Program-made: the position numbers and the translations under genes
In this document: in pieces, positions 1 to 48,943 of the stretch
How the letters are laid out: each line of letters starts with the position of its first letter
Numbering within the stretch: the first letter of the stretch is position 1
The notes under the pieces: generated by a model
Databases searched by the model: none
Told to the model about the DNA's origin: nothing
What the model saw: only the letters and a program-made list of their open reading frames with translations
Assembly (NCBI GenBank): GCA_024276465.1
Contig: JAJRXD010000064.1
Span: forward strand, 1-48,943
Direction of reading: 5' to 3'
Origin: Deltaproteobacteria bacterium
Lineage (GTDB): Bacteria; Desulfobacterota; WTBG01; CAIYCZ01; CAIRTM01
DNA: 48,943 nucleotides

Positions 1-1
1 C

Positions 2-259
2 TCGATGATTGCTGATATCCGGTTTCGCGTTGACGAAAATCCTTTCGAGCCCCCGGCCCTGAGTGACATCGATTATCAAAGCCTGATGCCGCCGGCAGAT
101 GGAACCTGGTCTGCCGAAGACAGAGCTGATTATATTAACAGAGTCAACCTCATTCTGGATGAAATGAGCTTGTCTGCAAACGCATCAGATATAATTAATT
201 ATTTCGAGAATTGCAGTGATTTGCTGAAGGATGCCGGCTTTCCGGTCCTGCAGCCATAG
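2..259 (+). CDS. Unknown protein, probably the 3' end of a longer gene
   Basis: The reading frame is open from the window edge and ends at TAG 257-259. The first ATG is at base 5, but no ribosome binding site can be judged because the window begins there, so this may be the C-terminal 85 or so residues of a larger protein. The peptide is acidic, rich in Asp, Ala and Leu, with no membrane segment or cysteine motif. I do not recognise a family. A C-terminal segment containing DYINRVNLILDEM looks helical. It is separated by about 290 bases from the next gene and nothing links the two functionally. Confidence 0.5.
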   Translation, partial: SMIADIRFRVDENPFEPPALSDIDYQSLMPPADGTWSAEDRADYINRVNLILDEMSLSANASDIINYFENCSDLLKDAGFPVLQP

Positions 260-552
260 TGTTGTATCAACAATATTAAGTCGCATGACATTGAGAGCAG
301 GCCAACCCTGTATTATCTGTCAATGTTGCATCATCACAGGCCTGACAGAAAAACATTAGTCAGGCTTGAGAAAATACTGTGGAAGTTGAATTGTTTTCAG
401 CGTAAACAATTCGTGTCAGGAATTTTTATTTACAATATGCCAAGTATCTATTAAAGTTATATATAGTATTTTATTAAGCTCGAAGTATACTGTGGGATTG
501 AAGCAAAGCGCATAATTCACATTTGTCCATATATATAAAAAACTGAGATTTC
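260..552. other. AT-rich intergenic region
   Basis: No gene is visible in this 293-base stretch. It becomes strongly AT-rich toward the downstream gene (about 420-550), as expected of a promoter region, but I cannot pick a convincing -35/-10 pair. A tiny palindrome TGTTGTATCAACA lies at about 261-273 just after the preceding stop codon, with no U-run. Confidence 0.4.
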
Positions 553-2196
553 ATGAGAACAAAAATCATATTAACTGTTTATTCACTTGCATTTATATTA
601 AGCTTATGGATAAGCCGCACAAATGCTGCCGGCCCCCCTGACCTTTACATGGATATTGATGGTGATGGAAAAAAGGATACTGCATTGCAATTAGATTCAA
701 GCACGCAGGAAAAAGTATCTGTCAGGATATGGGTGGACAACTGGGATTCAAGTCCGTTTTTCGCTGAGCCTTTTTTTGGTATAAAAATGTTTTTTTTTCA
801 TGACCATAACAAAATCCAGGTGAATAAGATAAAAAGTTTTGCCAATGACACCGACCATGGAGGATTATTCACTCCTGTTTTCTGCATATTTAATGACCTG
901 GGGGTTGGAATAGTTCAGCTGGAAGTTTCTAATTTTAACTGCGTTAACATTACAGACAGGCTTTTACTGTACACCCTTGAAATACAGTCAACAGGCAGCG
1001 GAAAAAGTGAAATTGAAATTACAGTCGATTACCCGACAGGGGGGATTATTCCCGGAGGTGAGGATTGTAAAAAAGCACACACAGAAGACTGCAGTGGCAG
1101 TGTTATTGTTGTCAACAGCGATGAATCAAATGGTGATGATGATGAGGAGGATGATAATACCACAACACCATCCACCACCTCAACCCTTTCTGCTACCACA
1201 ACAACACCTGCCAGCACCACAACCCGGGCTTCAAACATTACAACTTCCGTCAGAACAGGCTCAAGAATCAGTCGCAGGACAACAACAATTTCCAAAAGAA
1301 CAGAGAAGGCCATTGGTACTAATAAAATAATGCCTGGCAAGAAAGCGGCCTCTTACAGATTCCCGGATGATACCAAAGCACTTTACTCTGCATCCACAAC
1401 TGTATCTGCAAATCCGGAAGAACTTTCCCCGGAATCATCAGAAATATTAAAAGAAGCCTCTTCTGAAACCACTACCATATCGGAAACACCGGCTTTCAGG
1501 CTGATTATTTCACCCTCCTCAATTATTCTCAACTCAAAGGGGCTGTTACAGTTCAGCGCTAAAACCATATCAGGAGGGGACGAAGTAGAGGGAACATATA
1601 CCTGGAAAATATCTCCTGCAAGCACCATCGGAAGCACTATTGATAAAAGCGGGCTGTTCTCCGTGGGCAGCAATACCACATGCTCAAACGTAATGGAAAC
1701 CATAGTCGCTACTGATGTTTTGCATAAAAAAGAATCCGCAGAAACTACAGTGCTTATCAAGCCAAAAGAACCTCTTTTGCCCGGCTGCAAACTGTCAATA
1801 AACCTTTCCTCAGTAACGGTTCACTCTGGCAACTCAATCAGTTTTGTTGCAACCAGCTCAGGGAAAAGTTGTGCTGAAACCTCTTATGCATGGAGTATAA
1901 ACAGCAACATCGGTTCGACAATAAATACAGATGGAGTATATAAGGCGGGAAAAAATGATGCGGACAGTTCAGCTATTGATATAATTATTGTTAAGGACAA
2001 GGCAAACAATACAAGTGCAAGTTCAATTGCAACTGTCTTGCCATCAAAAAAAGCTTTTCTGCCAGAACAGAATTCAACCCAAAACCCGCAAAACAAACAG
2101 TTGTCTAAAGGATCTTTCCTTTCAAAAACTGTTACTATTGCAGTTCTTGCAGCTGTTTTTTTAGCGGCGTTTGTACTTTTCAGAAGAAAGAAATAA
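553..2196 (+). CDS. Secreted, membrane-anchored protein with cohesin-like domain and two Ig-like repeats
   Basis: The 547-residue product starts with a signal peptide (Lys-Arg-containing start, hydrophobic stretch, cleavage probably after TNAA near residue 26). Residues about 30-175 resemble a cohesin/dockerin-type beta-sandwich: an Asp-rich DIDGDGKKD opening, then alternating strands ending in a Gly-rich segment. An acidic run (DDDEEDD) and a long Thr/Ser-rich linker follow (about 190-240). Two related Ig-like modules come next (about 308-395 and 410-497), each with a TYTWKI or SYAWSI core and a GSTID/GSTIN-x-x-G(L/V) turn. The C-terminus is a hydrophobic helix followed by FRRKK, a tail that would leave the protein anchored in the inner membrane. 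The role is unknown; adhesion or surface scaffolding is inferred from architecture only. The ribosome binding site is weak (GAGA before ATG 553). Confidence 0.75.
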   Translation: MRTKIILTVYSLAFILSLWISRTNAAGPPDLYMDIDGDGKKDTALQLDSSTQEKVSVRIWVDNWDSSPFFAEPFFGIKMFFFHDHNKIQVNKIKSFANDTDHGGLFTPVFCIFNDLGVGIVQLEVSNFNCVNITDRLLLYTLEIQSTGSGKSEIEITVDYPTGGIIPGGEDCKKAHTEDCSGSVIVVNSDESNGDDDEEDDNTTTPSTTSTLSATTTTPASTTTRASNITTSVRTGSRISRRTTTISKRTEKAIGTNKIMPGKKAASYRFPDDTKALYSASTTVSANPEELSPESSEILKEASSETTTISETPAFRLIISPSSIILNSKGLLQFSAKTISGGDEVEGTYTWKISPASTIGSTIDKSGLFSVGSNTTCSNVMETIVATDVLHKKESAETTVLIKPKEPLLPGCKLSINLSSVTVHSGNSISFVATSSGKSCAETSYAWSINSNIGSTINTDGVYKAGKNDADSSAIDIIIVKDKANNTSASSIATVLPSKKAFLPEQNSTQNPQNKQLSKGSFLSKTVTIAVLAAVFLAAFVLFRRKK

Positions 2197-2198
2197 TG

Positions 2199-2570
2199 TT
2201 ACCCAATCAGTTCTTTGACAGAGTCCAGCATTTCCTGCATTCTGAAAGGCTTTGCAAGAGTTTTTGATACACCAATTTTTTTTGCAAGAAACAGGTATTC
2301 ATCAGAACCAATAGTACAACCTCCTGACATAGCCATAATTTTAACATCCGGATAATCTGTTTTCAGTTCTCTGATGGTTTCTATGCCTTCCTTTTCAGGC
2401 ATTATAATATCAGTGATCACAAGATCTATGCTGTCATGATTACGGTAAAGTTCAAGACCTATTTTACCATTCGCGGCATCTAACACAGCATACCCTGCTG
2501 TTTCAAGCAGCTTCTTGAGCATGTTCCTGACCTGGTCTTCATCGTCAATCACAAGGATTGTTTTAGGCAT
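2199..2570 (-). CDS. Stand-alone CheY-like response regulator receiver
   Basis: This 123-residue protein is a single receiver domain. It begins KTILVIDDED, where the two Asp of the acidic pocket sit. The phosphoacceptor Asp lies in LVITDIIMPEKEG, the conserved Ser in AMSGG and the Lys in LAKPF. No output domain follows, so it probably signals by protein contact. I chose ATG 2570 over an upstream in-frame start at 2606 because GAAGGGA lies at the right distance before it and the receiver fold starts there. It converges with the surface-protein gene (stops 2 bases apart). No kinase is adjacent. Confidence 0.9.
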   Translation of the reverse strand: MPKTILVIDDEDQVRNMLKKLLETAGYAVLDAANGKIGLELYRNHDSIDLVITDIIMPEKEGIETIRELKTDYPDVKIMAMSGGCTIGSDEYLFLAKKIGVSKTLAKPFRMQEMLDSVKELIG

Positions 2571-2705
2571 TACAAATATCCCTTCATAAAATAAATATTG
2601 ACACACTAATCAATATTATGAGCATTCCGCTGCAACAGTAATTATTTAATTCCATTTTCACATTTACTTTAATGATTCCTGTCATTCCATGCCTGAGAAA
2701 GCCTG

Positions 2706-3632
2706 TCAGGTACTCCCCCTGATATCTTCCATTGCCTGCACCAGAGTGGACAGCATTCTGTTAACAGGAACAGCAAAATTTACCTCTTCTGCGCATGCAA
2801 CAACAGCACCGTTTATCTGGTCAATTTCTGTTTTCCTTCCGGCCTCGACATCCTGAAGCATGGATGAATTATTGCCTGAGGTTGACCTGCAAACGTTTTC
2901 CACCTGCTCAACTGGATCATGAAAAGGCAATCGTATACCCATCTTTCCTGCTACCCCTGCCCCTTCCTGTACCACCTCGTGCATAATGTTACAAAGCGGA
3001 GGGTTTTTCAAAATAGAGCCATTTTTTATCTTCATGAGGGCTGTCAGTGGATTTATACCGATATTTACAATAAGCTTGCCCCACAAAACAGCATTAATAT
3101 CTTCAGATATCCTGGTGCTGATACCTGCCCTGTCAAAAAGCTCCTTAACAGCAGGGATTCTGGCACTGGCAGAGCCTCCAACCGCTCCAAGTACGGTCTC
3201 CCCACTGCCTGCATGTTTTACATGGCCATAGCCAATGAGGGTCGCTCCATGTGCTGTTGTGCCTGCTATCACCTGCCCCTCATCCACGGACTTGAGTATT
3301 TCTTCAATATTACCAAAACCATTCTGAAGTGTCAATACCGTAGTCTTTTTTGATATGACTGGAGCTGCATCTTTTATTGCTTCTGCAGTGTCACAGGCTT
3401 TTACAAAGATAATAACAAGATCAACGATTCCGATTGTTTCAGGAGATGAAGTAATTGTATTAAACCGTATGTTCAGCCTTTGACACCCATCCTCTATCAA
3501 AAGCCCCTTCTTTTTTATGGTTTCAATCAGCGCAGATGTTCTCCCCACAAGCCACACTTCATCCCCTGCTTTTGAAATCATGCCGGCAAAAAAACTTCCC
3601 ATCGCCCCGGCGCCAATAACTGCAACCTTCAT
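2706..3632 (-). CDS. panE: 2-dehydropantoate 2-reductase (ketopantoate reductase family)
   Basis: The family reduces ketopantoate to pantoate with NADPH in pantothenate and CoA synthesis. The 308-residue length is typical. The N-terminus carries the dinucleotide-binding motif GAGAMGSFFAG. The ApbA family signature follows: TLQNGFGN around residue 105, the catalytic Lys in LWGKLIVNIGINPLTAL near residues 185-195, and the C-terminal SSMLQDVEAGRKTEIDQINGAVV with substrate-binding Ser and Glu/Asp. The start codon lies 2 bases after the stop of the phosphate permease gene, so the two are cotranscribed. Other ApbA-family 2-hydroxyacid dehydrogenases are possible, so the substrate is less certain than the fold. 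Confidence 0.88.
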   Translation of the reverse strand: MKVAVIGAGAMGSFFAGMISKAGDEVWLVGRTSALIETIKKKGLLIEDGCQRLNIRFNTITSSPETIGIVDLVIIFVKACDTAEAIKDAAPVISKKTTVLTLQNGFGNIEEILKSVDEGQVIAGTTAHGATLIGYGHVKHAGSGETVLGAVGGSASARIPAVKELFDRAGISTRISEDINAVLWGKLIVNIGINPLTALMKIKNGSILKNPPLCNIMHEVVQEGAGVAGKMGIRLPFHDPVEQVENVCRSTSGNNSSMLQDVEAGRKTEIDQINGAVVACAEEVNFAVPVNRMLSTLVQAMEDIRGST

Positions 3633-3634
3633 GG

Positions 3635-4858
3635 CTAAACAAATATCATGGTTAAAATTTTATAGAAAACTACTGTCGCAAATGCAGCTATGGGAATAGT
3701 TAAAATCCAGGAAGCAACTATGTTTTTTATTATCCCAAAATCTATTGTTGCAATACCACGTGCATAACCAACTCCTATGACCGCACCTACAATTGTATGT
3801 GTTGTTGAAATTGGGATGCCCATCTTTGAACATAAAAGCACTGTGGTGGCTGCGCTGAACTCTGCACAGAACCCGCGGGAGGGTGTGATCTCGGTAATTT
3901 TTTTACCTATGGTTTCGGTCACCTTGTATCCGTAGGTACCAAGGCCCAGAACAATTCCAGCGCCCCCCAACACTAAAATCCACATTGGCACGCCCACCTT
4001 CATTTCTACGGACCCGGATTGAACAATGGAAAAAATAGCTGCAAGCGGCCCTATTGCATTGGCAACATCATTTGCTCCATGAGCAAATGCTATATACGAA
4101 CAGGTAAAAAGCTGCAGCACGGCAAACACCTTTTCGGTTTTTTTATATTCATCCTGCAGGGAAACTGTGGTCCCCTCAATATCCTTTCTTTTCAAAAAAA
4201 TTATCCGTGAAATCAGTGCTGCAACTGCTCCAACAATAACTGCACAGAGAAGGGCACGGGGGAAAGAAAGATCCAGATGAAGGTTCTTAAGCCCCTTGTA
4301 GAATACAGCAAGTACAAGCATTGTAAAAAGAGTAAAAACAAGATATGGAGCAACTTTTATAACCGCAGCAAAAGGATGCTCCCTGGACAAAACAAGTCTG
4401 CGGATTATAATAAAAAGGATAAACCCTATCAGGCCGCCAAACAGGGGTGAAAAAAACCAGGTCGCGGCAATACTCAACATTTTTCCCCAGTGAACAGAGC
4501 CGACACCAGCCGTAACCAGTCCGAAACCGAATACCGAGCCCACTATTGAATGAGTTGTTGAAACCGGCATTCCGTAAAATGTTGCGACATGCAGGAAAAT
4601 AGCTGTTGAAAGGAGTGCAGAAAACATACCATAGGCTAGTAGTTCCGGTGTGTTTGTAAAATATGCAATGTCGATAATACCCTTCCGGACAGTGTTTGTA
4701 ACACTTGAGCCTACAAACACAGCACCGCAAAATTCAAACACCCCGGCAATAATTACAGCCCGTTTCAGGCTGAGAGCTTTTGAGCCAACAACAGTCCCCA
4801 TGGAGTTAGCAACATCATTGGCACCAATACTCCATGCGGAATAAAATCCAACTATCAA
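3635..4858 (-). CDS. pit: PiT-family inorganic phosphate permease
   Basis: This polytopic inner-membrane protein of about 407 residues couples phosphate (or metal-phosphate) uptake to an ion gradient. The PiT signature occurs twice, as expected for the duplicated fold: GANDVANSMGT with PVSTTHSIVG in the N-terminal half, and GANDVANAIGP with PISTTHTIVG in the C-terminal half. The listed start is TTG 4858, but it has no ribosome binding site. A strong AAGGAGGG lies at 4887-4894, seven bases before an in-frame ATT at 4879, which would add seven residues. The true start may therefore be the rare ATT. It sits downstream of the DUF47 regulator gene and directly upstream of panE. Confidence 0.93.
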   Translation of the reverse strand: MIVGFYSAWSIGANDVANSMGTVVGSKALSLKRAVIIAGVFEFCGAVFVGSSVTNTVRKGIIDIAYFTNTPELLAYGMFSALLSTAIFLHVATFYGMPVSTTHSIVGSVFGFGLVTAGVGSVHWGKMLSIAATWFFSPLFGGLIGFILFIIIRRLVLSREHPFAAVIKVAPYLVFTLFTMLVLAVFYKGLKNLHLDLSFPRALLCAVIVGAVAALISRIIFLKRKDIEGTTVSLQDEYKKTEKVFAVLQLFTCSYIAFAHGANDVANAIGPLAAIFSIVQSGSVEMKVGVPMWILVLGGAGIVLGLGTYGYKVTETIGKKITEITPSRGFCAEFSAATTVLLCSKMGIPISTTHTIVGAVIGVGYARGIATIDFGIIKNIVASWILTIPIAAFATVVFYKILTMIFV

Positions 4859-4977
4859 AGCAGCATACAGAAGAAAAATAGTCAGACCCTCCTTAGAAAA
4901 GAAACATGAAAAACATTATTTGTGTACCACATTCTCTGTCTTGTTTTAAAACAGATTTTGCAGTAGAGGTCGTAGCT

Positions 4978-5104
4978 AAGGGGCAAAAACCCCATAGCGA
5001 AATGCGCTGTTGGAACGATTTTGTGACGCAGGCATATCAATAGATCTGTTGAGGCGCAAAATCGTGAAATAAGCATTGCAGCAAGGGGTTTTGTCCCGCA
5101 GTCC
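4978..5104. repeat. Large imperfect palindromic element
   Basis: The left part (from about 4978) and the right part (to about 5104) are imperfect reverse complements. They share CAAAACCCC, AATGC and ACGATTTTG blocks in the same order, giving a hairpin with arms of about 55 bases. It occupies the gap between the DUF47 and PiT genes. It could fold in the transcript between them or be a small non-autonomous mobile element. Confidence 0.6.
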
Positions 5105-5134
5105 CGATTTCAACGGGACTGCAAATTCCGGGTT

Positions 5135-5812
5135 TTAAGCCCTGCATATTATTAAGTGCCTCAGGTTGTCACCGCAGTTTTCAGCATGATTTGCAAGAAT
5201 ACCCAAGGTCTTAAAAATCTTCATGCAGAAAATAATGTTAACAGGGTCTAACCTGTCTTCCATTTGAAACATTTTTTTCAATACACCCTGTGCAATACTG
5301 TCAGCCTCATACTCAAGCTTGTCAGCTTTATCAGCAATTTTAATCACCCTTTCAGCCTCAGGGCCGCTGAATGAGGCTTCCATAAGAAGATCAAGGGCTT
5401 CTGTAGCGCCTAAAACAATGCGACAGGATTCCATACACTTTTGTGCCAGGCATTTCACATCTTCTTTCAGTTCAGCGGGCAGCCTTGTCCTTCTTAAGAC
5501 CAGGATCACACAGAGATCCTCTGCAGTGTCAGCAATGTTATCCTGATTATTAAGTATTCTCATAAGGTCACCACGTGGCACGGGAAAAAACAGCGATTTG
5601 GGAAGCGTTTGTCTGATATTTATTTTTTTCTCATCAGCTTCTTTCTCCTTTTCAGACATCAGTTTTCTAAGGTCTTCAATTTCATCCCATTTTTCTTCAA
5701 ACCATGCGTTAATTACGGTTTCTATCAGTTCAACACATTCCAGCACACTCTCGGCATGCTCCATCAGAGGCTTAAAGGGTGATTTTCTAAAAAGCTTGTC
5801 GATTATTGTCAT
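5135..5812 (-). CDS. DUF47 / PhoU-like phosphate transport accessory protein
   Basis: This all-helical protein of 225 residues matches the TIGR00153/DUF47 family, relatives of PhoU that are commonly encoded beside PiT permeases and are thought to control them. Recognisable parts are the N-terminal LFRKSPFKPLMEH, the acidic EKEKEADEKK helix, the LMRILNNQDNIADTAED helix (the classic PhoU-type metal-binding helix) and IADKADKLEYEAD near the C-terminus. ATG 5812 was chosen because GGAAGGG precedes it; an upstream in-frame start at 5902 would add 30 residues with no family resemblance. The permease gene lies downstream on the same strand across a palindromic element. Confidence 0.9.
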   Translation of the reverse strand: MTIIDKLFRKSPFKPLMEHAESVLECVELIETVINAWFEEKWDEIEDLRKLMSEKEKEADEKKINIRQTLPKSLFFPVPRGDLMRILNNQDNIADTAEDLCVILVLRRTRLPAELKEDVKCLAQKCMESCRIVLGATEALDLLMEASFSGPEAERVIKIADKADKLEYEADSIAQGVLKKMFQMEDRLDPVNIIFCMKIFKTLGILANHAENCGDNLRHLIICRA

Positions 5813-5972
5813 AGTATACCCTTCCTTTAAATGTAAATAGAAAAGCACTTCTGAATTACATGGTTCACTTTCATAGCAGAATAAAATTTTTTTATCAATC
5901 ATAAACAGAAAAAAGTTTTTGTCATTTGGTAAATATGAAATTGAACAATTATGACAAAGGGTTAAAAAGCTC

Positions 5973-6001
5973 TTGACATTTTACCTGTTCAAATATAAGT
6001 A
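5973..6001 (+). promoter_or_regulatory. Possible promoter for the ferredoxin/NuoEF operon
   Basis: A consensus -35 TTGACA lies at 5973-5978. The best -10 candidates are TAAGTA (5996-6001, 17-base spacer) or TATAAG (5994-5999, 15-base spacer); neither is ideal, so the exact -10 is uncertain. Confidence 0.4.
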
Positions 6002-6088
6002 AAATAGGTCATAATAACAGTCACTATTTGCTCTTCAACTGTCAACTTGTCCATATGGTCTTTTAACCTGTTTATAAGGAGTAATAAA

Positions 6089-6367
6089 TTGGTCAACAAA
6101 ACATTCAAACAGAAAAGTATTGCCTGCCATCTGCTGGAAACCGGCAAGGTGCTTCCTTTCAAATCAGAGGAAAAACCCGAATTAATGCCGGTCTGGGACA
6201 AAGATTTATGTGCACGTTGTGCCCTGTGTTATGTGTACTGTCCTGATGCTGCTATAAGCAGACAGGAAGATGGATACTTTGATGTGGATATGAATCTGTG
6301 CAAGGGCTGCGGTATATGTCACAGGGAATGCTGGTTTGGTGCTGTTACAATGCAGGAGGCAGATTAA
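6089..6367 (+). CDS. Two-[4Fe-4S] ferredoxin, PorD/VorD-like
   Basis: This 92-residue protein resembles the delta subunit of 2-oxoacid:ferredoxin oxidoreductases. It has an N-terminal lead ending PVWDKDLC, then two cluster motifs C-x2-C-x2-C-x3-C (CARCALCYVYCP and CKGCGICHREC). The second motif ends in Trp rather than the usual Pro. The start is taken as TTG 6089 because AAGGAG (6076-6081) sits eight bases upstream; an earlier ATG at 6047 has no such site. The next gene, a PorB-like protein, starts 2 bases after the stop. This supports a complex, but no PorA or PorG gene is nearby. Confidence 0.88.
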   Translation: MVNKTFKQKSIACHLLETGKVLPFKSEEKPELMPVWDKDLCARCALCYVYCPDAAISRQEDGYFDVDMNLCKGCGICHRECWFGAVTMQEAD

Positions 6368-6369
6368 CA

Positions 6370-7098
6370 ATGGATAAATTCAGTCTTTTTGCAGCGCAGC
6401 TGTTAACTTTCAGAGAGTGCTTTTCAAAAAAAGGGCACAGCGCATGTGCCGGGTGCGGTGTAGCTCTGGCTGTAAGACATGTTTATAAAGCCCTTAACGA
6501 AAATGACAAAACCCTGGAAAAAGCCAGGTGGCAGATACCGTGGAAACAATCCTCGATTTTTAAAACTACTGACCAGCCGTCCGGCCAGGCACTGCCAGCA
6601 CTTTTAAGTGTTCCAAAGGAAAATGACAACATCCTTAACATCTGTTTTGACAACGAATGCACTGAAAGCAGAATTAAAAACAACTCCTTAATAAAAAAAC
6701 TCCCTGCAATAGCTGCTTCAAGCGATTATGCATACACTGCAACTGCATGCCCAAGCCATCCCTTTGATCTTTTTGAAAAGGTAAACAAAGGATGGGAAGC
6801 TGATGGTCACGCCTATATCCATATTCTTTGCCCGTGTCCGGCAGGATGGGGATTCGAGCCACAGGAAACTGTCAGGCTTGGAAGAATGGCTGTTGAAACA
6901 AGACTTTTTCCATTATATGAAATATCCAGCGGATACTATCAGGTTACAACAGATGAAACAAACCCCAGACCACTGAAAGATTACATTAAAAAGCAGGATC
7001 GATTTTCATCCTGGAAGTCAAAACAGATTGAATCACTCCAGGAGGAAGCTGATGTTTTTTTTCATAAACTGAAAGAAAAAACAAAGACAGGTATTTGA
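6370..7098 (+). CDS. PorB-like protein lacking the thiamine-diphosphate GDG core
   Basis: The 242-residue product aligns by eye with the beta subunit of pyruvate/2-oxoacid:ferredoxin oxidoreductase. The N-terminal HSACAGCGVALAVRHVYKAL matches the Cys-x2-Cys cluster region. The C-terminal half matches from FDNE through YAYTATACPSHPFDLFEKV to HILCPCPAGW and AVETRLFPLYE. Between them about 60-70 residues are absent. That missing part normally contains the His/Asn segment and the Gly-Asp-Gly Mg-thiamine-diphosphate motif. Catalytic use of thiamine diphosphate is therefore unlikely, and a structural or electron-transfer role is inferred. AGGAGG precedes ATG 6370. It is cotranscribed with the ferredoxin gene and followed about 100 bases later by the NuoE-like gene. 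Confidence 0.75.
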   Translation: MDKFSLFAAQLLTFRECFSKKGHSACAGCGVALAVRHVYKALNENDKTLEKARWQIPWKQSSIFKTTDQPSGQALPALLSVPKENDNILNICFDNECTESRIKNNSLIKKLPAIAASSDYAYTATACPSHPFDLFEKVNKGWEADGHAYIHILCPCPAGWGFEPQETVRLGRMAVETRLFPLYEISSGYYQVTTDETNPRPLKDYIKKQDRFSSWKSKQIESLQEEADVFFHKLKEKTKTGI

Positions 7099-7204
7099 AT
7101 CCACATATTTCATTAACACATTCTGGAAAAACATGAAGAACAAACAGTGAAACAGAACTCGAAGATAACTATTATTATATTATGAAATATAAAAGGAGCA
7201 ATTG

Positions 7205-8107
7205 ATGGCAGAATTAACATGGTCGCCCGATGGTGAAAAAATGTTTGAAAAGCTGATGGAAGCTGTTCCGGAAGCAATGCGGGAAATGCTGAAACCAAAG
7301 CTGATGGAAATTCTGGCTGCCAGGGCAGCAGGCAAACCAGCAACCTCTGATACAGTGGTACGCATGGTCAGGGAGGACTTGCCGGAACCGCAAAAAAGTG
7401 TCCTTATACAGGCTCTATCCCTGGAAAAACCCGGGGGGAAAGTGCCTTCAGCAAACAGCGATTCTTCAGATCAATGGACCGGCAAAAGTCAGACCATGTT
7501 TAAGATAATGCTCAACGAAGTACCTGAGGCCATGAGGGAGGTGTTCAGGGAGAAACTGTTAGGTGTTATCTGCCAGAAAGCCCAGGGCAATCCTTTTTCG
7601 GAAGACCATGTTATATCAGTTGTTCATGAAATCGTTCCTGAGCCTTTTAAAAGCAGCATTCTTAAAAAATTCAACGAATTAGGTGATTTTGACCCTGAGA
7701 TAATAGATAAAACAATAGCCCGCCACGGGACAACACAGGATAGTTTGATGTACATCCTTCATGACATTCAGGACAAAATCGGGTATCTTCCTGTAGAAGC
7801 ATTAAGTGCTGTCAGCAATAGATGCGATATTAACTTAAGTACAATCTATAACATAGTAACATTTTACAAATCATTCAAACTGCATCCTCAGGGCAAACAT
7901 CATATCAAGCAATGCTGTGGCACATCCTGTCATCTTAAAGACACCAATAATTTATCACAGGAAATTGAGAAGGTGGTTTCTGGCCCTTCTGACACAACCC
8001 TGGAAAAGACTCTATGCCTTGGCTGTTGTGACTGTGCACCTGTTGTTGAAATTGACGGCAGGATTTATAATGGTGAAGAGGCTAAAGTAAAAATTAATTC
8101 ATTATAA
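7205..8107 (+). CDS. NuoE-like [2Fe-2S] subunit with duplicated N-terminal helical domain
   Basis: The C-terminal part (about residues 150-300) is a NuoE/HydC-type thioredoxin-fold [2Fe-2S] domain. It begins with the helical segment HDIQDKIGYLP and has the four Cys ligands in the patterns C-x4-C (CCGTSC) and C-x3-C (CLGCC). The N-terminal 150 residues contain two tandem copies of a segment of about 58 residues with the shared core EVPEAMRE or AVPEAMRE, ending in a LPEP or VPEP motif. They resemble the small helical domain at the end of light-independent protochlorophyllide reductase subunit B (PCP_red). That match is by eye. ATG 7205 follows AAAAGGAG well. Its neighbours argue for an NADH-linked flavoprotein complex. 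Confidence 0.82.
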   Translation: MAELTWSPDGEKMFEKLMEAVPEAMREMLKPKLMEILAARAAGKPATSDTVVRMVREDLPEPQKSVLIQALSLEKPGGKVPSANSDSSDQWTGKSQTMFKIMLNEVPEAMREVFREKLLGVICQKAQGNPFSEDHVISVVHEIVPEPFKSSILKKFNELGDFDPEIIDKTIARHGTTQDSLMYILHDIQDKIGYLPVEALSAVSNRCDINLSTIYNIVTFYKSFKLHPQGKHHIKQCCGTSCHLKDTNNLSQEIEKVVSGPSDTTLEKTLCLGCCDCAPVVEIDGRIYNGEEAKVKINSL

Positions 8108-8151
8108 ATTTAAATTCAGGCATTAACTCCTTTTATCCAAATGAGGACAAA

Positions 8152-9846
8152 ATGAAAATAAAGAACTCATCAGATCTATCAAAAGCAAAGAAAAAAGGTC
8201 ACGGACTCCTGTTTCCAGACAAAACAAGAATTAACGTTGGAACTTCAACCTGCTGCGTGGCAAAAGGAGCTGACAGAATCCTTGATGCAATAGTGCAGGG
8301 GATAACATCAAGAAATCTGGACGCTGACGTTGTTCAGGTTGGTTGCAACGGTCTTTGCCACATCGAACCAGTTGTTGAGGTGCATCCTCCTGCAAAGCCT
8401 AAAATTATGTACGGCAATGTTACGGAAGAGGATGTTCCCCGGATACTTGATCTGCTTGCAACTGAAGGAATACTTGAGAACCTGGCAGTTGCACGTGTTG
8501 AAGAAGAGGAACATATCTTATCGGGAAAGATAAAGTATGCATTTTACCCGACTTCCGGGACCTGCAGCAATATAAAACCAGTCAATGAAATTGACTTCCT
8601 TAAAAAACAACACAGAATAATATTAAGAACTGCAGGGATCATTAATCCTGAAAATATTTTTGAATACATTGCCCTCGGAGGTTATGAAGCACTTGAAAAA
8701 GCCCTTGGGATGAAACCTGAAGAGATAGTCCATGAAATCACAAAATCCGGTCTTCGAGGCCGTGGCGGGGGTGGATTTCCTGCCGGCCTGAAATGGAAAA
8801 GCTGCAGGCAGGCCAGGGGCAATGAGAAGTACATTATCTGCAATGTCAGCGAAGGTGAGCCGGGAATAGGAATGCACAGAAGCTTTCTTGAATCAGACCC
8901 GCACTCGGTACTTGAAGGGATTATTATAGGAGCATATGCTATCGGCGCAAAAGCAGCTTATGTTTACATCAGAGACAACTATCGCATTGCTTTAAAAAGA
9001 TTTCAAAAGGCTGTCCATGATGCCACAGAGGCAGGACTGCTTGGCAACAAAATTTTAGGAACTTCTTTCAGTATGACCGTAAATATTAAGGAGGGCGGTG
9101 GCCGTTTTGTTTGCGGTGAGGAAACAGCACTAATTTCGTGCATTGAGGGAAAAATAGGTGAACCGCACCAGAGACCTCCATTCCCCACCGTTAAAGGACT
9201 TTTCGGCAAGCCTACCTGCATTAACAATGTTGAGACATGGGCAAATGTGCCGGTAATTATTATGAAAGGAAGCAGCTGGTACAGTGCAATCGGAAGCGAC
9301 AAAAGTAAAGGCACTAAAGTTATTTCACTTGCCGGAAATATTGCCAGGGCAGGAATGATCGAGGTTGACATGGGTACTCCCCTTAAAGAAATTATTAATG
9401 ATATAGGCGGAGGGATTGAAGGTGACAATAAATTAAAAGCCATCCAGACAGGGGGGCCTTCCGGCGGTGTCCTTCCATGCAAAATGGAAGAGTTGACTGT
9501 TGATTATGATAATCTGAAAACTGCAGGCTCCATGTTAGGATCAGGCGGAATGGTTTTTATGGACGATAATACTGACATGGTTCAGATTGCCCGTTACTTT
9601 ACAGACTTTTTTGTTAATGAATCATGTGGAAAATGCGTACCCTGTCGCGAGGGAGTATGCAGGCTCCTTGACATCCTGGATGAAATCCTGGCTGGCAGAG
9701 GTAAAAAGGAAGACTTGCCATTGCTTCAGGAAATAGCAGAACCCATAATACAAGCATCAGCCTGCGCCCTTGGAAAAACAGCACCAATGCCTGTTCTTTC
9801 CACCATTAAACATTTCAGGGAAGATTATTTAAAACACATGCCTTAA
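8152..9846 (+). CDS. NuoF-like NADH-binding flavoprotein (HydB/HndC type)
   Basis: The 564-residue protein has an N-terminal thioredoxin-like [2Fe-2S] domain (Cys near GTSTCC and the pair VGCNGLC). The FMN/NADH core follows, with GRGGGGFPAGLKW near residue 203, SEGEPG, and EETALISCIEG. The C-terminal [4Fe-4S] motif is SCGKCVPCREG near 490-500, with the fourth Cys in ACALGK near 537. It ends there, without the extra two-cluster ferredoxin domain often found in HydB. The expected role is NADH oxidation or reduction with electrons passed through the NuoE-like partner. No hydrogenase or formate dehydrogenase subunit is in the window, so the electron partner is open; the upstream ferredoxin is the nearest candidate. 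Confidence 0.9.
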   Translation: MKIKNSSDLSKAKKKGHGLLFPDKTRINVGTSTCCVAKGADRILDAIVQGITSRNLDADVVQVGCNGLCHIEPVVEVHPPAKPKIMYGNVTEEDVPRILDLLATEGILENLAVARVEEEEHILSGKIKYAFYPTSGTCSNIKPVNEIDFLKKQHRIILRTAGIINPENIFEYIALGGYEALEKALGMKPEEIVHEITKSGLRGRGGGGFPAGLKWKSCRQARGNEKYIICNVSEGEPGIGMHRSFLESDPHSVLEGIIIGAYAIGAKAAYVYIRDNYRIALKRFQKAVHDATEAGLLGNKILGTSFSMTVNIKEGGGRFVCGEETALISCIEGKIGEPHQRPPFPTVKGLFGKPTCINNVETWANVPVIIMKGSSWYSAIGSDKSKGTKVISLAGNIARAGMIEVDMGTPLKEIINDIGGGIEGDNKLKAIQTGGPSGGVLPCKMEELTVDYDNLKTAGSMLGSGGMVFMDDNTDMVQIARYFTDFFVNESCGKCVPCREGVCRLLDILDEILAGRGKKEDLPLLQEIAEPIIQASACALGKTAPMPVLSTIKHFREDYLKHMP

Positions 9847-10146
9847 CTCCATAAAAGCTCCTCAAAAGGGGCATTTAGCTTGCCGGATTATTCACAATAA
9901 AAAAGAGTACCCTATTTTAGATCCCGGCTTTCAGCCGGGAGGAATCCCATGCCTGATTCTGTTATTTCGAATTAAACAAGAAATCTCATCACTAAACAAC
10001 AGGATTTCTCAATCGTTCTGCTCTTTCGAAATGACAACTTCTTGTCGTTCCACCTGAAAAAATATTCTTGACAAATTAGCAGTAATGATTATTATTGTTA
10101 ATAAGAGATTTTAACCAGCTGTATTTTACAAAAACAGGGGGCCAGA
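9847..10146. other. Intergenic region with two palindromes, no gene seen
   Basis: Bases 9922-9939 form a GC-rich hairpin (TCCCGGCTTTCAGCCGGGA type). Bases 9959-10036 form a longer imperfect palindrome whose ends read TGTTATTTCGAA and TTCGAAATGACA. A TTGACA at 10069-10074 may be the -35 of the downstream sigma-factor gene, but no good -10 is obvious. No convincing ORF is present. Confidence 0.5.
9959..10036. repeat. Palindromic TGTCATTTCGA-type element
   Basis: The two arms share the end sequence TGT(T/C)ATTTCGAA and an internal GAAATC block in inverted orientation. A related element lies at about 27168-27242. This type of dispersed inverted repeat is common between genes in many bacteria and is probably a small non-autonomous element. 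Confidence 0.5.
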
Positions 10147-11523
10147 ATGAGCCATTATGACAAAAAGCATCCCAAACTGACCAGCAGGCAATCAATACAT
10201 AATCCTGCAACAAATGACAAAACAATCACTGAGCCTGGCGTGAATCTCTTGAAAGACAGATCTGCTTCTGGAAACACTACTTCTAAATCTCACGATGAAA
10301 ATATCTTATCAGCATATTTATGCGATATCAGGAAACGACCACTTATATCCAGAGAGCAGGAACAGGTTCTTGCAAAAACTCTGAGCGAATCAGAATACGA
10401 AAAAACTATCTTGACTCAACAATGGCTCAACTGTTTTTCAAAAATTATTTGCTGGGGAACAATAAACAGAACAATCAGGTTTTCACCCGAAAAACTTGAC
10501 AATGAGATTTTTGAACTTAATAAATCAGTCAAAAAGATTAAAAATTTAGAAAAAACAATTAAATCAATTGAAAAAGAAATAGATAAGGGAAAAAGGGAAA
10601 TTTCCTGCTACAGGCTGAAAAAGCTTACCCGTGAAAAAGCAAAAAATGTCTCAGCGCTGTTAGATACTGCACAAAAAGTAGACGTCTTAAATCTTTACAA
10701 AAAAAATATTACAAAAAAAATTCGTCCGTTTCTTCGAAAAGTGCGCCCGAAAAAAACAGATAAAACGCTGCTGCATATACTCCGGCAGTATTTATATTTT
10801 GAAAAAAAATCACTTTTTGCAAAGCATTTACTGGCTACTGCAAACCTCAGGCTTGTAGTAGGAATTGCAAAAAAATACAGCGACAGGGGGCTGCCTCTTT
10901 CTGACCTCATCCAGGAAGTAAACATCGGGTTATTAAAGGCAATTGAAAAGTTTGATTACAGGCTTGGAAATCGTCTCAGCACATATGCAAGCTGGTGGAT
11001 ACGGCAAACCATAATTCGAGCAATCGAGGACAAGGCATCAACCATAAGAGTACCGGTTTACATCAATGAGAAGATAAAAAAAGCTTTGAAAGATTCGAAA
11101 AAAACCGGTGATTCCGGCTCCACACACCTTGATCATGCTGCTGATGCTGAAACAAAGAATTTATATTTTGCATTACAGGTCATTAAAGATCCTGTTTCCC
11201 TGGAAACCCCTTTCGGAGAAGATGGTACTGTTCTGCATGAATGTATTCCGGACAAAACACCCCCACCTTCACCAATGGACCATATGCTTAAATACCAGAT
11301 CGCGGAGCAAATAAATGAAATTCTTAAAAATCTCTCTCCCAGGGATGAAAGAATTCTACGGTTGCGCTTTGGAATCGGAATCAATTCCGAGCACACTCTC
11401 CAGGAGATTGGAGAAGCCCTGGGTGTATCACGGGAAAGGATAAGACAGCTTGAAACTTTTGCTATTCGCAAAATAAAAGCAACAAAACATATAGATGCTT
11501 TAATTCCGCTGCTTTACAATTAA
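10147..11523 (+). CDS. RNA polymerase sigma factor, sigma-70 family (RpoD/RpoS-like)
   Basis: Region 1.2 is visible as [19 protein letters not shown]. After a long Lys-rich spacer of about 150 residues comes region 2: [19 protein letters not shown], then [18 protein letters not shown] and the promoter-melting [16 protein letters not shown]. Region 4 is intact, with [16 protein letters not shown] and the helix-turn-helix [18 protein letters not shown]. Region 3 between [10 protein letters not shown] and [12 protein letters not shown] is diverged and keeps little of the usual region 3.1 helix pair. At 458 residues and without region 1.1 it looks like a group 2 or alternative sigma rather than the housekeeping RpoD. 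Target genes cannot be deduced. Confidence 0.9.
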
Positions 11524-11629
11524 ATCCTGAATTTTCAACAGACTGGATTGCGCAAAGCAGGTCATTTGCCCCCAACCCCGCTCTAATTAAAAATTCTCAT
11601 AAATCACAACAAAAAACAGACAAAACTGC

Positions 11630-11659
11630 TTGACAATGGATTAAAAATAAATTTATAAT
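11630..11659 (+). promoter_or_regulatory. Sigma-70 promoter upstream of rplU
   Basis: A perfect -35 TTGACA (11630-11635) and a perfect -10 TATAAT (11654-11659) are separated by 18 bases. Transcription would start near 11666, about 70 bases before the rplU start codon. Confidence 0.8.
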
Positions 11660-11738
11660 AGTAAATTCAATTTCTTTAAGTACTACTAATGGTATTTAAC
11701 AATTTACTTTATATGGCAATCATCCAGGAGCCAGGCAC

Positions 11739-12053
11739 ATGTATGCAATAGTAAAAACAGGTGGGAAACAATACAAGGTCAGTCCAGGTGACATTATCAG
11801 GGTTGAAAAAATAGAGGGCAACGCTGGTGATGATGTGACATTTGAAAATGTTTTAATGTACCTTGACGATAACAACAATCTGGAAATCGGCAAACCCATT
11901 CTTTCAGATACAAAAGTTACCGGACAAATCAGTAAACAGACAAAAGGTGACAAGATTATTATCTTTAAATCCAAAAGAAGGAAGGGTTACAAAAAGAAAA
12001 CAGGCCACAGGCAGCTGTTAACAGAGATTAAAATAAAAGAGATCCTGATCTGA
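11739..12053 (+). CDS. rplU: Ribosomal protein bL21
   Basis: The 104-residue protein has the family opening MYAIVKTGGKQYKVSPGD and the C-terminal KSKRRKGYKKKTGHRQ followed by T.IKI. bL21 binds 23S rRNA in the large subunit. The usual downstream partner rpmA (bL27) is absent; rpsF follows 44 bases later instead. A strong promoter lies just upstream. Confidence 0.97.
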   Translation: MYAIVKTGGKQYKVSPGDIIRVEKIEGNAGDDVTFENVLMYLDDNNNLEIGKPILSDTKVTGQISKQTKGDKIIIFKSKRRKGYKKKTGHRQLLTEIKIKEILI

Positions 12054-12097
12054 ATTTATATTGGATCTAACATCTGTAATTTTAGGAGGAATTTGTT

Positions 12098-12517
12098 TTG
12101 AGAGGATATGAACTCTGTCTAATCTTTCATCCCGAAACCAGTGAATCAGACATTGATAATATAATTAACAGTCTTAGCGAACTGATAACCAGTCACAAGG
12201 GCAGTGTTCTTAAGACTGAAAAATGGGAAAAAAAGAATTTTCAATACCAGATAAAAAAACAGTCAAAAGGATACTACTGTTTTCTGTATTATATGGGCAA
12301 TAATGAAATTTTAAATGAAATTGAACGTATAGTTAAATTTAATGAGTCTGTTTTAAGATATAATAATTATTCTTTACAAAAGAATTTTGCTTTCAAAGAG
12401 ACTGCCAGGACCCTGGAGAATAAAGAGACAGAACAAAGTGCTTCTGATAAACCTGAAAAAACCATTGAAAGCACCCCTGTTGAAAAGAGCACGGATACTG
12501 CTGCAACAAACGAATAA
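12098..12517 (+). CDS. rpsF: Ribosomal protein bS6
   Basis: The protein has the S6 opening RGYELCLIFHP and a ferredoxin-like fold pattern. Family landmarks include WEKKNFQYQIKKQSKGYY and the FNESVLRYN segment that contacts S18. The C-terminal 40 residues are a low-complexity Glu/Thr/Ser tail, longer than in E. coli before processing. Translation starts at TTG 12098, with AGGAGGA nine bases upstream. It heads the usual S6-S18-L9 order, but no ssb gene lies between S6 and S18. Confidence 0.96.
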   Translation: MRGYELCLIFHPETSESDIDNIINSLSELITSHKGSVLKTEKWEKKNFQYQIKKQSKGYYCFLYYMGNNEILNEIERIVKFNESVLRYNNYSLQKNFAFKETARTLENKETEQSASDKPEKTIESTPVEKSTDTAATNE

Positions 12518-12700
12518 TTTATATTCGCACAGTAAATAAACTGATAAAAAAAGTAAAAATTTGATGGCCATAGTAAAAATTTTAAATTCAAGACCTGCAA
12601 ATCCGCAGAGAAGCAGCACAAAGCCTTTCACAGATTCCGGCTTGCCGGGAAATTATATGTTTTGAGAGACCATCAGTAAATAAATTATAAATATTTTTTA

Positions 12701-12715
12701 TCCGGCTAAACCGGA
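12701..12715 (+). other. Small hairpin before the rpsR ribosome binding site
   Basis: The sequence TCCGGCTAAACCGGA can form a five-base stem just before GGGAGG of rpsR. It could influence rpsR translation, but it does not clearly match the known S6:S18-binding leader motif and lies between, not before, the two genes. Confidence 0.35.
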
Positions 12716-12729
12716 CTCGGGAGGTAAAG

Positions 12730-12981
12730 TTGAGACGCAAGCGGTTTCCAATGAAAAAAAGAATAGCTTTCAAGAAAAAAATATGTCGCTTTTGCTCAGA
12801 TGATACATTCAGTTTATCATACAGGGACTTTAATGCACTCCGGTATTTTATTTCGGAAAGAGGAAAAATCATTCCAAGAAGAATTTCAGGCAACTGTGCA
12901 AAGCATCAAAGGTTTGTTGCAAAAGCAATTAAAAGAGCGCGCGTAGTATCCATAGTACCTTTTACTGTTACCAGTGCATGA
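12730..12981 (+). CDS. rpsR: Ribosomal protein bS18, zinc-ligand form
   Basis: The 83-residue protein matches S18 throughout: RDFNALRYFISERGKIIPRRISG, then AIKRARVVSIVPF. It carries Cys-x2-Cys (CRFC) and a second Cys/His pair (NCAKHQR), the ligand set of the zinc-binding C+ form. Translation starts at TTG 12730 after GGGAGG. It follows rpsF by about 210 bases. Confidence 0.96.
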   Translation: MRRKRFPMKKRIAFKKKICRFCSDDTFSLSYRDFNALRYFISERGKIIPRRISGNCAKHQRFVAKAIKRARVVSIVPFTVTSA

Positions 12982-13181
12982 ATAAGCAATTATTCTTCCC
13001 TGCAACTTAGAACCTGTTATTTAAAATATAATAAATCATTTATAAAGGTGGTGCGCTGTACCGTTATTTAAAATAAGCATAAAAAAAACAGTTGTCTTAA
13101 AATCTTTTCCTGCAACTGATTCACAGTTAACAATGCAGTATAATAAACCAAAAACAACAATACAGACAGGATGTAACAAAA

Positions 13182-13625
13182 ATGAAAGTGATCCTTACTG
13201 AAGACATATCGCAACTTGGTTCAGCTGGTGACATAATTACAGTAAAAGATGGATATGCCAGGAATTTTCTTGTTCCTAACAATAAAGCAGTCCGAGCATC
13301 AACTCAAAATGTAAAAAGTTTAGAGCACCAGAAAAGACAGGTGCAGGAAAAACTCAACAAGATAAAGAAAGAGGGGATGGGATTAGCTGAAAAAATTGAA
13401 TCAATCTCCTGCACAATCACAAAAACTGCCGGCGAAGAAGATAAGCTTTTTGGCTCAGTAACCACTGCTGACATTCAAAACAACCTTAAAAACGAAGGGA
13501 TTGAAATTGACAAAAAGAAAATAATCCTTTCAGAGCCCATAAAAAAATTAGGAATATATTCTGTTCCTGTTAAAATTCACCCCGAAGTTACTGCTTCCCT
13601 GAAAGTTTGGGTAGTTAAAGAGTGA
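13182..13625 (+). CDS. rplI: Ribosomal protein bL9
   Basis: The N-terminal domain reads MKVILTEDISQLGSAGDIITVKDGYARNFLVP, the diagnostic L9 rRNA-binding part. A long charged helix (residues about 45-75) and a C-terminal domain ending KVWVVKE complete the 147 residues. It lies 200 bases after rpsR, a gap in which no gene is visible, and 74 bases before dnaB. Confidence 0.97.
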   Translation: MKVILTEDISQLGSAGDIITVKDGYARNFLVPNNKAVRASTQNVKSLEHQKRQVQEKLNKIKKEGMGLAEKIESISCTITKTAGEEDKLFGSVTTADIQNNLKNEGIEIDKKKIILSEPIKKLGIYSVPVKIHPEVTASLKVWVVKE

Positions 13626-13699
13626 TAGCCCCTGAAAATTTATGAATCATAAGAACAAATCAAAAAGCAGTCGTCATGAGTAATTAATTCATTAAATTT

Positions 13700-15040
13700 A
13701 TGGGAAATATTACCTCCCCTAATGTCCCACCTCAAAACACTGATGCTGAACAGTGCCTCTTAGGAGCTGTCCTGCTTGAAAATGAAGCACTGTCAAGAGC
13801 ACTGGAAACATTAAGCCCTGATGATTTCTATTATGAGTCACACCGCATTATATATCAGTGCATGATCGATCTGTTCAATAAAAACGAGCCTGCTTACTTA
13901 ATTACAATCACTGAAATTTTAAACAAAAAGGGTAAGCTCGAACAGGTTGGCGGCGCTTCCTATATTGCAGACCTCTCTGAAAAGATTCCTACTGCTGCAA
14001 ACATAGAATACTATGGAAAAATAATCAAAGAAAAAGCCATTCTGCGAAACCTCATCAGCTCTGCAACTGAAATTGCGTCAAAGGCAATGAAAGCAGGGGA
14101 TAATGTTGAAGACATACTTGATTTTTCAGAAAAAGCTATTTTCAGAATCGCTGAACATCAGATAAAACCATCATTTTATCCTCTAAAAGAGATCATAACA
14201 TCTTCCTTTAAAAATATTGAGAAGCTTTATGAAAAAAAAGAACTCATAACAGGTGTGCCTTCAGGTTTTTCTGATCTCGACTACCTGACTTCCGGTTTCC
14301 AGCCATCAGATTTAATTATTGTAGCCGGCAGACCCAGTATGGGTAAAACTGCTTTCTGCTTAAACATTGCTCAACATGCTGCCCATGAAGCAGATATATC
14401 AACAGCAATTTTTTCACTTGAAATGTCCAAGGAACAGCTTGCCCTCAGGATGCTGTGTGCAGAGGCCAGAGTTGATAATCACAAGTTAAGGAGCGGGTAT
14501 ATAGCTGAATCAGAATGGGGCAAATTAGCCATGGGAGCCGGCAAGTTAGCTGAAACAAAGATCTTTATAGACGACACACCCGGCATTTCTGTTCTTGAAA
14601 TGCGTGCCAAAGCGCGGAGGCTGAAAGCTGAGCACGGCCTTGGGATGGTGATTGTTGATTATCTTCAACTTATGAGCGCAGGACGATCCAGATCCGATGG
14701 CAGAGAACAGGAGATTTCGGAAATTTCCAGGTCCCTCAAAGCATTGGCCAAAGAACTTAATATTCCTGTAATTGCCCTGTCCCAGCTGAATCGCAGAGTT
14801 GAGGACCGAACCATTAAAAAACCCCAGATGTCAGATCTGCGGGAATCAGGCGCAATTGAACAGGACGCAGACGTAATAATATTTATTTACAGGGACGAAG
14901 TTTATCATCCTGACTCCGATGAATCAAAAGGAATAGCTGATATTATTATTGGAAAACAGCGAAATGGACCAACCGGGGAGATACGCCTTGCATTTGTAAA
15001 CGAATATACACGTTTTGAAAACTATTCGCGCAGAGAGTAG
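13700..15040 (+). CDS. dnaB: Replicative DNA helicase DnaB
   Basis: The 446-residue protein has an N-terminal DnaG-interacting domain opening with NTDAEQCLLGAVLLE. The hexameric RecA-like motor follows: Walker A GRPSMGKTAF near residue 213, Walker B VIVDYLQLM, ALSQLNRRVEDR, and DLRESGAIEQDADVI with the sensor and arginine-finger region. The sequence looks complete. Its position after rplI is the common S6-S18-L9-DnaB arrangement. Confidence 0.97.
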   Translation: MGNITSPNVPPQNTDAEQCLLGAVLLENEALSRALETLSPDDFYYESHRIIYQCMIDLFNKNEPAYLITITEILNKKGKLEQVGGASYIADLSEKIPTAANIEYYGKIIKEKAILRNLISSATEIASKAMKAGDNVEDILDFSEKAIFRIAEHQIKPSFYPLKEIITSSFKNIEKLYEKKELITGVPSGFSDLDYLTSGFQPSDLIIVAGRPSMGKTAFCLNIAQHAAHEADISTAIFSLEMSKEQLALRMLCAEARVDNHKLRSGYIAESEWGKLAMGAGKLAETKIFIDDTPGISVLEMRAKARRLKAEHGLGMVIVDYLQLMSAGRSRSDGREQEISEISRSLKALAKELNIPVIALSQLNRRVEDRTIKKPQMSDLRESGAIEQDADVIIFIYRDEVYHPDSDESKGIADIIIGKQRNGPTGEIRLAFVNEYTRFENYSRRE

Positions 15041-15162
15041 TAAAACCCGTTTCAGGTAATGGTTAACTGAACGCAGATTCACCAAATGGTTTCTACTGCA
15101 AATTTCGGGGTATAATCAAAAAAAATCCCAAACCCTGTCACTTTACCTGTCAATTAGATATT

Positions 15163-15216
15163 TTTAATCCAGATATTGCAATCCCGACACGTCGGGATTG
15201 CAATATCTGGATTAAA
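15163..15216. repeat. Perfect 26-base inverted repeat with 2-base loop
   Basis: Arms 15163-15188 and 15191-15216 are exact reverse complements separated only by two bases. There is no following T-run, so it is not a classical terminator, although it may end dnaB transcription or be a palindromic repeat element. Confidence 0.9.
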
Positions 15217-15250
15217 TTATAGTTTTTATAATAAAAATACATAATACCCA

Positions 15251-15279
15251 TTGACTCGCAGGCAACTCATGATTATATT
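15251..15279 (+). promoter_or_regulatory. Sigma-70 promoter of dnaK
   Basis: The -35 TTGACT (15251-15256) and -10 TATATT (15274-15279) have the ideal 17-base spacing. Transcription would start near 15286, leaving a leader of about 115 bases. Confidence 0.75.
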
Positions 15280-15400
15280 TCATGACAAACAATAACTTAA
15301 CCCCGGATATTGTAATTAATTAATGGATGGGGAACAGAAATTTTTATCATAAAAGACTAAAAAGCTCTGATGAATTTTGAACTTCTTAAGGAGGATAACA

Positions 15401-17326
15401 ATGGGGAAAGCAATTGGCATTGATTTAGGTACAACAAATTCCGTAGTAGCAGTAATGGAGGGTGGAGAACCAACTGTTCTGATTAACGAGGAAGGGAACA
15501 GACTTACACCTTCATGCGTTGCTTTTACAAAAGATGGAGAAATACTTGTTGGGCAGGTTGCAAAACGACAGGCAATTACAAACCCTGAAAACACAATTTA
15601 TTCCATAAAAAGATTTATGGGACGCAAATATGATGAGGTAACCGAAGAGATGAAAATGGTTCCTTATAAAGTTGTTAAAGGACCTAACGGGGATGTCAGG
15701 ATTGAGGCCAACGGCAAGCAGTATACACCCCAGGAAATTTCAGCAAAAACTCTTCAGAAATTGAAAAAGTCAGCTGATGCGTACCTGGGTCAGGACATTA
15801 AAGACACTGTCATTACTGTACCGGCTTATTTCAATGACAGCCAGAGGCAGGCAACAAAGGACGCCGGGACCATTGCAGGGATTAACGTACTCAGAATAAT
15901 AAATGAGCCCACTGCTTCAGCTTTAGCTTACGGTCTGGACAAAAAAAAGGATGAGACAGTAGCTGTATATGATTTTGGAGGTGGAACATTTGACATTTCA
16001 ATCCTTGAAGTTGGCGATAATGTTATTGAAGTTAAAGCAACCAACGGCGACACTCATCTTGGCGGTGATAATATTGACCAGAAAATAATAGAATGGCTGA
16101 TAGATGAGTTTAAAAAAGACCAGGGTATCGATATCAGCAATGATAAAATGGCACTCCAAAGGCTCAGAGAGGGCGCTGAAAAGGCAAAAATAGAGCTTTC
16201 ATCAACCCTTGAAACTGAAATAAATCTGCCGTTTATAACAGCTGATGCTTCAGGCCCCAAGCACCTCAACATTAAGCTTACCAGAGCAAAGTTTGAGCAG
16301 ATGGTTGAAGACATCATAAAAAAAACAATGCGGCCATGTGAAAGCGCATTAAAGGATGCGGGGCTTAAACCAAGTGAAATCAATGAGGCAATACTTGTTG
16401 GTGGTTCAACCAGGATTCCGAAAGTTCAGGAAATTGTAAAAAAAATGTTTGGCAAAGAACCGCATAAGGGGGTAAATCCGGATGAAGTTGTTGCACTTGG
16501 AGCAGCTGTCCAGGCAGGCGTTCTTGGAGGAGAAGTAAAAGATGTTCTTTTGCTTGATGTCACCCCCCTGTCACTTGGAATTGAGACCCTGGGTGGAGTT
16601 ACAACAAAACTGATTGAGCGAAATACTACAATTCCAACAAGAAAAAGCGAAATTTTTACAACAGCTGCTGACAACCAGACAAGCGTAGAAATTCATGTTC
16701 TGCAGGGCGAGCGAGAACTGGCCAGTGCAAACAGAACCCTTGGGAGGTTCCAGTTGGTTGGGATACCACCTGCACCGAGAGGAGTGCCTCAGGTAGAAGT
16801 ATCCTTTGACATTGATGCAAACGGCATTGTTAATGTCTCCGCAAAGGACATGGGAACTGGAAAAGAACAAAAAATTACCATTACTGCTTCCAGCGGACTT
16901 GCCAAGGAGGAAATAGATTCAATGGTCAAAGATGCAGAATCACATGCTGAAGAAGACAAAAAAAAGCGTGAACAGATTGAAATACGAAACCAGGCAGATA
17001 ACCTTGTATACACAACGGAAAAAGTCCTGAATGAGAACAGGGATAAAATACCTGAGCCTGATTCAAAAGCTGTGGAAGATGCAATTAAAGAGACAAAAGA
17101 GGCAATTGAAAAAGGCGATACTGACGAGATAAAGAAAAAAATGGAGGTTCTTAACACTGCATCCCACAAGCTTGCAGAACTCATGTATAAAAATACTGCC
17201 AATGCAGCCCAGTCTGAGACAGGTTCTGCTGATCAGCCCCAAGATTCAGAGGCTGCAAAAGCTGAACCAAAAGCAAATGCACATGAAAATGTTGTTGATG
17301 CTGAATTCGAGGAAACAGATAAATAA
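15401..17326 (+). CDS. dnaK: Chaperone DnaK (Hsp70)
   Basis: The 641-residue protein opens [21 protein letters not shown] (shown here in part) and has the Hsp70 signatures [13 protein letters not shown] and [13 protein letters not shown]. The linker [19 protein letters not shown] is followed by the substrate-binding domain and a helical lid ending VVDAEFEE, the usual DnaK tail. ATG 15401 was chosen over an ATG at 15377 because AAGGAGG is placed correctly and the family N-terminus starts there. grpE and dnaJ are not adjacent. Confidence 0.98.
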
Positions 17327-17371
17327 AGCTTTTTGCTTGACAAATAAGTGGTTGTGTAAAAAAGTAAAAGG

Positions 17372-17406
17372 GGAAAGGAAAACAGAATAAATTCCTTTCC
17401 TTTTTT
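17372..17406 (+). terminator. Rho-independent terminator after dnaK
   Basis: A GGAAAGGAA stem pairs with TTCCTTTCC and is followed by TTTTTT. Confidence 0.85.
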
Positions 17407-17411
17407 ATTAT

Positions 17412-17458
17412 CCCGGATTTTGCTTCTTTACGCTGAAATAGGGACTGCAAAATCCGGG
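17412..17458. repeat. Short inverted repeat
   Basis: Twelve-base arms CCCGGATTTTGC and GCAAAATCCGGG flank a 23-base loop, just after the dnaK terminator. A similar CCGGGTTTTA-type end occurs near 5129, so it may be a remnant of a dispersed element. Confidence 0.6.
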
Positions 17459-17511
17459 TTGACATGACACTACACAAATTGCAGAAGCAGGGAAAGGTCA
17501 GCTAAAAACAG

Positions 17512-18126
17512 ATGCTGAGTAAAAAAATAGGGCATAAACTGGATGGATATCTTTCATTGCTTATACAAAGCAGTTTCCTTTCCAGTGTGAATCCAAATTT
17601 ACTGACACTGGTCGGGCTTTCATTCAATCTGCTTTCAGCAGCCTGCATACTGTTCGGTTACTGGAAAACAGCTTCTATCCTGATCCTGGTTGCCGGTTTT
17701 TTTGATATCCTTGACGGAGCAATTGCAAGAACCATGAAAAAAGTTTCTCATTTCGGAGGGTTTGCAGACTCTGTAATAGACCGCTATTCTGACATGGCAA
17801 TTTTGATTGCTTTCATTCTCCATTACAGCCTTAAAGGGGATTTCAATATGATAATCCTCTGTTCTGCGGCTTTCATCGGAATAGTCCTTACACCCTACAC
17901 CAGAGCAAGAGCAGAAATTTTTTTGAGCAGTTGCAATGTAGGAATAATGGAAAGAGCTGAAAGAATAATAATCATATCAGCCGGATGCTACTTCAACCTC
18001 ATGAAACCCGTGTTCTGGGTGCTGGCCATATTTGCCAATATAACTGTTTTTCAAAGAATCTATTACACCTGGCAGAAAAGCAGGGATCTTCAAAATGCTG
18101 ATAAAAAACAGGAAGAAGAAACATGA
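17512..18126 (+). CDS. CDP-alcohol phosphatidyltransferase family membrane enzyme
   Basis: The family condenses CDP-diacylglycerol (or another CDP-alcohol) with an alcohol acceptor at the inner membrane. The catalytic signature D-G-x2-A-R-x8-G-x3-D-x3-D is intact as DGAIARTMKKVSHFGGFADSVID. About five hydrophobic segments fit a small polytopic enzyme of 204 residues. The acceptor (glycerol phosphate, inositol phosphate or other) cannot be read from the sequence. A terminator-like hairpin follows at 18126. Confidence 0.9.
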   Translation: MLSKKIGHKLDGYLSLLIQSSFLSSVNPNLLTLVGLSFNLLSAACILFGYWKTASILILVAGFFDILDGAIARTMKKVSHFGGFADSVIDRYSDMAILIAFILHYSLKGDFNMIILCSAAFIGIVLTPYTRARAEIFLSSCNVGIMERAERIIIISAGCYFNLMKPVFWVLAIFANITVFQRIYYTWQKSRDLQNADKKQEEET

Positions 18127-18160
18127 ACCACAGAACACTCTGTGTTCACTGTGGTTTGTT
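18126..18160 (+). terminator. Terminator-like hairpin after the phosphatidyltransferase gene
   Basis: AACCACAG (18126-18133) pairs with CTGTGGTT (18149-18156), with further pairing inside (AACAC/GTGTT), followed by a T-rich TGTTTTG. Confidence 0.6.
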
Positions 18161-18194
18161 TTGACAATACAACATAATATTCAGGGAGATACTT

Positions 18195-18620
18195 ATGGAA
18201 GATAAAACAGAAAAAGGATTTACTGTAAAAGACAAAAGGATTTTTTCATCAGATGGTGAAAGCAGGAAAACATCGGATGAAACTTCAAAGGATGGGGCTG
18301 AAAAGAATAGCTCGTCTCATGATGACAGTTTAAAAAAAACAGAAACTGAGGGATCTCCTCCCATACCTGAGGTTAGTTTCTCTTCTTTTATCCTTTCACT
18401 GAGTTCATCAGCCCTGTTTCATTTCGGGGAAATTCCGGATCCTGTAACAGACAAAAAACAGCGGAATCTGCCCATGGCCAAACAGACAATTGATATTTTA
18501 GGCCTGCTGAAAGAAAAAACTGCCGGTAATCTGACAAAAGATGAACACTCACTTTTTGAAAATTTGCTGCACGATTTAAGGCTGCGCTACATAGAAGAAG
18601 TCAAAAAAGAAAAAGCATGA
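18195..18620 (+). CDS. DUF1844 family protein
   Basis: The first 55 residues are a charged, Ser/Lys-rich, probably disordered region. The C-terminal half is the DUF1844 domain: FSSFILSLSSSALFHFGEIPDP, AKQTIDILGLLKEKTAGNLT and ENLLHDLRLRYIE. The function of this family is unknown; it is commonly encoded near housekeeping genes of deltaproteobacteria and related phyla. The stop codon overlaps the ispE start by 4 bases, so the two are translationally coupled. Confidence 0.85.
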   Translation: MEDKTEKGFTVKDKRIFSSDGESRKTSDETSKDGAEKNSSSHDDSLKKTETEGSPPIPEVSFSSFILSLSSSALFHFGEIPDPVTDKKQRNLPMAKQTIDILGLLKEKTAGNLTKDEHSLFENLLHDLRLRYIEEVKKEKA

Positions 18621-19501
18621 TTCCAAACAATAAAAAGCCCCTGCAAGACAGCCTGACACTGTATTCACCGGCAAAAATTAATATCAGGCTTGAAATACTG
18701 AAAAAAAGAAAAGACGGATATCATGAAATACGGACCATTTTTCAAAAAATCAGTCTGTATGATGAAATAACACTGAAAACCACTTCTGAGAAAGGTATCA
18801 GGGTAACTGTTAATGACCCCTCAATCCCTGTTGACTATAACAACCTTGCATTCAAGGCAGCATCTTTTCTAATTAACGATCAGAGGCTTGCCACAGGGCT
18901 GTCCATAAATATTAATAAAAAAATACCCGCGGGAGCCGGACTTGGGGGGGGGAGCAGTAATGCCGGAACAACACTTAAAGGTCTGAACACTCTTCTGAAT
19001 TTGAATTTATCGTTAAAGTATTTGCAAAAACTATCCCTGTCAATTGGGGCTGATGTTCCTTTTCTCCTTTCTGAGTTTAACACAGCAATTGCCACTGGCA
19101 TTGGAGAAAAATTAAAGCCTTTAACATTAAAAACAAAGCTCTGGTTCCTTGTTGTCTTTCCGGGTTTAAACATTTCAACCAGGTGGGCATATAACGCATT
19201 CAGTAAATATAATTTATTGACAAAAAGGGGGAAAAATATTATAGTTGAAAATTCTGTTGCCAATATCGAAAACACAGTTTCGATGCTTGTAAATGATTTT
19301 GAGGATATCGTTTTTTCCATGTATCCTGAGATAAAAAAAATAAACAATAATTTAATGAAAGCAGGGGCAGCCGGTTCCTTATTGAGCGGTAGCGGATCAT
19401 CTGTGTTCGGAGTCTTTTCAGCCAGGGAAGATGCTGAAAAAGCATTATCCGGGCTAACCCTTCGGACCAGTCATAAGGCTTTTATAGTCCACAGCTTATA
19501 A
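18617..19501 (+). CDS. ispE: 4-diphosphocytidyl-2-C-methyl-D-erythritol kinase
   Basis: IspE phosphorylates CDP-methylerythritol in the MEP route to isoprenoids. The GHMP-kinase signatures are clear: SPAKINIRLEIL with DGYHEIRTIFQ at the N-terminus, the phosphate loop PAGAGLGGGSSNAG near residue 110, GADVPF, and the C-terminal SGSGSSVFG. The 294-residue length is normal. It overlaps the DUF1844 stop and precedes prs by about 80 bases, the standard ispE-prs order. Confidence 0.96.
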   Translation: MIPNNKKPLQDSLTLYSPAKINIRLEILKKRKDGYHEIRTIFQKISLYDEITLKTTSEKGIRVTVNDPSIPVDYNNLAFKAASFLINDQRLATGLSININKKIPAGAGLGGGSSNAGTTLKGLNTLLNLNLSLKYLQKLSLSIGADVPFLLSEFNTAIATGIGEKLKPLTLKTKLWFLVVFPGLNISTRWAYNAFSKYNLLTKRGKNIIVENSVANIENTVSMLVNDFEDIVFSMYPEIKKINNNLMKAGAAGSLLSGSGSSVFGVFSAREDAEKALSGLTLRTSHKAFIVHSL

Positions 19502-19579
19502 TTTCTCTTTTATAATCAAGTTATTCTATTCCCCATATTGTTAATGGGGTAAAAGCAATCATGAGGAGGCAGGACAGAG

Positions 19580-20521
19580 TTGAATTCTTTAAAAATATTT
19601 TCAGGCAATGCCAACATCGCTCTGGCAAATGAAATCTGTGGTTTCTTTGACTTTTCCCTGGGAAAAGCCAATGTGACCACATTCAGTGACGGTGAGATAA
19701 TGCTTGAAATTCAGGAAAATGTCAGGGGCATGGATGTTTTTATTGTCCAGCCCACATGCACACCCGGCAATGACCACCTGATGGAACTTCTCATCATGAT
19801 AGATGCCTTTAAAAGGGCTTCCGCAGAACGAATTACTGCTGCTATTCCGTATTATGGATATGCACGACAGGACAGAAAGGTCTCCCCCAGGGCGCCAATC
19901 ACTGCAAAACTTGTTGCAGACCTGCTGACAACTGCCGGTGCTGACAGAATTCTGACCATGGATCTCCACGCTGGACAGATTCAGGGCTTTTTCAATATTC
20001 CTGTGGATAATCTTTTTTCGTCTCCGATTATCCTGAAATATTTTATTAAAAAATACAATAACAATGACCTGGTAATTGTTTCCCCTGATGCCGGCGGTGT
20101 TGAACGGGCACGCGCCATGGCAAAAAGATTAGGGGCATCAATAGCCATTATAGACAAGCGTCGCCTGCGGCCAAATGAAGCTGAAGTCATGAATATTATT
20201 GGGGATATTGAAGGTAAAAATGCGCTTATACTTGATGACATGGTCGACACTGCCGGGACTCTTACCAGTGCTGCTGATGCAGTCTTTAAAAGAGGTGCCA
20301 AATCAGTATCAGCCTGCTGCACTCATCCTGTTCTTTCAGGCTCGTCAATTGAAAAAATTACCAATTCATGTCTTGAAGAAATTGTGGTAACAAACACCAT
20401 TCCGCTTAATGATAAAGCCGGACGTTCATCAAAAATAAAGGTTCTGTCAATTGCCGAACTTTTTGCAGAGGCTATAAAAAGAATAAACAGTAACGACTCT
20501 GTAAGTTCACTGTTTGTTTAA
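19580..20521 (+). CDS. prs: Ribose-phosphate pyrophosphokinase
   Basis: The enzyme makes PRPP from ribose 5-phosphate and ATP. Diagnostic segments include [51 protein letters not shown] and the PRPP loop [13 protein letters not shown]. The 313 residues look complete. Translation probably begins at TTG 19580, about ten bases after AGGAGG. A small CCCCAT/ATGGGG hairpin lies in the gap upstream. Confidence 0.97.
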
Positions 20522-20567
20522 TTAATTTAATTTTGCCACATTAGCAATAACTGATTTAGGAGAAACC

Positions 20568-21239
20568 ATGAAAGAGCTAACCGTTATTCACTCAACCATC
20601 AGAGACAAGACAGGAAAAAGTTCAGTCAAGAAATTACATTCTCAAGGCTTAATTCCTGCAGTCGTATATGGCCGCAATTTTGCTGCATTGCCGCTGTCGG
20701 TCAACACATCTGAAATTAAAAAAATATTCAAGCCAGGCCACCACAATACCGGAGAATACCAGCTCTTTAATCTTTTCTTTGACAACCAGCCCGGGTCAAA
20801 AAATACCATGGCAATGGTTAAAGAAATTCAGTGGCACCCCGTTACAGGCGATATTGTACACATCGATTTCTTTGCAGTAAAAATGGATGAAAAGGTAATT
20901 GCTACTATCCAGATTCGATTGACAGGCAAGCCGGAAGGTGTAAAATTCGGAGGCATTCTCAGACAGATACTCCGCAAAATAGAAGTTAAAAGCCTGCCTT
21001 CTGATATTCCTCCACACCTTGAACTGGATGTTTCTAAATTGCAGATCGGAGACTCCCTTCATGTCGAGGACCTTAATATTTCAGAAAACATACAGGTTCA
21101 CTCTGATCCTGATTCTCCTGTGGTAACCATACTTTCACCGACTGTCCAGGAAGAGGAAAAAGGAGAAGAAGAAGAAGCTGAAGAAGGAGAAGTTGAAACA
21201 ACTGAAAAGCCTTCCTCTGAAACTGAAACCAAGGAATAG
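20568..21239 (+). CDS. rplY: Ribosomal protein bL25 (CTC form)
   Basis: The 223-residue protein has the 5S-rRNA-binding L25 domain (KLHSQGLIPAVVYG, IQWHPVTGDIVHIDF) and the additional C-terminal TL5/CTC beta domain (VKFGGILRQILRKIEVKSLP, DIPPHLELDVSKLQIGDSLHVEDL). It ends in a highly acidic tail. It lies between prs and pth, the usual arrangement. Confidence 0.95.
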   Translation: MKELTVIHSTIRDKTGKSSVKKLHSQGLIPAVVYGRNFAALPLSVNTSEIKKIFKPGHHNTGEYQLFNLFFDNQPGSKNTMAMVKEIQWHPVTGDIVHIDFFAVKMDEKVIATIQIRLTGKPEGVKFGGILRQILRKIEVKSLPSDIPPHLELDVSKLQIGDSLHVEDLNISENIQVHSDPDSPVVTILSPTVQEEEKGEEEEAEEGEVETTEKPSSETETKE

Positions 21240-21413
21240 TGAAGCTACCCGCCTATCCCGAAAGCATTCGGGGCGGGGCTTTCCGGCAAGTAATATCTGT
21301 ATTTTTATCTGTGCTGTTTTTCCCCGCTTATTCGTAAAACCGGGAGTTGTTGCCTGAGTAAGGCAGGGAAAAGCATCACGTTCCGGACAAACAGTTCACG
21401 ACTTAGCAGCTAT
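21239..21413. repeat. Dispersed structured element, copy 1 (upstream of pth)
   Basis: This stretch of about 175 bases starts GTGAAGCT at the rplY stop and is clearly related over its whole length to 43699-43880. Shared blocks include CCCGCCTATCCCGAAAG, TAATAT, ATCTGTGC, TTTTCCCCGCTTAT and CACGTTCCGG. The first part folds as AAGC-CCCG...CGGGGCTT. It lies in the gap between rplY and pth. Confidence 0.75.
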
Positions 21414-21427
21414 CCGGTGACACTCTG

Positions 21428-22015
21428 GTGAAACTGATCGCAGGACTTGGAAATCCAGGCAATGAATACAAAGATACCAGGCACAACATTGGCTATCTTG
21501 CAGTTGACCGTCTTTCTCTTGAATCCGGCATAACCCTGCAAAAAAAGAGATTCAACTCTTTTTTTGGTGTCGGAACTTACTGCGGGGGCAAGGTCATCAT
21601 AGCCAAGCCATTAACTTTTATGAATTTGAGTGGTGAGGCTGTCAGCTCAATTGCCGGTTACTATAAAATTGCTGCTGAGGATATAATTATCATTCATGAT
21701 GATATGGACATTGATTTTGGAATGATCAGAGTTAAAAAACAGGGCGGAAGCGCAGGTCATCGCGGAATAGAGTCTGTTATAAAAAGTTTACAAAAAAACA
21801 GTTTTATTCGAATCCGCATCGGGATCGGCAAACCGCAATCCCCAATTCCGCCGTCAGACTATGTTCTGCAAAAATTCAGCGACAAAGAACAGAATGAATT
21901 AAAGGGGGTGATTCATAACATTCAGAAATGTATTGCAATAATACTGAAGCAAGGACCTGAAAAAGCCATGAACATGTTCCACAGTGGAAACCAAATGGTC
22001 CAGCAGATAGATTAG
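21428..22015 (+). CDS. pth: Peptidyl-tRNA hydrolase
   Basis: Pth recycles peptidyl-tRNA. The sequence shows LIAGLGNPGNEYKDTRHNIGY with the catalytic His, KPLTFMNLSGEAV, IIHDDMDIDFG, and KKQGGSAGHRGIESV. Length (195) is normal. It starts with GTG 21428, and no strong ribosome binding site is obvious because a dispersed repeat element lies directly upstream. Confidence 0.96.
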   Translation: MKLIAGLGNPGNEYKDTRHNIGYLAVDRLSLESGITLQKKRFNSFFGVGTYCGGKVIIAKPLTFMNLSGEAVSSIAGYYKIAAEDIIIIHDDMDIDFGMIRVKKQGGSAGHRGIESVIKSLQKNSFIRIRIGIGKPQSPIPPSDYVLQKFSDKEQNELKGVIHNIQKCIAIILKQGPEKAMNMFHSGNQMVQQID

Positions 22016-22056
22016 AGTTAAAAACAAAATGAACTGAAAATGAAAGGAGAAAATGA

Positions 22057-24132
22057 ATGGAGAAAATAACTTATGTTATTCCTGTATTTGGAATTATTGC
22101 TCTGCTGTTTGCGTTAATAAAGGCAAACTGGGTAAACAAGCAGGATATGGGGACTGACAAAATGAAGGAAATCTGCGGCCATATCAGGGAGGGAGCCATG
22201 GCTTTTCTTTCAAAAGAATATAAAGTGTTAGCTGTATTTGTTGTTTGTGTTGCCATTCTTCTTGCAGCAGCAAATATGAACAGTTCCCCTGATGCTTATC
22301 GCAACCCTTTAATAGCTCTTTCATTTGTTGTAGGAGCTTTCTGCTCTGCACTTTCGGGCTATTTCGGTATGCGCATTGCTACCGGGGCTAATACCAGGAC
22401 AACAAATGCTGCCAGAACAAGCTTGAACGATGCGCTTAAGGTTGCTTTTTCAGGCGGAACTGTAATGGGCATGTGCGTTGTTGGACTTGGAGTGCTTGGA
22501 CTTGGAGTGCTTTTAATACTTTATAGAAATTTCGGGCTTCTTGGAGAAGAATCATCAAACCTTTCAAATGTCATCACGGTTATCAGTGGATTCTCTCTGG
22601 GCGCCTCCTCAATTGCCCTGTTCGCCAGGGTCGGAGGTGGGATCTATACAAAAGCTGCTGATGTGGGCGCTGACCTTGTCGGTAAGGTTGAAGCAGGTAT
22701 TCCTGAGGATGATCCCCGAAATCCTGCCACAATAGCAGACAATGTTGGTGACAATGTTGGTGATGTTGCCGGAATGGGTGCTGATCTGTTTGAATCATAT
22801 GTCGGATCTATTGTAGGGGCAATGGTTTTGGGAGCAACAGCAGTTGGATTTTCAGGAGCTAATTTCAATGCTGTCATACTTCCCCTTGTTATTGCAGCAG
22901 CCGGCATAATTGTTTCAATTGTCGGCACTTTTTTTGTGAGGGTCAGGGAGGGCGGCAACCCCCAGACAGCGCTCAACATGGGAACCTTCGGTGCAGCAGC
23001 TATCATGCTTGTTGTGACTTATTTTGTATGTGTTAAATTTATACCCGGGGAGATAACCATTGCTTCAGTTAAGGGAATTTCAGGCACTGATGTATTTCTT
23101 GCAACAATATTCGGCCTTGTAGCCGGAGTGTTAGTTGGCGTGTTTCCAGAATATTACACATCTAAAGACAAGGGGCCTGCCCACAAAATAGCTGCAGAGT
23201 CTGAAACAGGGCCTGCAACAAACATTATAGCAGGCATAGCAAATGGAATGGCATCAACCTGCCTTACAACAATATGCATTGCCGGAGCTATTTTAACTGC
23301 CCATCATTTCGCGGGTCTGTACGGAATTGCAATTGCTGCCCTTGGCATGCTTTCCACAACAGGCATTCAGCTTGCTGTAGACGCATACGGCCCAATTGCC
23401 GATAATGCCGGCGGAATTGCAGAAATGGCCGAACTTCCTCCTGATGTCAGGCAGAAAACAGACAACCTCGATGCTGTTGGAAACACTACTGCTGCCATAG
23501 GAAAAGGATTTGCCATAGGCTCTGCAGCCCTCACAGCACTTGCCCTTTTTGCTGCATTCAGGACCCAGGCAGACATCCCGGCTCTTGACATTACAAAGCC
23601 AAGCATTATGGCAGGACTTTTTATCGGTGGAATGCTTCCCTTTCTTTTCTCCGCCATGTCAATGAAAGCAGTTGGCGAGGCTGCAAAGGAGATGATTGTT
23701 GAAGTAAGACGCCAGTTCAGGGAGATTCCCGGGCTTCTTGAGGGAAAAGCAAAAGCAGAATACGCAAAATGTGTTGATATTTCCACTGCAGCAGCAATAA
23801 AAAAAATGGTTGTTCCCAGCCTGATGGCAATAGTTGTTCCAGTAGTTTTTGGATTTGTGAGCAAAGAGGCTCTTGGCGGACTTTTAGCAGGCTGCACAGT
23901 CACCGGAGTTCTTCTTGCCATATTCCAGGCCAATGCTGGCGGAGCATGGGACAATGCTAAAAAATATATAGAAGAGGGGCACCATGGCGGCAAAGGATCT
24001 GAAGCACACAAGGCAGCTGTTATAGGCGATACAGTTGGTGACCCCTTCAAAGACACCTCCGGGCCATCGCTGAATATTCTTATTAAATTAATGTCTGTTG
24101 TTGCGCTGGTTATTGCACCGCTTATAAAGTAA
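22057..24132 (+). CDS. hppA: Membrane-bound ion-translocating pyrophosphatase
   Basis: This 691-residue, about 16-helix enzyme pumps protons or sodium with energy from pyrophosphate. Core motifs are [19 protein letters not shown] (catalytic loop), [21 protein letters not shown], and [17 protein letters not shown]. The [14 protein letters not shown] segment carries Ala where potassium-independent enzymes have Lys, so this is predicted to be the potassium-dependent type. Whether it pumps H+ or Na+ cannot be read with certainty by eye. AAAGGAG precedes the start. A long hairpin terminator follows. Confidence 0.97.
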
Positions 24133-24152
24133 ACAGATAATATGTTTATTAC

Positions 24153-24211
24153 ATTTAACGAAAAACCCGTTTTCATGGAATAAGGCAATGAAAACGGGTT
24201 TTTCGTTAAAT
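24153..24211. terminator. Strong bidirectional hairpin terminator
   Basis: Arms 24153-24176 and 24188-24211 are perfect 24-base reverse complements. They contain AAAAACCCG and CGGGTTTTT, so each strand ends its stem in a T-run. It separates hppA from the convergent COG2426 gene. Confidence 0.92.
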
Positions 24212-24306
24212 CCTGATAATACTGGATTCCCGTTGTAATTCATCCCGATGTTTTCGGGGCAGGAATGACACTACAAAGGTTTTCAGGATTTTTATGACGC
24301 CATCAA

Positions 24307-24813
24307 CTAAATCTTCAGAAACAGCCTGGCTATCCAGCTCTCATCACCTACTGTCCCGTGTAATATCAGAAGGCTGAGGCCTGTGACTGCTGTGCCTGCT
24401 ATCAGCACACCAATCACATTGGCTATGAAAAACTTTCGTTTATCAAGCCCAAGAAGATATGAACCAAACGCTCCGGTATAAACTCCGGAGCCTGGCAGAG
24501 GGATACCTATGAATACAGCAACACCAAACTCGCCATATTTTTCAACATAAGGGTGAATTTTATTTTGAGTTTTCGACAGAACAGGCCATACATTTCTGTC
24601 AAACCATGCCCATTTCCTTACAATGGTAAACACAGGGCCCATCACAGTAAAAACGAGCCAGCCTAACACAATATTGACTGCTGAGCAAACAAGGGCTACT
24701 GCAATCCATGACATCTGATCCCCCATCCTGAAGATACCCCATGGTATGGAAGCACGCAGCTCAAGGGCTGGAATAAAAGTAATTGCCGAAAGCAATAATA
24801 CTGATTTAATCAA
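24307..24813 (-). CDS. COG2426 small membrane protein (putative small multidrug export family)
   Basis: The 168-residue product has about four hydrophobic segments and the family pattern: LELRASIPWGI near the N-terminus, VEKYGEFGVAVFIGIPLPGSGVYTGAFGSYLLGL in the middle, and a final hydrophobic helix. The family is annotated as putative small multidrug export (PF06695), but transport has not been shown generally, so function is tentative. A good promoter and a leader of about 125 bases precede it. Confidence 0.82.
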   Translation of the reverse strand: MIKSVLLLSAITFIPALELRASIPWGIFRMGDQMSWIAVALVCSAVNIVLGWLVFTVMGPVFTIVRKWAWFDRNVWPVLSKTQNKIHPYVEKYGEFGVAVFIGIPLPGSGVYTGAFGSYLLGLDKRKFFIANVIGVLIAGTAVTGLSLLILHGTVGDESWIARLFLKI

Positions 24814-24938
24814 TAGTTTTTATCCTTTCACTTAATCATTTTAAAATCATCTGAAGATATCTAACACAGCCCTTGCACAGCAACATGTTGCGGCACAAAG
24901 CCCCTCGCCGGAATTCCTGCTGCATAGCCTGGTTTAAA
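24814..24938 (-). promoter_or_regulatory. Long 5' leader of the COG2426 gene
   Basis: Transcription from the upstream promoter would give about 125 untranslated bases. They contain a perfect palindrome GCAACATGTTGC and GC-rich flanks able to pair. It matches no riboswitch class that I can recognise. Confidence 0.4.
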
Positions 24939-24945
24939 TTGCGGC

Positions 24946-24974
24946 AGTATAGATTAAGGCATATCATGTGTCAA
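24946..24974 (-). promoter_or_regulatory. Sigma-70 promoter of the COG2426 gene
   Basis: On the minus strand, -35 TTGACA (24974-24969) and -10 TATACT (24951-24946) are 17 bases apart. Confidence 0.75.
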
Positions 24975-25049
24975 GCTCAAAGCTTTAATTTAATCTTTTA
25001 TTGACACTTTCTGTTCTTTTTTTATAATCATAACCAGATATTAACCTTA

Positions 25050-25185
25050 CAGGCTGTTCAAAAATGTCCGGATGCAAGACACGCGAAATTACAAGGAATG
25101 AGGCGTGCTTTTCGTACGTCGCAGTGACGAACAATGAGCGCAGTTCCAACATAATCGGGACAGATGGGCGTTTTTCAACAGCCTG
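25050..25185. repeat. Palindromic intergenic element with terminal inverted repeats
   Basis: The ends read CAGGCTGTTCAAAAATG and, inverted, CAGGCTGTTGAAAAACG. The centre contains GGAATGAGGCGTGCTTTT followed by CGTACG and CGCAGTGACGAA. The same core occurs at about 37041-37166. Elements of this kind are dispersed in deltaproteobacterial genomes. It ends 18 bases before the surE start. Confidence 0.8.
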
Positions 25186-25203
25186 CTAAACAGAGCGATT
25201 TCC

Positions 25204-25944
25204 ATGATCATCCTTATCTCAAATGACGACGGCATAGCTTCAGAGGGCTTGCTTAGCCTGAAGGACTCACTTCAGCACCTGGGTGAGGTCTGGACAGTTG
25301 CACCTGAGAAAACTCAAAACGCTGTGGGACGGGCACTTACCCTTCACAGGCCTTTGAGGGTTACTGCTCTGTCAGATCGAAAATTTATGGTAAACGGAAC
25401 ACCTTCTGACTGTATCAACCTGGCAATAAACGGAATTTTGCCTGAAAAGCCCTCGCTGGTTGTGTCTGGTATCAACAAGGGGACAAATCTCTGTGACGAC
25501 ATATCCTATTCCGGTACAGTGGCAGCTGCTTTTGAAGCTACTATTTTAAAAATCCCGGCAATTGCTGTTTCCATCCCGGGTAATAATGGCTTCATATTCG
25601 GCCCGGCTGCAGACTTTACAGCTAAACTTGCTGAAACAGTTCTGCAGAACGGCCTTCCTTCTGCTACATTTCTGAATGTAAACGTGCCTGACACTTCAGG
25701 TGAAAAAATCAGATCCTGTAAAATAACGCACCAGGGGAAAAGCATCTACTCGAACACCATTACCAAAGGAGTTGATCCAAGGGGTGGAAAATACTACTGG
25801 ATAGGCGGTGACGGAACTTCTCACATGGATATTCCTGGTTCGGATTCGGATGCTGTTTCCAGAAAATATGTTTCCATCACCCCAGTATCAACTGACCTTA
25901 CAAATTACTCTGCCATGAATTTTCTGAAAAACTGGGGGTTGTAA
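25204..25944 (+). CDS. surE: 5'/3'-nucleotidase SurE
   Basis: SurE is a metal-dependent nucleoside monophosphatase. The N-terminal ISNDDGIASEG holds the two Asp metal ligands, followed by the second metal-ligand region SYSGTVAAAFEA and the typical NGTPSDCINLAI and GINKGTNLCDDISYSG. The 246 residues appear complete. It is followed after one base by a LOG-like gene and then an NlpD-like gene, echoing the surE-nlpD pairing known from gammaproteobacteria. Confidence 0.96.
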   Translation: MIILISNDDGIASEGLLSLKDSLQHLGEVWTVAPEKTQNAVGRALTLHRPLRVTALSDRKFMVNGTPSDCINLAINGILPEKPSLVVSGINKGTNLCDDISYSGTVAAAFEATILKIPAIAVSIPGNNGFIFGPAADFTAKLAETVLQNGLPSATFLNVNVPDTSGEKIRSCKITHQGKSIYSNTITKGVDPRGGKYYWIGGDGTSHMDIPGSDSDAVSRKYVSITPVSTDLTNYSAMNFLKNWGL

Positions 25945-25945
25945 C

Positions 25946-26401
25946 ATGCAGATTGGGGTTATAGGTGCTGGAACATGCTCCCATCAAACTGCATCTCTGG
26001 CATATGATGTTGGAAAGTTTATCGCGAAAAACAGGGCATCCCTTGTGTGCGGTGGGCTTGGTGGTGTTATGGAGCATGCTTCACGCGGCGCATGTGATGC
26101 AAACGGATTGACAATAGGAATACTTCCCGGGTTTGAATTAAATGATGCAAACCCATATATTAAAATAAAAATACCAACCGGCTTGAGCCATGCCAGAAAC
26201 ATTCTTGTTGTTCGGTCCTCCATGGCATTAATTGCTGTAGAAGGATCATATGGAACTCTTTCTGAAATCGCCATAGCCCTTAAACTTGGAAAACCGGTTA
26301 TAGGGCTTAACACCTGGAACATAGGTCCAGAAATCATCAAGGCAAAAACCGCTGATGATGCGGTTAAAAAGGCAATCCGGATGATTCAAAAAGGTACTTA
26401 A
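25946..26401 (+). CDS. LOG/TIGR00725-family Rossmann-fold protein
   Basis: The 151-residue protein fits the small TIGR00725 branch of the LOG (lysine decarboxylase-like, nucleotide-binding) family. It starts IGVIGAGTC, has the glycine-rich CGGLGGVMEHASRGA, and a second GSYGTLSEIAIALKLGKPVIGL. The family's PGG-x-GT-x-x-E motif appears as GSYGTLSE, so the Glu is present. Substrate is unknown. It starts one base after the surE stop and its stop is contiguous with the next start, so the three genes form one operon. Confidence 0.85.
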   Translation: MQIGVIGAGTCSHQTASLAYDVGKFIAKNRASLVCGGLGGVMEHASRGACDANGLTIGILPGFELNDANPYIKIKIPTGLSHARNILVVRSSMALIAVEGSYGTLSEIAIALKLGKPVIGLNTWNIGPEIIKAKTADDAVKKAIRMIQKGT

Positions 26402-27136
26402 TTGAAATCATCATATTATTTCCAAACACAAAAGCTTTTTCTGTTTTTTATTCTTCTCATCTCTTTTCAGGCCTGTCTCAGCCATACACCCCTTCCTTTA
26501 CCATTCGGAAAACCAAGGGGAATCTACCATACTGTTAAAAAAAATCAGAACTTATGGAGAATCTGTCAAGTCTACAATGTCAGTCTGCAGGAAATTGCAG
26601 AGCTGAACAACATCAGGCAAGTTTCACAAATAAAAGCCGGTGATAAAATTTTCATTCCAGGCGCAGAAAAAGTTCTCTGGGTTCCGGCCTCTAAAAACAG
26701 CACAAAAGCAAAATCACCCGTAAAGAAAAAAAACAGGGGTAAAATCGTTAAGCATACCAACATGTTTTACTGGCCTGTAAAGGGAAAGGTGATTAAAAAA
26801 TTTGGAGTTTACAATGGAGTCAAGCATGATGGAATAAATATAAAAGCACCGCCCGGAGCTTCTGTAAAGGCTTCTTACTCAGGCAAAGTTGTCTTTTCAT
26901 CACATCTGCAGGGTTACGGAAACACAATAATAATTCAGCATATAAAAAAATATGCAACTGTTTATGCCAACAACAGGGTCAATTTAGCAAAGAAAGGTCA
27001 GTGGATTAAACGCGGGCAGAAGATTGCAAAGGTCGGAACATCGGCTGGAAACAGCAAAACCCCCTATCTTCATTTCCAGATAAGAAAAAAGAACCGCGCA
27101 AGGAATCCTCTGTTTTACCTGCCTAAAAGATCGTGA
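26402..27136 (+). CDS. NlpD-like lipoprotein with LysM and degenerate M23 domain
   Basis: The N-terminus is a lipoprotein signal peptide with the lipobox ISFQAC. Residues about 40-87 form a LysM domain (YHTVKKNQNLWRICQVYNVS to IKAGDKIFIPG). The C-terminal M23/LytM domain has lost catalytic residues: the HxxxD motif reads HDGIN, the HxH motif reads YLHF, and the YAHL position reads YANN. This points to an NlpD/EnvC-type activator of cell-wall amidases rather than a working endopeptidase. The end NPLFYLPKR also matches NlpD. Translation starts at TTG 26402 after AAAGG. Confidence 0.88.
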   Translation: MKSSYYFQTQKLFLFFILLISFQACLSHTPLPLPFGKPRGIYHTVKKNQNLWRICQVYNVSLQEIAELNNIRQVSQIKAGDKIFIPGAEKVLWVPASKNSTKAKSPVKKKNRGKIVKHTNMFYWPVKGKVIKKFGVYNGVKHDGINIKAPPGASVKASYSGKVVFSSHLQGYGNTIIIQHIKKYATVYANNRVNLAKKGQWIKRGQKIAKVGTSAGNSKTPYLHFQIRKKNRARNPLFYLPKRS

Positions 27137-27167
27137 GTAATTGCCGGGCTTCGTTCGGTTTTTTTTG

Positions 27168-27242
27168 TCATTTCGAGCGTCAGCGAGAAATCTCCTTCCC
27201 AGACTCAGGGATTCCTCATCGCTGGGCTCCCCGGAATGACAG
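27168..27242. repeat. Palindromic TGTCATTTCGA-type element
   Basis: The ends read TGTCATTTCGAGCG and GGAATGACA with an internal GAGAAATCTCC / GGGATTCCTC. It is related to the element at 9959-10036. Confidence 0.5.
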
Positions 27243-27260
27243 GTGAGATCATGACAATAG

Positions 27261-27389
27261 TTACCTTTTTACTTCAACAAAAAGCATCCCCGGTTTCATC
27301 GACTTGTGTATTTTGCAGACAGGACATAGATCAGGCGGGGTATCACCCTTGTGAACATAGCCGCAGGCTGTACATCTGAATTTTTTCAT
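27261..27389 (-). CDS. Rubredoxin-like 42-residue zinc/iron ribbon protein
   Basis: A short ORF encodes 42 residues with two Cys-x2-Cys motifs, FRCTACGYVHKGD and DLCPVCK, the arrangement of a rubredoxin-type metal knuckle (compare the small rubredoxin domain of rubrerythrin). AAGGAA precedes ATG 27389. It starts 3 bases after the stop of the radical SAM gene, so the two are probably cotranscribed. The metal (iron or zinc) and role are not determined. Confidence 0.8.
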   Translation of the reverse strand: MKKFRCTACGYVHKGDTPPDLCPVCKIHKSMKPGMLFVEVKR

Positions 27390-27392
27390 ACT

Positions 27393-28313
27393 TTAACATT
27401 CCTTATAATATTTATCCCCTTCATGTAAAATCTCCTCTACCATGCCTTTGCTCAGCATTGTTTCAAAGCATTTCACAATAACCGCTTCATCAATTCCAAG
27501 GGACCGGCTAACCTGACTGACAGAACATGGGCGCCTTTTAACAAGCTCTGCGATTGACTCCTGGATATTATCCGGCAAAGAGCCGGGCGCCATGTTTGTA
27601 AAACCACCTATTATTTCGGCCTTTTCACCAAAAAGATTCCTGGCAAATTGAAGTTTTTCTTTAGCCGCAGCCTCTATTGCCGAATCCGGGGCAGGCCGGG
27701 CTAAAGAGTTAATCTGTATTTTATCTGCTCCACAGTCCCTTATAAGCATCTCAATTCGCTCCAACTCTTTCCTGCTGTCGTTAATGCCTTTAACAAGCAT
27801 CACTTCAAGCCATATCTGTCCCTGAAAATACTTTCTGAACGACCTGATGCCCCCTATGACTTTTTCCACACTCAGATCCCCGTGTGGACGGTTTATCATG
27901 TCAAACACATCATGACTTGCAGCATCAAGGGAGGGTACAACAAGGTCAGCCCCCATCAGATCGTTCCTCACCTCAGGCAGATAAAGCAGCGTACCATTTG
28001 TCAAAACCGCAACCGGGACAGAACATAACTGTTTAATCCGCTTAATTATCTTTCCAAGGGCAGAATTCAGAGTAGGTTCACCGGAACCGGAAAACGTGAT
28101 ATAATTTATTTTTTCAGTGCCTGTAACTGCTTTTTCAAGTTCCAGCAGAATTAGTTCCGGGGTTACCCATTCTTTTCTTTCCATGGTCTTCACAGTTGTT
28201 GTTCCGACCTGGCAGTAAACACAATCCAGTGTGCATACTTTGCGGGGGACAATGTCAACCCCTAAGGAATAACCAAGGCGTCTTGATGGGACAGGACCGA
28301 ATATGTGAGACAT
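27393..28313 (-). CDS. Radical SAM protein, COG0731 family
   Basis: The protein opens SHIFGPVPSRRLGYSLGVDIVP and has the radical SAM cluster motif C-x3-C-x2-C as CTLDCVYC. SGSGEPTL follows, and then the partial TIM barrel with TNGTLL. The C-terminal 70 residues form a winged-helix-like domain. The COG0731 family is related to wyosine-type enzymes but has no agreed bacterial function. ATG 28313 was chosen because the conserved N-terminus starts there; an upstream ATG at 28379 adds 22 unrelated residues. A rubredoxin-like gene follows immediately. Confidence 0.88.
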   Translation of the reverse strand: MSHIFGPVPSRRLGYSLGVDIVPRKVCTLDCVYCQVGTTTVKTMERKEWVTPELILLELEKAVTGTEKINYITFSGSGEPTLNSALGKIIKRIKQLCSVPVAVLTNGTLLYLPEVRNDLMGADLVVPSLDAASHDVFDMINRPHGDLSVEKVIGGIRSFRKYFQGQIWLEVMLVKGINDSRKELERIEMLIRDCGADKIQINSLARPAPDSAIEAAAKEKLQFARNLFGEKAEIIGGFTNMAPGSLPDNIQESIAELVKRRPCSVSQVSRSLGIDEAVIVKCFETMLSKGMVEEILHEGDKYYKEC

Positions 28314-28383
28314 TACTGGAAAGTCCCTGTTGGATATTGGTTTATAAAGGTTCAGGTGATTAAGGGTTCCAGGGGTCAAGGAT

Positions 28384-28479
28384 TCAAGGGGTCAAGTGTT
28401 TTTCTTCTAATAATTTAATGTGTGCTTTGAGCAGCCTCTCAACATTCCCCATCTCTTCCTTATAGGATTTCTGCCAAAT
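28384..28479 (-). pseudogene. Remnant of a four-helix-bundle (S23-type) protein C-terminus
   Basis: In one minus-strand frame, the sequence reads SYKEEMGNVERLLKAHIK and ends shortly after. This pattern resembles the end of small four-helix-bundle proteins related to the 23S intervening-sequence protein. A stop codon lies just upstream and no start is available, so it is at most a decayed fragment. Confidence 0.35.
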
Positions 28480-28557
28480 TTTTTACTCTTTATGATTTTT
28501 TAGCATTTCACTCGAATCCTCGACCCCTTAATTTTCATCGTGTTCTTTGTGCCTCTG

Positions 28558-29115
28558 TTACTTTGTGCCTGTCTTTTCAATTTCTTTCATAAAACGGTTT
28601 TTTATGTGCAATGGGTCATGTGGTATAATGGAAACATTTTCATTCCCTGGCTCAGTCTCTGCAATAACAATCAGACACCTGTCAGAAAACTGCTCCAGCG
28701 CATTATGCATCTCTGAAATGCTTTTTACCCTTCTGACATTTTCGTTTCCAGCACCCCTTGCAATCAATTCAAGATCAGCTTTTTTTGAAGTATATGTAGG
28801 TTGATTTCCTGTGCTTGCATACACCCTGTTGTCAATTATGACAAGACAGAAATTATCAGGCGCATGGTGAGCAACAGTAACAAGAGATCCCAGGTTCATT
28901 AAAACTGACCCATCGCCATCTATCACGTATACCCTTTTATCCTGGCTAAAGGCCACACCAAGACCTGTTGAGCTTGCAAGCCCCATGGAACCCATCATGT
29001 AAAAATTCTTTGCACTATCCTTTGAGGCATACAGCTCTCTTGACGGAAAACCAAGATTGCAGACGATTAAACCATCACAGCCGGCTATCGCGGTTATAAC
29101 GTCAGATCTCTTCAT
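28558..29115 (-). CDS. comE: Sulfopyruvate decarboxylase, beta subunit (ComE)
   Basis: ComE carries the thiamine-diphosphate half of sulfopyruvate decarboxylase, which yields sulfoacetaldehyde and CO2. The Mg-thiamine motif is present as DGDGSVLMN followed 20-odd residues later by IDNRVYASTGNQPT. GSMGLASSTGLGVA is the typical preceding segment. ATG 29115, with GGAG upstream, gives 185 residues and overlaps the end of comD by 14 bases, so the two subunits are coupled. By sequence alone the family also includes phosphonopyruvate decarboxylases; the adjacent comA and comB decide for sulfopyruvate. Confidence 0.88.
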   Translation of the reverse strand: MKRSDVITAIAGCDGLIVCNLGFPSRELYASKDSAKNFYMMGSMGLASSTGLGVAFSQDKRVYVIDGDGSVLMNLGSLVTVAHHAPDNFCLVIIDNRVYASTGNQPTYTSKKADLELIARGAGNENVRRVKSISEMHNALEQFSDRCLIVIAETEPGNENVSIIPHDPLHIKNRFMKEIEKTGTK

Positions 29116-29596
29116 CCCAAAGCTCCGGTGATAAAAATGCTGCATTTATCCTGCTGCTTTCAAATGCATCTTTAATAAAAGGCCCAAGCCCCTGAAGATC
29201 ATCCTGATTTTTAACATTAAAACAATCCATGTCAAGGGCATTAAGCAACAAAGGAGATTTTTCACCCATTGGCTTCTGGGCAGCAATTTTTTCCCCCTGC
29301 CCTCCTCGATAGCTCATCAGGATAAACAGGGGCAGTTTATAAATACGGGTTAAAGACATGAGAGCATTAATGGAATTTCCCAATCCGGAATTCTGCATTA
29401 AAAGCATCGGTTTTTTTCCTGCAAGAGCAGCTCCGGCTGCAATCCCGACACCCTCTTCCTCCCTGCAAACAGAAATATATTTAAAGGCACGTTTCTCAAT
29501 CTCAGTAATAATCCCTGACAGTATGATGCACGGCACACTCAGGATAATGTCAACACCCCCGGATTCAATGATGTCCACAACTGTTTTATCAACCAT
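29102..29596 (-). CDS. comD: Sulfopyruvate decarboxylase, alpha subunit (ComD)
   Basis: The 164-residue protein matches the pyrimidine-binding half of thiamine-dependent decarboxylases. The activating Glu lies in SVCREEEGVGIAAGAAL, followed by LLMQNSGLGNSINAL and the arginine-containing LMSYRGGQGE that binds the acidic substrate tail. AGGGAAG precedes ATG 29596. It overlaps comB by 8 bases upstream and comE by 14 bases downstream, the separate-subunit arrangement known from methanogens. Confidence 0.9.
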   Translation of the reverse strand: MVDKTVVDIIESGGVDIILSVPCIILSGIITEIEKRAFKYISVCREEEGVGIAAGAALAGKKPMLLMQNSGLGNSINALMSLTRIYKLPLFILMSYRGGQGEKIAAQKPMGEKSPLLLNALDMDCFNVKNQDDLQGLGPFIKDAFESSRINAAFLSPELWDEEI

Positions 29597-30257
29597 TTAA
29601 CTTCCCTGCATTCTTAATTGATTTTCCATCGTAAAAAGGGATAACATCAAAAATATCAGTCCTTGAGATAAAGTCGACATCTTCCCTGTAGCCTGTTTCA
29701 CAGAGGTGTCCTGCGGCAGGCGATTCTCTTGTGAAAAAATTTAACATGTTTTTGTCAAATGAAACTTCTGACAGACATGCTGCAAGTGCAAAAGCAACAC
29801 CCAGATCCTCTGAAACGCCTCTTTCTCCGCCAGCCGGCATTATGCAGGCTTTTTTTTTATTAATGTATTTTGCAATAGAGCTGAGATTCAGGCTGGAACA
29901 TATCAGTGCGTGTGGAACAGACAAAAGCAAAGGCACAAGATTGGTTGTTTTAAGGACAAGCTTTTCAAAGGGGGTTTTTTTAAAGGTTTTCAGGAGTTCT
30001 ACCGGGGAATTGCCAATATCATAGCCCTGAAGTTTGACACACCCTGACTCGCCGGCAATAACAACACCTTTTTTTTTAAATCGATACGCCTTTTCATCAT
30101 CTGAAACAGGAATAATTTCTTCAACTCCAGCAGACAATGCTGTAACTATGGTACTTGATGCCCTTAAATTATCAATTAAAACAACAGCTTCATCCTTTTC
30201 AAAAGTATGAAGCATGGATTTCCCAATCCCTATTCTATAGCTTCCCAAACGTGTCAC
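29589..30257 (-). CDS. comB: 2-phosphosulfolactate phosphatase (ComB)
   Basis: ComB removes phosphate from (R)-2-phospho-3-sulfolactate. The family pattern is visible: VVLIDNLRASSTIVTAL near residues 25-41, IAGESGCVKLQGYDIGNSPVE (written here as one motif of the family core), LKTTNLVPLL, and a C-terminal EDLGVAFALA. It starts at GTG 30257, preceded by AAGAGG, and overlaps the end of comA by 23 bases. The 222-residue length is slightly short for the family. Confidence 0.9.
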   Translation of the reverse strand: MTRLGSYRIGIGKSMLHTFEKDEAVVLIDNLRASSTIVTALSAGVEEIIPVSDDEKAYRFKKKGVVIAGESGCVKLQGYDIGNSPVELLKTFKKTPFEKLVLKTTNLVPLLLSVPHALICSSLNLSSIAKYINKKKACIMPAGGERGVSEDLGVAFALAACLSEVSFDKNMLNFFTRESPAAGHLCETGYREDVDFISRTDIFDVIPFYDGKSIKNAGKLNG

Positions 30258-31023
30258 CTCGAATGCCTCTTCTCAGGGTCTCAAGGGCTATCACATCCTC
30301 AGGTCGAATATTCCCCAGGTTAACATCACTGCCAAACAATAAAATCAGCCTGGCCTGCTGGCTTTTATCAGGAGCCTCAAACATAATGTTTTCAATGCCA
30401 AGCTCATCCACAAGGGTTTTTGCCATATCTTCTTTCAGTCCCCCGCTATCATCATACACGCCAATGCTTCTGCCCCCTTCTCTTGCTTCAATAATAACAT
30501 AATGCGCGCCTGCTTTAAGGTCACTTTCAGCCTCATTTATCCTGTCCTGCAGGGTAAGCATACTGTCTTCCAGAGGATTTTTTTTGCCAACTTCTGATAT
30601 AACAGACATGCCCTTTGATTTTGCAGAGCGTATAATATCTGCTTTGTCTTCAATGCTCATGGACAAAACTCCGTTGGATACCTCAATCAACTCTACTCCA
30701 ATTTCACAGCAGTACTCAAAAAACTGTTCTGTTTTCTTCTGCTTATAAACAATTTCAAGGAGGGTTCCACCATTGCCCACTAAAATATTGTTTTCCCTGT
30801 ACAGGCTGATTTTTCTTTTAATCATCCTCTCAGAAAGCATGCGGGGTGTTGCCCAGGCTAACTTGATAATATCAATGCAGTGTGCAGCTTCCATCAGGTC
30901 CTGAACCTGGTTCAGACCAAAACCCTTATCTAACACCATGCTGAGGCCTTTTTCCCTTGGCTTTTCGGAGCGGGAAATTATGTTTACAAAATCAAATGTC
31001 TTTTTATCATCACTGGCTTCCAT
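30235..31023 (-). CDS. comA: Phosphosulfolactate synthase (ComA)
   Basis: ComA adds sulfite to phosphoenolpyruvate, giving phosphosulfolactate, the first step of the archaeal coenzyme M route. Family segments include KPREKGLSMVLDKGFGLNQV, IDIIKLAWATP, NILVGNGGTLLEI, IEVSNGVLSM, SEVGKKNP and YVIIEAREGG with IMFEAP. These are the phosphate- and metal-binding parts of the TIM barrel. ATG 31023, with AAAGGAT upstream, gives 262 residues. An upstream start at 31062 would overlap queH and is not needed. queH ends 14 bases earlier, so the genes share a transcript. Confidence 0.92.
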   Translation of the reverse strand: MEASDDKKTFDFVNIISRSEKPREKGLSMVLDKGFGLNQVQDLMEAAHCIDIIKLAWATPRMLSERMIKRKISLYRENNILVGNGGTLLEIVYKQKKTEQFFEYCCEIGVELIEVSNGVLSMSIEDKADIIRSAKSKGMSVISEVGKKNPLEDSMLTLQDRINEAESDLKAGAHYVIIEAREGGRSIGVYDDSGGLKEDMAKTLVDELGIENIMFEAPDKSQQARLILLFGSDVNLGNIRPEDVIALETLRRGIRGDTFGKL

Positions 31024-31037
31024 GGTTATCCTTTCAA

Positions 31038-31577
31038 TCACCTGCTGTATAAACAGCCGCAATACTTCTGACGATAAAGTCCGTACTTACGGCTGAGTTC
31101 ACAGCTTTTCCTGTAGCCGTCTTTTTTTTTAAAATCACTCTTAAGAAAATTTATTTTAAAACTGTCCGCCGCATTAGTGCCTATGGAATTAATAAGAACG
31201 GCATTCTTGTGAGGGCTGACGGTCAGGGTGGTGGCAAACAGCGTAAAACCTCTTTCAAAAGCAGTTTCAGCTGTTTTTTTCAGGCGAACGTCAAAACATA
31301 CCCTGCAGCGTTCTGCACCTTCAGGGACATTCTCTAATCCTTTAATAGATTCCATCCAGAAATAATCTTCATAGTCAGGGATAAAAAGCTCTGTTTCCTT
31401 AATCTTACAAAGCTTTTCCATCTCCTGCAGACGTTTTACATATTCTTCTTCAGGCTGTATATTTGGATTATAAAAGAGAATGGTAATGTTGTATGATTGG
31501 GACAGGTAATCTAAAACATATGTAGAACATGGTGCACAGCAGGAATGAACCAGAATTTTTCCCTTGTTACTCTGCAC
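31038..31577 (-). CDS. queH: Epoxyqueuosine reductase QueH
   Basis: QueH performs the last step of queuosine synthesis in tRNA, independently of cobalamin. The 179-residue protein has the DUF208 cysteine and cluster motifs: HSCCAPCST at the N-terminus, CRVCFDVRLKKTAE in the middle, and KYCGC at the end. LFATTLTVSPHKNA is a family landmark. It is the first recognised gene of the com operon; a functional link with sulfonate synthesis is not obvious and may be coincidental cotranscription. Confidence 0.92.
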   Translation of the reverse strand: MQSNKGKILVHSCCAPCSTYVLDYLSQSYNITILFYNPNIQPEEEYVKRLQEMEKLCKIKETELFIPDYEDYFWMESIKGLENVPEGAERCRVCFDVRLKKTAETAFERGFTLFATTLTVSPHKNAVLINSIGTNAADSFKINFLKSDFKKKDGYRKSCELSRKYGLYRQKYCGCLYSR

Positions 31578-31585
31578 TGTTTTTC

Positions 31586-31672
31586 CTATCTTCTTTTTCC
31601 TCTGCCTATCCTTTTCACCTTCCTTTTCCTTTTTTTTCTTTTTGCTGACTGCTGACGACTGATTTTTCCCAT
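31586..31672 (-). CDS. Possible 28-residue, highly basic leader peptide
   Basis: ATG 31672 is preceded by AAAAGGAG at a proper distance, and the ORF ends at 31586, eight bases before the queH start. About seventeen of the 28 residues are Lys or Arg, with blocks such as KRKKRKRKVKR. It lies inside the transcript predicted from the promoter at 31838-31866. I recognise no family. The A/G-rich composition could make this ORF by chance, so it is reported only as a candidate. Confidence 0.35.
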   Translation of the reverse strand: MGKISRQQSAKRKKRKRKVKRIGRGKRR

Positions 31673-31837
31673 AATAACTCCTTTTCCACAGTTGATTCCT
31701 GGTGGCTTCCTAAATCCCGCCAAGCAGGACAGCGTTGCACGCCTTGAGTTTGAAGCTTTTTACTCTGCCATCGAATTTTAACTTCTTACTGTTCTGTTTT
31801 GTTAATTCTTATCGGTACAAACTCTATCTCACATCTA

Positions 31838-31866
31838 ATTATATTTCAATACTTTAATTATTACAA
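31838..31866 (-). promoter_or_regulatory. Promoter of the queH-comABDE operon
   Basis: On the minus strand, -35 TTGTAA (31866-31861) and a perfect -10 TATAAT (31843-31838) are exactly 17 bases apart. The start point would be near 31831. Confidence 0.7.
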
Positions 31867-31871
31867 TACAA

Positions 31872-31907
31872 AAAAGCCTCTGGCGTTTTTAAATTTCAGA
31901 GGCTTTT
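31872..31907. terminator. Bidirectional hairpin terminator
   Basis: AAAAGCCTCTG (31872-31882) pairs perfectly with CAGAGGCTTTT (31897-31907). It separates the excisionase-like gene from the queH-com promoter. Confidence 0.85.
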
Positions 31908-31968
31908 CTAAACACTTTACAATAAACCGGATACTTACTGCCGGGCATAGGCTAATACTGTAAAATTG

Positions 31969-32163
31969 TTATGCACTTTTTCTTGTTCCAACTCGCGCAA
32001 TCTCATCAATCAGTTCCCTGTTGTACCTCCAGGAACTGCCAATTCTAAAACCTGGAATTTCACCTTTTTGCGTAAGTTTATAAACTGTTATTTTGGATAG
32101 CTTTAAGTACTCAGCAACCTCATCCACAGTCATAATAACAGTTTCCATGTTTTTACTTTCCAT
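31969..32163 (-). CDS. Excisionase-type helix-turn-helix DNA-binding protein
   Basis: The 64-residue protein is a single MerR/excisionase-like domain: MTVDEVAEYLKLSKITVYKLTQKGEIPGFRIGSSWRY (quoted family pattern, helix-turn-helix plus wing). ATG 32163 was chosen for its GGGAG upstream. Such tiny proteins act as regulators or as recombination directionality factors; no integrase is near, so a regulatory role is more likely. Confidence 0.85.
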   Translation of the reverse strand: MESKNMETVIMTVDEVAEYLKLSKITVYKLTQKGEIPGFRIGSSWRYNRELIDEIARVGTRKSA

Positions 32164-32246
32164 TCTACTTCTCCCTTTCTGTAAAACAATACTGGCCAAG
32201 TGCCCGTAAAGACTTAATGTTTAATCCCCCCGTACGTTAATAGATG

Positions 32247-32275
32247 AATATAATACAATTTATTTTAAAAGTCAA
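32247..32275 (-). promoter_or_regulatory. Sigma-70 promoter of the excisionase-like gene
   Basis: On the minus strand, -35 TTGACT (32275-32270) and -10 TATATT (32252-32247) are 17 bases apart. Confidence 0.7.
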
Positions 32276-32414
32276 TATTTATTTTCATAAACAAAAATCT
32301 ATAGTTTGTTTTAATTATTCTTATTCTGAAAGAGCCATTTCATGTTATACTAACTATTAATAGTTTTTTTGTAATATTTTTCTCTGGAATTAGTTATTGA
32401 AAGGGTGTCTGCTC

Positions 32415-32780
32415 ATGGCTGATGATTATTTCCTTAAAATTAAAAAAATTGACCATTCAAAAAGATTCGGGCAGCAGAAAAACCCTAAACAGAAAAAAAA
32501 TGAAAAAAAACAGGGCAAAACTAAGGATGAGGCAGTTAAATATTTTGAGGAACTCTCACATTCTGCAGAACGGGTAAATTCCATTCTGGAAAGAAAAAAA
32601 TCTTCTTACAGATTTTGTATTTACAAAGAAAAAAAAGATGTTTATATTGACCTTGTTTTGCTTGACAAAAATAGAAAAGTTCGTGAAACAAGAAGAAAAA
32701 AAATAACACATCAGGAATTTTCAAAAATTATTGAAACCATTGAAAAGCTTGATGGGTTTATTGTTGACTGTGAAGTTTGA
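32415..32780 (+). CDS. Unknown small protein, FlaG-like in pattern
   Basis: The 121-residue protein has a Lys-rich, probably disordered N-terminal third. A globular part follows with alternating strands: RVNSILERKKSSYRFCIY, VYIDLVLLD, ITHQEFSKIIETIEKL. The order (a helix with an Asn, an RF-containing strand, a second strand, a final helix) recalls the FlaG domain, but the FlaG signature for the flagellar context is missing. ATG 32415 was preferred over TTG 32397 because AAGGG lies before it. Function is unknown. Confidence 0.65.
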   Translation: MADDYFLKIKKIDHSKRFGQQKNPKQKKNEKKQGKTKDEAVKYFEELSHSAERVNSILERKKSSYRFCIYKEKKDVYIDLVLLDKNRKVRETRRKKITHQEFSKIIETIEKLDGFIVDCEV

Positions 32781-32801
32781 CATTCTACTGCTTTGTCAGG
32801 T

Positions 32802-33881
32802 TTAGAGGTAATTTTCTCTGCCAGCCTTTTCCAGCAGGTCAACAACTTTTTTAACATCCTGTGCCTTATCCTTTGCACATACCAGCAGAGCATCATCTGT
32901 CTCAACAACAACAATGTCTTTTAAGCCGACAACAGCCGTAAGCTTACCAGGGGAATACACCAGAACATTATTAGAATCAACAGAAACAACATCACCCCGC
33001 AATGCGTTTGAGTCCCTGTTTTTTTTCAGAATATCATGAATTGCAGACCAGCTTCCGATATCATTCCAGCCAAAATCTCCTTTAATTGTAAAAACATTTT
33101 TTGATTTTTCAAGAACACCATAGTCTATTGAAATGGATTCGGTTTTTTTATATGCTGTGGCAATTTCTTCCTGAACTTCTGTCCTGTCCCACAAAGGTTG
33201 AACCTTGATGATATTTGCAAATGCATCAGGAAGATGCTCTTTAATCTCATTTAAAATAGTAGATGCTTTCCAGACAAACATCCCGCTGTTCCACAAAAAG
33301 TTGCCCTGCCTCAAAAATTCTTCCGCCCTCCCGGCATCAGGCTTTTCATGAAAGTTTGAAACCCTGTACAACCCCTCCATTTCTGTTTTTTCCAGCGCGT
33401 CAAACTGGATATAACCATAGCCTGTTTCAGGCCTTTCAGGAGAGATCCCAATGGTTATGAGAGAGCCTGTTAAGCTGGCTGCTTCTGCTGCTTTTTCAAG
33501 ACAGCTGCAGAAAGCTTTTTCATCACCAATATAATGATCAGCTGGAAGCACTGCCATAATTGCTTCAGGGTCCTGCCTGTCTATTTTTGTTGCAGCAAGA
33601 CAGATACATGGTGCTGTATTTCTACCGATCGGTTCAACTATTATGTTCCGGGCTGGAATATCAGGAAGCTGAGACGTCAGCTCATTTAACTGCTCCCTGT
33701 TTGTAACAATCAGTATCCTGTCTTTTGAAACAACAGGAAGAACCCTTTCCACAGTTTCCTGAATCATTGTCCTTTCACCTGTAATATCAAGAAGCTGCTT
33801 AGGGGTGGAAATTCTGCTTCTTGGCCAGAACCTTGTTCCCCTGCCACCTGCCATTATTACAATATACATTTGAGCACTCAT
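32802..33881 (-). CDS. manC: Mannose-1-phosphate guanylyltransferase (GDP-mannose pyrophosphorylase)
   Basis: The enzyme makes GDP-mannose for surface polysaccharides. The nucleotidyltransferase motif MAGGRGTRFWPRSR with PKQLL is at the N-terminus. Other landmarks are VLPADHYIGD, GYGYIQF, FHEKPD, NSGMFVWK, and SIDYGVLEKS with GDFGWNDIGSW. At 359 residues it is the single-domain form, without the C-terminal phosphomannose isomerase domain. AGGAGAAAG precedes ATG 33881. It starts 4 bases after the end of a coiled-coil gene, so the two form an operon. Confidence 0.92.
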   Translation of the reverse strand: MSAQMYIVIMAGGRGTRFWPRSRISTPKQLLDITGERTMIQETVERVLPVVSKDRILIVTNREQLNELTSQLPDIPARNIIVEPIGRNTAPCICLAATKIDRQDPEAIMAVLPADHYIGDEKAFCSCLEKAAEAASLTGSLITIGISPERPETGYGYIQFDALEKTEMEGLYRVSNFHEKPDAGRAEEFLRQGNFLWNSGMFVWKASTILNEIKEHLPDAFANIIKVQPLWDRTEVQEEIATAYKKTESISIDYGVLEKSKNVFTIKGDFGWNDIGSWSAIHDILKKNRDSNALRGDVVSVDSNNVLVYSPGKLTAVVGLKDIVVVETDDALLVCAKDKAQDVKKVVDLLEKAGRENYL

Positions 33882-33885
33882 TCTG

Positions 33886-34934
33886 TTAATCTTTCTCCTG
33901 TTTTGCAGATGTTACTGTAATATTGCTTTGTCTTTCAGCAGCACTTGAAACCGCCTTATTTGCAATATCCTGTACTTTTTCATAGGCATTTTCCTGCTGT
34001 ATGCCAAGTCTTTCTATCTGTCTCGCCTGCTCTTTTACTTGCAGTTCCAATGCTGAAATTTTGGCCTGGTAAACATTTTTTTCTCCGTCAAAACCTTTTT
34101 CTAAAAGAGCTTTCTCCTGTGCAAAAGAGTTAACAAGCCGTTCCTCAGCTGTTTTTACAGCAGTAGTTACAGCCTTTTCCAGTTCAGCAGGAAATCGTTC
34201 TGCTTTTTTCTGAAGCTCATCAATATTTTTTTCTCTTTCAAGAACACTGTCTTCTCTGTTTTTCAATTCTGCTTCTTTTTGTTCAACATTTTTAGCAAAA
34301 CCCTCTTTTTTTATCTGAATTTCTTTTTCAACTTTGGCAATTTCATCGGCATACTTGTTTCTTTCAATTTTACGTTCTCGATTCAATTTATATTCATATT
34401 CTTCTTTTTCCCGTTTGCGTTCTTTATCAACAGCTTCTTTTTCTTCCTTAAAAGCCAATCCATATTTCTGTTTTTCTTCTTCCCACGTTTTTTTTGTTTC
34501 TGCAATTTCCTTTTCTAAAGTTACACGCTCTGCAGAAATTTTTAGTTCAAACTCTTCTTTAGTCCGTTTTTGAGTTTCCAGCATGACTGCAAGATTTGCA
34601 GCTTCCGATTCAATCCCGTAGATTTCCTGAAGTTCCTGCTGTTTAATTTTTATTGCCTCTTTAAGATTTTCATAGTGTTTAGATTCTTCTTCCAGTTTAT
34701 CAGATATCGCAGACAGTTCCTTGTTTATTTCAAGTTTTAACTTATGAATCTGTGTGCTCAATTCAGTTTCCACACATTTGTCAGCCTCTTGAACAGTTTC
34801 AACTTTTTTACTTCTTCCTTTTTCTTTTCAGGATTAAGTTCAATATTTTGTTTTTGTTTCAACTCCTTTTTCATTTTGCTGATTACTTCCAACATCTCTT
34901 TTTTAGTATTTTTCATGTTGACATCTTCAGACAT
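33886..34934 (-). CDS. Long coiled-coil protein apparently read through a -1 frameshift
   Basis: ATG 34934 has a near-ideal AAGGAG eight bases upstream, but its frame stops after 58 codons (MSEDVNMKNTKKEM..., ending WKLN). A long second frame, without its own good start or ribosome binding site, runs to 33886. The two join at the heptamer A_AAA_AAG (34809-34803), the same sequence as the E. coli dnaX slippery site, phased correctly for a -1 shift. The joined product has about 349 residues and is almost wholly heptad-rich Glu/Lys/Gln coiled coil. No family is recognised. Alternatives are a true disrupting mutation, a sequencing error in the A-run, or separate translation from GTG 34773. manC follows 4 bases later. 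Confidence 0.65.
34803..34809 (-). promoter_or_regulatory. Candidate -1 ribosomal frameshift heptamer A_AAA_AAG
   Basis: The heptamer is in the correct phase of the upstream frame (codons GTA AAA AAG). Slipping back one base continues in the long coiled-coil frame. An SD-like AAGGAAG lies a few bases upstream, a known type of stimulator in dnaX. Only a weak TTGAA/TTCAA hairpin is seen immediately downstream. Confidence 0.55.
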
Positions 34935-34965
34935 TATTTATTCTCCTTCATTGTTTTTTATTTTA

Positions 34966-34994
34966 ACTATAGGCCATTGATGGATAAAAAGCAA
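34966..34994 (-). promoter_or_regulatory. Sigma-70 promoter of the coiled-coil/manC operon
   Basis: On the minus strand, -35 TTGCTT (34994-34989) and -10 TATAGT (34971-34966) are 17 bases apart. Confidence 0.6.
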
Positions 34995-35283
34995 AAAAAA
35001 AGCAGCTAATTGTTGCTCATCATCAAGGGATGCAGATTGTACCCTGGTTTATTGTTGTAAAGACTTTTTTATTACTGATCCCCAGACAGAAGAGTTTGTC
35101 ATCCCCTTGAAAAAGGGGATCCAGTAGTTTTATTATGCTTCTGGATTCCCGCTAAAAGCATGCAGAAATAACAATTCTCACCTTTTCTGTTTTAACTCAC
35201 AACCCGTAACTTGTAACCCGTTTTTCCTCTGTGCCTATCCAACTTTGTCCCTGCACTTTACTTTACTCGAAATTTGTTAAAAA

Positions 35284-35320
35284 AACGTTCCTTGCAACGT
35301 TACAGGTTACATGCTATAAT
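35284..35320 (+). promoter_or_regulatory. higBA promoter with overlapping operator-like repeats
   Basis: The -35 TTGCAA (35292-35297) and perfect -10 TATAAT (35315-35320) are 17 bases apart. AACGTT repeats (35284-35289 and 35296-35301) overlap the -35, and a direct GTTAC repeat (35299-35310) fills the spacer. These are good candidates for HigA binding and autorepression. Confidence 0.7.
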
Positions 35321-35343
35321 AAAAGTAAAAAACCAGGTTTTTA

Positions 35344-35622
35344 ATGATTAAATCTTTCAAACATAAAGGGTTAGAAAAGTTTTTTTATCATGACGACCAT
35401 CGTCGGATAATCCCTGAACACGCCCCAAGGCTTGCCAGAATTTTGGACCGTTTAGATGCATCTGTAGGGCCTTTTGATATGGATTTGCCAGGCTATAAAC
35501 TGCACAATCTTAAGGGAAAAGATAAAAGCACATGGTCAGTGTGGGTTAATGGAAATTGGCGTGTTACTTTTCAGTTTGATGGAGCAGATGCAACAGCAGT
35601 TGATTACAGGGATTATCATTGA
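35344..35622 (+). CDS. higB: HigB-type toxin (RelE superfamily mRNA interferase)
   Basis: The 92-residue protein matches HigB: IKSFKHKGLEKFF, the middle LDASVGPFDMDLPGYKLHNLKG, and the strand-rich WSVWVNGNWRVTFQF ending DAVDYRDYH-like (here ATAVDYRDYH). The catalytic C-terminal Tyr and His are present, so it looks active. The toxin-first order with an antitoxin downstream is the hallmark of higBA. Confidence 0.93.
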   Translation: MIKSFKHKGLEKFFYHDDHRRIIPEHAPRLARILDRLDASVGPFDMDLPGYKLHNLKGKDKSTWSVWVNGNWRVTFQFDGADATAVDYRDYH

Positions 35623-35647
35623 AATATTTCAAAAAGGAGATTTGAAA

Positions 35648-35941
35648 ATGCTAAAACAAAGAAAACCCACTCACCCCGGAGAGGTTTTAAGGGAAGATGT
35701 TATAAAGCCACTTGGTTTAACAGTAACCAAAGCAGCTACAATCCTTAAAGTAACTCGAAAAACTTTATCAGCCCTTTTGAACTGCAAAGCATCTCTTAGC
35801 CCGGACATGGCAGTTCGGGTTGCAAGAGCAACCAGAACAACACCGGAAAGCTGGTTATACATGCAGGCAAAGTTAGATCTGTGGACTGCTGAACAAAAAA
35901 GCACCGAAGTTGAGGAATTTAAAAAAGCTATCGCTCTGTAA
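35648..35941 (+). CDS. higA: HigA-type antitoxin (XRE-family helix-turn-helix)
   Basis: The 97-residue protein opens KQRKPTHPGEVLREDVIKPLGLT, the typical HigA start, followed by the helix-turn-helix TVTKAATILKVTRKTLSALLN and a C-terminal dimer region with WLYMQAKLDLW. ATG 35648 follows AAAAAGGAG and starts 25 bases after higB. It should neutralise HigB and repress the promoter upstream. Confidence 0.94.
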   Translation: MLKQRKPTHPGEVLREDVIKPLGLTVTKAATILKVTRKTLSALLNCKASLSPDMAVRVARATRTTPESWLYMQAKLDLWTAEQKSTEVEEFKKAIAL

Positions 35942-35957
35942 AAAATCAGCATAACAA

Positions 35958-35985
35958 AAGGCAGGACCATTTCTGACCCCGCCTT
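35958..35985. terminator. Terminator-like hairpin after higA
   Basis: AAGGCAGG pairs with CCCGCCTT (one G-U), followed by a T-rich stretch. Confidence 0.6.
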
Positions 35986-36013
35986 GTTCTTGCTTGTTGC
36001 TGATAACTGACAG

Positions 36014-36460
36014 CTAATTTACTATTTTTACCCCGTACTGCTGCAGAAATGATTCATTCTCAATCTTATCGAGGATGAAGTTCATTGTAATCCTGAGAGT
36101 CATGCTGCCTCTCTCAGACAATGTTACTAATATGTCTTTCATCTGTTTCAACTCCCCTTGAGTCAGGGCAGTTTGTCTGCCTGATACAATATCGCTTGCC
36201 CTTGGAGCAAGAGCTTCAACCATATCGCCAACTCTGATTTTCAGTTCATCATCCAGGGTAAGTATTTCAACAATCTCATCTGAATGATTATAGTAGAGCC
36301 TGGTTAACATTTTTCCAGTCAGGGTGGTAGAAAGAACCATGTCACGGAAATCACGAAGCACTTCAGCATGTGCTCTGGCATTTGAGCGCCCATTTATTGA
36401 CAGGCAAAAACCATTGTTTACAGGAATACAGAGAAAAACAATCCTCCTGAATCTTTCCAT
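36014..36460 (-). pseudogene. C-terminal fragment of a surface protein, CFI-box-like tail
   Basis: Residues from about 30 read AHAEVLRDFRDMVLSTTLTG and then MLTRLYYNHSDEIVEILT. This is the pattern of the CFI-box C-terminal region found on exported proteins of deltaproteobacteria (vLr-FRD-xx-L, then LYY-x-xS). The expected Cys-Phe-Ile-Ala-Thr-Ala box just before it is not intact, and there is no signal peptide, so the 148-residue ORF is best read as the tail of a broken gene. It lies back to back with another fragment on the other strand. Confidence 0.55.
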
Positions 36461-36466
36461 TTACGT

Positions 36467-37039
36467 ACACCATCAGACAGGTCAACCCTTACCAGCTCCC
36501 CTGTGCTTTTCAGCTGGAAACCGGCCGGGGATCCGGACGGGGATGATGTAACCTACTCAGTTTTTATCAGCAATGATGAAAATTTCAGTAATCCAGTAAT
36601 AGAAAATGGAATTGAAACCAGTACATTACCGCTTGATATCGGTACTGAACTGCAGGACGGTAAAACCTATTACTGGAAAGTAGAGGCAGTGGACACCTTT
36701 TGAGGAATTACCATCTCAGATGAGGTGTGGAGCTTTTTTAAGGATTTCACCAATATCGTCCAGGGCACTTTAGATGGGACTGTTACAGACAAAGAGACAG
36801 CCGAAGAACTGTCACGGGTTATGATTACCTCTAACTGCGGCAGCTTTGATATGACCGGCATGCTGCGAAGCGATCAGGGGACTTTTTATCTTGTTTGTCC
36901 GGAAGGCAGTTTTTTTGGTAGTGCCATCAAATGGGGTTATCTGCCCCACTTTTTTACATTTCCCATTATTGCCGGTGAAACAACCTTTATTGACTTTTCA
37001 ATGAAAAAACCCCGGCCTTTTCCAGAACAACAAAGATGA
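36467..37039 (+). pseudogene. Fragment of a fibronectin-III-like surface protein, interrupted by TGA
   Basis: The open frame reads a typical FnIII-like module: FSWKPAGDPDGDDVTYSVFIS, then TYYWKVEAVD. A TGA at 36701-36703 falls inside the module's usual end, and the same frame resumes directly with ISDEVWSFF, the expected strand. It then continues for about 90 residues with SCGSF-like and TGMLRSDQGTFYL segments to 37039. There is no start or signal sequence. This is a decayed piece of a larger exported protein. Confidence 0.6.
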
Positions 37040-37040
37040 C

Positions 37041-37166
37041 TCGTAAAAAGTAAAAAGCTCCAGATACAAGGCGCTCAAATCCGAAGGAATGAGGCGTGCT
37101 TTTGTTCGTACACTGCAATGACTGAGGTTGTCCTGATTCTCTTGGGTCAGGTGGGTTTTTTACGAA
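37041..37166. repeat. Palindromic intergenic element with GGAATGAGGCGTGC core
   Basis: The ends read TCGTAAAAAG and, inverted, TTTCGTAAAAAA. The centre has GAAGGAATGAGGCGTGCTTTT and TCGTACACTGCAATGAC, the same core as 25050-25185 but with different ends. It sits between the surface-protein fragment and otsB. Confidence 0.7.
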
Positions 37167-37177
37167 ATCGCAATTTA

Positions 37178-37969
37178 TCAATCATCCCTGCATGCTACCA
37201 TCCAGTCTCTTAAAAAACACAGGAGCTCCTCTGGAGGCTTTATCCACACGTCTGCACAGGTAGCACGATTTTGCCCCCGCACTAAAACACTCAGTCCCCG
37301 CTTTCCTAAAGCTCTGAACGCATCTTCATCAGTAATATCGTCACCAAGGCAAGCCACTGCACAGTCTTTGTTTGATTCAGACAGAATTGTGTCTACAGCA
37401 TTCCCCTTGTTTTTCCCCGGCACCCTGATCTCAATACCTCCATCAAACCCCAGCAGTGCCAGCTCCTCATGATGGGGAATAAGCGGCCAGTTCTCCTTAA
37501 CCTTGCGAATCATGTCATCTGTTTCAGATTTCTCCAGGCCACGCCAGTGCAGTGCAATAGATGCTGGTTTCATCTCGCAGAAACGGTACAGCCCTTCTTC
37601 TCTCAGGAAGTCCTCTGCACAGGTAAGTGCTTCAAGAAACTTTTTATCAATATTTTCAACATGGTATGTACCATCCGGCAGCAATCGCTCCCATCCATGT
37701 GAACCCCAGATTTCAGGTCTTCTTTTAAGCTTCAGCAGTTTCAGTAAATCTTTTGTCCAGCGGCCTGTAATAAGTATTATCCTGCAGGATTCATGCTCAG
37801 ATATTTCATCTAAAATAGTTTCAACACCCTCATACGGAACAGCCTCATTCCGCGCTTTTTTAAATGGCGCAAGCGTACCATCATAATCAAGCAGAAGTAT
37901 ACGTTCCCCTGCTTTTTTTACTTCCTTAAAAAAATTGTTAATGTCTGTCTCAGGGTTTAGTATTTCCAA
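37178..37969 (-). CDS. otsB: Trehalose-6-phosphate phosphatase family (OtsB)
   Basis: This HAD-superfamily phosphatase of 263 residues has motif I LLDYDGTLAPF, motif II LITGR, and motif IV CLGDDITDEDAF. The OtsB cap domain reads GSHGWERLLPDG and PASIALHWRG. It normally removes phosphate from trehalose 6-phosphate, but no OtsA synthase is in the window, so a related sugar phosphate is possible. It starts at TTG 37969, 3 bases after the stop of the histidine-phosphatase gene, as the second gene of a pair. Confidence 0.88.
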   Translation of the reverse strand: MEILNPETDINNFFKEVKKAGERILLLDYDGTLAPFKKARNEAVPYEGVETILDEISEHESCRIILITGRWTKDLLKLLKLKRRPEIWGSHGWERLLPDGTYHVENIDKKFLEALTCAEDFLREEGLYRFCEMKPASIALHWRGLEKSETDDMIRKVKENWPLIPHHEELALLGFDGGIEIRVPGKNKGNAVDTILSESNKDCAVACLGDDITDEDAFRALGKRGLSVLVRGQNRATCADVWIKPPEELLCFLRDWMVACRDD

Positions 37970-37972
37970 TCT

Positions 37973-38581
37973 TCAAATCGTCTCATTTACAAGCCTGACA
38001 ACAGGCACACCGTCAAAATAGTCAATTATGTTAAGGCATCCGTATGCCTGGTCAATTCTGGAAAGATTGCTGAGATCAAGCCCGAGCGCATGACACAGTA
38101 TTATCCTGTTCACCCCCCCGTGAGCAACAAGAAGCAGATTATTTCCATTGTGTTTTTCCAGGAATAAGTTCAGGGCTGGTATAACCCTGCTCTGTACATC
38201 CAGAAAGCTCTCTCCCCCTTCAACTCTGAACTCTGACAGGTTTAAAGTTCGTTTTTCAAACTCTGCGACAAATTTGTTCACAATCTCATCCCTTGTCATC
38301 CCTTCCCAGTGGCCAAGGTTAATTTCGCGAAAATCCCTGTGCTGCGAAGGAGACAGACCTAAAAAGCCTCCGATTATTTCTGCAGATTTTGCTGTCCTTT
38401 TAAGATCACTTGACAGAATAACATCTATCTCTTCATCTTTTAATCTTCCAGCAAGCCTTTTTATCTGTGCAATACCTGTATCATTCATCTCCACATCCAT
38501 ATGACCTACATATTTCCAGTCTTTGGATGTAGTCAGTTCCCCATGCCGCACTAAAAATAGCCGGGTTCTTCCTGTCTCCAT
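37973..38581 (-). CDS. Histidine phosphatase (phosphoglycerate-mutase superfamily)
   Basis: The catalytic motif LVRHGEL is at the N-terminus, with SDLKRTAKSAEII, the acid region GHWEGMTRDEI, and the second His in LLVAHGGVNRIIL. ATG 38581 was chosen because GGGAG lies nine bases upstream; an alternative GTG at 38659 would add 26 unconserved residues. The family includes alpha-ribazole phosphatase, fructose-2,6-bisphosphatase and sugar-phosphoglycerate phosphatases. The pairing with OtsB suggests a sugar-phosphate substrate, which is inference. Confidence 0.88.
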   Translation of the reverse strand: METGRTRLFLVRHGELTTSKDWKYVGHMDVEMNDTGIAQIKRLAGRLKDEEIDVILSSDLKRTAKSAEIIGGFLGLSPSQHRDFREINLGHWEGMTRDEIVNKFVAEFEKRTLNLSEFRVEGGESFLDVQSRVIPALNLFLEKHNGNNLLLVAHGGVNRIILCHALGLDLSNLSRIDQAYGCLNIIDYFDGVPVVRLVNETI

Positions 38582-38659
38582 ACTCTCAAGCTCCCTGTGG
38601 GAGGCAGGTGGAATTTTCAGGCCTTCAGATTCAGTGTTATTTAAACTTTTTGTTTTCAC

Positions 38660-39025
38660 TCTTTATTCATTAAAAAATTCTTAAATGGTTTCAAAAAAGT
38701 GCTGCAGGGGCTGAAAATGTAGTTTTGACAGGAAAACATCTGGCCCAGAGATATACTGGTCCAGCTAAATAGTGGCTGAACAAAAACCCTGTTTTTTGTT
38801 AGCGCGGCATATGTAGGAGCCGGCTTTAGCCGCGAAAAACAGACCTGTTGCTGCGTAATATCGCGCCTGAAGGCGCTCCTACAGAAAATTATTGATCAGA
38901 TTTTAACCTGAATCAGGGCTTTTCGTTCAGAACAGTATCTCCTTTTACGTGCCTGCTGAAAGATCAATGTTTCAAGCAAACAAAAAACTTCAGCCTTTTT
39001 TTCCAGTTCACCTATCCTGTTCCGG
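38660..39025. other. Intergenic region holding a repeat element, no gene seen
   Basis: About 165 of these bases form an element with terminal inverted repeats (38775-38935) that contains a REP-like pair GTAGGAGCC...GGCGCTCCTAC. Nothing else is visible. Confidence 0.5.
38775..38935. repeat. Element with CTGAACRAAAARCCCTG terminal inverted repeats
   Basis: The left end reads CTGAACAAAAACCCTG and the right end, inverted, CTGAACGAAAAGCCCTG. A REP-like inverted pair (GTAGGAGCCGGCTTTAGCCGCG and CGCGCCTGAAGGCGCTCCTAC) lies inside. A shorter relative with similar ends is at 48230-48330. Confidence 0.65.
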
Positions 39026-41209
39026 CTATAGCTGCATCTTGTCCCGGAGCATGCGGACAAGGGAAATATTTTCGCGGTGACCTGTCATGTTTGCAGTTAT
39101 CTTCCCCTTAATTGAGCGGCCAAGGAGATAAAGATCTCCAACCATGTCAAGAATTTTATGCCTGACAAACTCATCAGGAAACCTGAGTACAGTATTAACA
39201 ATCTTTTCCTCATCAATTAAAATAAAGTTATTAAGTCTGCCTCCGCCAGCCAGTCCTTTTTTTTCCAGTGCTTCTATATCCTTCAAAAATCCGAAAGTTC
39301 TTGCTGGAGCAATCTCTTTTTTGAATACCTCTTCATCCTCTAAAATAAATGTGTACTCCTGATGCCCGACCGGTTTTGGATAATTCAGTATGTAATGAAT
39401 GGAAAATTTTTCCGAAGGCTCAATTGTGATAAATTTGCTCTTTTTTTTGATCTCACCTAATGAATATTTTTTTTTGACAACAATCTCTTCTGCTATCTCG
39501 TCCTGATCGTCAATACCGGCATCCTCTATTATCTGGCAGAAATCCACTGATGAACCGTCCATAATGGGAACTTCATTGTTAATTTTAATCATAAGATTTG
39601 TTATGCCGTATGCATGGAGTACCGCAAGAAAATGTTCTATGGTGCGGGCAACCGCACTTGAGTTCTTTACACTGGTTGCATAATCAGTGGAAACAACATA
39701 ATCAATGTAAGCCGGGATAGTTTCACCACTGGAAATATTACCAAAAATAATGCCGCTGTTTGGTGGAAGCGGGTTAATAATAATGCCGGTTTTATCTCCG
39801 GAGTGGAGTCCCCTGCCACTCAGCACCATGCTTCTTTTCAGTGTTCTTTGAAACTTTTTCCCTGCCTTTTTCTCCCTGCTCAGGATAATCCCGAATTCAT
39901 TAATGTATCTTCTTAATGTTTTCTCATTAATATCTAATTGTACAGCTGTTTTAGGAACACTTCTATTGTTCTTTTTCAGATAGTAAAGGATATAATTTTT
40001 TCTCCAGGCTGATTCTGCTTCATCCAGGCTCGTATACCTTTCATAATACGGAGCCATACTGTACCGCATCTCATCACGGACAGACAGAGGAATGTCATGC
40101 ACTGAAATATTTTTTGTCGGAACCGAAACAACCAGTTTTTCCACAAGATTTTTCAGCTCTTTAACATTTCCAGGCCAGTCATAGTTTACCAGTATTTCAA
40201 GGGCATCATCCTCAAAATTTTTTTGCCTGAATGCATAATCCCTGCAAAAAAATTCAAGAAAAAAAGTAAGTAAAAGCGATATGTCGCCTCTTCTGTATCG
40301 CAGAGATGGCATTTTTATTTTGTGCGGAAAACAATCAAGCAGGTCTTTATGGAATATTCCGTCTGCTATCCCTTTATCTATATCTTTAATAGATGCTGCA
40401 ATAATTCTTCCCTTAGAGCCATTTTTTTGGGGAGATAAAATAAAGTCTGCAAGCCTCTTTTGTCCTTTCAAAGGAAGCAGGTCTAAAGAATCAATAAAAA
40501 TTGTGCCCTGGGAATTGTTCTGAATAAAACCAGGTTTCGGATTATGTTCTTCTCTGCTCTTAGGGTAGCCAAAAAGCTCTGTTACAAGCTCTTCCGGGGT
40601 ATGAACTGCACAATTAAATTTTTTTACAGAATGAGATCTTCTTCTTGATGCAGAGTGTATCAGCTTTGTAACAAGCTCCTTGCCAGTACCAATCTCTCCG
40701 GAAAGGAAAACATTATCTTCACTTTTTGCCATTTCCGAAATATGTTCCTTAATTCTCAGGATGCTCTGGCTTTCACCTGTTAAAACAGGCTTGTAGTCCT
40801 TTGCGGAAGCCTTGTTCTGTTTTACACCCCTGGTTGAAAACTGACGTTTTTCTTTTATTTTTTTTAATATGTTAATTACGGTATCAAGAGAAAAAGGCTT
40901 TTCTAAAAAATCAAAAGCACCCTGTTTAACAGCCTGAACAGCAGTATTGACAGTTCCATGTCCTGTCATCATGACTACTTCTATGGTAGAATCAAAATCC
41001 TTTATAGCATTAAGTGTCTGAAGACCATCCATTTCAGGAAGCCATATGTCCAGAAAAACAATGTCAACAGCCTGTGATTTAATTATCTCAATTGCTTTAA
41101 TTCCATCTGACGCTGTTCGGACAATACAACCTTCATCTTCAAGGCTTCCGCTTAATGTATTAACAATGGAGTCTTCATCATCAACCAGCAGTATTACAGG
41201 ACTTTCCAT
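39026..41209 (-). CDS. lpxC: NtrX-like regulator fused to UDP-3-O-acyl-GlcNAc deacetylase (LpxC)
   Basis: This 727-residue protein joins two systems. Residues 1-120 are a receiver with phosphoacceptor Asp54 (FLDIWLPEMDG). Residues about 141-370 resemble a sigma-54 AAA+ domain with Walker A GEIGTGKELV, and about 400-440 a Fis-like helix-turn-helix. The AAA+ part has lost the GAFTGA loop and its Walker B Glu (IDS instead of DE). Residues about 453-727 are a full LpxC: GRGLHSG, TIEHFLAVLHAYGI (His526), RHKILDMVGD (His684, Asp688, Asp692) and GHREN (His711), the zinc and catalytic residues of lipid A synthesis. The ntrY gene ends 14 bases upstream. The LpxC part is predicted active; the regulator is unlikely to activate sigma-54. 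Confidence 0.92.
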   Translation of the reverse strand: MESPVILLVDDEDSIVNTLSGSLEDEGCIVRTASDGIKAIEIIKSQAVDIVFLDIWLPEMDGLQTLNAIKDFDSTIEVVMMTGHGTVNTAVQAVKQGAFDFLEKPFSLDTVINILKKIKEKRQFSTRGVKQNKASAKDYKPVLTGESQSILRIKEHISEMAKSEDNVFLSGEIGTGKELVTKLIHSASRRRSHSVKKFNCAVHTPEELVTELFGYPKSREEHNPKPGFIQNNSQGTIFIDSLDLLPLKGQKRLADFILSPQKNGSKGRIIAASIKDIDKGIADGIFHKDLLDCFPHKIKMPSLRYRRGDISLLLTFFLEFFCRDYAFRQKNFEDDALEILVNYDWPGNVKELKNLVEKLVVSVPTKNISVHDIPLSVRDEMRYSMAPYYERYTSLDEAESAWRKNYILYYLKKNNRSVPKTAVQLDINEKTLRRYINEFGIILSREKKAGKKFQRTLKRSMVLSGRGLHSGDKTGIIINPLPPNSGIIFGNISSGETIPAYIDYVVSTDYATSVKNSSAVARTIEHFLAVLHAYGITNLMIKINNEVPIMDGSSVDFCQIIEDAGIDDQDEIAEEIVVKKKYSLGEIKKKSKFITIEPSEKFSIHYILNYPKPVGHQEYTFILEDEEVFKKEIAPARTFGFLKDIEALEKKGLAGGGRLNNFILIDEEKIVNTVLRFPDEFVRHKILDMVGDLYLLGRSIKGKITANMTGHRENISLVRMLRDKMQL

Positions 41210-41223
41210 TTATGCAATTCCTT

Positions 41224-43464
41224 TCAAATTCTCACCTTCTGACTTGCAGGCAGTTCTATGACAAAACAGGTTCCCCTGGGATGATTGGATCGGACCCTGA
41301 TGTAACCACTGTGATCCGATACAATGGTATTTACTATCGCAAGGCCTAAACCAGTACCTGCTTTTTTCGTTGAAAAATAAGGTTCAAACAGCTTTGCCCT
41401 CAGCTTGGGAGGAACACCACTGCCAGTATCAGCAATTTCAATGGTTACCAACTCTAACGTGTTATTATAAGATGTCTTTATGGTTACTTTTCCCTCATTT
41501 TCCATTGAGTCAACCGCATTGTCAAGCAGATTAATCATAACCCGTTTCATTTGATCTCTGTCAAGATTAAAACGCAGGGGGCCATGATCCCTGATAAATT
41601 CAAAAGTTACGTTTTTATGTGCCTCTTTATAAAGAAGCAGTGTTTCACCAATTATCTCATTAATGTCATTGGGCACAGGATTTGTTGCAGGCATCCTTGC
41701 AAAACTCGAAAATTCATTAACAAGGGTTTTCAGTTCATCTACCTGGTTTATAATCGTCCTGGTGCATTCATCAAATATTTTCCCATCCTGCTGGATTTGA
41801 GGTTGAAATTTTTTTCTAAGCCTTTGGGCCGACAGTTTAATGGGGGTTAAGGGGTTTTTAACCTCGTGGGCAATGCGCCGTGCAACCTCCTTCCATGCAT
41901 AGGCTCTCTGTGCCTGCTGAATCTGGGTAAGGTCCTCAGCAACAAGAACAAGGCCAAGGTATTTATCTTCCCTGTCAAACAGCATTTTTAACCTTGCATA
42001 TAAAAAAATGGTTTTCTGGGCAAAAGACAGCGTTAGCTGTTTATCAGCTGCCCTTTGCTTGAACTTGCTGATCTCTTCAATAAATTCAAGCAAAGGCTGC
42101 AAAGCTTCCCGGGTGAGAACTTCAGTATAATGTTTGTTAAGAGCATTGTCCATACTGATGCCGAACATTTTCTCTGCTGATTTGTTAAACGTTGTAATTA
42201 CACCATATGTGTTAATAGAAATAACAACCGCTGCCACATTATCCAGAAGTATTTCCATATAAAGCCTCCTGTGATCAAGCTCTGCAATGGTCTCTCTCAA
42301 ATCACTGGTGGTCGATTCAACCTGCTCTGTGCTCACTTTTAAATCACGTGTCATTTTATTAAAAGAATCTATCAGACTCCCGATCTCATCATCAGTTGCA
42401 GGATCTATCTGAAAATCAAGATTCCCCTGGGCAACCTGCTGTGTTGCCTCAGCAAGCGAGCTGATGGGCACTGTAATAACTTTCGAAAGATGAAACCCGA
42501 ACCATGTTGCGGAAAATATAATAAGCAGAGTAACAACAGAAAGCAAAATCACATAAATCAGCTTTATAGGATTTTTGTAAATTTTAAGCTGCTTATACTC
42601 CTGAAATGCTCTTGAAATTGTATCCATCTTGGAAACAAGACTTTGAGGAACATAATAATTTACCACCACTACTCCTACAATATCTTTGCGTTTCCAGGTG
42701 GAGCGAACAGGCACAACCCCTCTTATAATGTCACCTTCTCCGGCAGGCTGTATGCGGGTAACTTCCTTCCCGTACAGAGCCTGCCTGACCAAGGCAGATT
42801 CAGCACTGATAAACCCGCTGTCCGGTATCTCCGGGTTCATTACCAGAAGGAGTTCTTCAAGCTGGGATGAAAACACCTCAACAACACCCAGATTATATTC
42901 AACCTGCTTTTCTCCCACAAATTTCTTCAGTTTATCCAGATTTTTCTCGTTAAGGAGTTTTTTATCCGTGATTTTACGGCTTATCTGTTGTGCATAATAA
43001 AGAGCATTGGAAGCGGAATTTTTATAATAAACTTCAGCAACAGCAAGAGACTCTTCAAGAGAGCTTTCCACCTTGAAACTGAACCAGTTTTCAATAGTAT
43101 TGGTTATAAATCCAATAGACACCCAAAAAAGAAGTAAAGTAGGCACCAGAGAAAGCCCTATAAAGGCTATAACAAGCTTTGTTCTCAGTTTTGAACCAAG
43201 AATACCTTTTTTGCGTTCAAAAAAAAGCTTGACTATATTTCGAACAACAAGAAAAATCAGAAGCAGAAGCAAAATAGCATTTACATTAATGAGACTGAAA
43301 ACAAGAATGTTCTGGGGCAGAAGAGCCTCACCTTTAAGCCCTGTAAGGTATACTAAAAGTGAAGTGAGAGCGATTACAAGTGCAATAATAGCAAGAATCG
43401 CTATTCTCTCTCTCCTCCTCCTTTGCTTTTCAGACTTCTTTTCCTGTTTTACTTCTGTGTTCAT
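41224..43464 (-). CDS. ntrY: NtrY-like membrane sensor histidine kinase
   Basis: Residues about 15-90 hold two or three membrane helices, a periplasmic domain of about 170 residues follows, and another helix precedes a HAMP domain (ITVPISSLAEATQQVAQGN). A PAS domain and then the kinase core follow: H-box RIAHEVKNPLTPIKLSAQRLR, N-box NLLDNAVDS, G1 DTGSGVP, and GTGLGLAIV. This domain order is that of NtrY. The start is uncertain: ATG 43464 is given, but 43476 (ATG) and 43494 (TTG) are also in frame and none has a clear ribosome binding site. The downstream partner is the NtrX-LpxC fusion, so this sensor may influence lipid A synthesis. Confidence 0.92.
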   Translation of the reverse strand: MNTEVKQEKKSEKQRRRRERIAILAIIALVIALTSLLVYLTGLKGEALLPQNILVFSLINVNAILLLLLIFLVVRNIVKLFFERKKGILGSKLRTKLVIAFIGLSLVPTLLLFWVSIGFITNTIENWFSFKVESSLEESLAVAEVYYKNSASNALYYAQQISRKITDKKLLNEKNLDKLKKFVGEKQVEYNLGVVEVFSSQLEELLLVMNPEIPDSGFISAESALVRQALYGKEVTRIQPAGEGDIIRGVVPVRSTWKRKDIVGVVVVNYYVPQSLVSKMDTISRAFQEYKQLKIYKNPIKLIYVILLSVVTLLIIFSATWFGFHLSKVITVPISSLAEATQQVAQGNLDFQIDPATDDEIGSLIDSFNKMTRDLKVSTEQVESTTSDLRETIAELDHRRLYMEILLDNVAAVVISINTYGVITTFNKSAEKMFGISMDNALNKHYTEVLTREALQPLLEFIEEISKFKQRAADKQLTLSFAQKTIFLYARLKMLFDREDKYLGLVLVAEDLTQIQQAQRAYAWKEVARRIAHEVKNPLTPIKLSAQRLRKKFQPQIQQDGKIFDECTRTIINQVDELKTLVNEFSSFARMPATNPVPNDINEIIGETLLLYKEAHKNVTFEFIRDHGPLRFNLDRDQMKRVMINLLDNAVDSMENEGKVTIKTSYNNTLELVTIEIADTGSGVPPKLRAKLFEPYFSTKKAGTGLGLAIVNTIVSDHSGYIRVRSNHPRGTCFVIELPASQKVRI

Positions 43465-43655
43465 GGGTCTACGCATGCAAAACAAAATGATCAAAGCCGG
43501 GCCGGGGGGCCTTGCCGGTTTTCAGTACAAAGAAAAAACTTGAAACAACTTGCAAAAAAAAGGGTTTTCTTCAGACGTCAATTGGCCTATACTACATTTA
43601 TCATTATATGATATTGTGTCAACATCAAAAAATGAGTTTTTAAATTTTCTTGACA

Positions 43656-43682
43656 ATATAGAAAATTTATGTTTTTCTATAT
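43656..43682. promoter_or_regulatory. Operator-like inverted repeat
   Basis: Perfect ten-base arms ATATAGAAAA and TTTTCTATAT are separated by seven bases and lie directly after a TTGACA. It could be a repressor site for ntrY or the rpmH operon; this is inference. Confidence 0.4.
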
Positions 43683-43698
43683 AATTAATATTGATAAA

Positions 43699-43880
43699 GT
43701 GAAGCTCCCCGCCTATCCCGAAAGGATTCAGGACGGGGCTTCCCGGTAAATAATATTTTATATTTTGATCTGTGCCGCTTTTCCCCGCTTATCCCGAAAG
43801 CATTCGGGACGGGGCTTGCGCGGCACGTTCCGGTCAAAAACAGGCGACTAAGTAACGCTCCCGCGCACAGCTCAGTGCAT
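43699..43880. repeat. Dispersed structured element, copy 2 (upstream of rpmH)
   Basis: It starts GTGAAGCTCCCCGCC and contains two near-identical hairpins, TCCCGAAAG.ATTC.GGACGGGGCTT. The related copy is at 21239-21413. Both copies stand just before a translation-related gene. Confidence 0.75.
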
Positions 43881-43954
43881 CCTGGTTGCCAGGGGCCGTT
43901 AATATTGATTAATCAACAAAGAACAAAGCACATATATAAGGTAAGGAGAGTAAA

Positions 43955-44089
43955 TTGAAAAGGACATTTCAGCCGAGCAATCTGAAAAGAAAAAGGACTC
44001 ATGGTTTCCTGCAGAGGATGAGCACAAAAGCAGGACAGAACGTTATAAAAAGAAGAAGAAGGAAGGGCAGGAAATCCCTTAGTGCTTAA
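43955..44089 (+). CDS. rpmH: Ribosomal protein bL34
   Basis: The 44-residue protein reads [17 protein letters not shown] and ends GRKSLSA with the Arg-rich helix between, the unmistakable L34 sequence. Translation starts at TTG 43955 after AAGGAG. It heads the rpmH-rnpA-yidD-yidC-jag block. Confidence 0.96.
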
Positions 44090-44131
44090 AATAACATTGA
44101 TTAATGCAAACGGCTTGTCTGTAAGGTTTAT

Positions 44132-44497
44132 ATGTCTTGCTTCTCTTTTAAGAGAAAAGAAAAAATCAGAAAACGATCCGAGTTCATAACAATCTATAAT
44201 AAAGGAGTTAAAAAAGAGACTCAGCACTTTAAAATTGCAATTTTACCTAACAATAAACAATGGAGCCGTTTAGGGATAACAGTCAGTAAAAAAATCGGCA
44301 ATGCGGTTAAAAGAAATTACGTAAAACGACGGTTGAGGGAATATTTCAGGTTACATAAAGCATATTTATCCGGATCCTTTGATATAGTGATTACTGCTAA
44401 AACAGGGGCAAACAGACTAAAATACTCTGATATCTGCAAAGAAATGAATGATACACTCAGCCCTGAAATTGTCATGCAAGATAACGCTAAAAACTAA
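44132..44497 (+). CDS. rnpA: Ribonuclease P protein component
   Basis: RnpA is the protein part of RNase P, which trims tRNA precursors. The 121 residues include KIRKRSEFITIYNKG at the N-terminus and the RNA-binding signature NAVKRNYVKRRLREYFR. It follows rpmH by 42 bases. Confidence 0.95.
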   Translation: MSCFSFKRKEKIRKRSEFITIYNKGVKKETQHFKIAILPNNKQWSRLGITVSKKIGNAVKRNYVKRRLREYFRLHKAYLSGSFDIVITAKTGANRLKYSDICKEMNDTLSPEIVMQDNAKN

Positions 44498-44552
44498 GCA
44501 CTTTTGCCCTTTCAGACTGGCTAATATGTTTTAACGTTGAACTATCAAAACG

Positions 44553-44762
44553 ATGTTTAACAAAATTGCCATCATTGTATTGAAAATTTACAAAACCTGT
44601 CTTTCTCCCCTTCTGGGATCAAACTGCCGGTTTACCCCATCATGCTCAACATATGCAATGCTTGCCTTTAAAAAACATGGTTTTGTCAAGGCAGTGCTGC
44701 TGATTGGGAAACGGCTGATAAAATGCAATCCTTTTCATCCCGGAGGGTTCGACCCCATCTAA
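44553..44762 (+). CDS. yidD: Membrane protein insertion efficiency factor YidD
   Basis: The 69-residue protein carries the family motifs YKTCLSPLLGSNCRFTPSCSTYA and CNPFHPGGFDP. It is a small amphipathic protein that assists YidC-dependent insertion. It lies between rnpA and yidC, its usual place. Confidence 0.95.
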   Translation: MFNKIAIIVLKIYKTCLSPLLGSNCRFTPSCSTYAMLAFKKHGFVKAVLLIGKRLIKCNPFHPGGFDPI

Positions 44763-44923
44763 AGCTCCGCTGTTGGTAAAATCTCTTTGACAAACACTAA
44801 TCACTTCTGTGTATTGTTTTGAAAACACAGTACGTTCCACGGTGATGGAAAAGAAAACTACCGGCACTTGAGTATCTTGCGCATGTTAAACACCCCTGTA
44901 CATTTCATTCGGAGAAATTATCA

Positions 44924-46711
44924 ATGGATAATGAAAAAAGAATATTAATTGCTATTGTGCTTTCAATTGCAGTTCTTTTTATATATCAGTCATATTTTAC
45001 GCCTCCTCCTCCACCTGATCAGGGCAAACGTTTCCAGGATGAACAGCCCCTTCCCCAAAAACATGATGATGCAACAGGCATTGCATATCCCCCGCCAAAA
45101 AAAAATACAGTAATTAAGCCACTGTCACAGCATTCAGCAGATGATTTCTCAGTCACACCTGGAAAGGAGATAAAAGTCACCACCAATATTCTTTCTGCAA
45201 CTTTTTCCTCAAATCTTGCACGCCTGAAAAGCTTCTGTCTGCTGAAATATAAAGATAAAATCGCACAGCCACAAATAGTTAAACTATTCAGGGGTTTTTA
45301 TTCTTCAGGAAGTGATGATGAGACACCGGAAACACCTCACGGTGTCAACAATAAAGAGATGATACATATTCAGCAGCCACTGTTTCTGCCCTTAAGAACA
45401 TCTTTCACAGACTCAAACGGTGTAATTCTCAACGATACAACCTGGGAGCCTGACAAAGACCATGTTCTGCTTGAGGGCAGCACCGGAGAAAATTCCCTGT
45501 TATTTAAGCAAAGATATCCTGACGGATTTGAAATTCAAAAGGAGTTCATATTCAGAGAAAATGACTACAGGATTGATTCCACGCTTACGTTTTTGAACAA
45601 TTCTGATTCCACACGTGAGGGAAATGCTTTTGTTGAATGGACAGCGCCCCACCCTGAAAAAAATGGCGGTGGATTTTTAGGCATGTCACGATCAACAGAT
45701 GTATCACGTTTTGCATATTTCATAAACGGAAAGGTTGAAAGGAAAGAATTAAAAGACATTAAAGATGAAATAATTCTTGAAGGTGAATTTCTCTGGACAT
45801 CCATAGAAGAAAAATATTTTATCTCTGCTGTCATTCCAGGAAGCCGCAAACCTGCACAGGTGCGAATAGGTCCGACTGATAATTACATTGCATACCAGCT
45901 CCTGTATCCTCTCATTACATTAAAACCTGGCGACAGTATCACATATGGTTTTTCACTTTTTGTGGGACCTCTGGATATTGACATTCTCAAACAACAGGGG
46001 GCAAGTCTGGAAAAAGCCATTGATTTCGGGTTTTTTGACATTATAGCAAAGCCACTTCTTTTGAGCCTCATATTCTTCAACAAATACATTGGGAACTACG
46101 GCCTGGCTATTATCTTTATCACTATAATCATAAAAATATTCTTCTGGCCCCTTACGAACAAGAGCATGAAATCAATGAAGGGCATGCAGAACATACAGCC
46201 TGAAATTGCACAGCTTAAAGAAAAATACAAGGACAACAAAGAAGAGTTTGCAAGACAACAGATGGCACTTTACAAGAAATACAAGGTAAACCCGCTTGGC
46301 GGGTGCCTGCCCATGCTTCTCCAGATTCCTGTTTTTATTGCTCTTTACCGTGTCCTGAACAGTTCAATAGAGTTGAGGCATGCAAACTTTATATCATTCT
46401 GGATCAATGATCTGTCTGCAAAAGACCCCACATATATTGCACCCGTTCTTATGGGACTTTCAATGCTTCTTCAGCAAAAAATGACCCCCACATCTGCTGA
46501 TCCGGCACAGGCAAAAATGATGATGTTCATGCCTGTTATTTTTACGGTAATGTTCCTGAATTTTCCCTCTGGCCTGGTAATATACTGGCTTGTAAACAAT
46601 GTCCTTTCAATTGCACAGCAATTGTATATTAACAAAAAATCCAATGTTGCAGGAGGCACAACAGAATGCAGTCCATCGAAACCGAAGCAAAAACAGTCGA
46701 AGAAGCGATAG
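44924..46711 (+). CDS. yidC: Membrane protein insertase YidC/Oxa1
   Basis: The 595-residue protein has an N-terminal membrane anchor (ILIAIVLSIAVLFIYQSYF), a Pro-rich linker, the large periplasmic beta domain (about residues 75-360), and the C-terminal five-helix insertase core: GNYGLAIIFITIIIKIFFWPLT, KSMKSMKGMQNIQPEI, PVFIALYRVLNSSIELRHA, and PSGLVIYWLVNN. The Lys-rich tail is typical. Its end overlaps jag by 46 bases. Confidence 0.96.
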   Translation: MDNEKRILIAIVLSIAVLFIYQSYFTPPPPPDQGKRFQDEQPLPQKHDDATGIAYPPPKKNTVIKPLSQHSADDFSVTPGKEIKVTTNILSATFSSNLARLKSFCLLKYKDKIAQPQIVKLFRGFYSSGSDDETPETPHGVNNKEMIHIQQPLFLPLRTSFTDSNGVILNDTTWEPDKDHVLLEGSTGENSLLFKQRYPDGFEIQKEFIFRENDYRIDSTLTFLNNSDSTREGNAFVEWTAPHPEKNGGGFLGMSRSTDVSRFAYFINGKVERKELKDIKDEIILEGEFLWTSIEEKYFISAVIPGSRKPAQVRIGPTDNYIAYQLLYPLITLKPGDSITYGFSLFVGPLDIDILKQQGASLEKAIDFGFFDIIAKPLLLSLIFFNKYIGNYGLAIIFITIIIKIFFWPLTNKSMKSMKGMQNIQPEIAQLKEKYKDNKEEFARQQMALYKKYKVNPLGGCLPMLLQIPVFIALYRVLNSSIELRHANFISFWINDLSAKDPTYIAPVLMGLSMLLQQKMTPTSADPAQAKMMMFMPVIFTVMFLNFPSGLVIYWLVNNVLSIAQQLYINKKSNVAGGTTECSPSKPKQKQSKKR

Positions 46712-47310
46712 TAAAAGCATGCGCACAGTTAAATACCACAAAGGACAACCTTCGTGTTGAAATTCTTGAAAGCTCTACAGGAGGCATCCTTTCATTTTTT
46801 TCCGGGAAAAAGGTACGGATAAAGGCAAGCCTTGCAAACTCATCAGTTCAAACAGGCCAGGATGCCATCAATTCATTAAAAGAAACTCTGGAAACAATAG
46901 TGAAAAAAATATGTCCGGAAGCATCCGTTGACATTTCAACGGAACACGGCGAGACTGTTCTGAACATAATTGGAGATGGAAGCGGTATTTTTATTGGAAA
47001 AAACGGGCAGACACTTCAAGCCTTCCAGTATATTTTAGGCAAAATAAAAATGAATAAATTCAGAAACGCCCCCCATATAGTTGTTGACTCTGAATCATAC
47101 CGCTCCCGTCATATTGATTCCTTAACCAGCCTTGCTAAACGGCTGAGCAGCAAAGCAAAAAAGAAAAAGGGGGCGGTTGCCACAGAACCTCTCAGCCCCA
47201 GTGACAGAAGAATTATTCATATGACTTTAAAAAAGGATAAGGAACTGACTACATGGAGCAAGGGCCATGGAAATATAAAAAAGGTTATTATTGCTCCAAA
47301 AAACTCATAA
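46666..47310 (+). CDS. jag: Jag/KhpB (EloR) RNA-binding protein
   Basis: The 214-residue protein has the Jag_N domain (SIETEAKTVEEAIVKA, SSTGGILSFFSGKKVRI), a KH domain with GDGSGIFIGKNGQTLQAFQYIL, and an R3H domain with DRRIIHMTLK. It binds single-stranded RNA and coordinates cell elongation in other bacteria. It overlaps yidC by 46 bases. The usual next gene, mnmE, is absent; a convergent HAD gene follows. Confidence 0.95.
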   Translation: MQSIETEAKTVEEAIVKACAQLNTTKDNLRVEILESSTGGILSFFSGKKVRIKASLANSSVQTGQDAINSLKETLETIVKKICPEASVDISTEHGETVLNIIGDGSGIFIGKNGQTLQAFQYILGKIKMNKFRNAPHIVVDSESYRSRHIDSLTSLAKRLSSKAKKKKGAVATEPLSPSDRRIIHMTLKKDKELTTWSKGHGNIKKVIIAPKNS

Positions 47311-47316
47311 AACAAA

Positions 47317-48114
47317 TTACTTTTTATTCGTGTTAATTTTCAATTTCAGGTAGTGGTTCAAAATCTGAACCGTTCCAGCTGCTGCTTCTGAATCTGCAAT
47401 CAGGCCCCCGGCAGAAGCTACTGTATCAGTTACTTCGCAGCATGCATTTGAGGGACAGCCCACCATTGAGGCAGCAGAACCGTCAAGCATTGACACATCA
47501 TTTATCCCGTCTCCAATGGCAATAATGTTCAAACTGTCTACCCCTAATAAACCTGCACACTTTTTCAACACCCTTGCTTTTGAAAAGGAAGAATGCAGGA
47601 TAAATGTCCACTCCTGATTCCCTGAGACCCTGGCATCCGGCCATGGACTGATAAACTCAAGCATGCGCTGTCTCAATGCCGGCGTTTCTTCGGATGGAAC
47701 CATGTAGGCAAACACCTGCTCGTTTACAGCAGAGTTGATTATGGTAAAATCCCTTTCAACTGCTCTTCTCCACTCACCAAAATATCGCGAAATATTATCC
47801 CAGAGTTTTTTATGAATTAACAGCTGTTCGTCGTTCCACTCGCTACAGGGCATAAACCTGTTCCCGCTGCTGTTCGTGTGTATAAAGCGCTGACAGCTCA
47901 GAATTGCAACCGGGCGCTCTTCAGGTTCAAGCTGTTCTGCAATCTCAACCATGGTGTCAGTATAACGGTCTGAATTCATTACCCATCTTACGCCATCCGG
48001 GCGAACGGATTTAATGAATTCAATAACAGCCGGGTCCATTTCAAGCCGGGGTTCATACCGCACAGATGTTCCGTCAAGGTCTAAAGCAACCAAAATCTTT
48101 GTATTATTATTCAT
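47317..48114 (-). CDS. HAD-superfamily hydrolase, Cof/sucrose-phosphatase type
   Basis: Motif I is VALDLDGTSVRYEP, motif II VMNSDRYT, and motif IV IAIGDGINDVSML, which is the Cof or sucrose-phosphate-phosphatase type with a C2 cap. The 265-residue size fits. The substrate is probably a sugar phosphate, but this family is promiscuous. The start is taken as ATG 48114; an upstream ATG at 48141 is also possible. It converges on jag with 7 bases between stops. Confidence 0.8.
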   Translation of the reverse strand: MNNNTKILVALDLDGTSVRYEPRLEMDPAVIEFIKSVRPDGVRWVMNSDRYTDTMVEIAEQLEPEERPVAILSCQRFIHTNSSGNRFMPCSEWNDEQLLIHKKLWDNISRYFGEWRRAVERDFTIINSAVNEQVFAYMVPSEETPALRQRMLEFISPWPDARVSGNQEWTFILHSSFSKARVLKKCAGLLGVDSLNIIAIGDGINDVSMLDGSAASMVGCPSNACCEVTDTVASAGGLIADSEAAAGTVQILNHYLKLKINTNKK

Positions 48115-48229
48115 ATAAACATATTCTCTAAAATGTTTCATGAACCTTAAATTTTAATTTTACCATGCACCCTGCATACATGCAAATTAATTTGACTAAA
48201 CCAGTTGAATTATATACCTTTTCATAACA

Positions 48230-48330
48230 GTGCCTGAACGGAAAGTCCATTAATCACACTTTTCCTGTCATTGCGGGGGAGGCATCCCGCTACTGCGGGA
48301 ATCCGGAATCAGGACTTTTCGTTCAGACAC
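48230..48330. repeat. Miniature element with terminal inverted repeats
   Basis: Ends 48230-48248 (GTGCCTGAACGGAAAGTCC) and 48312-48330 (inverted GTGTCTGAACGAAAAGTCC) differ at two positions over 19 bases. The inside holds a GCGGGA-type palindrome. The ends resemble those of 38775-38935. Confidence 0.7.
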
Positions 48331-48362
48331 TACTTACATATACACAACAGGAGGTTTTCTAT

Positions 48363-48943
48363 ATGGACAACTGCGTTATGGGAATTGATATTGGCGGCAC
48401 AATGATTAAAGGAGCCCTTTTTGACCTTTCCGGGAGGCTTATAAAAAAGGCAGCAACATCCACCATTGCTGATAAAGGAAAAGAAGAATTCATTGAAAGC
48501 ACTGCTCTGTTTCTTGATTCACTGAAAAAGGCAGGTTTTAAGGCCCTGGCCGTAGGCGTGGGTATGGCTGGTGTTCTTGATAAAGAAAGACAGATACTCC
48601 TTCAGTCACCTAATCTTCCCCTGCTGAACAGCCTTCCTTTAAAAAATCTTCTGGAAACAGCATTGAAGATTCCGGTCTTTATTGAAAACGATGCTAACAT
48701 TGCAGCACTGGGTGAGTTATGGGCAGGGGATGGGAAAGGGCTTGATAATTTTCTGATGTTAACCCTTGGAACAGGTTTAGGCTCAGGTCTTATTATCAAT
48801 GGAAAACTCTGGACAGGAGAATCAGGCAAGGCTGCAGAATTTGGCCATGTTATTGTAAACCCTGATGGAGCACAGTGCGGATGTGGCAAAAGGGGCTGCC
48901 TGGAAGCATACAGCTCCGGGTCAGCGATGTTAAGGATGGCTAA
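48363..48943 (+). CDS. ROK-family sugar kinase, cut by the window end
   Basis: The first 193 codons are present. The N-terminal phosphate-binding motif is GIDIGGTMIKGALFD, followed by ENDANIAALGE (catalytic Asp) and LTLGTGLGSGLIING. The ROK zinc site reads EFGHVIV and CGCGKRGCLE, with the His and three Cys ligands in place. ROK proteins with this full set are usually glucokinases or other hexose kinases; no DNA-binding domain precedes it, so it is not an NagC/XylR-type repressor. AGGAGG stands before ATG 48363. The C-terminus lies beyond the window. Confidence 0.92.
   Translation, partial: MDNCVMGIDIGGTMIKGALFDLSGRLIKKAATSTIADKGKEEFIESTALFLDSLKKAGFKALAVGVGMAGVLDKERQILLQSPNLPLLNSLPLKNLLETALKIPVFIENDANIAALGELWAGDGKGLDNFLMLTLGTGLGSGLIINGKLWTGESGKAAEFGHVIVNPDGAQCGCGKRGCLEAYSSGSAMLRMA

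Follow-up and report, generated by a model that had tools for sequence, protein, structure and literature searches.

The pathway described for Xanthobacter Py2 and the etn clusters begins with a phosphosulfolactate synthase, followed by argininosuccinate-/adenylosuccinate-lyase-like enzymes, a PLP-type desulfhydrase-like enzyme and a sulfoacetaldehyde dehydrogenase, and its genes lie near epoxide genes in aerobes, according to the account in PMC11507031. For M. acetivorans, it is suggested in PMC12068725 that loss of ComF may be compensated by L-ASST; according to the same article, E. coli equipped with an MMP16 homologue reportedly forms coenzyme M from sulfoacetaldehyde. Coenzyme M is presented in PMC12713407 as a thiol that can serve as an antioxidant.

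The window analysed here is a stretch of 48,943 bp (contig JAJRXD010000064.1, assembly GCA_024276465.1) from a member of the Thermodesulfobacteriota. It carries homologues of ComA, ComB, ComD and ComE next to a queH gene.

Gene content and family assignment

All five ORFs of the cassette queH-comA-comB-comD-comE, which the first-pass annotation had placed at 28558-31577, are present at this span, and all are located on the minus strand, a detail absent from that annotation. The cassette starts with queH (31577-31038; epoxyqueuosine reductase; PF02677, 2.1e-66), followed by comA (31062-30235; phosphosulfolactate synthase; PF02679, 6e-87), comB (30257-29589; 2-phosphosulfolactate phosphatase; PF04029, 1.2e-36), comD (29596-29102) and comE (29145-28558), predicted to encode the alpha and beta subunits of sulfopyruvate decarboxylase. 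Of the overlaps reported earlier, those of 23 bases (comA/comB) and 8 bases (comB/comD) were reproduced, whereas 14 bases for comD/comE are obtained only with the possible inner ATG of comE at 29115; the longest ORF overlaps by 44 bases.

A radical SAM protein (27393-28379, minus strand; PF04055, 2.4e-18), which by its motif we take to be COG0731-like, is the conserved sixth member of the cassette. Upstream, a small DNA-binding protein of the HTH_17 (excisionase) type is encoded on the same strand (31969-32199; PF12728, 4.5e-15); it is possibly a regulator or a mere neighbour. The clear promoter claimed earlier did not hold up: the top-scoring site (31866-31838, 10/12), located upstream of queH, is one of 12 promoter-like matches, and shuffled sequences yield 11.7 ± 3.9. 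An Rfam scan of 27000-33500 gave zero matches, and a preQ1 riboswitch is thus absent upstream. Operon and flanking DNA have the same G + C content (0.41-0.42), and composition thus gives no sign of a recent transfer.

ComA scored 284.4 bits against TIGR03849, which is above the NCBIfam equivalog cut-off of 280, and 212 bits against the solved enzyme 1qwg. ComD (TIGR03845, 175.4 bits, cut-off 147.95) and ComE (TIGR03846, 225.7 bits, cut-off 221.5) also exceed their thresholds. ComB passes the gathering cut-off of PF04029, yet its NCBIfam score of only 105 bits falls short of the equivalog threshold (235); its score against 2yyv is 82 bits. With the phosphonopyruvate decarboxylase model TIGR03297, ComD and ComE yielded 89 and 135 bits, the cut-off of 312.5 being set for a full-length protein. 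In the second family of the order, ComA and ComD exceed their cut-offs and ComE, with 213.1 bits, is slightly below 221.5. The proposal of archaeal-type ComA, ComB, ComD and ComE in a bacterium is borne out by the equivalog scores of ComA, ComD and ComE, and by the trees described below.

Distribution in the order and enzymes of the remaining steps

ComA-ComB was found in 11 of the 11 examined genomes of the order, which represent two families; none of the 6 genomes examined from elsewhere in the class carries it. The comD-comE pair follows in 10 of the 11, the eleventh being interrupted by a contig end. The comABDE cassette is hence order-wide and not peculiar to the genome of the window. In 10 genomes the contig extends downstream of the cassette, and in 8 of these comE is followed by the radical SAM gene. 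According to the ORF lists, an HTH_17 gene precedes queH in 6 of the 11 genomes, none of them in the second family. Judged from the phylum, the hosts are presumably anaerobic.

In 10 of the 11 genomes, queH occurs as a single copy, always inside the cassette, and QueG over the cut-off was detected in none of the 25 genomes (of 58) that were searched for QueH, QueG and MtaA. As 11 of the 14 genomes from outside the order in this search carry QueH too, the gene is probably a housekeeping passenger of the cassette. The link with QueH, left unexplained by the first-pass annotation, thereby receives a plain reading.

The absence of ComC and of a coenzyme M-forming gene, noted earlier for the operon, was confirmed and can be extended to the genome. 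For these steps, the searches with TIGR03287, PF02249 and PF02615 covered 35 genomes out of 58. Coenzyme M synthase ComF (MMP16, TIGR03287) over the cut-off was found in 0 of the 11 genomes of the order. In the COG1900 tree, which does not contain the additional COG1900 protein of G002 (120 bits), the protein of the order falls with L-ASST-type proteins and not with ComF; the L-ASST type is found phylum-wide. MCR alpha (PF02249) was detected in 0 of the 35 genomes, including the 11 of the order, and among 14 named controls two methanogens were the only positives. MtaA/CmuA (TIGR01463) was likewise found in 0 of the 11 genomes at E 0.001. With MCR and MtaA/CmuA as the users covered, no known user of coenzyme M was thus found in the order.

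An Ldh_2-type ComC over the Pfam cut-off is present in 3 of the 11 genomes (G001, G006 and G007), while the classical form is missing in 8, including the genome of the window. A fragment of 49 residues in the latter (G000; 19.6 bits, below the cut-off) lies on the strand opposite another ORF and was taken as a chance match. The three copies are divergent: two were scanned and gave L-sulfolactate dehydrogenase as best NCBIfam name with 191 and 189 bits against a cut-off of 500, and the copy of G001 has sulfolactate dehydrogenase 2x06 as its best PDB relative (129 bits, compared to 114 bits for malate dehydrogenase). A tree including the single archaeal operon copy yielded a support of only 27. 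In Methanoliparia, Ldh_2-type ComC was found in 0 of 3 genomes and ComF in 2 of 3.

Phylogeny of ComA, ComB and ComDE

The first ComA tree was calculated from 78 selected rows, and 28 of these were left out of a more careful tree (17 for being long, odd or on deep branches, 11 for near identity to other rows). In the careful tree, ComA of the order falls in one clade with 10 archaeal rows (support 99/99), and a bacteria-only grouping was rejected (p-AU 0.005). The fork uniting the order with Methanoliparia proper was weak in the first tree (83). ComB of the order also groups with archaeal ComB (support 97). These placements suggest that comA and comB of the order and the coenzyme M genes found in Methanoliparia and allied archaea go back to a common source; a transfer from those archaea into the ancestor of the order is, we infer, the most likely course.

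Of the archaeal loci, 14 encode a closely related ComA of nearly full length; comB adjoins in all 14 and comF in 8. Their host genomes contain MCR in 8 of 14 and ComF over the cut-off in 10 of 14 cases, indicating that this archaeal branch makes coenzyme M. The four-gene set is common to the order and to methane- and oil-metabolising archaea.

ComDE of the order is split from four annotated phosphonopyruvate decarboxylases with a support of 100/100, which, as judged from sequence, places it on the sulfopyruvate side. This tree includes seven Methanobrevibacter loci (a subset), 7 of 29 plasmid matches and four archaeal 'halo' rows that are incomplete at locus ends. ComDE showed no firm grouping with archaeal ComDE, and the four com genes thus need not share one arrival. 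The first-pass annotation had named two placements that would speak against it, ComA and ComB with unrelated bacterial enzymes and ComDE with phosphonopyruvate decarboxylases; neither was found.

Proposed route and comparison with known systems

We propose, with a probability of roughly 0.45, that the cassette encodes an anabolic sulfonate pathway from PEP and sulfite to sulfoacetaldehyde, and that its comA and comB are of common descent with the coenzyme M genes found in Methanoliparia and allied archaea. ComA would combine PEP and sulfite to (2R)-phosphosulfolactate, and ComB would remove the phosphate to yield sulfolactate. An oxidoreductase, in most genomes of the order not classical ComC, would convert this to sulfopyruvate, which ComDE would decarboxylate to sulfoacetaldehyde. 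The sulfite could be supplied by AprA/AprB-like proteins of an assimilatory kind, which are encoded outside the cassette. In the genome of the window, L-ASST (517 bits), a NIL-ferredoxin, two cysK, AprA over the cut-off, an AprB-like protein and a NirA/sulfite-reductase-like protein are encoded in one cluster.

Coenzyme M is the likeliest single candidate for the product, and the homocysteine sulfurtransferase of the cell may perform the last step. More specifically, we tentatively suggest that the order makes coenzyme M by a route common to archaea, with a non-classical sulfolactate dehydrogenase (the classical form being missing in Methanoliparia too) and the homocysteine sulfurtransferase in place of ComF, for a use outside methane and alkane metabolism and MtaA-type reactions.

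The same path to sulfoacetaldehyde might instead end in another C2 sulfonate, i.e. taurine, isethionate or a sulfonolipid head group, which is a somewhat less likely but quite possible outcome. ComF would then be absent because coenzyme M is not the goal, in line with its absence from all 11 genomes while comABDE is kept and with the lack of MCR and MtaA among the users searched. However, the conserved cassette of neither family contains an aminotransferase, a reductase or a lipid gene, its conserved neighbours being QueH and the radical SAM protein.

Sulfolactate is a known product in Bacillus spores. That it is also the product here, with ComDE either acting on a different 2-oxoacid (phosphonopyruvate, for example) or serving sulfonate breakdown, appears unlikely. 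Although classical sulfolactate dehydrogenase is missing in most genomes of the order and the solved structure closest to ComE (84 bits) bears the name of a putative phosphonopyruvate decarboxylase beta subunit, the former also applies to Methanoliparia, and both subunits exceed the sulfopyruvate cut-offs, stay far below that for phosphonopyruvate decarboxylase and are separated from such enzymes in the tree. The overlapping comA-B-D-E order also points to one route.

QueH occupies the comF slot of many archaeal operons (comF-comA in archaea, queH-comA in the order), but a takeover of the last coenzyme M step is very improbable and was rejected, because 10 of the 11 genomes have no other QueH, QueG over the cut-off is lacking, and QueH occurs outside the order as well. 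Archaeal contamination, conceivable for a bin with 4.4% contamination, can practically be dismissed, since the contig bears LpxC, YidC and other bacterial genes, synteny is kept in G002 and G004, and the cassettes of 11 separate genomes form a clade of their own.

An order-wide comABDE set in Thermodesulfobacteriota would provide a test case from nature for the completion of coenzyme M synthesis by L-ASST. It would also point to a non-classical sulfolactate dehydrogenase, perhaps common to Methanoliparia, and would speak against the use of com genes to mark methanogens in metagenomes.

Compared to known systems, the roseobacter Leisingera (L257) has a comD-comE pair likewise annotated as sulfopyruvate decarboxylase. 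It is accompanied by a TRAP transporter, a hydroxyacid oxidase and dehydrogenases but not by comA or comB and therefore looks like breakdown, whereas the adjoining comA-comB of the order points to synthesis. Other bacterial ComA and ComB (Bacillota, Chloroflexota, other Thermodesulfobacteriota) share PF02679 and PF04029. Among the best 80 of 575 matches in a scan of genome contigs, which is not a census and does not include the archaeal loci found later (196 genomes, a sample from a larger group), such ComA proteins are about 38-45% identical to that of the window and fall outside the archaea-plus-order clade; no comD or comE was found within the fetched flanks of these loci. The Xanthobacter Py2 pathway has the same type of first enzyme, but the order continues with ComB and ComDE, and none of the later Xanthobacter-type genes lies in the cassette; lyase-like enzymes for the second and third steps were also not found among the scanned window proteins. 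The archaeal type-1 coenzyme M pathway differs in ComF (0/11 in the order), in Ldh_2-type ComC (only 3/11) and in the host, here a bacterium without MCR, and comD and comE are separate genes in the order but fused in the closest archaea. With this pathway, the order nevertheless shares homologues of ComA, ComB and ComDE in the same gene order as in Methanoliparia, and its ComA and ComB each share a clade with their archaeal counterparts.

The com cassette and its conservation in the order

The genes queH, comA, comB, comD and comE lie on the minus strand (31577 to 28558 of the window), at the positions reported in the first-pass annotation, and the described overlaps of 23 and 8 bases are correct. 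A third overlap of 14 bases holds if comE starts at an inner start codon. The supposed clear promoter was no better than chance. ComA, ComD and ComE score above the curated NCBIfam equivalog cut-offs. ComB yields a clear Pfam match, yet falls below the NCBIfam equivalog cut-offs, and the identity of QueH is clear by Pfam. The best solved relatives are 1qwg for ComA (212 bits), 2yyv for ComB (82 bits) and 9iz3, a putative phosphonopyruvate decarboxylase beta subunit, for ComE (84 bits).

The window is contig 31 of the bin (4.1 Mb, 95% complete, 4.4% contaminated). Flanking genes are bacterial and encode LpxC, YidC, H+-pyrophosphatase, DnaB and a NADH dehydrogenase 51 kDa-type subunit. A single 727-aa protein (39026-41209, minus strand) consists of an NtrC-type response regulator (receiver and sigma-54 activator) fused to LpxC. 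The fusion looks real because orthologues of similar length occur in G004 (L021, 68%) and G002 (L024, 64%), two other genomes. A HigB-like toxin gene (PF05015) was found at 35344-35622 (plus strand); the following ORF may hold the antitoxin.

ComA matches were obtained in 14 of 58 genomes searched: in all nine of the window's family (its own genome included), both of the sister family, none of six elsewhere in the class and three of 41 in the rest of the phylum, where the copies are distant (best 41%). comB follows comA in 11/11 order genomes and comD and comE lie downstream in ten; the eleventh locus, in G008, ends at a contig edge, and the G005 cassette is spread over two contigs. queH is located upstream of comA in ten genomes, all those whose contig reaches that stretch. 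A radical SAM gene (window 27393-28379, minus strand) accompanies the com genes in both families and follows comE in 8/10 genomes. By eye, a short GGGTCAAGG-like repeat was noticed between it and comE (28350-28400). In the sister family (L025), the order queH-comA-comB-comD-comE-radical SAM is kept with different flanks. The cassette is thus a maintained unit and no stray. The original observation holds up, and more strongly than it was stated.

QueH is present as a single copy in 10/11 order genomes, invariably inside the cassette, and the same search detected it in 11/14 genomes outside the order. QueG over the cut-off was absent from all 25 genomes. The likeliest role of QueH is that of the queuosine enzyme of the cell, sharing the transcript but taking no part in the sulfonate route. 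QueG-like proteins of about 140-190 bits (cut-off 200 bits) occur in most order genomes despite QueH (e.g. G000:C161:51398-52000 in the window's genome) and are likely other iron-sulfur reductases.

Ancestry of the com genes

Among the best 80 of 575 matches, the nearest ComA sequences outside the order belong to Candidatus Methanolliviera and Methanoliparum (57-58% identity), followed by Methanobrevibacter (42-46%). Of 196 genomes drawn from the archaeal phylum of Methanoliparum, 20 gave ComA matches, 14 of them near full-length with 54-60% identity. comB adjoins comA in all 14 loci, and comF lies on the other side of comA in eight. This archaeal branch very probably makes CoM for MCR, because MCR alpha is encoded in 8/14 and ComF over the cut-off in 10/14 of these archaea; two more carry incomplete ComF copies slightly below it. 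Among three Methanoliparia reached by locus, ComF was found in two and Ldh_2-type ComC in none.

Trees, proposed in the first-pass annotation as a check, place ComA and ComB with archaeal copies. The order and these archaea were joined in a first ComA tree (78 rows, support 98) and in a careful one (50 rows, 99/99), a topology with all bacteria together was rejected (p-AU 0.005), and ComB showed the same grouping (support 97). ComDE of the order forms a single clade (100/99), split at 100/100 from four annotated phosphonopyruvate decarboxylases; the tree gave it no firm place among archaeal and roseobacter ComDE. The simplest history is that archaeal CoM genes passed to the order's ancestor; transfer from bacteria to archaea is possible. 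As G+C bears no trace of such a transfer, it probably took place long ago. In the first ComA tree, ComA of three Lactobacillaceae (L067, L073, L102) groups next to Methanobrevibacter ComA (support 80), perhaps a second archaeal-bacterial exchange.

Predicted pathway and comparison with known systems

According to established family enzymology, ComA would convert PEP and sulfite to phosphosulfolactate, ComB would release sulfolactate, a putative dehydrogenase (ComC-like in few genomes) would form sulfopyruvate, and ComDE would yield sulfoacetaldehyde. Sulfite and sulfide could both be provided by an assimilatory cluster (L266, G000:C68) comprising thiazole genes (by reading), an Rrf2 regulator, two cysK, L-ASST, NIL-ferredoxin, AprA (above cut-off), AprB-like and NirA/sulfite-reductase-like proteins.

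ComC exceeds the Pfam cut-off in 3/11 order genomes, and ComF exceeds its own cut-off in none; the window genome has neither. In a COG1900 tree, the order's copies (10 rows) group with phylum-wide L-ASST-type copies, split from ComF at 100. The window genome's copy, which is the L-ASST of the assimilatory cluster, matches HcyBio (PF01837) with 517 bits. Methyl-CoM reductase, which was to be sought elsewhere in the genome, was not found (MCR 0/11 order genomes), nor was MtaA/CmuA (0/11). The order genomes are draft bins, and joint absence in 11 genomes is hard to blame on gaps. The sole ComF over the cut-off among 35 genomes is that of G042, a distant phylum member, where it adjoins a cysteine-rich CCG (HdrD/GlcF-like) protein (L264, C13). 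G042 also encodes five ComA-family and three Ldh_2 proteins (L013, L016, L018, L019, L020, L145, L152, L153). Together with the ComF-type protein, these may mark a further route to CoM or a sulfonate in bacteria.

Because ComF and the known CoM users searched for (MCR, MtaA/CmuA) are absent from the 11 order genomes, a different C2 sulfonate is almost as probable an end product as CoM. For CoM, sulfide might react unaided in place of an enzyme, as raised in published work, and methanogens offer a precedent for CoM serving as a protective thiol (PMC12713407). The core of the earlier interpretation stands, with CoM or another C2 sulfonate as possible end products.

The searched literature, judged by titles and abstract openings and with subscription papers thinly covered, did not describe com genes in bacteria of this type. 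According to PMC11507031, com genes had been known only from archaea that make methane and from aerobes that use alkenes. The set of the order is a variant of a known pathway.

Follow-up and report, generated by a model that had tools for sequence, protein, structure and literature searches.

A receiver domain fused to the lipid A enzyme LpxC recurs in two bacterial phyla and plausibly places outer-membrane synthesis under direct control of a sensor kinase

Results

The only LpxC of an uncultured bacterium is part of a two-component signalling protein

We find that in an uncultured Deltaproteobacteria bacterium (assembly GCA_024276465.1) the only copy of LpxC, the enzyme that commits the cell to making the lipid A of its outer membrane, is built into a two-component signalling protein. 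The same receiver-enzyme fusion recurs in about a hundred other species of two phyla, so a sensor kinase can plausibly switch outer-membrane synthesis directly. The gene was found in a 48,943-nucleotide stretch of contig JAJRXD010000064.1 (hereafter the window), where it forms a single ORF of 727 codons from ATG to TAG. It lies on the minus strand rather than the plus strand, the latter being full of stops at this position. The features of the locus are as follows:

39026-41209, minus strand: fusion gene, NtrX-type receiver, degenerate AAA+, Fis-like HTH and LpxC, 727 aa, single ORF
40865-41194, minus strand: receiver domain (residues 6-115), with D10, D11, D54, T82 and K104 intact
41048-41050, minus strand: codon of the phospho-acceptor Asp54
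40070-40780, minus strand: AAA+ ATPase core and lid (residues 144-380), degenerate, Walker A kept, GAFTGA loop and Walker-B Glu lost
39887-40027, minus strand: Fis-like helix-turn-helix segment (about residues 395-441), divergent
39047-39850, minus strand: LpxC catalytic domain (residues 454-721) with E525, H526, T638, H684, K685, D688, D692 and H711
41224-43494, minus strand: NtrY-type sensor histidine kinase, with four hydrophobic segments, HAMP, PAS, HisKA and HATPase; the ORF opens at TTG, with the probable true start an ATG at 43464

Pfam identifies the receiver (PF00072, residues 6-115), a sigma-54-type AAA+ domain (PF00158, residues 144-291, only 82 bits) with its lid (PF25601, residues 304-380), and a complete LpxC (PF03331, residues 454-721) at 278 bits against a cut-off of 27 (E 1e-83). 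The LpxC part also scores 253 bits against a cut-off of 187 with TIGR00325. The NCBIfam NtrX and NtrC models extend to residue 441, covering the Fis-like HTH. However, while NtrX is the best NCBIfam model, its score of 272.6 bits over residues 6-441 is far below the curated cut-off of 600 bits. PADLOC matches were only to the AAA+/HTH part. Directly upstream, the 756-codon ORF of the NtrY-type kinase (NtrY_N, HAMP, PAS, HisKA and HATPase) ends 14 bp before the ATG of the fusion, and contains an intact H-box (HEVKNPL) as well as the N, G1, F and G2 boxes. The initial annotation, which had described an in-frame fusion of LpxC to an NtrX-like response regulator, is thus confirmed, and the LpxC residues it listed (H526, H684, D688, D692 and H711), as well as D54, are correct. 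Its description of the AAA+ domain as sigma-54-type, however, applies to ancestry and not to function.

A profile search of the whole 4.1 Mb genome (181 contigs, 95% complete) with PF03331 finds LpxC at this one place. The remainder of the early pathway is present, with lpxD, fabZ and lpxA clustered behind bamA on contig 134 (bamA-x-lpxD-fabZ-lpxA, with no lpxC among them) and lpxB on contig 56. RpoN is also present. The fusion must therefore supply the deacetylase if the cell makes lipid A. Next to lpxA (L165:7013-7972, on contig 134) is a gene matching a UDP-GlcNAc 3-dehydrogenase model below its cut-off (GnnA-like), a hint of 2,3-diamino-sugar lipid A.

The fusion is not an assembly or annotation error

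The initial annotation had cautioned that a sequencing or assembly error at the junction, or a second stand-alone LpxC together with loss of activity of this one, would undermine the finding. Both possibilities were tested and neither holds. All 11 genomes of the order examined have their single LpxC inside a 630-768-aa open frame, and independently assembled MAGs of Thermodesulfobacteriota and others show the same protein at 58-68% identity (several of these are the same genomes as in the set of 11). No in-frame ATG, GTG or TTG separates the HTH from LpxC in the window protein, and no such start is conserved among relatives, the only conserved ATG at the junction lying inside the LpxC fold. 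A missed stop codon or an assembly join of adjacent ntrX and lpxC genes, and separate translation of LpxC from an internal start, can therefore be rejected.

Receiver-LpxC proteins form a distinct group in two phyla

To determine how widespread the arrangement is, a profile of 12 fused LpxC domains was run over 395 genomes of the phylum. This yielded two separate groups, with 91 matches in 90 genomes of 25 families at E <= 3e-81, all in frames of 382 aa or more, followed by a gap and then matches from E 1e-70 (other kinds of LpxC fusion among the weaker matches are not excluded). In ORFs fetched from both groups, every fused-group protein has a receiver (in one case, only its end lies in the open frame), while none of 30 standalone LpxCs does. 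Sixty-six of the 91 frames are 380-530 aa, comprising receiver plus LpxC with a linker of about 26-70 residues and nothing between. Very long ORFs (1423, 1093 and 1007 aa) look like open frames upstream of the true start, as opposed to extra domains. In 85 of the 90 genomes the fusion is the only LpxC match, by match counts. A few genomes (G256, G213 and G056) have both a receiver-LpxC fusion and a standalone LpxC, with the fused copy being very divergent in G213 and G256 (branch 1.58). Intriguingly, one genome of family f76 (families are denoted by f numbers) carries two different receiver-LpxC fusions about 130 kb apart, raising the question of differential regulation. The same split between fused and standalone LpxC was seen in a second phylum, Acidobacteriota, where 19 of 396 genomes have the compact fusion.

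A tree of 101 LpxC domains places all fused ones on one side of a branch with 100/100 support. The fused clade shares private changes, e.g. E95K and S263T (E. coli numbering) and two one-residue deletions. AAA-containing forms occur at several places in this group, which fits one fusion to NtrX followed by repeated loss of AAA+ and HTH, although deep branches are unresolved and the direction is inferred. In one genome (G139), belonging to a family whose other sampled members have standalone LpxC, the AAA-type fusion is the only LpxC, which suggests transfer and replacement. The best solved relatives of the receiver are the Brucella NtrX receiver (PDB 4d6x) and full-length NtrX (5m7n), with which it shares the LDIW signature. 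The Trp at this position is invariant in the fusions and absent from the genome's other NtrC-type receivers that could be read. Together with the neighbouring NtrY gene, this points to an ntrY-ntrX-lpxC neighbourhood as the source.

Receiver and LpxC are under strong constraint while the AAA+ domain decays

In 69 distinct fused proteins, D10, D11, D54, G83, K104 and P105 of the receiver are invariant, and position 82 is always Thr or Ser. In the LpxC part, the zinc ligands and catalytic residues E78, H79, H238, K239, D242, D246 and H265 (E. coli numbering) are likewise invariant, while T191 is Thr in 67 and Ser in 2; all are kept in the window protein. A non-functional LpxC appears unlikely on this basis, although activity itself is inferred. 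A second set of 20 sequences, nearly all from the second phylum, also retains every receiver residue. Among the AAA-containing proteins of the window's lineage, receiver and LpxC are each 0.72 identical on average, compared with 0.59 for the HTH and 0.35 for the AAA+ core. In close pairs, AAA+ dN/dS is 0.11-0.18, against 0.02-0.10 for the receiver and 0.03-0.07 for LpxC, where it could be computed. All 21 AAA-containing proteins have lost the GAFTGA loop and the Walker-B Glu (Walker B reads FIDSLD) while keeping Walker A. In contrast, of the genome's other NtrC-type regulators for which motifs could be read, those with a receiver keep (G/S)FTGA, and most show the DE box. Members of family f60 represent an intermediate receiver-AAA+-LpxC architecture that has also lost the HTH, with its own form of decayed Walker B. 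The AAA+ module is therefore kept under weaker constraint, as a scaffold or on its way out, whereas receiver and enzyme are both under strong constraint.

These data bear on two other readings of the fusion. In the first, the protein is a transcription factor with LpxC as a sensor (a trigger enzyme), substrate occupancy of the LpxC domain tuning DNA binding of the HTH. While an HTH-like segment is kept in the window's lineage and NtrX is a transcription factor elsewhere (PMC7240162), most of the family lacks AAA+ and HTH, f60 has AAA+ without HTH, the GAFTGA loop and the Walker-B Glu are lost in 21 of 21, and the HTH hardly resembles those of the genome's NtrC-type paralogues. We consider this reading unlikely, although a residual DNA-binding role in the AAA-containing subgroup is not excluded. 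In the second, the receiver is only a folding, dimerisation or inherited passenger domain without phospho-switching. Fusions can indeed be neutral, and many loci lack an adjacent kinase. However, a passenger would be expected to lose its phosphorylation residues, as the AAA+ lost its own, yet these are invariant in 69 plus 20 sequences from two phyla, and receiver dN/dS is about as low as that of LpxC. This too appears improbable.

Genomic context and structure prediction

An NtrY-like kinase lies directly upstream in 23 of 61 loci with enough sequence, in 12 families and with both architectures. Families f12, f14, f15, f29, f32, f58 and f60 lack it there, and many compact members have no kinase gene beside them. 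Other conserved neighbours differ between families and are not lipid A genes. Downstream of the fusion in the window, on the same strand (37178-38659), are a histidine-phosphatase-family gene and a trehalose-phosphatase-family gene; the first, and often the second, follow the fusion in several genomes of the family. Between the fusion gene and the next gene (38790-38890) lies a pair of REP-like palindromes (gagcgccttcaggcgc ... cgcggctaaagccggctcc), as mobilised by REP-associated transposases elsewhere. Upstream of ntrY and facing away from it are yidC and jag/khpB (44924-47310). A similarly sized gene of the same cluster recurs there in related genomes, so the fusion sits beside the yidC-jag cluster that often marks the origin region.

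Unfortunately, AlphaFold models of the window protein and of a compact homologue (L052), based on 9-10 sequences, had mean pLDDT values of 55 and 65 and were too poor to show any receiver-LpxC contact. The only hint is that helix alpha-5 of the L052 receiver runs on to residue 142, and this is low-confidence beyond about residue 125. Inter-domain linkers in the compact forms are short and variable, with no obvious conserved transmission element.

Discussion

The features common to the family are a functional-looking receiver and a functional-looking LpxC. AAA+ and HTH are absent in most members, so the regulated output common to all is LpxC, not DNA. The simplest reading, which we consider likely, is that the gene encodes a single-chain signalling enzyme. 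The membrane kinase encoded next to it would phosphorylate Asp54 of the receiver, and the phosphorylated receiver would change the activity, oligomeric state or availability of LpxC on the same chain, setting flux into lipid A in response to an envelope or environmental signal. Both phosphotransfer and the effect on LpxC, including its sign, are inferred in the absence of biochemical evidence. In this view the AAA+ and HTH segments of the window's lineage are remnants of an NtrX ancestor, the AAA+ no longer working as a sigma-54 activator and having probably become a scaffold or assembly module. The initial annotation had proposed direct two-component control of LpxC, and this inference is supported and strengthened by the wider family, of which the window protein is the elaborate form. 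It is somewhat more likely than not that this represents a widespread family across two phyla in which lipid A synthesis is set post-translationally by a phosphorelay acting on a covalently linked LpxC, a switch that arose once by fusion to NtrX, has repeatedly shed the ancestor's transcription machinery, and serves as the cell's only LpxC.

Alternatively, the receiver may control LpxC turnover or location rather than catalysis, its phosphorylation state deciding whether the fused enzyme is handed to a protease or recruited to the membrane, replacing the FtsH/LapB route of E. coli. LpxC is controlled by regulated proteolysis in E. coli (PMC12444477), the fused proteins end soon after the catalytic domain without E. 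coli's C-terminal tail, and some single-domain receivers may act as protease adaptors. However, no degron or adaptor site was identified (LapB/FtsH were not searched for), and the conserved tether of receiver to enzyme is equally explained by control of activity. We regard this as possible but less probable than the reading above.

LpxC catalyses the committed, usually essential step of lipid A synthesis and is a long-pursued antibiotic target, with proteolysis, partner proteins and transcription as its known controls. A conserved receiver on the enzyme itself would be a direct, reversible and fast route from an envelope sensor to outer-membrane synthesis, in lineages whose LPS control is unstudied. 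Receivers that control an enzyme on the same chain are known from response regulators with enzymatic outputs, such as CheB or GGDEF types, but LpxC as the output domain was not found described in the literature searched, which was open-access only and thus is not proof of absence. LpxC fused in frame to another protein is known from the LpxC-FabZ bifunctional enzyme (PRK13188). There the partner is a fatty-acid enzyme and not a signalling domain, and the window protein ends after LpxC, with FabZ encoded separately. Standalone LpxC (PF03331/TIGR00325), controlled by FtsH-LapB-YejM in E. coli or by transcription elsewhere, shares the fold family and the complete catalytic set, but has no receiver in the 30 cases fetched and falls on the other side of the branch that unites the fused forms.

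Two-component control of lipid A synthesis is also known from Desulfovibrio vulgaris, a sulfate reducer formerly grouped with these bacteria as Deltaproteobacteria, where the DNA-binding response regulator DVU2934 acts on the promoter of a standalone lpxC (PMC3333781). The NtrY-NtrX system of Rhodobacter sphaeroides and Caulobacter belongs to the same kinase/receiver family and has the same target enzyme. In R. sphaeroides, loss of ntrYX raises lpxC mRNA 8.8-fold and also raises LPS (PMC7240162), and a 2025 review of lipid A regulation lists NtrYX and ChvGI as transcriptional controls and mentions no fusion (PMC12444477). Control by NtrYX is transcriptional and apparently indirect in that case, no NtrX site having been found at lpxC, whereas here the receiver is covalently part of LpxC and most relatives have no DNA-binding domain. 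The compact receiver-LpxC proteins (about 440 aa) give a physical counterpart to the transcriptional link between NtrYX and the envelope seen in other bacteria.
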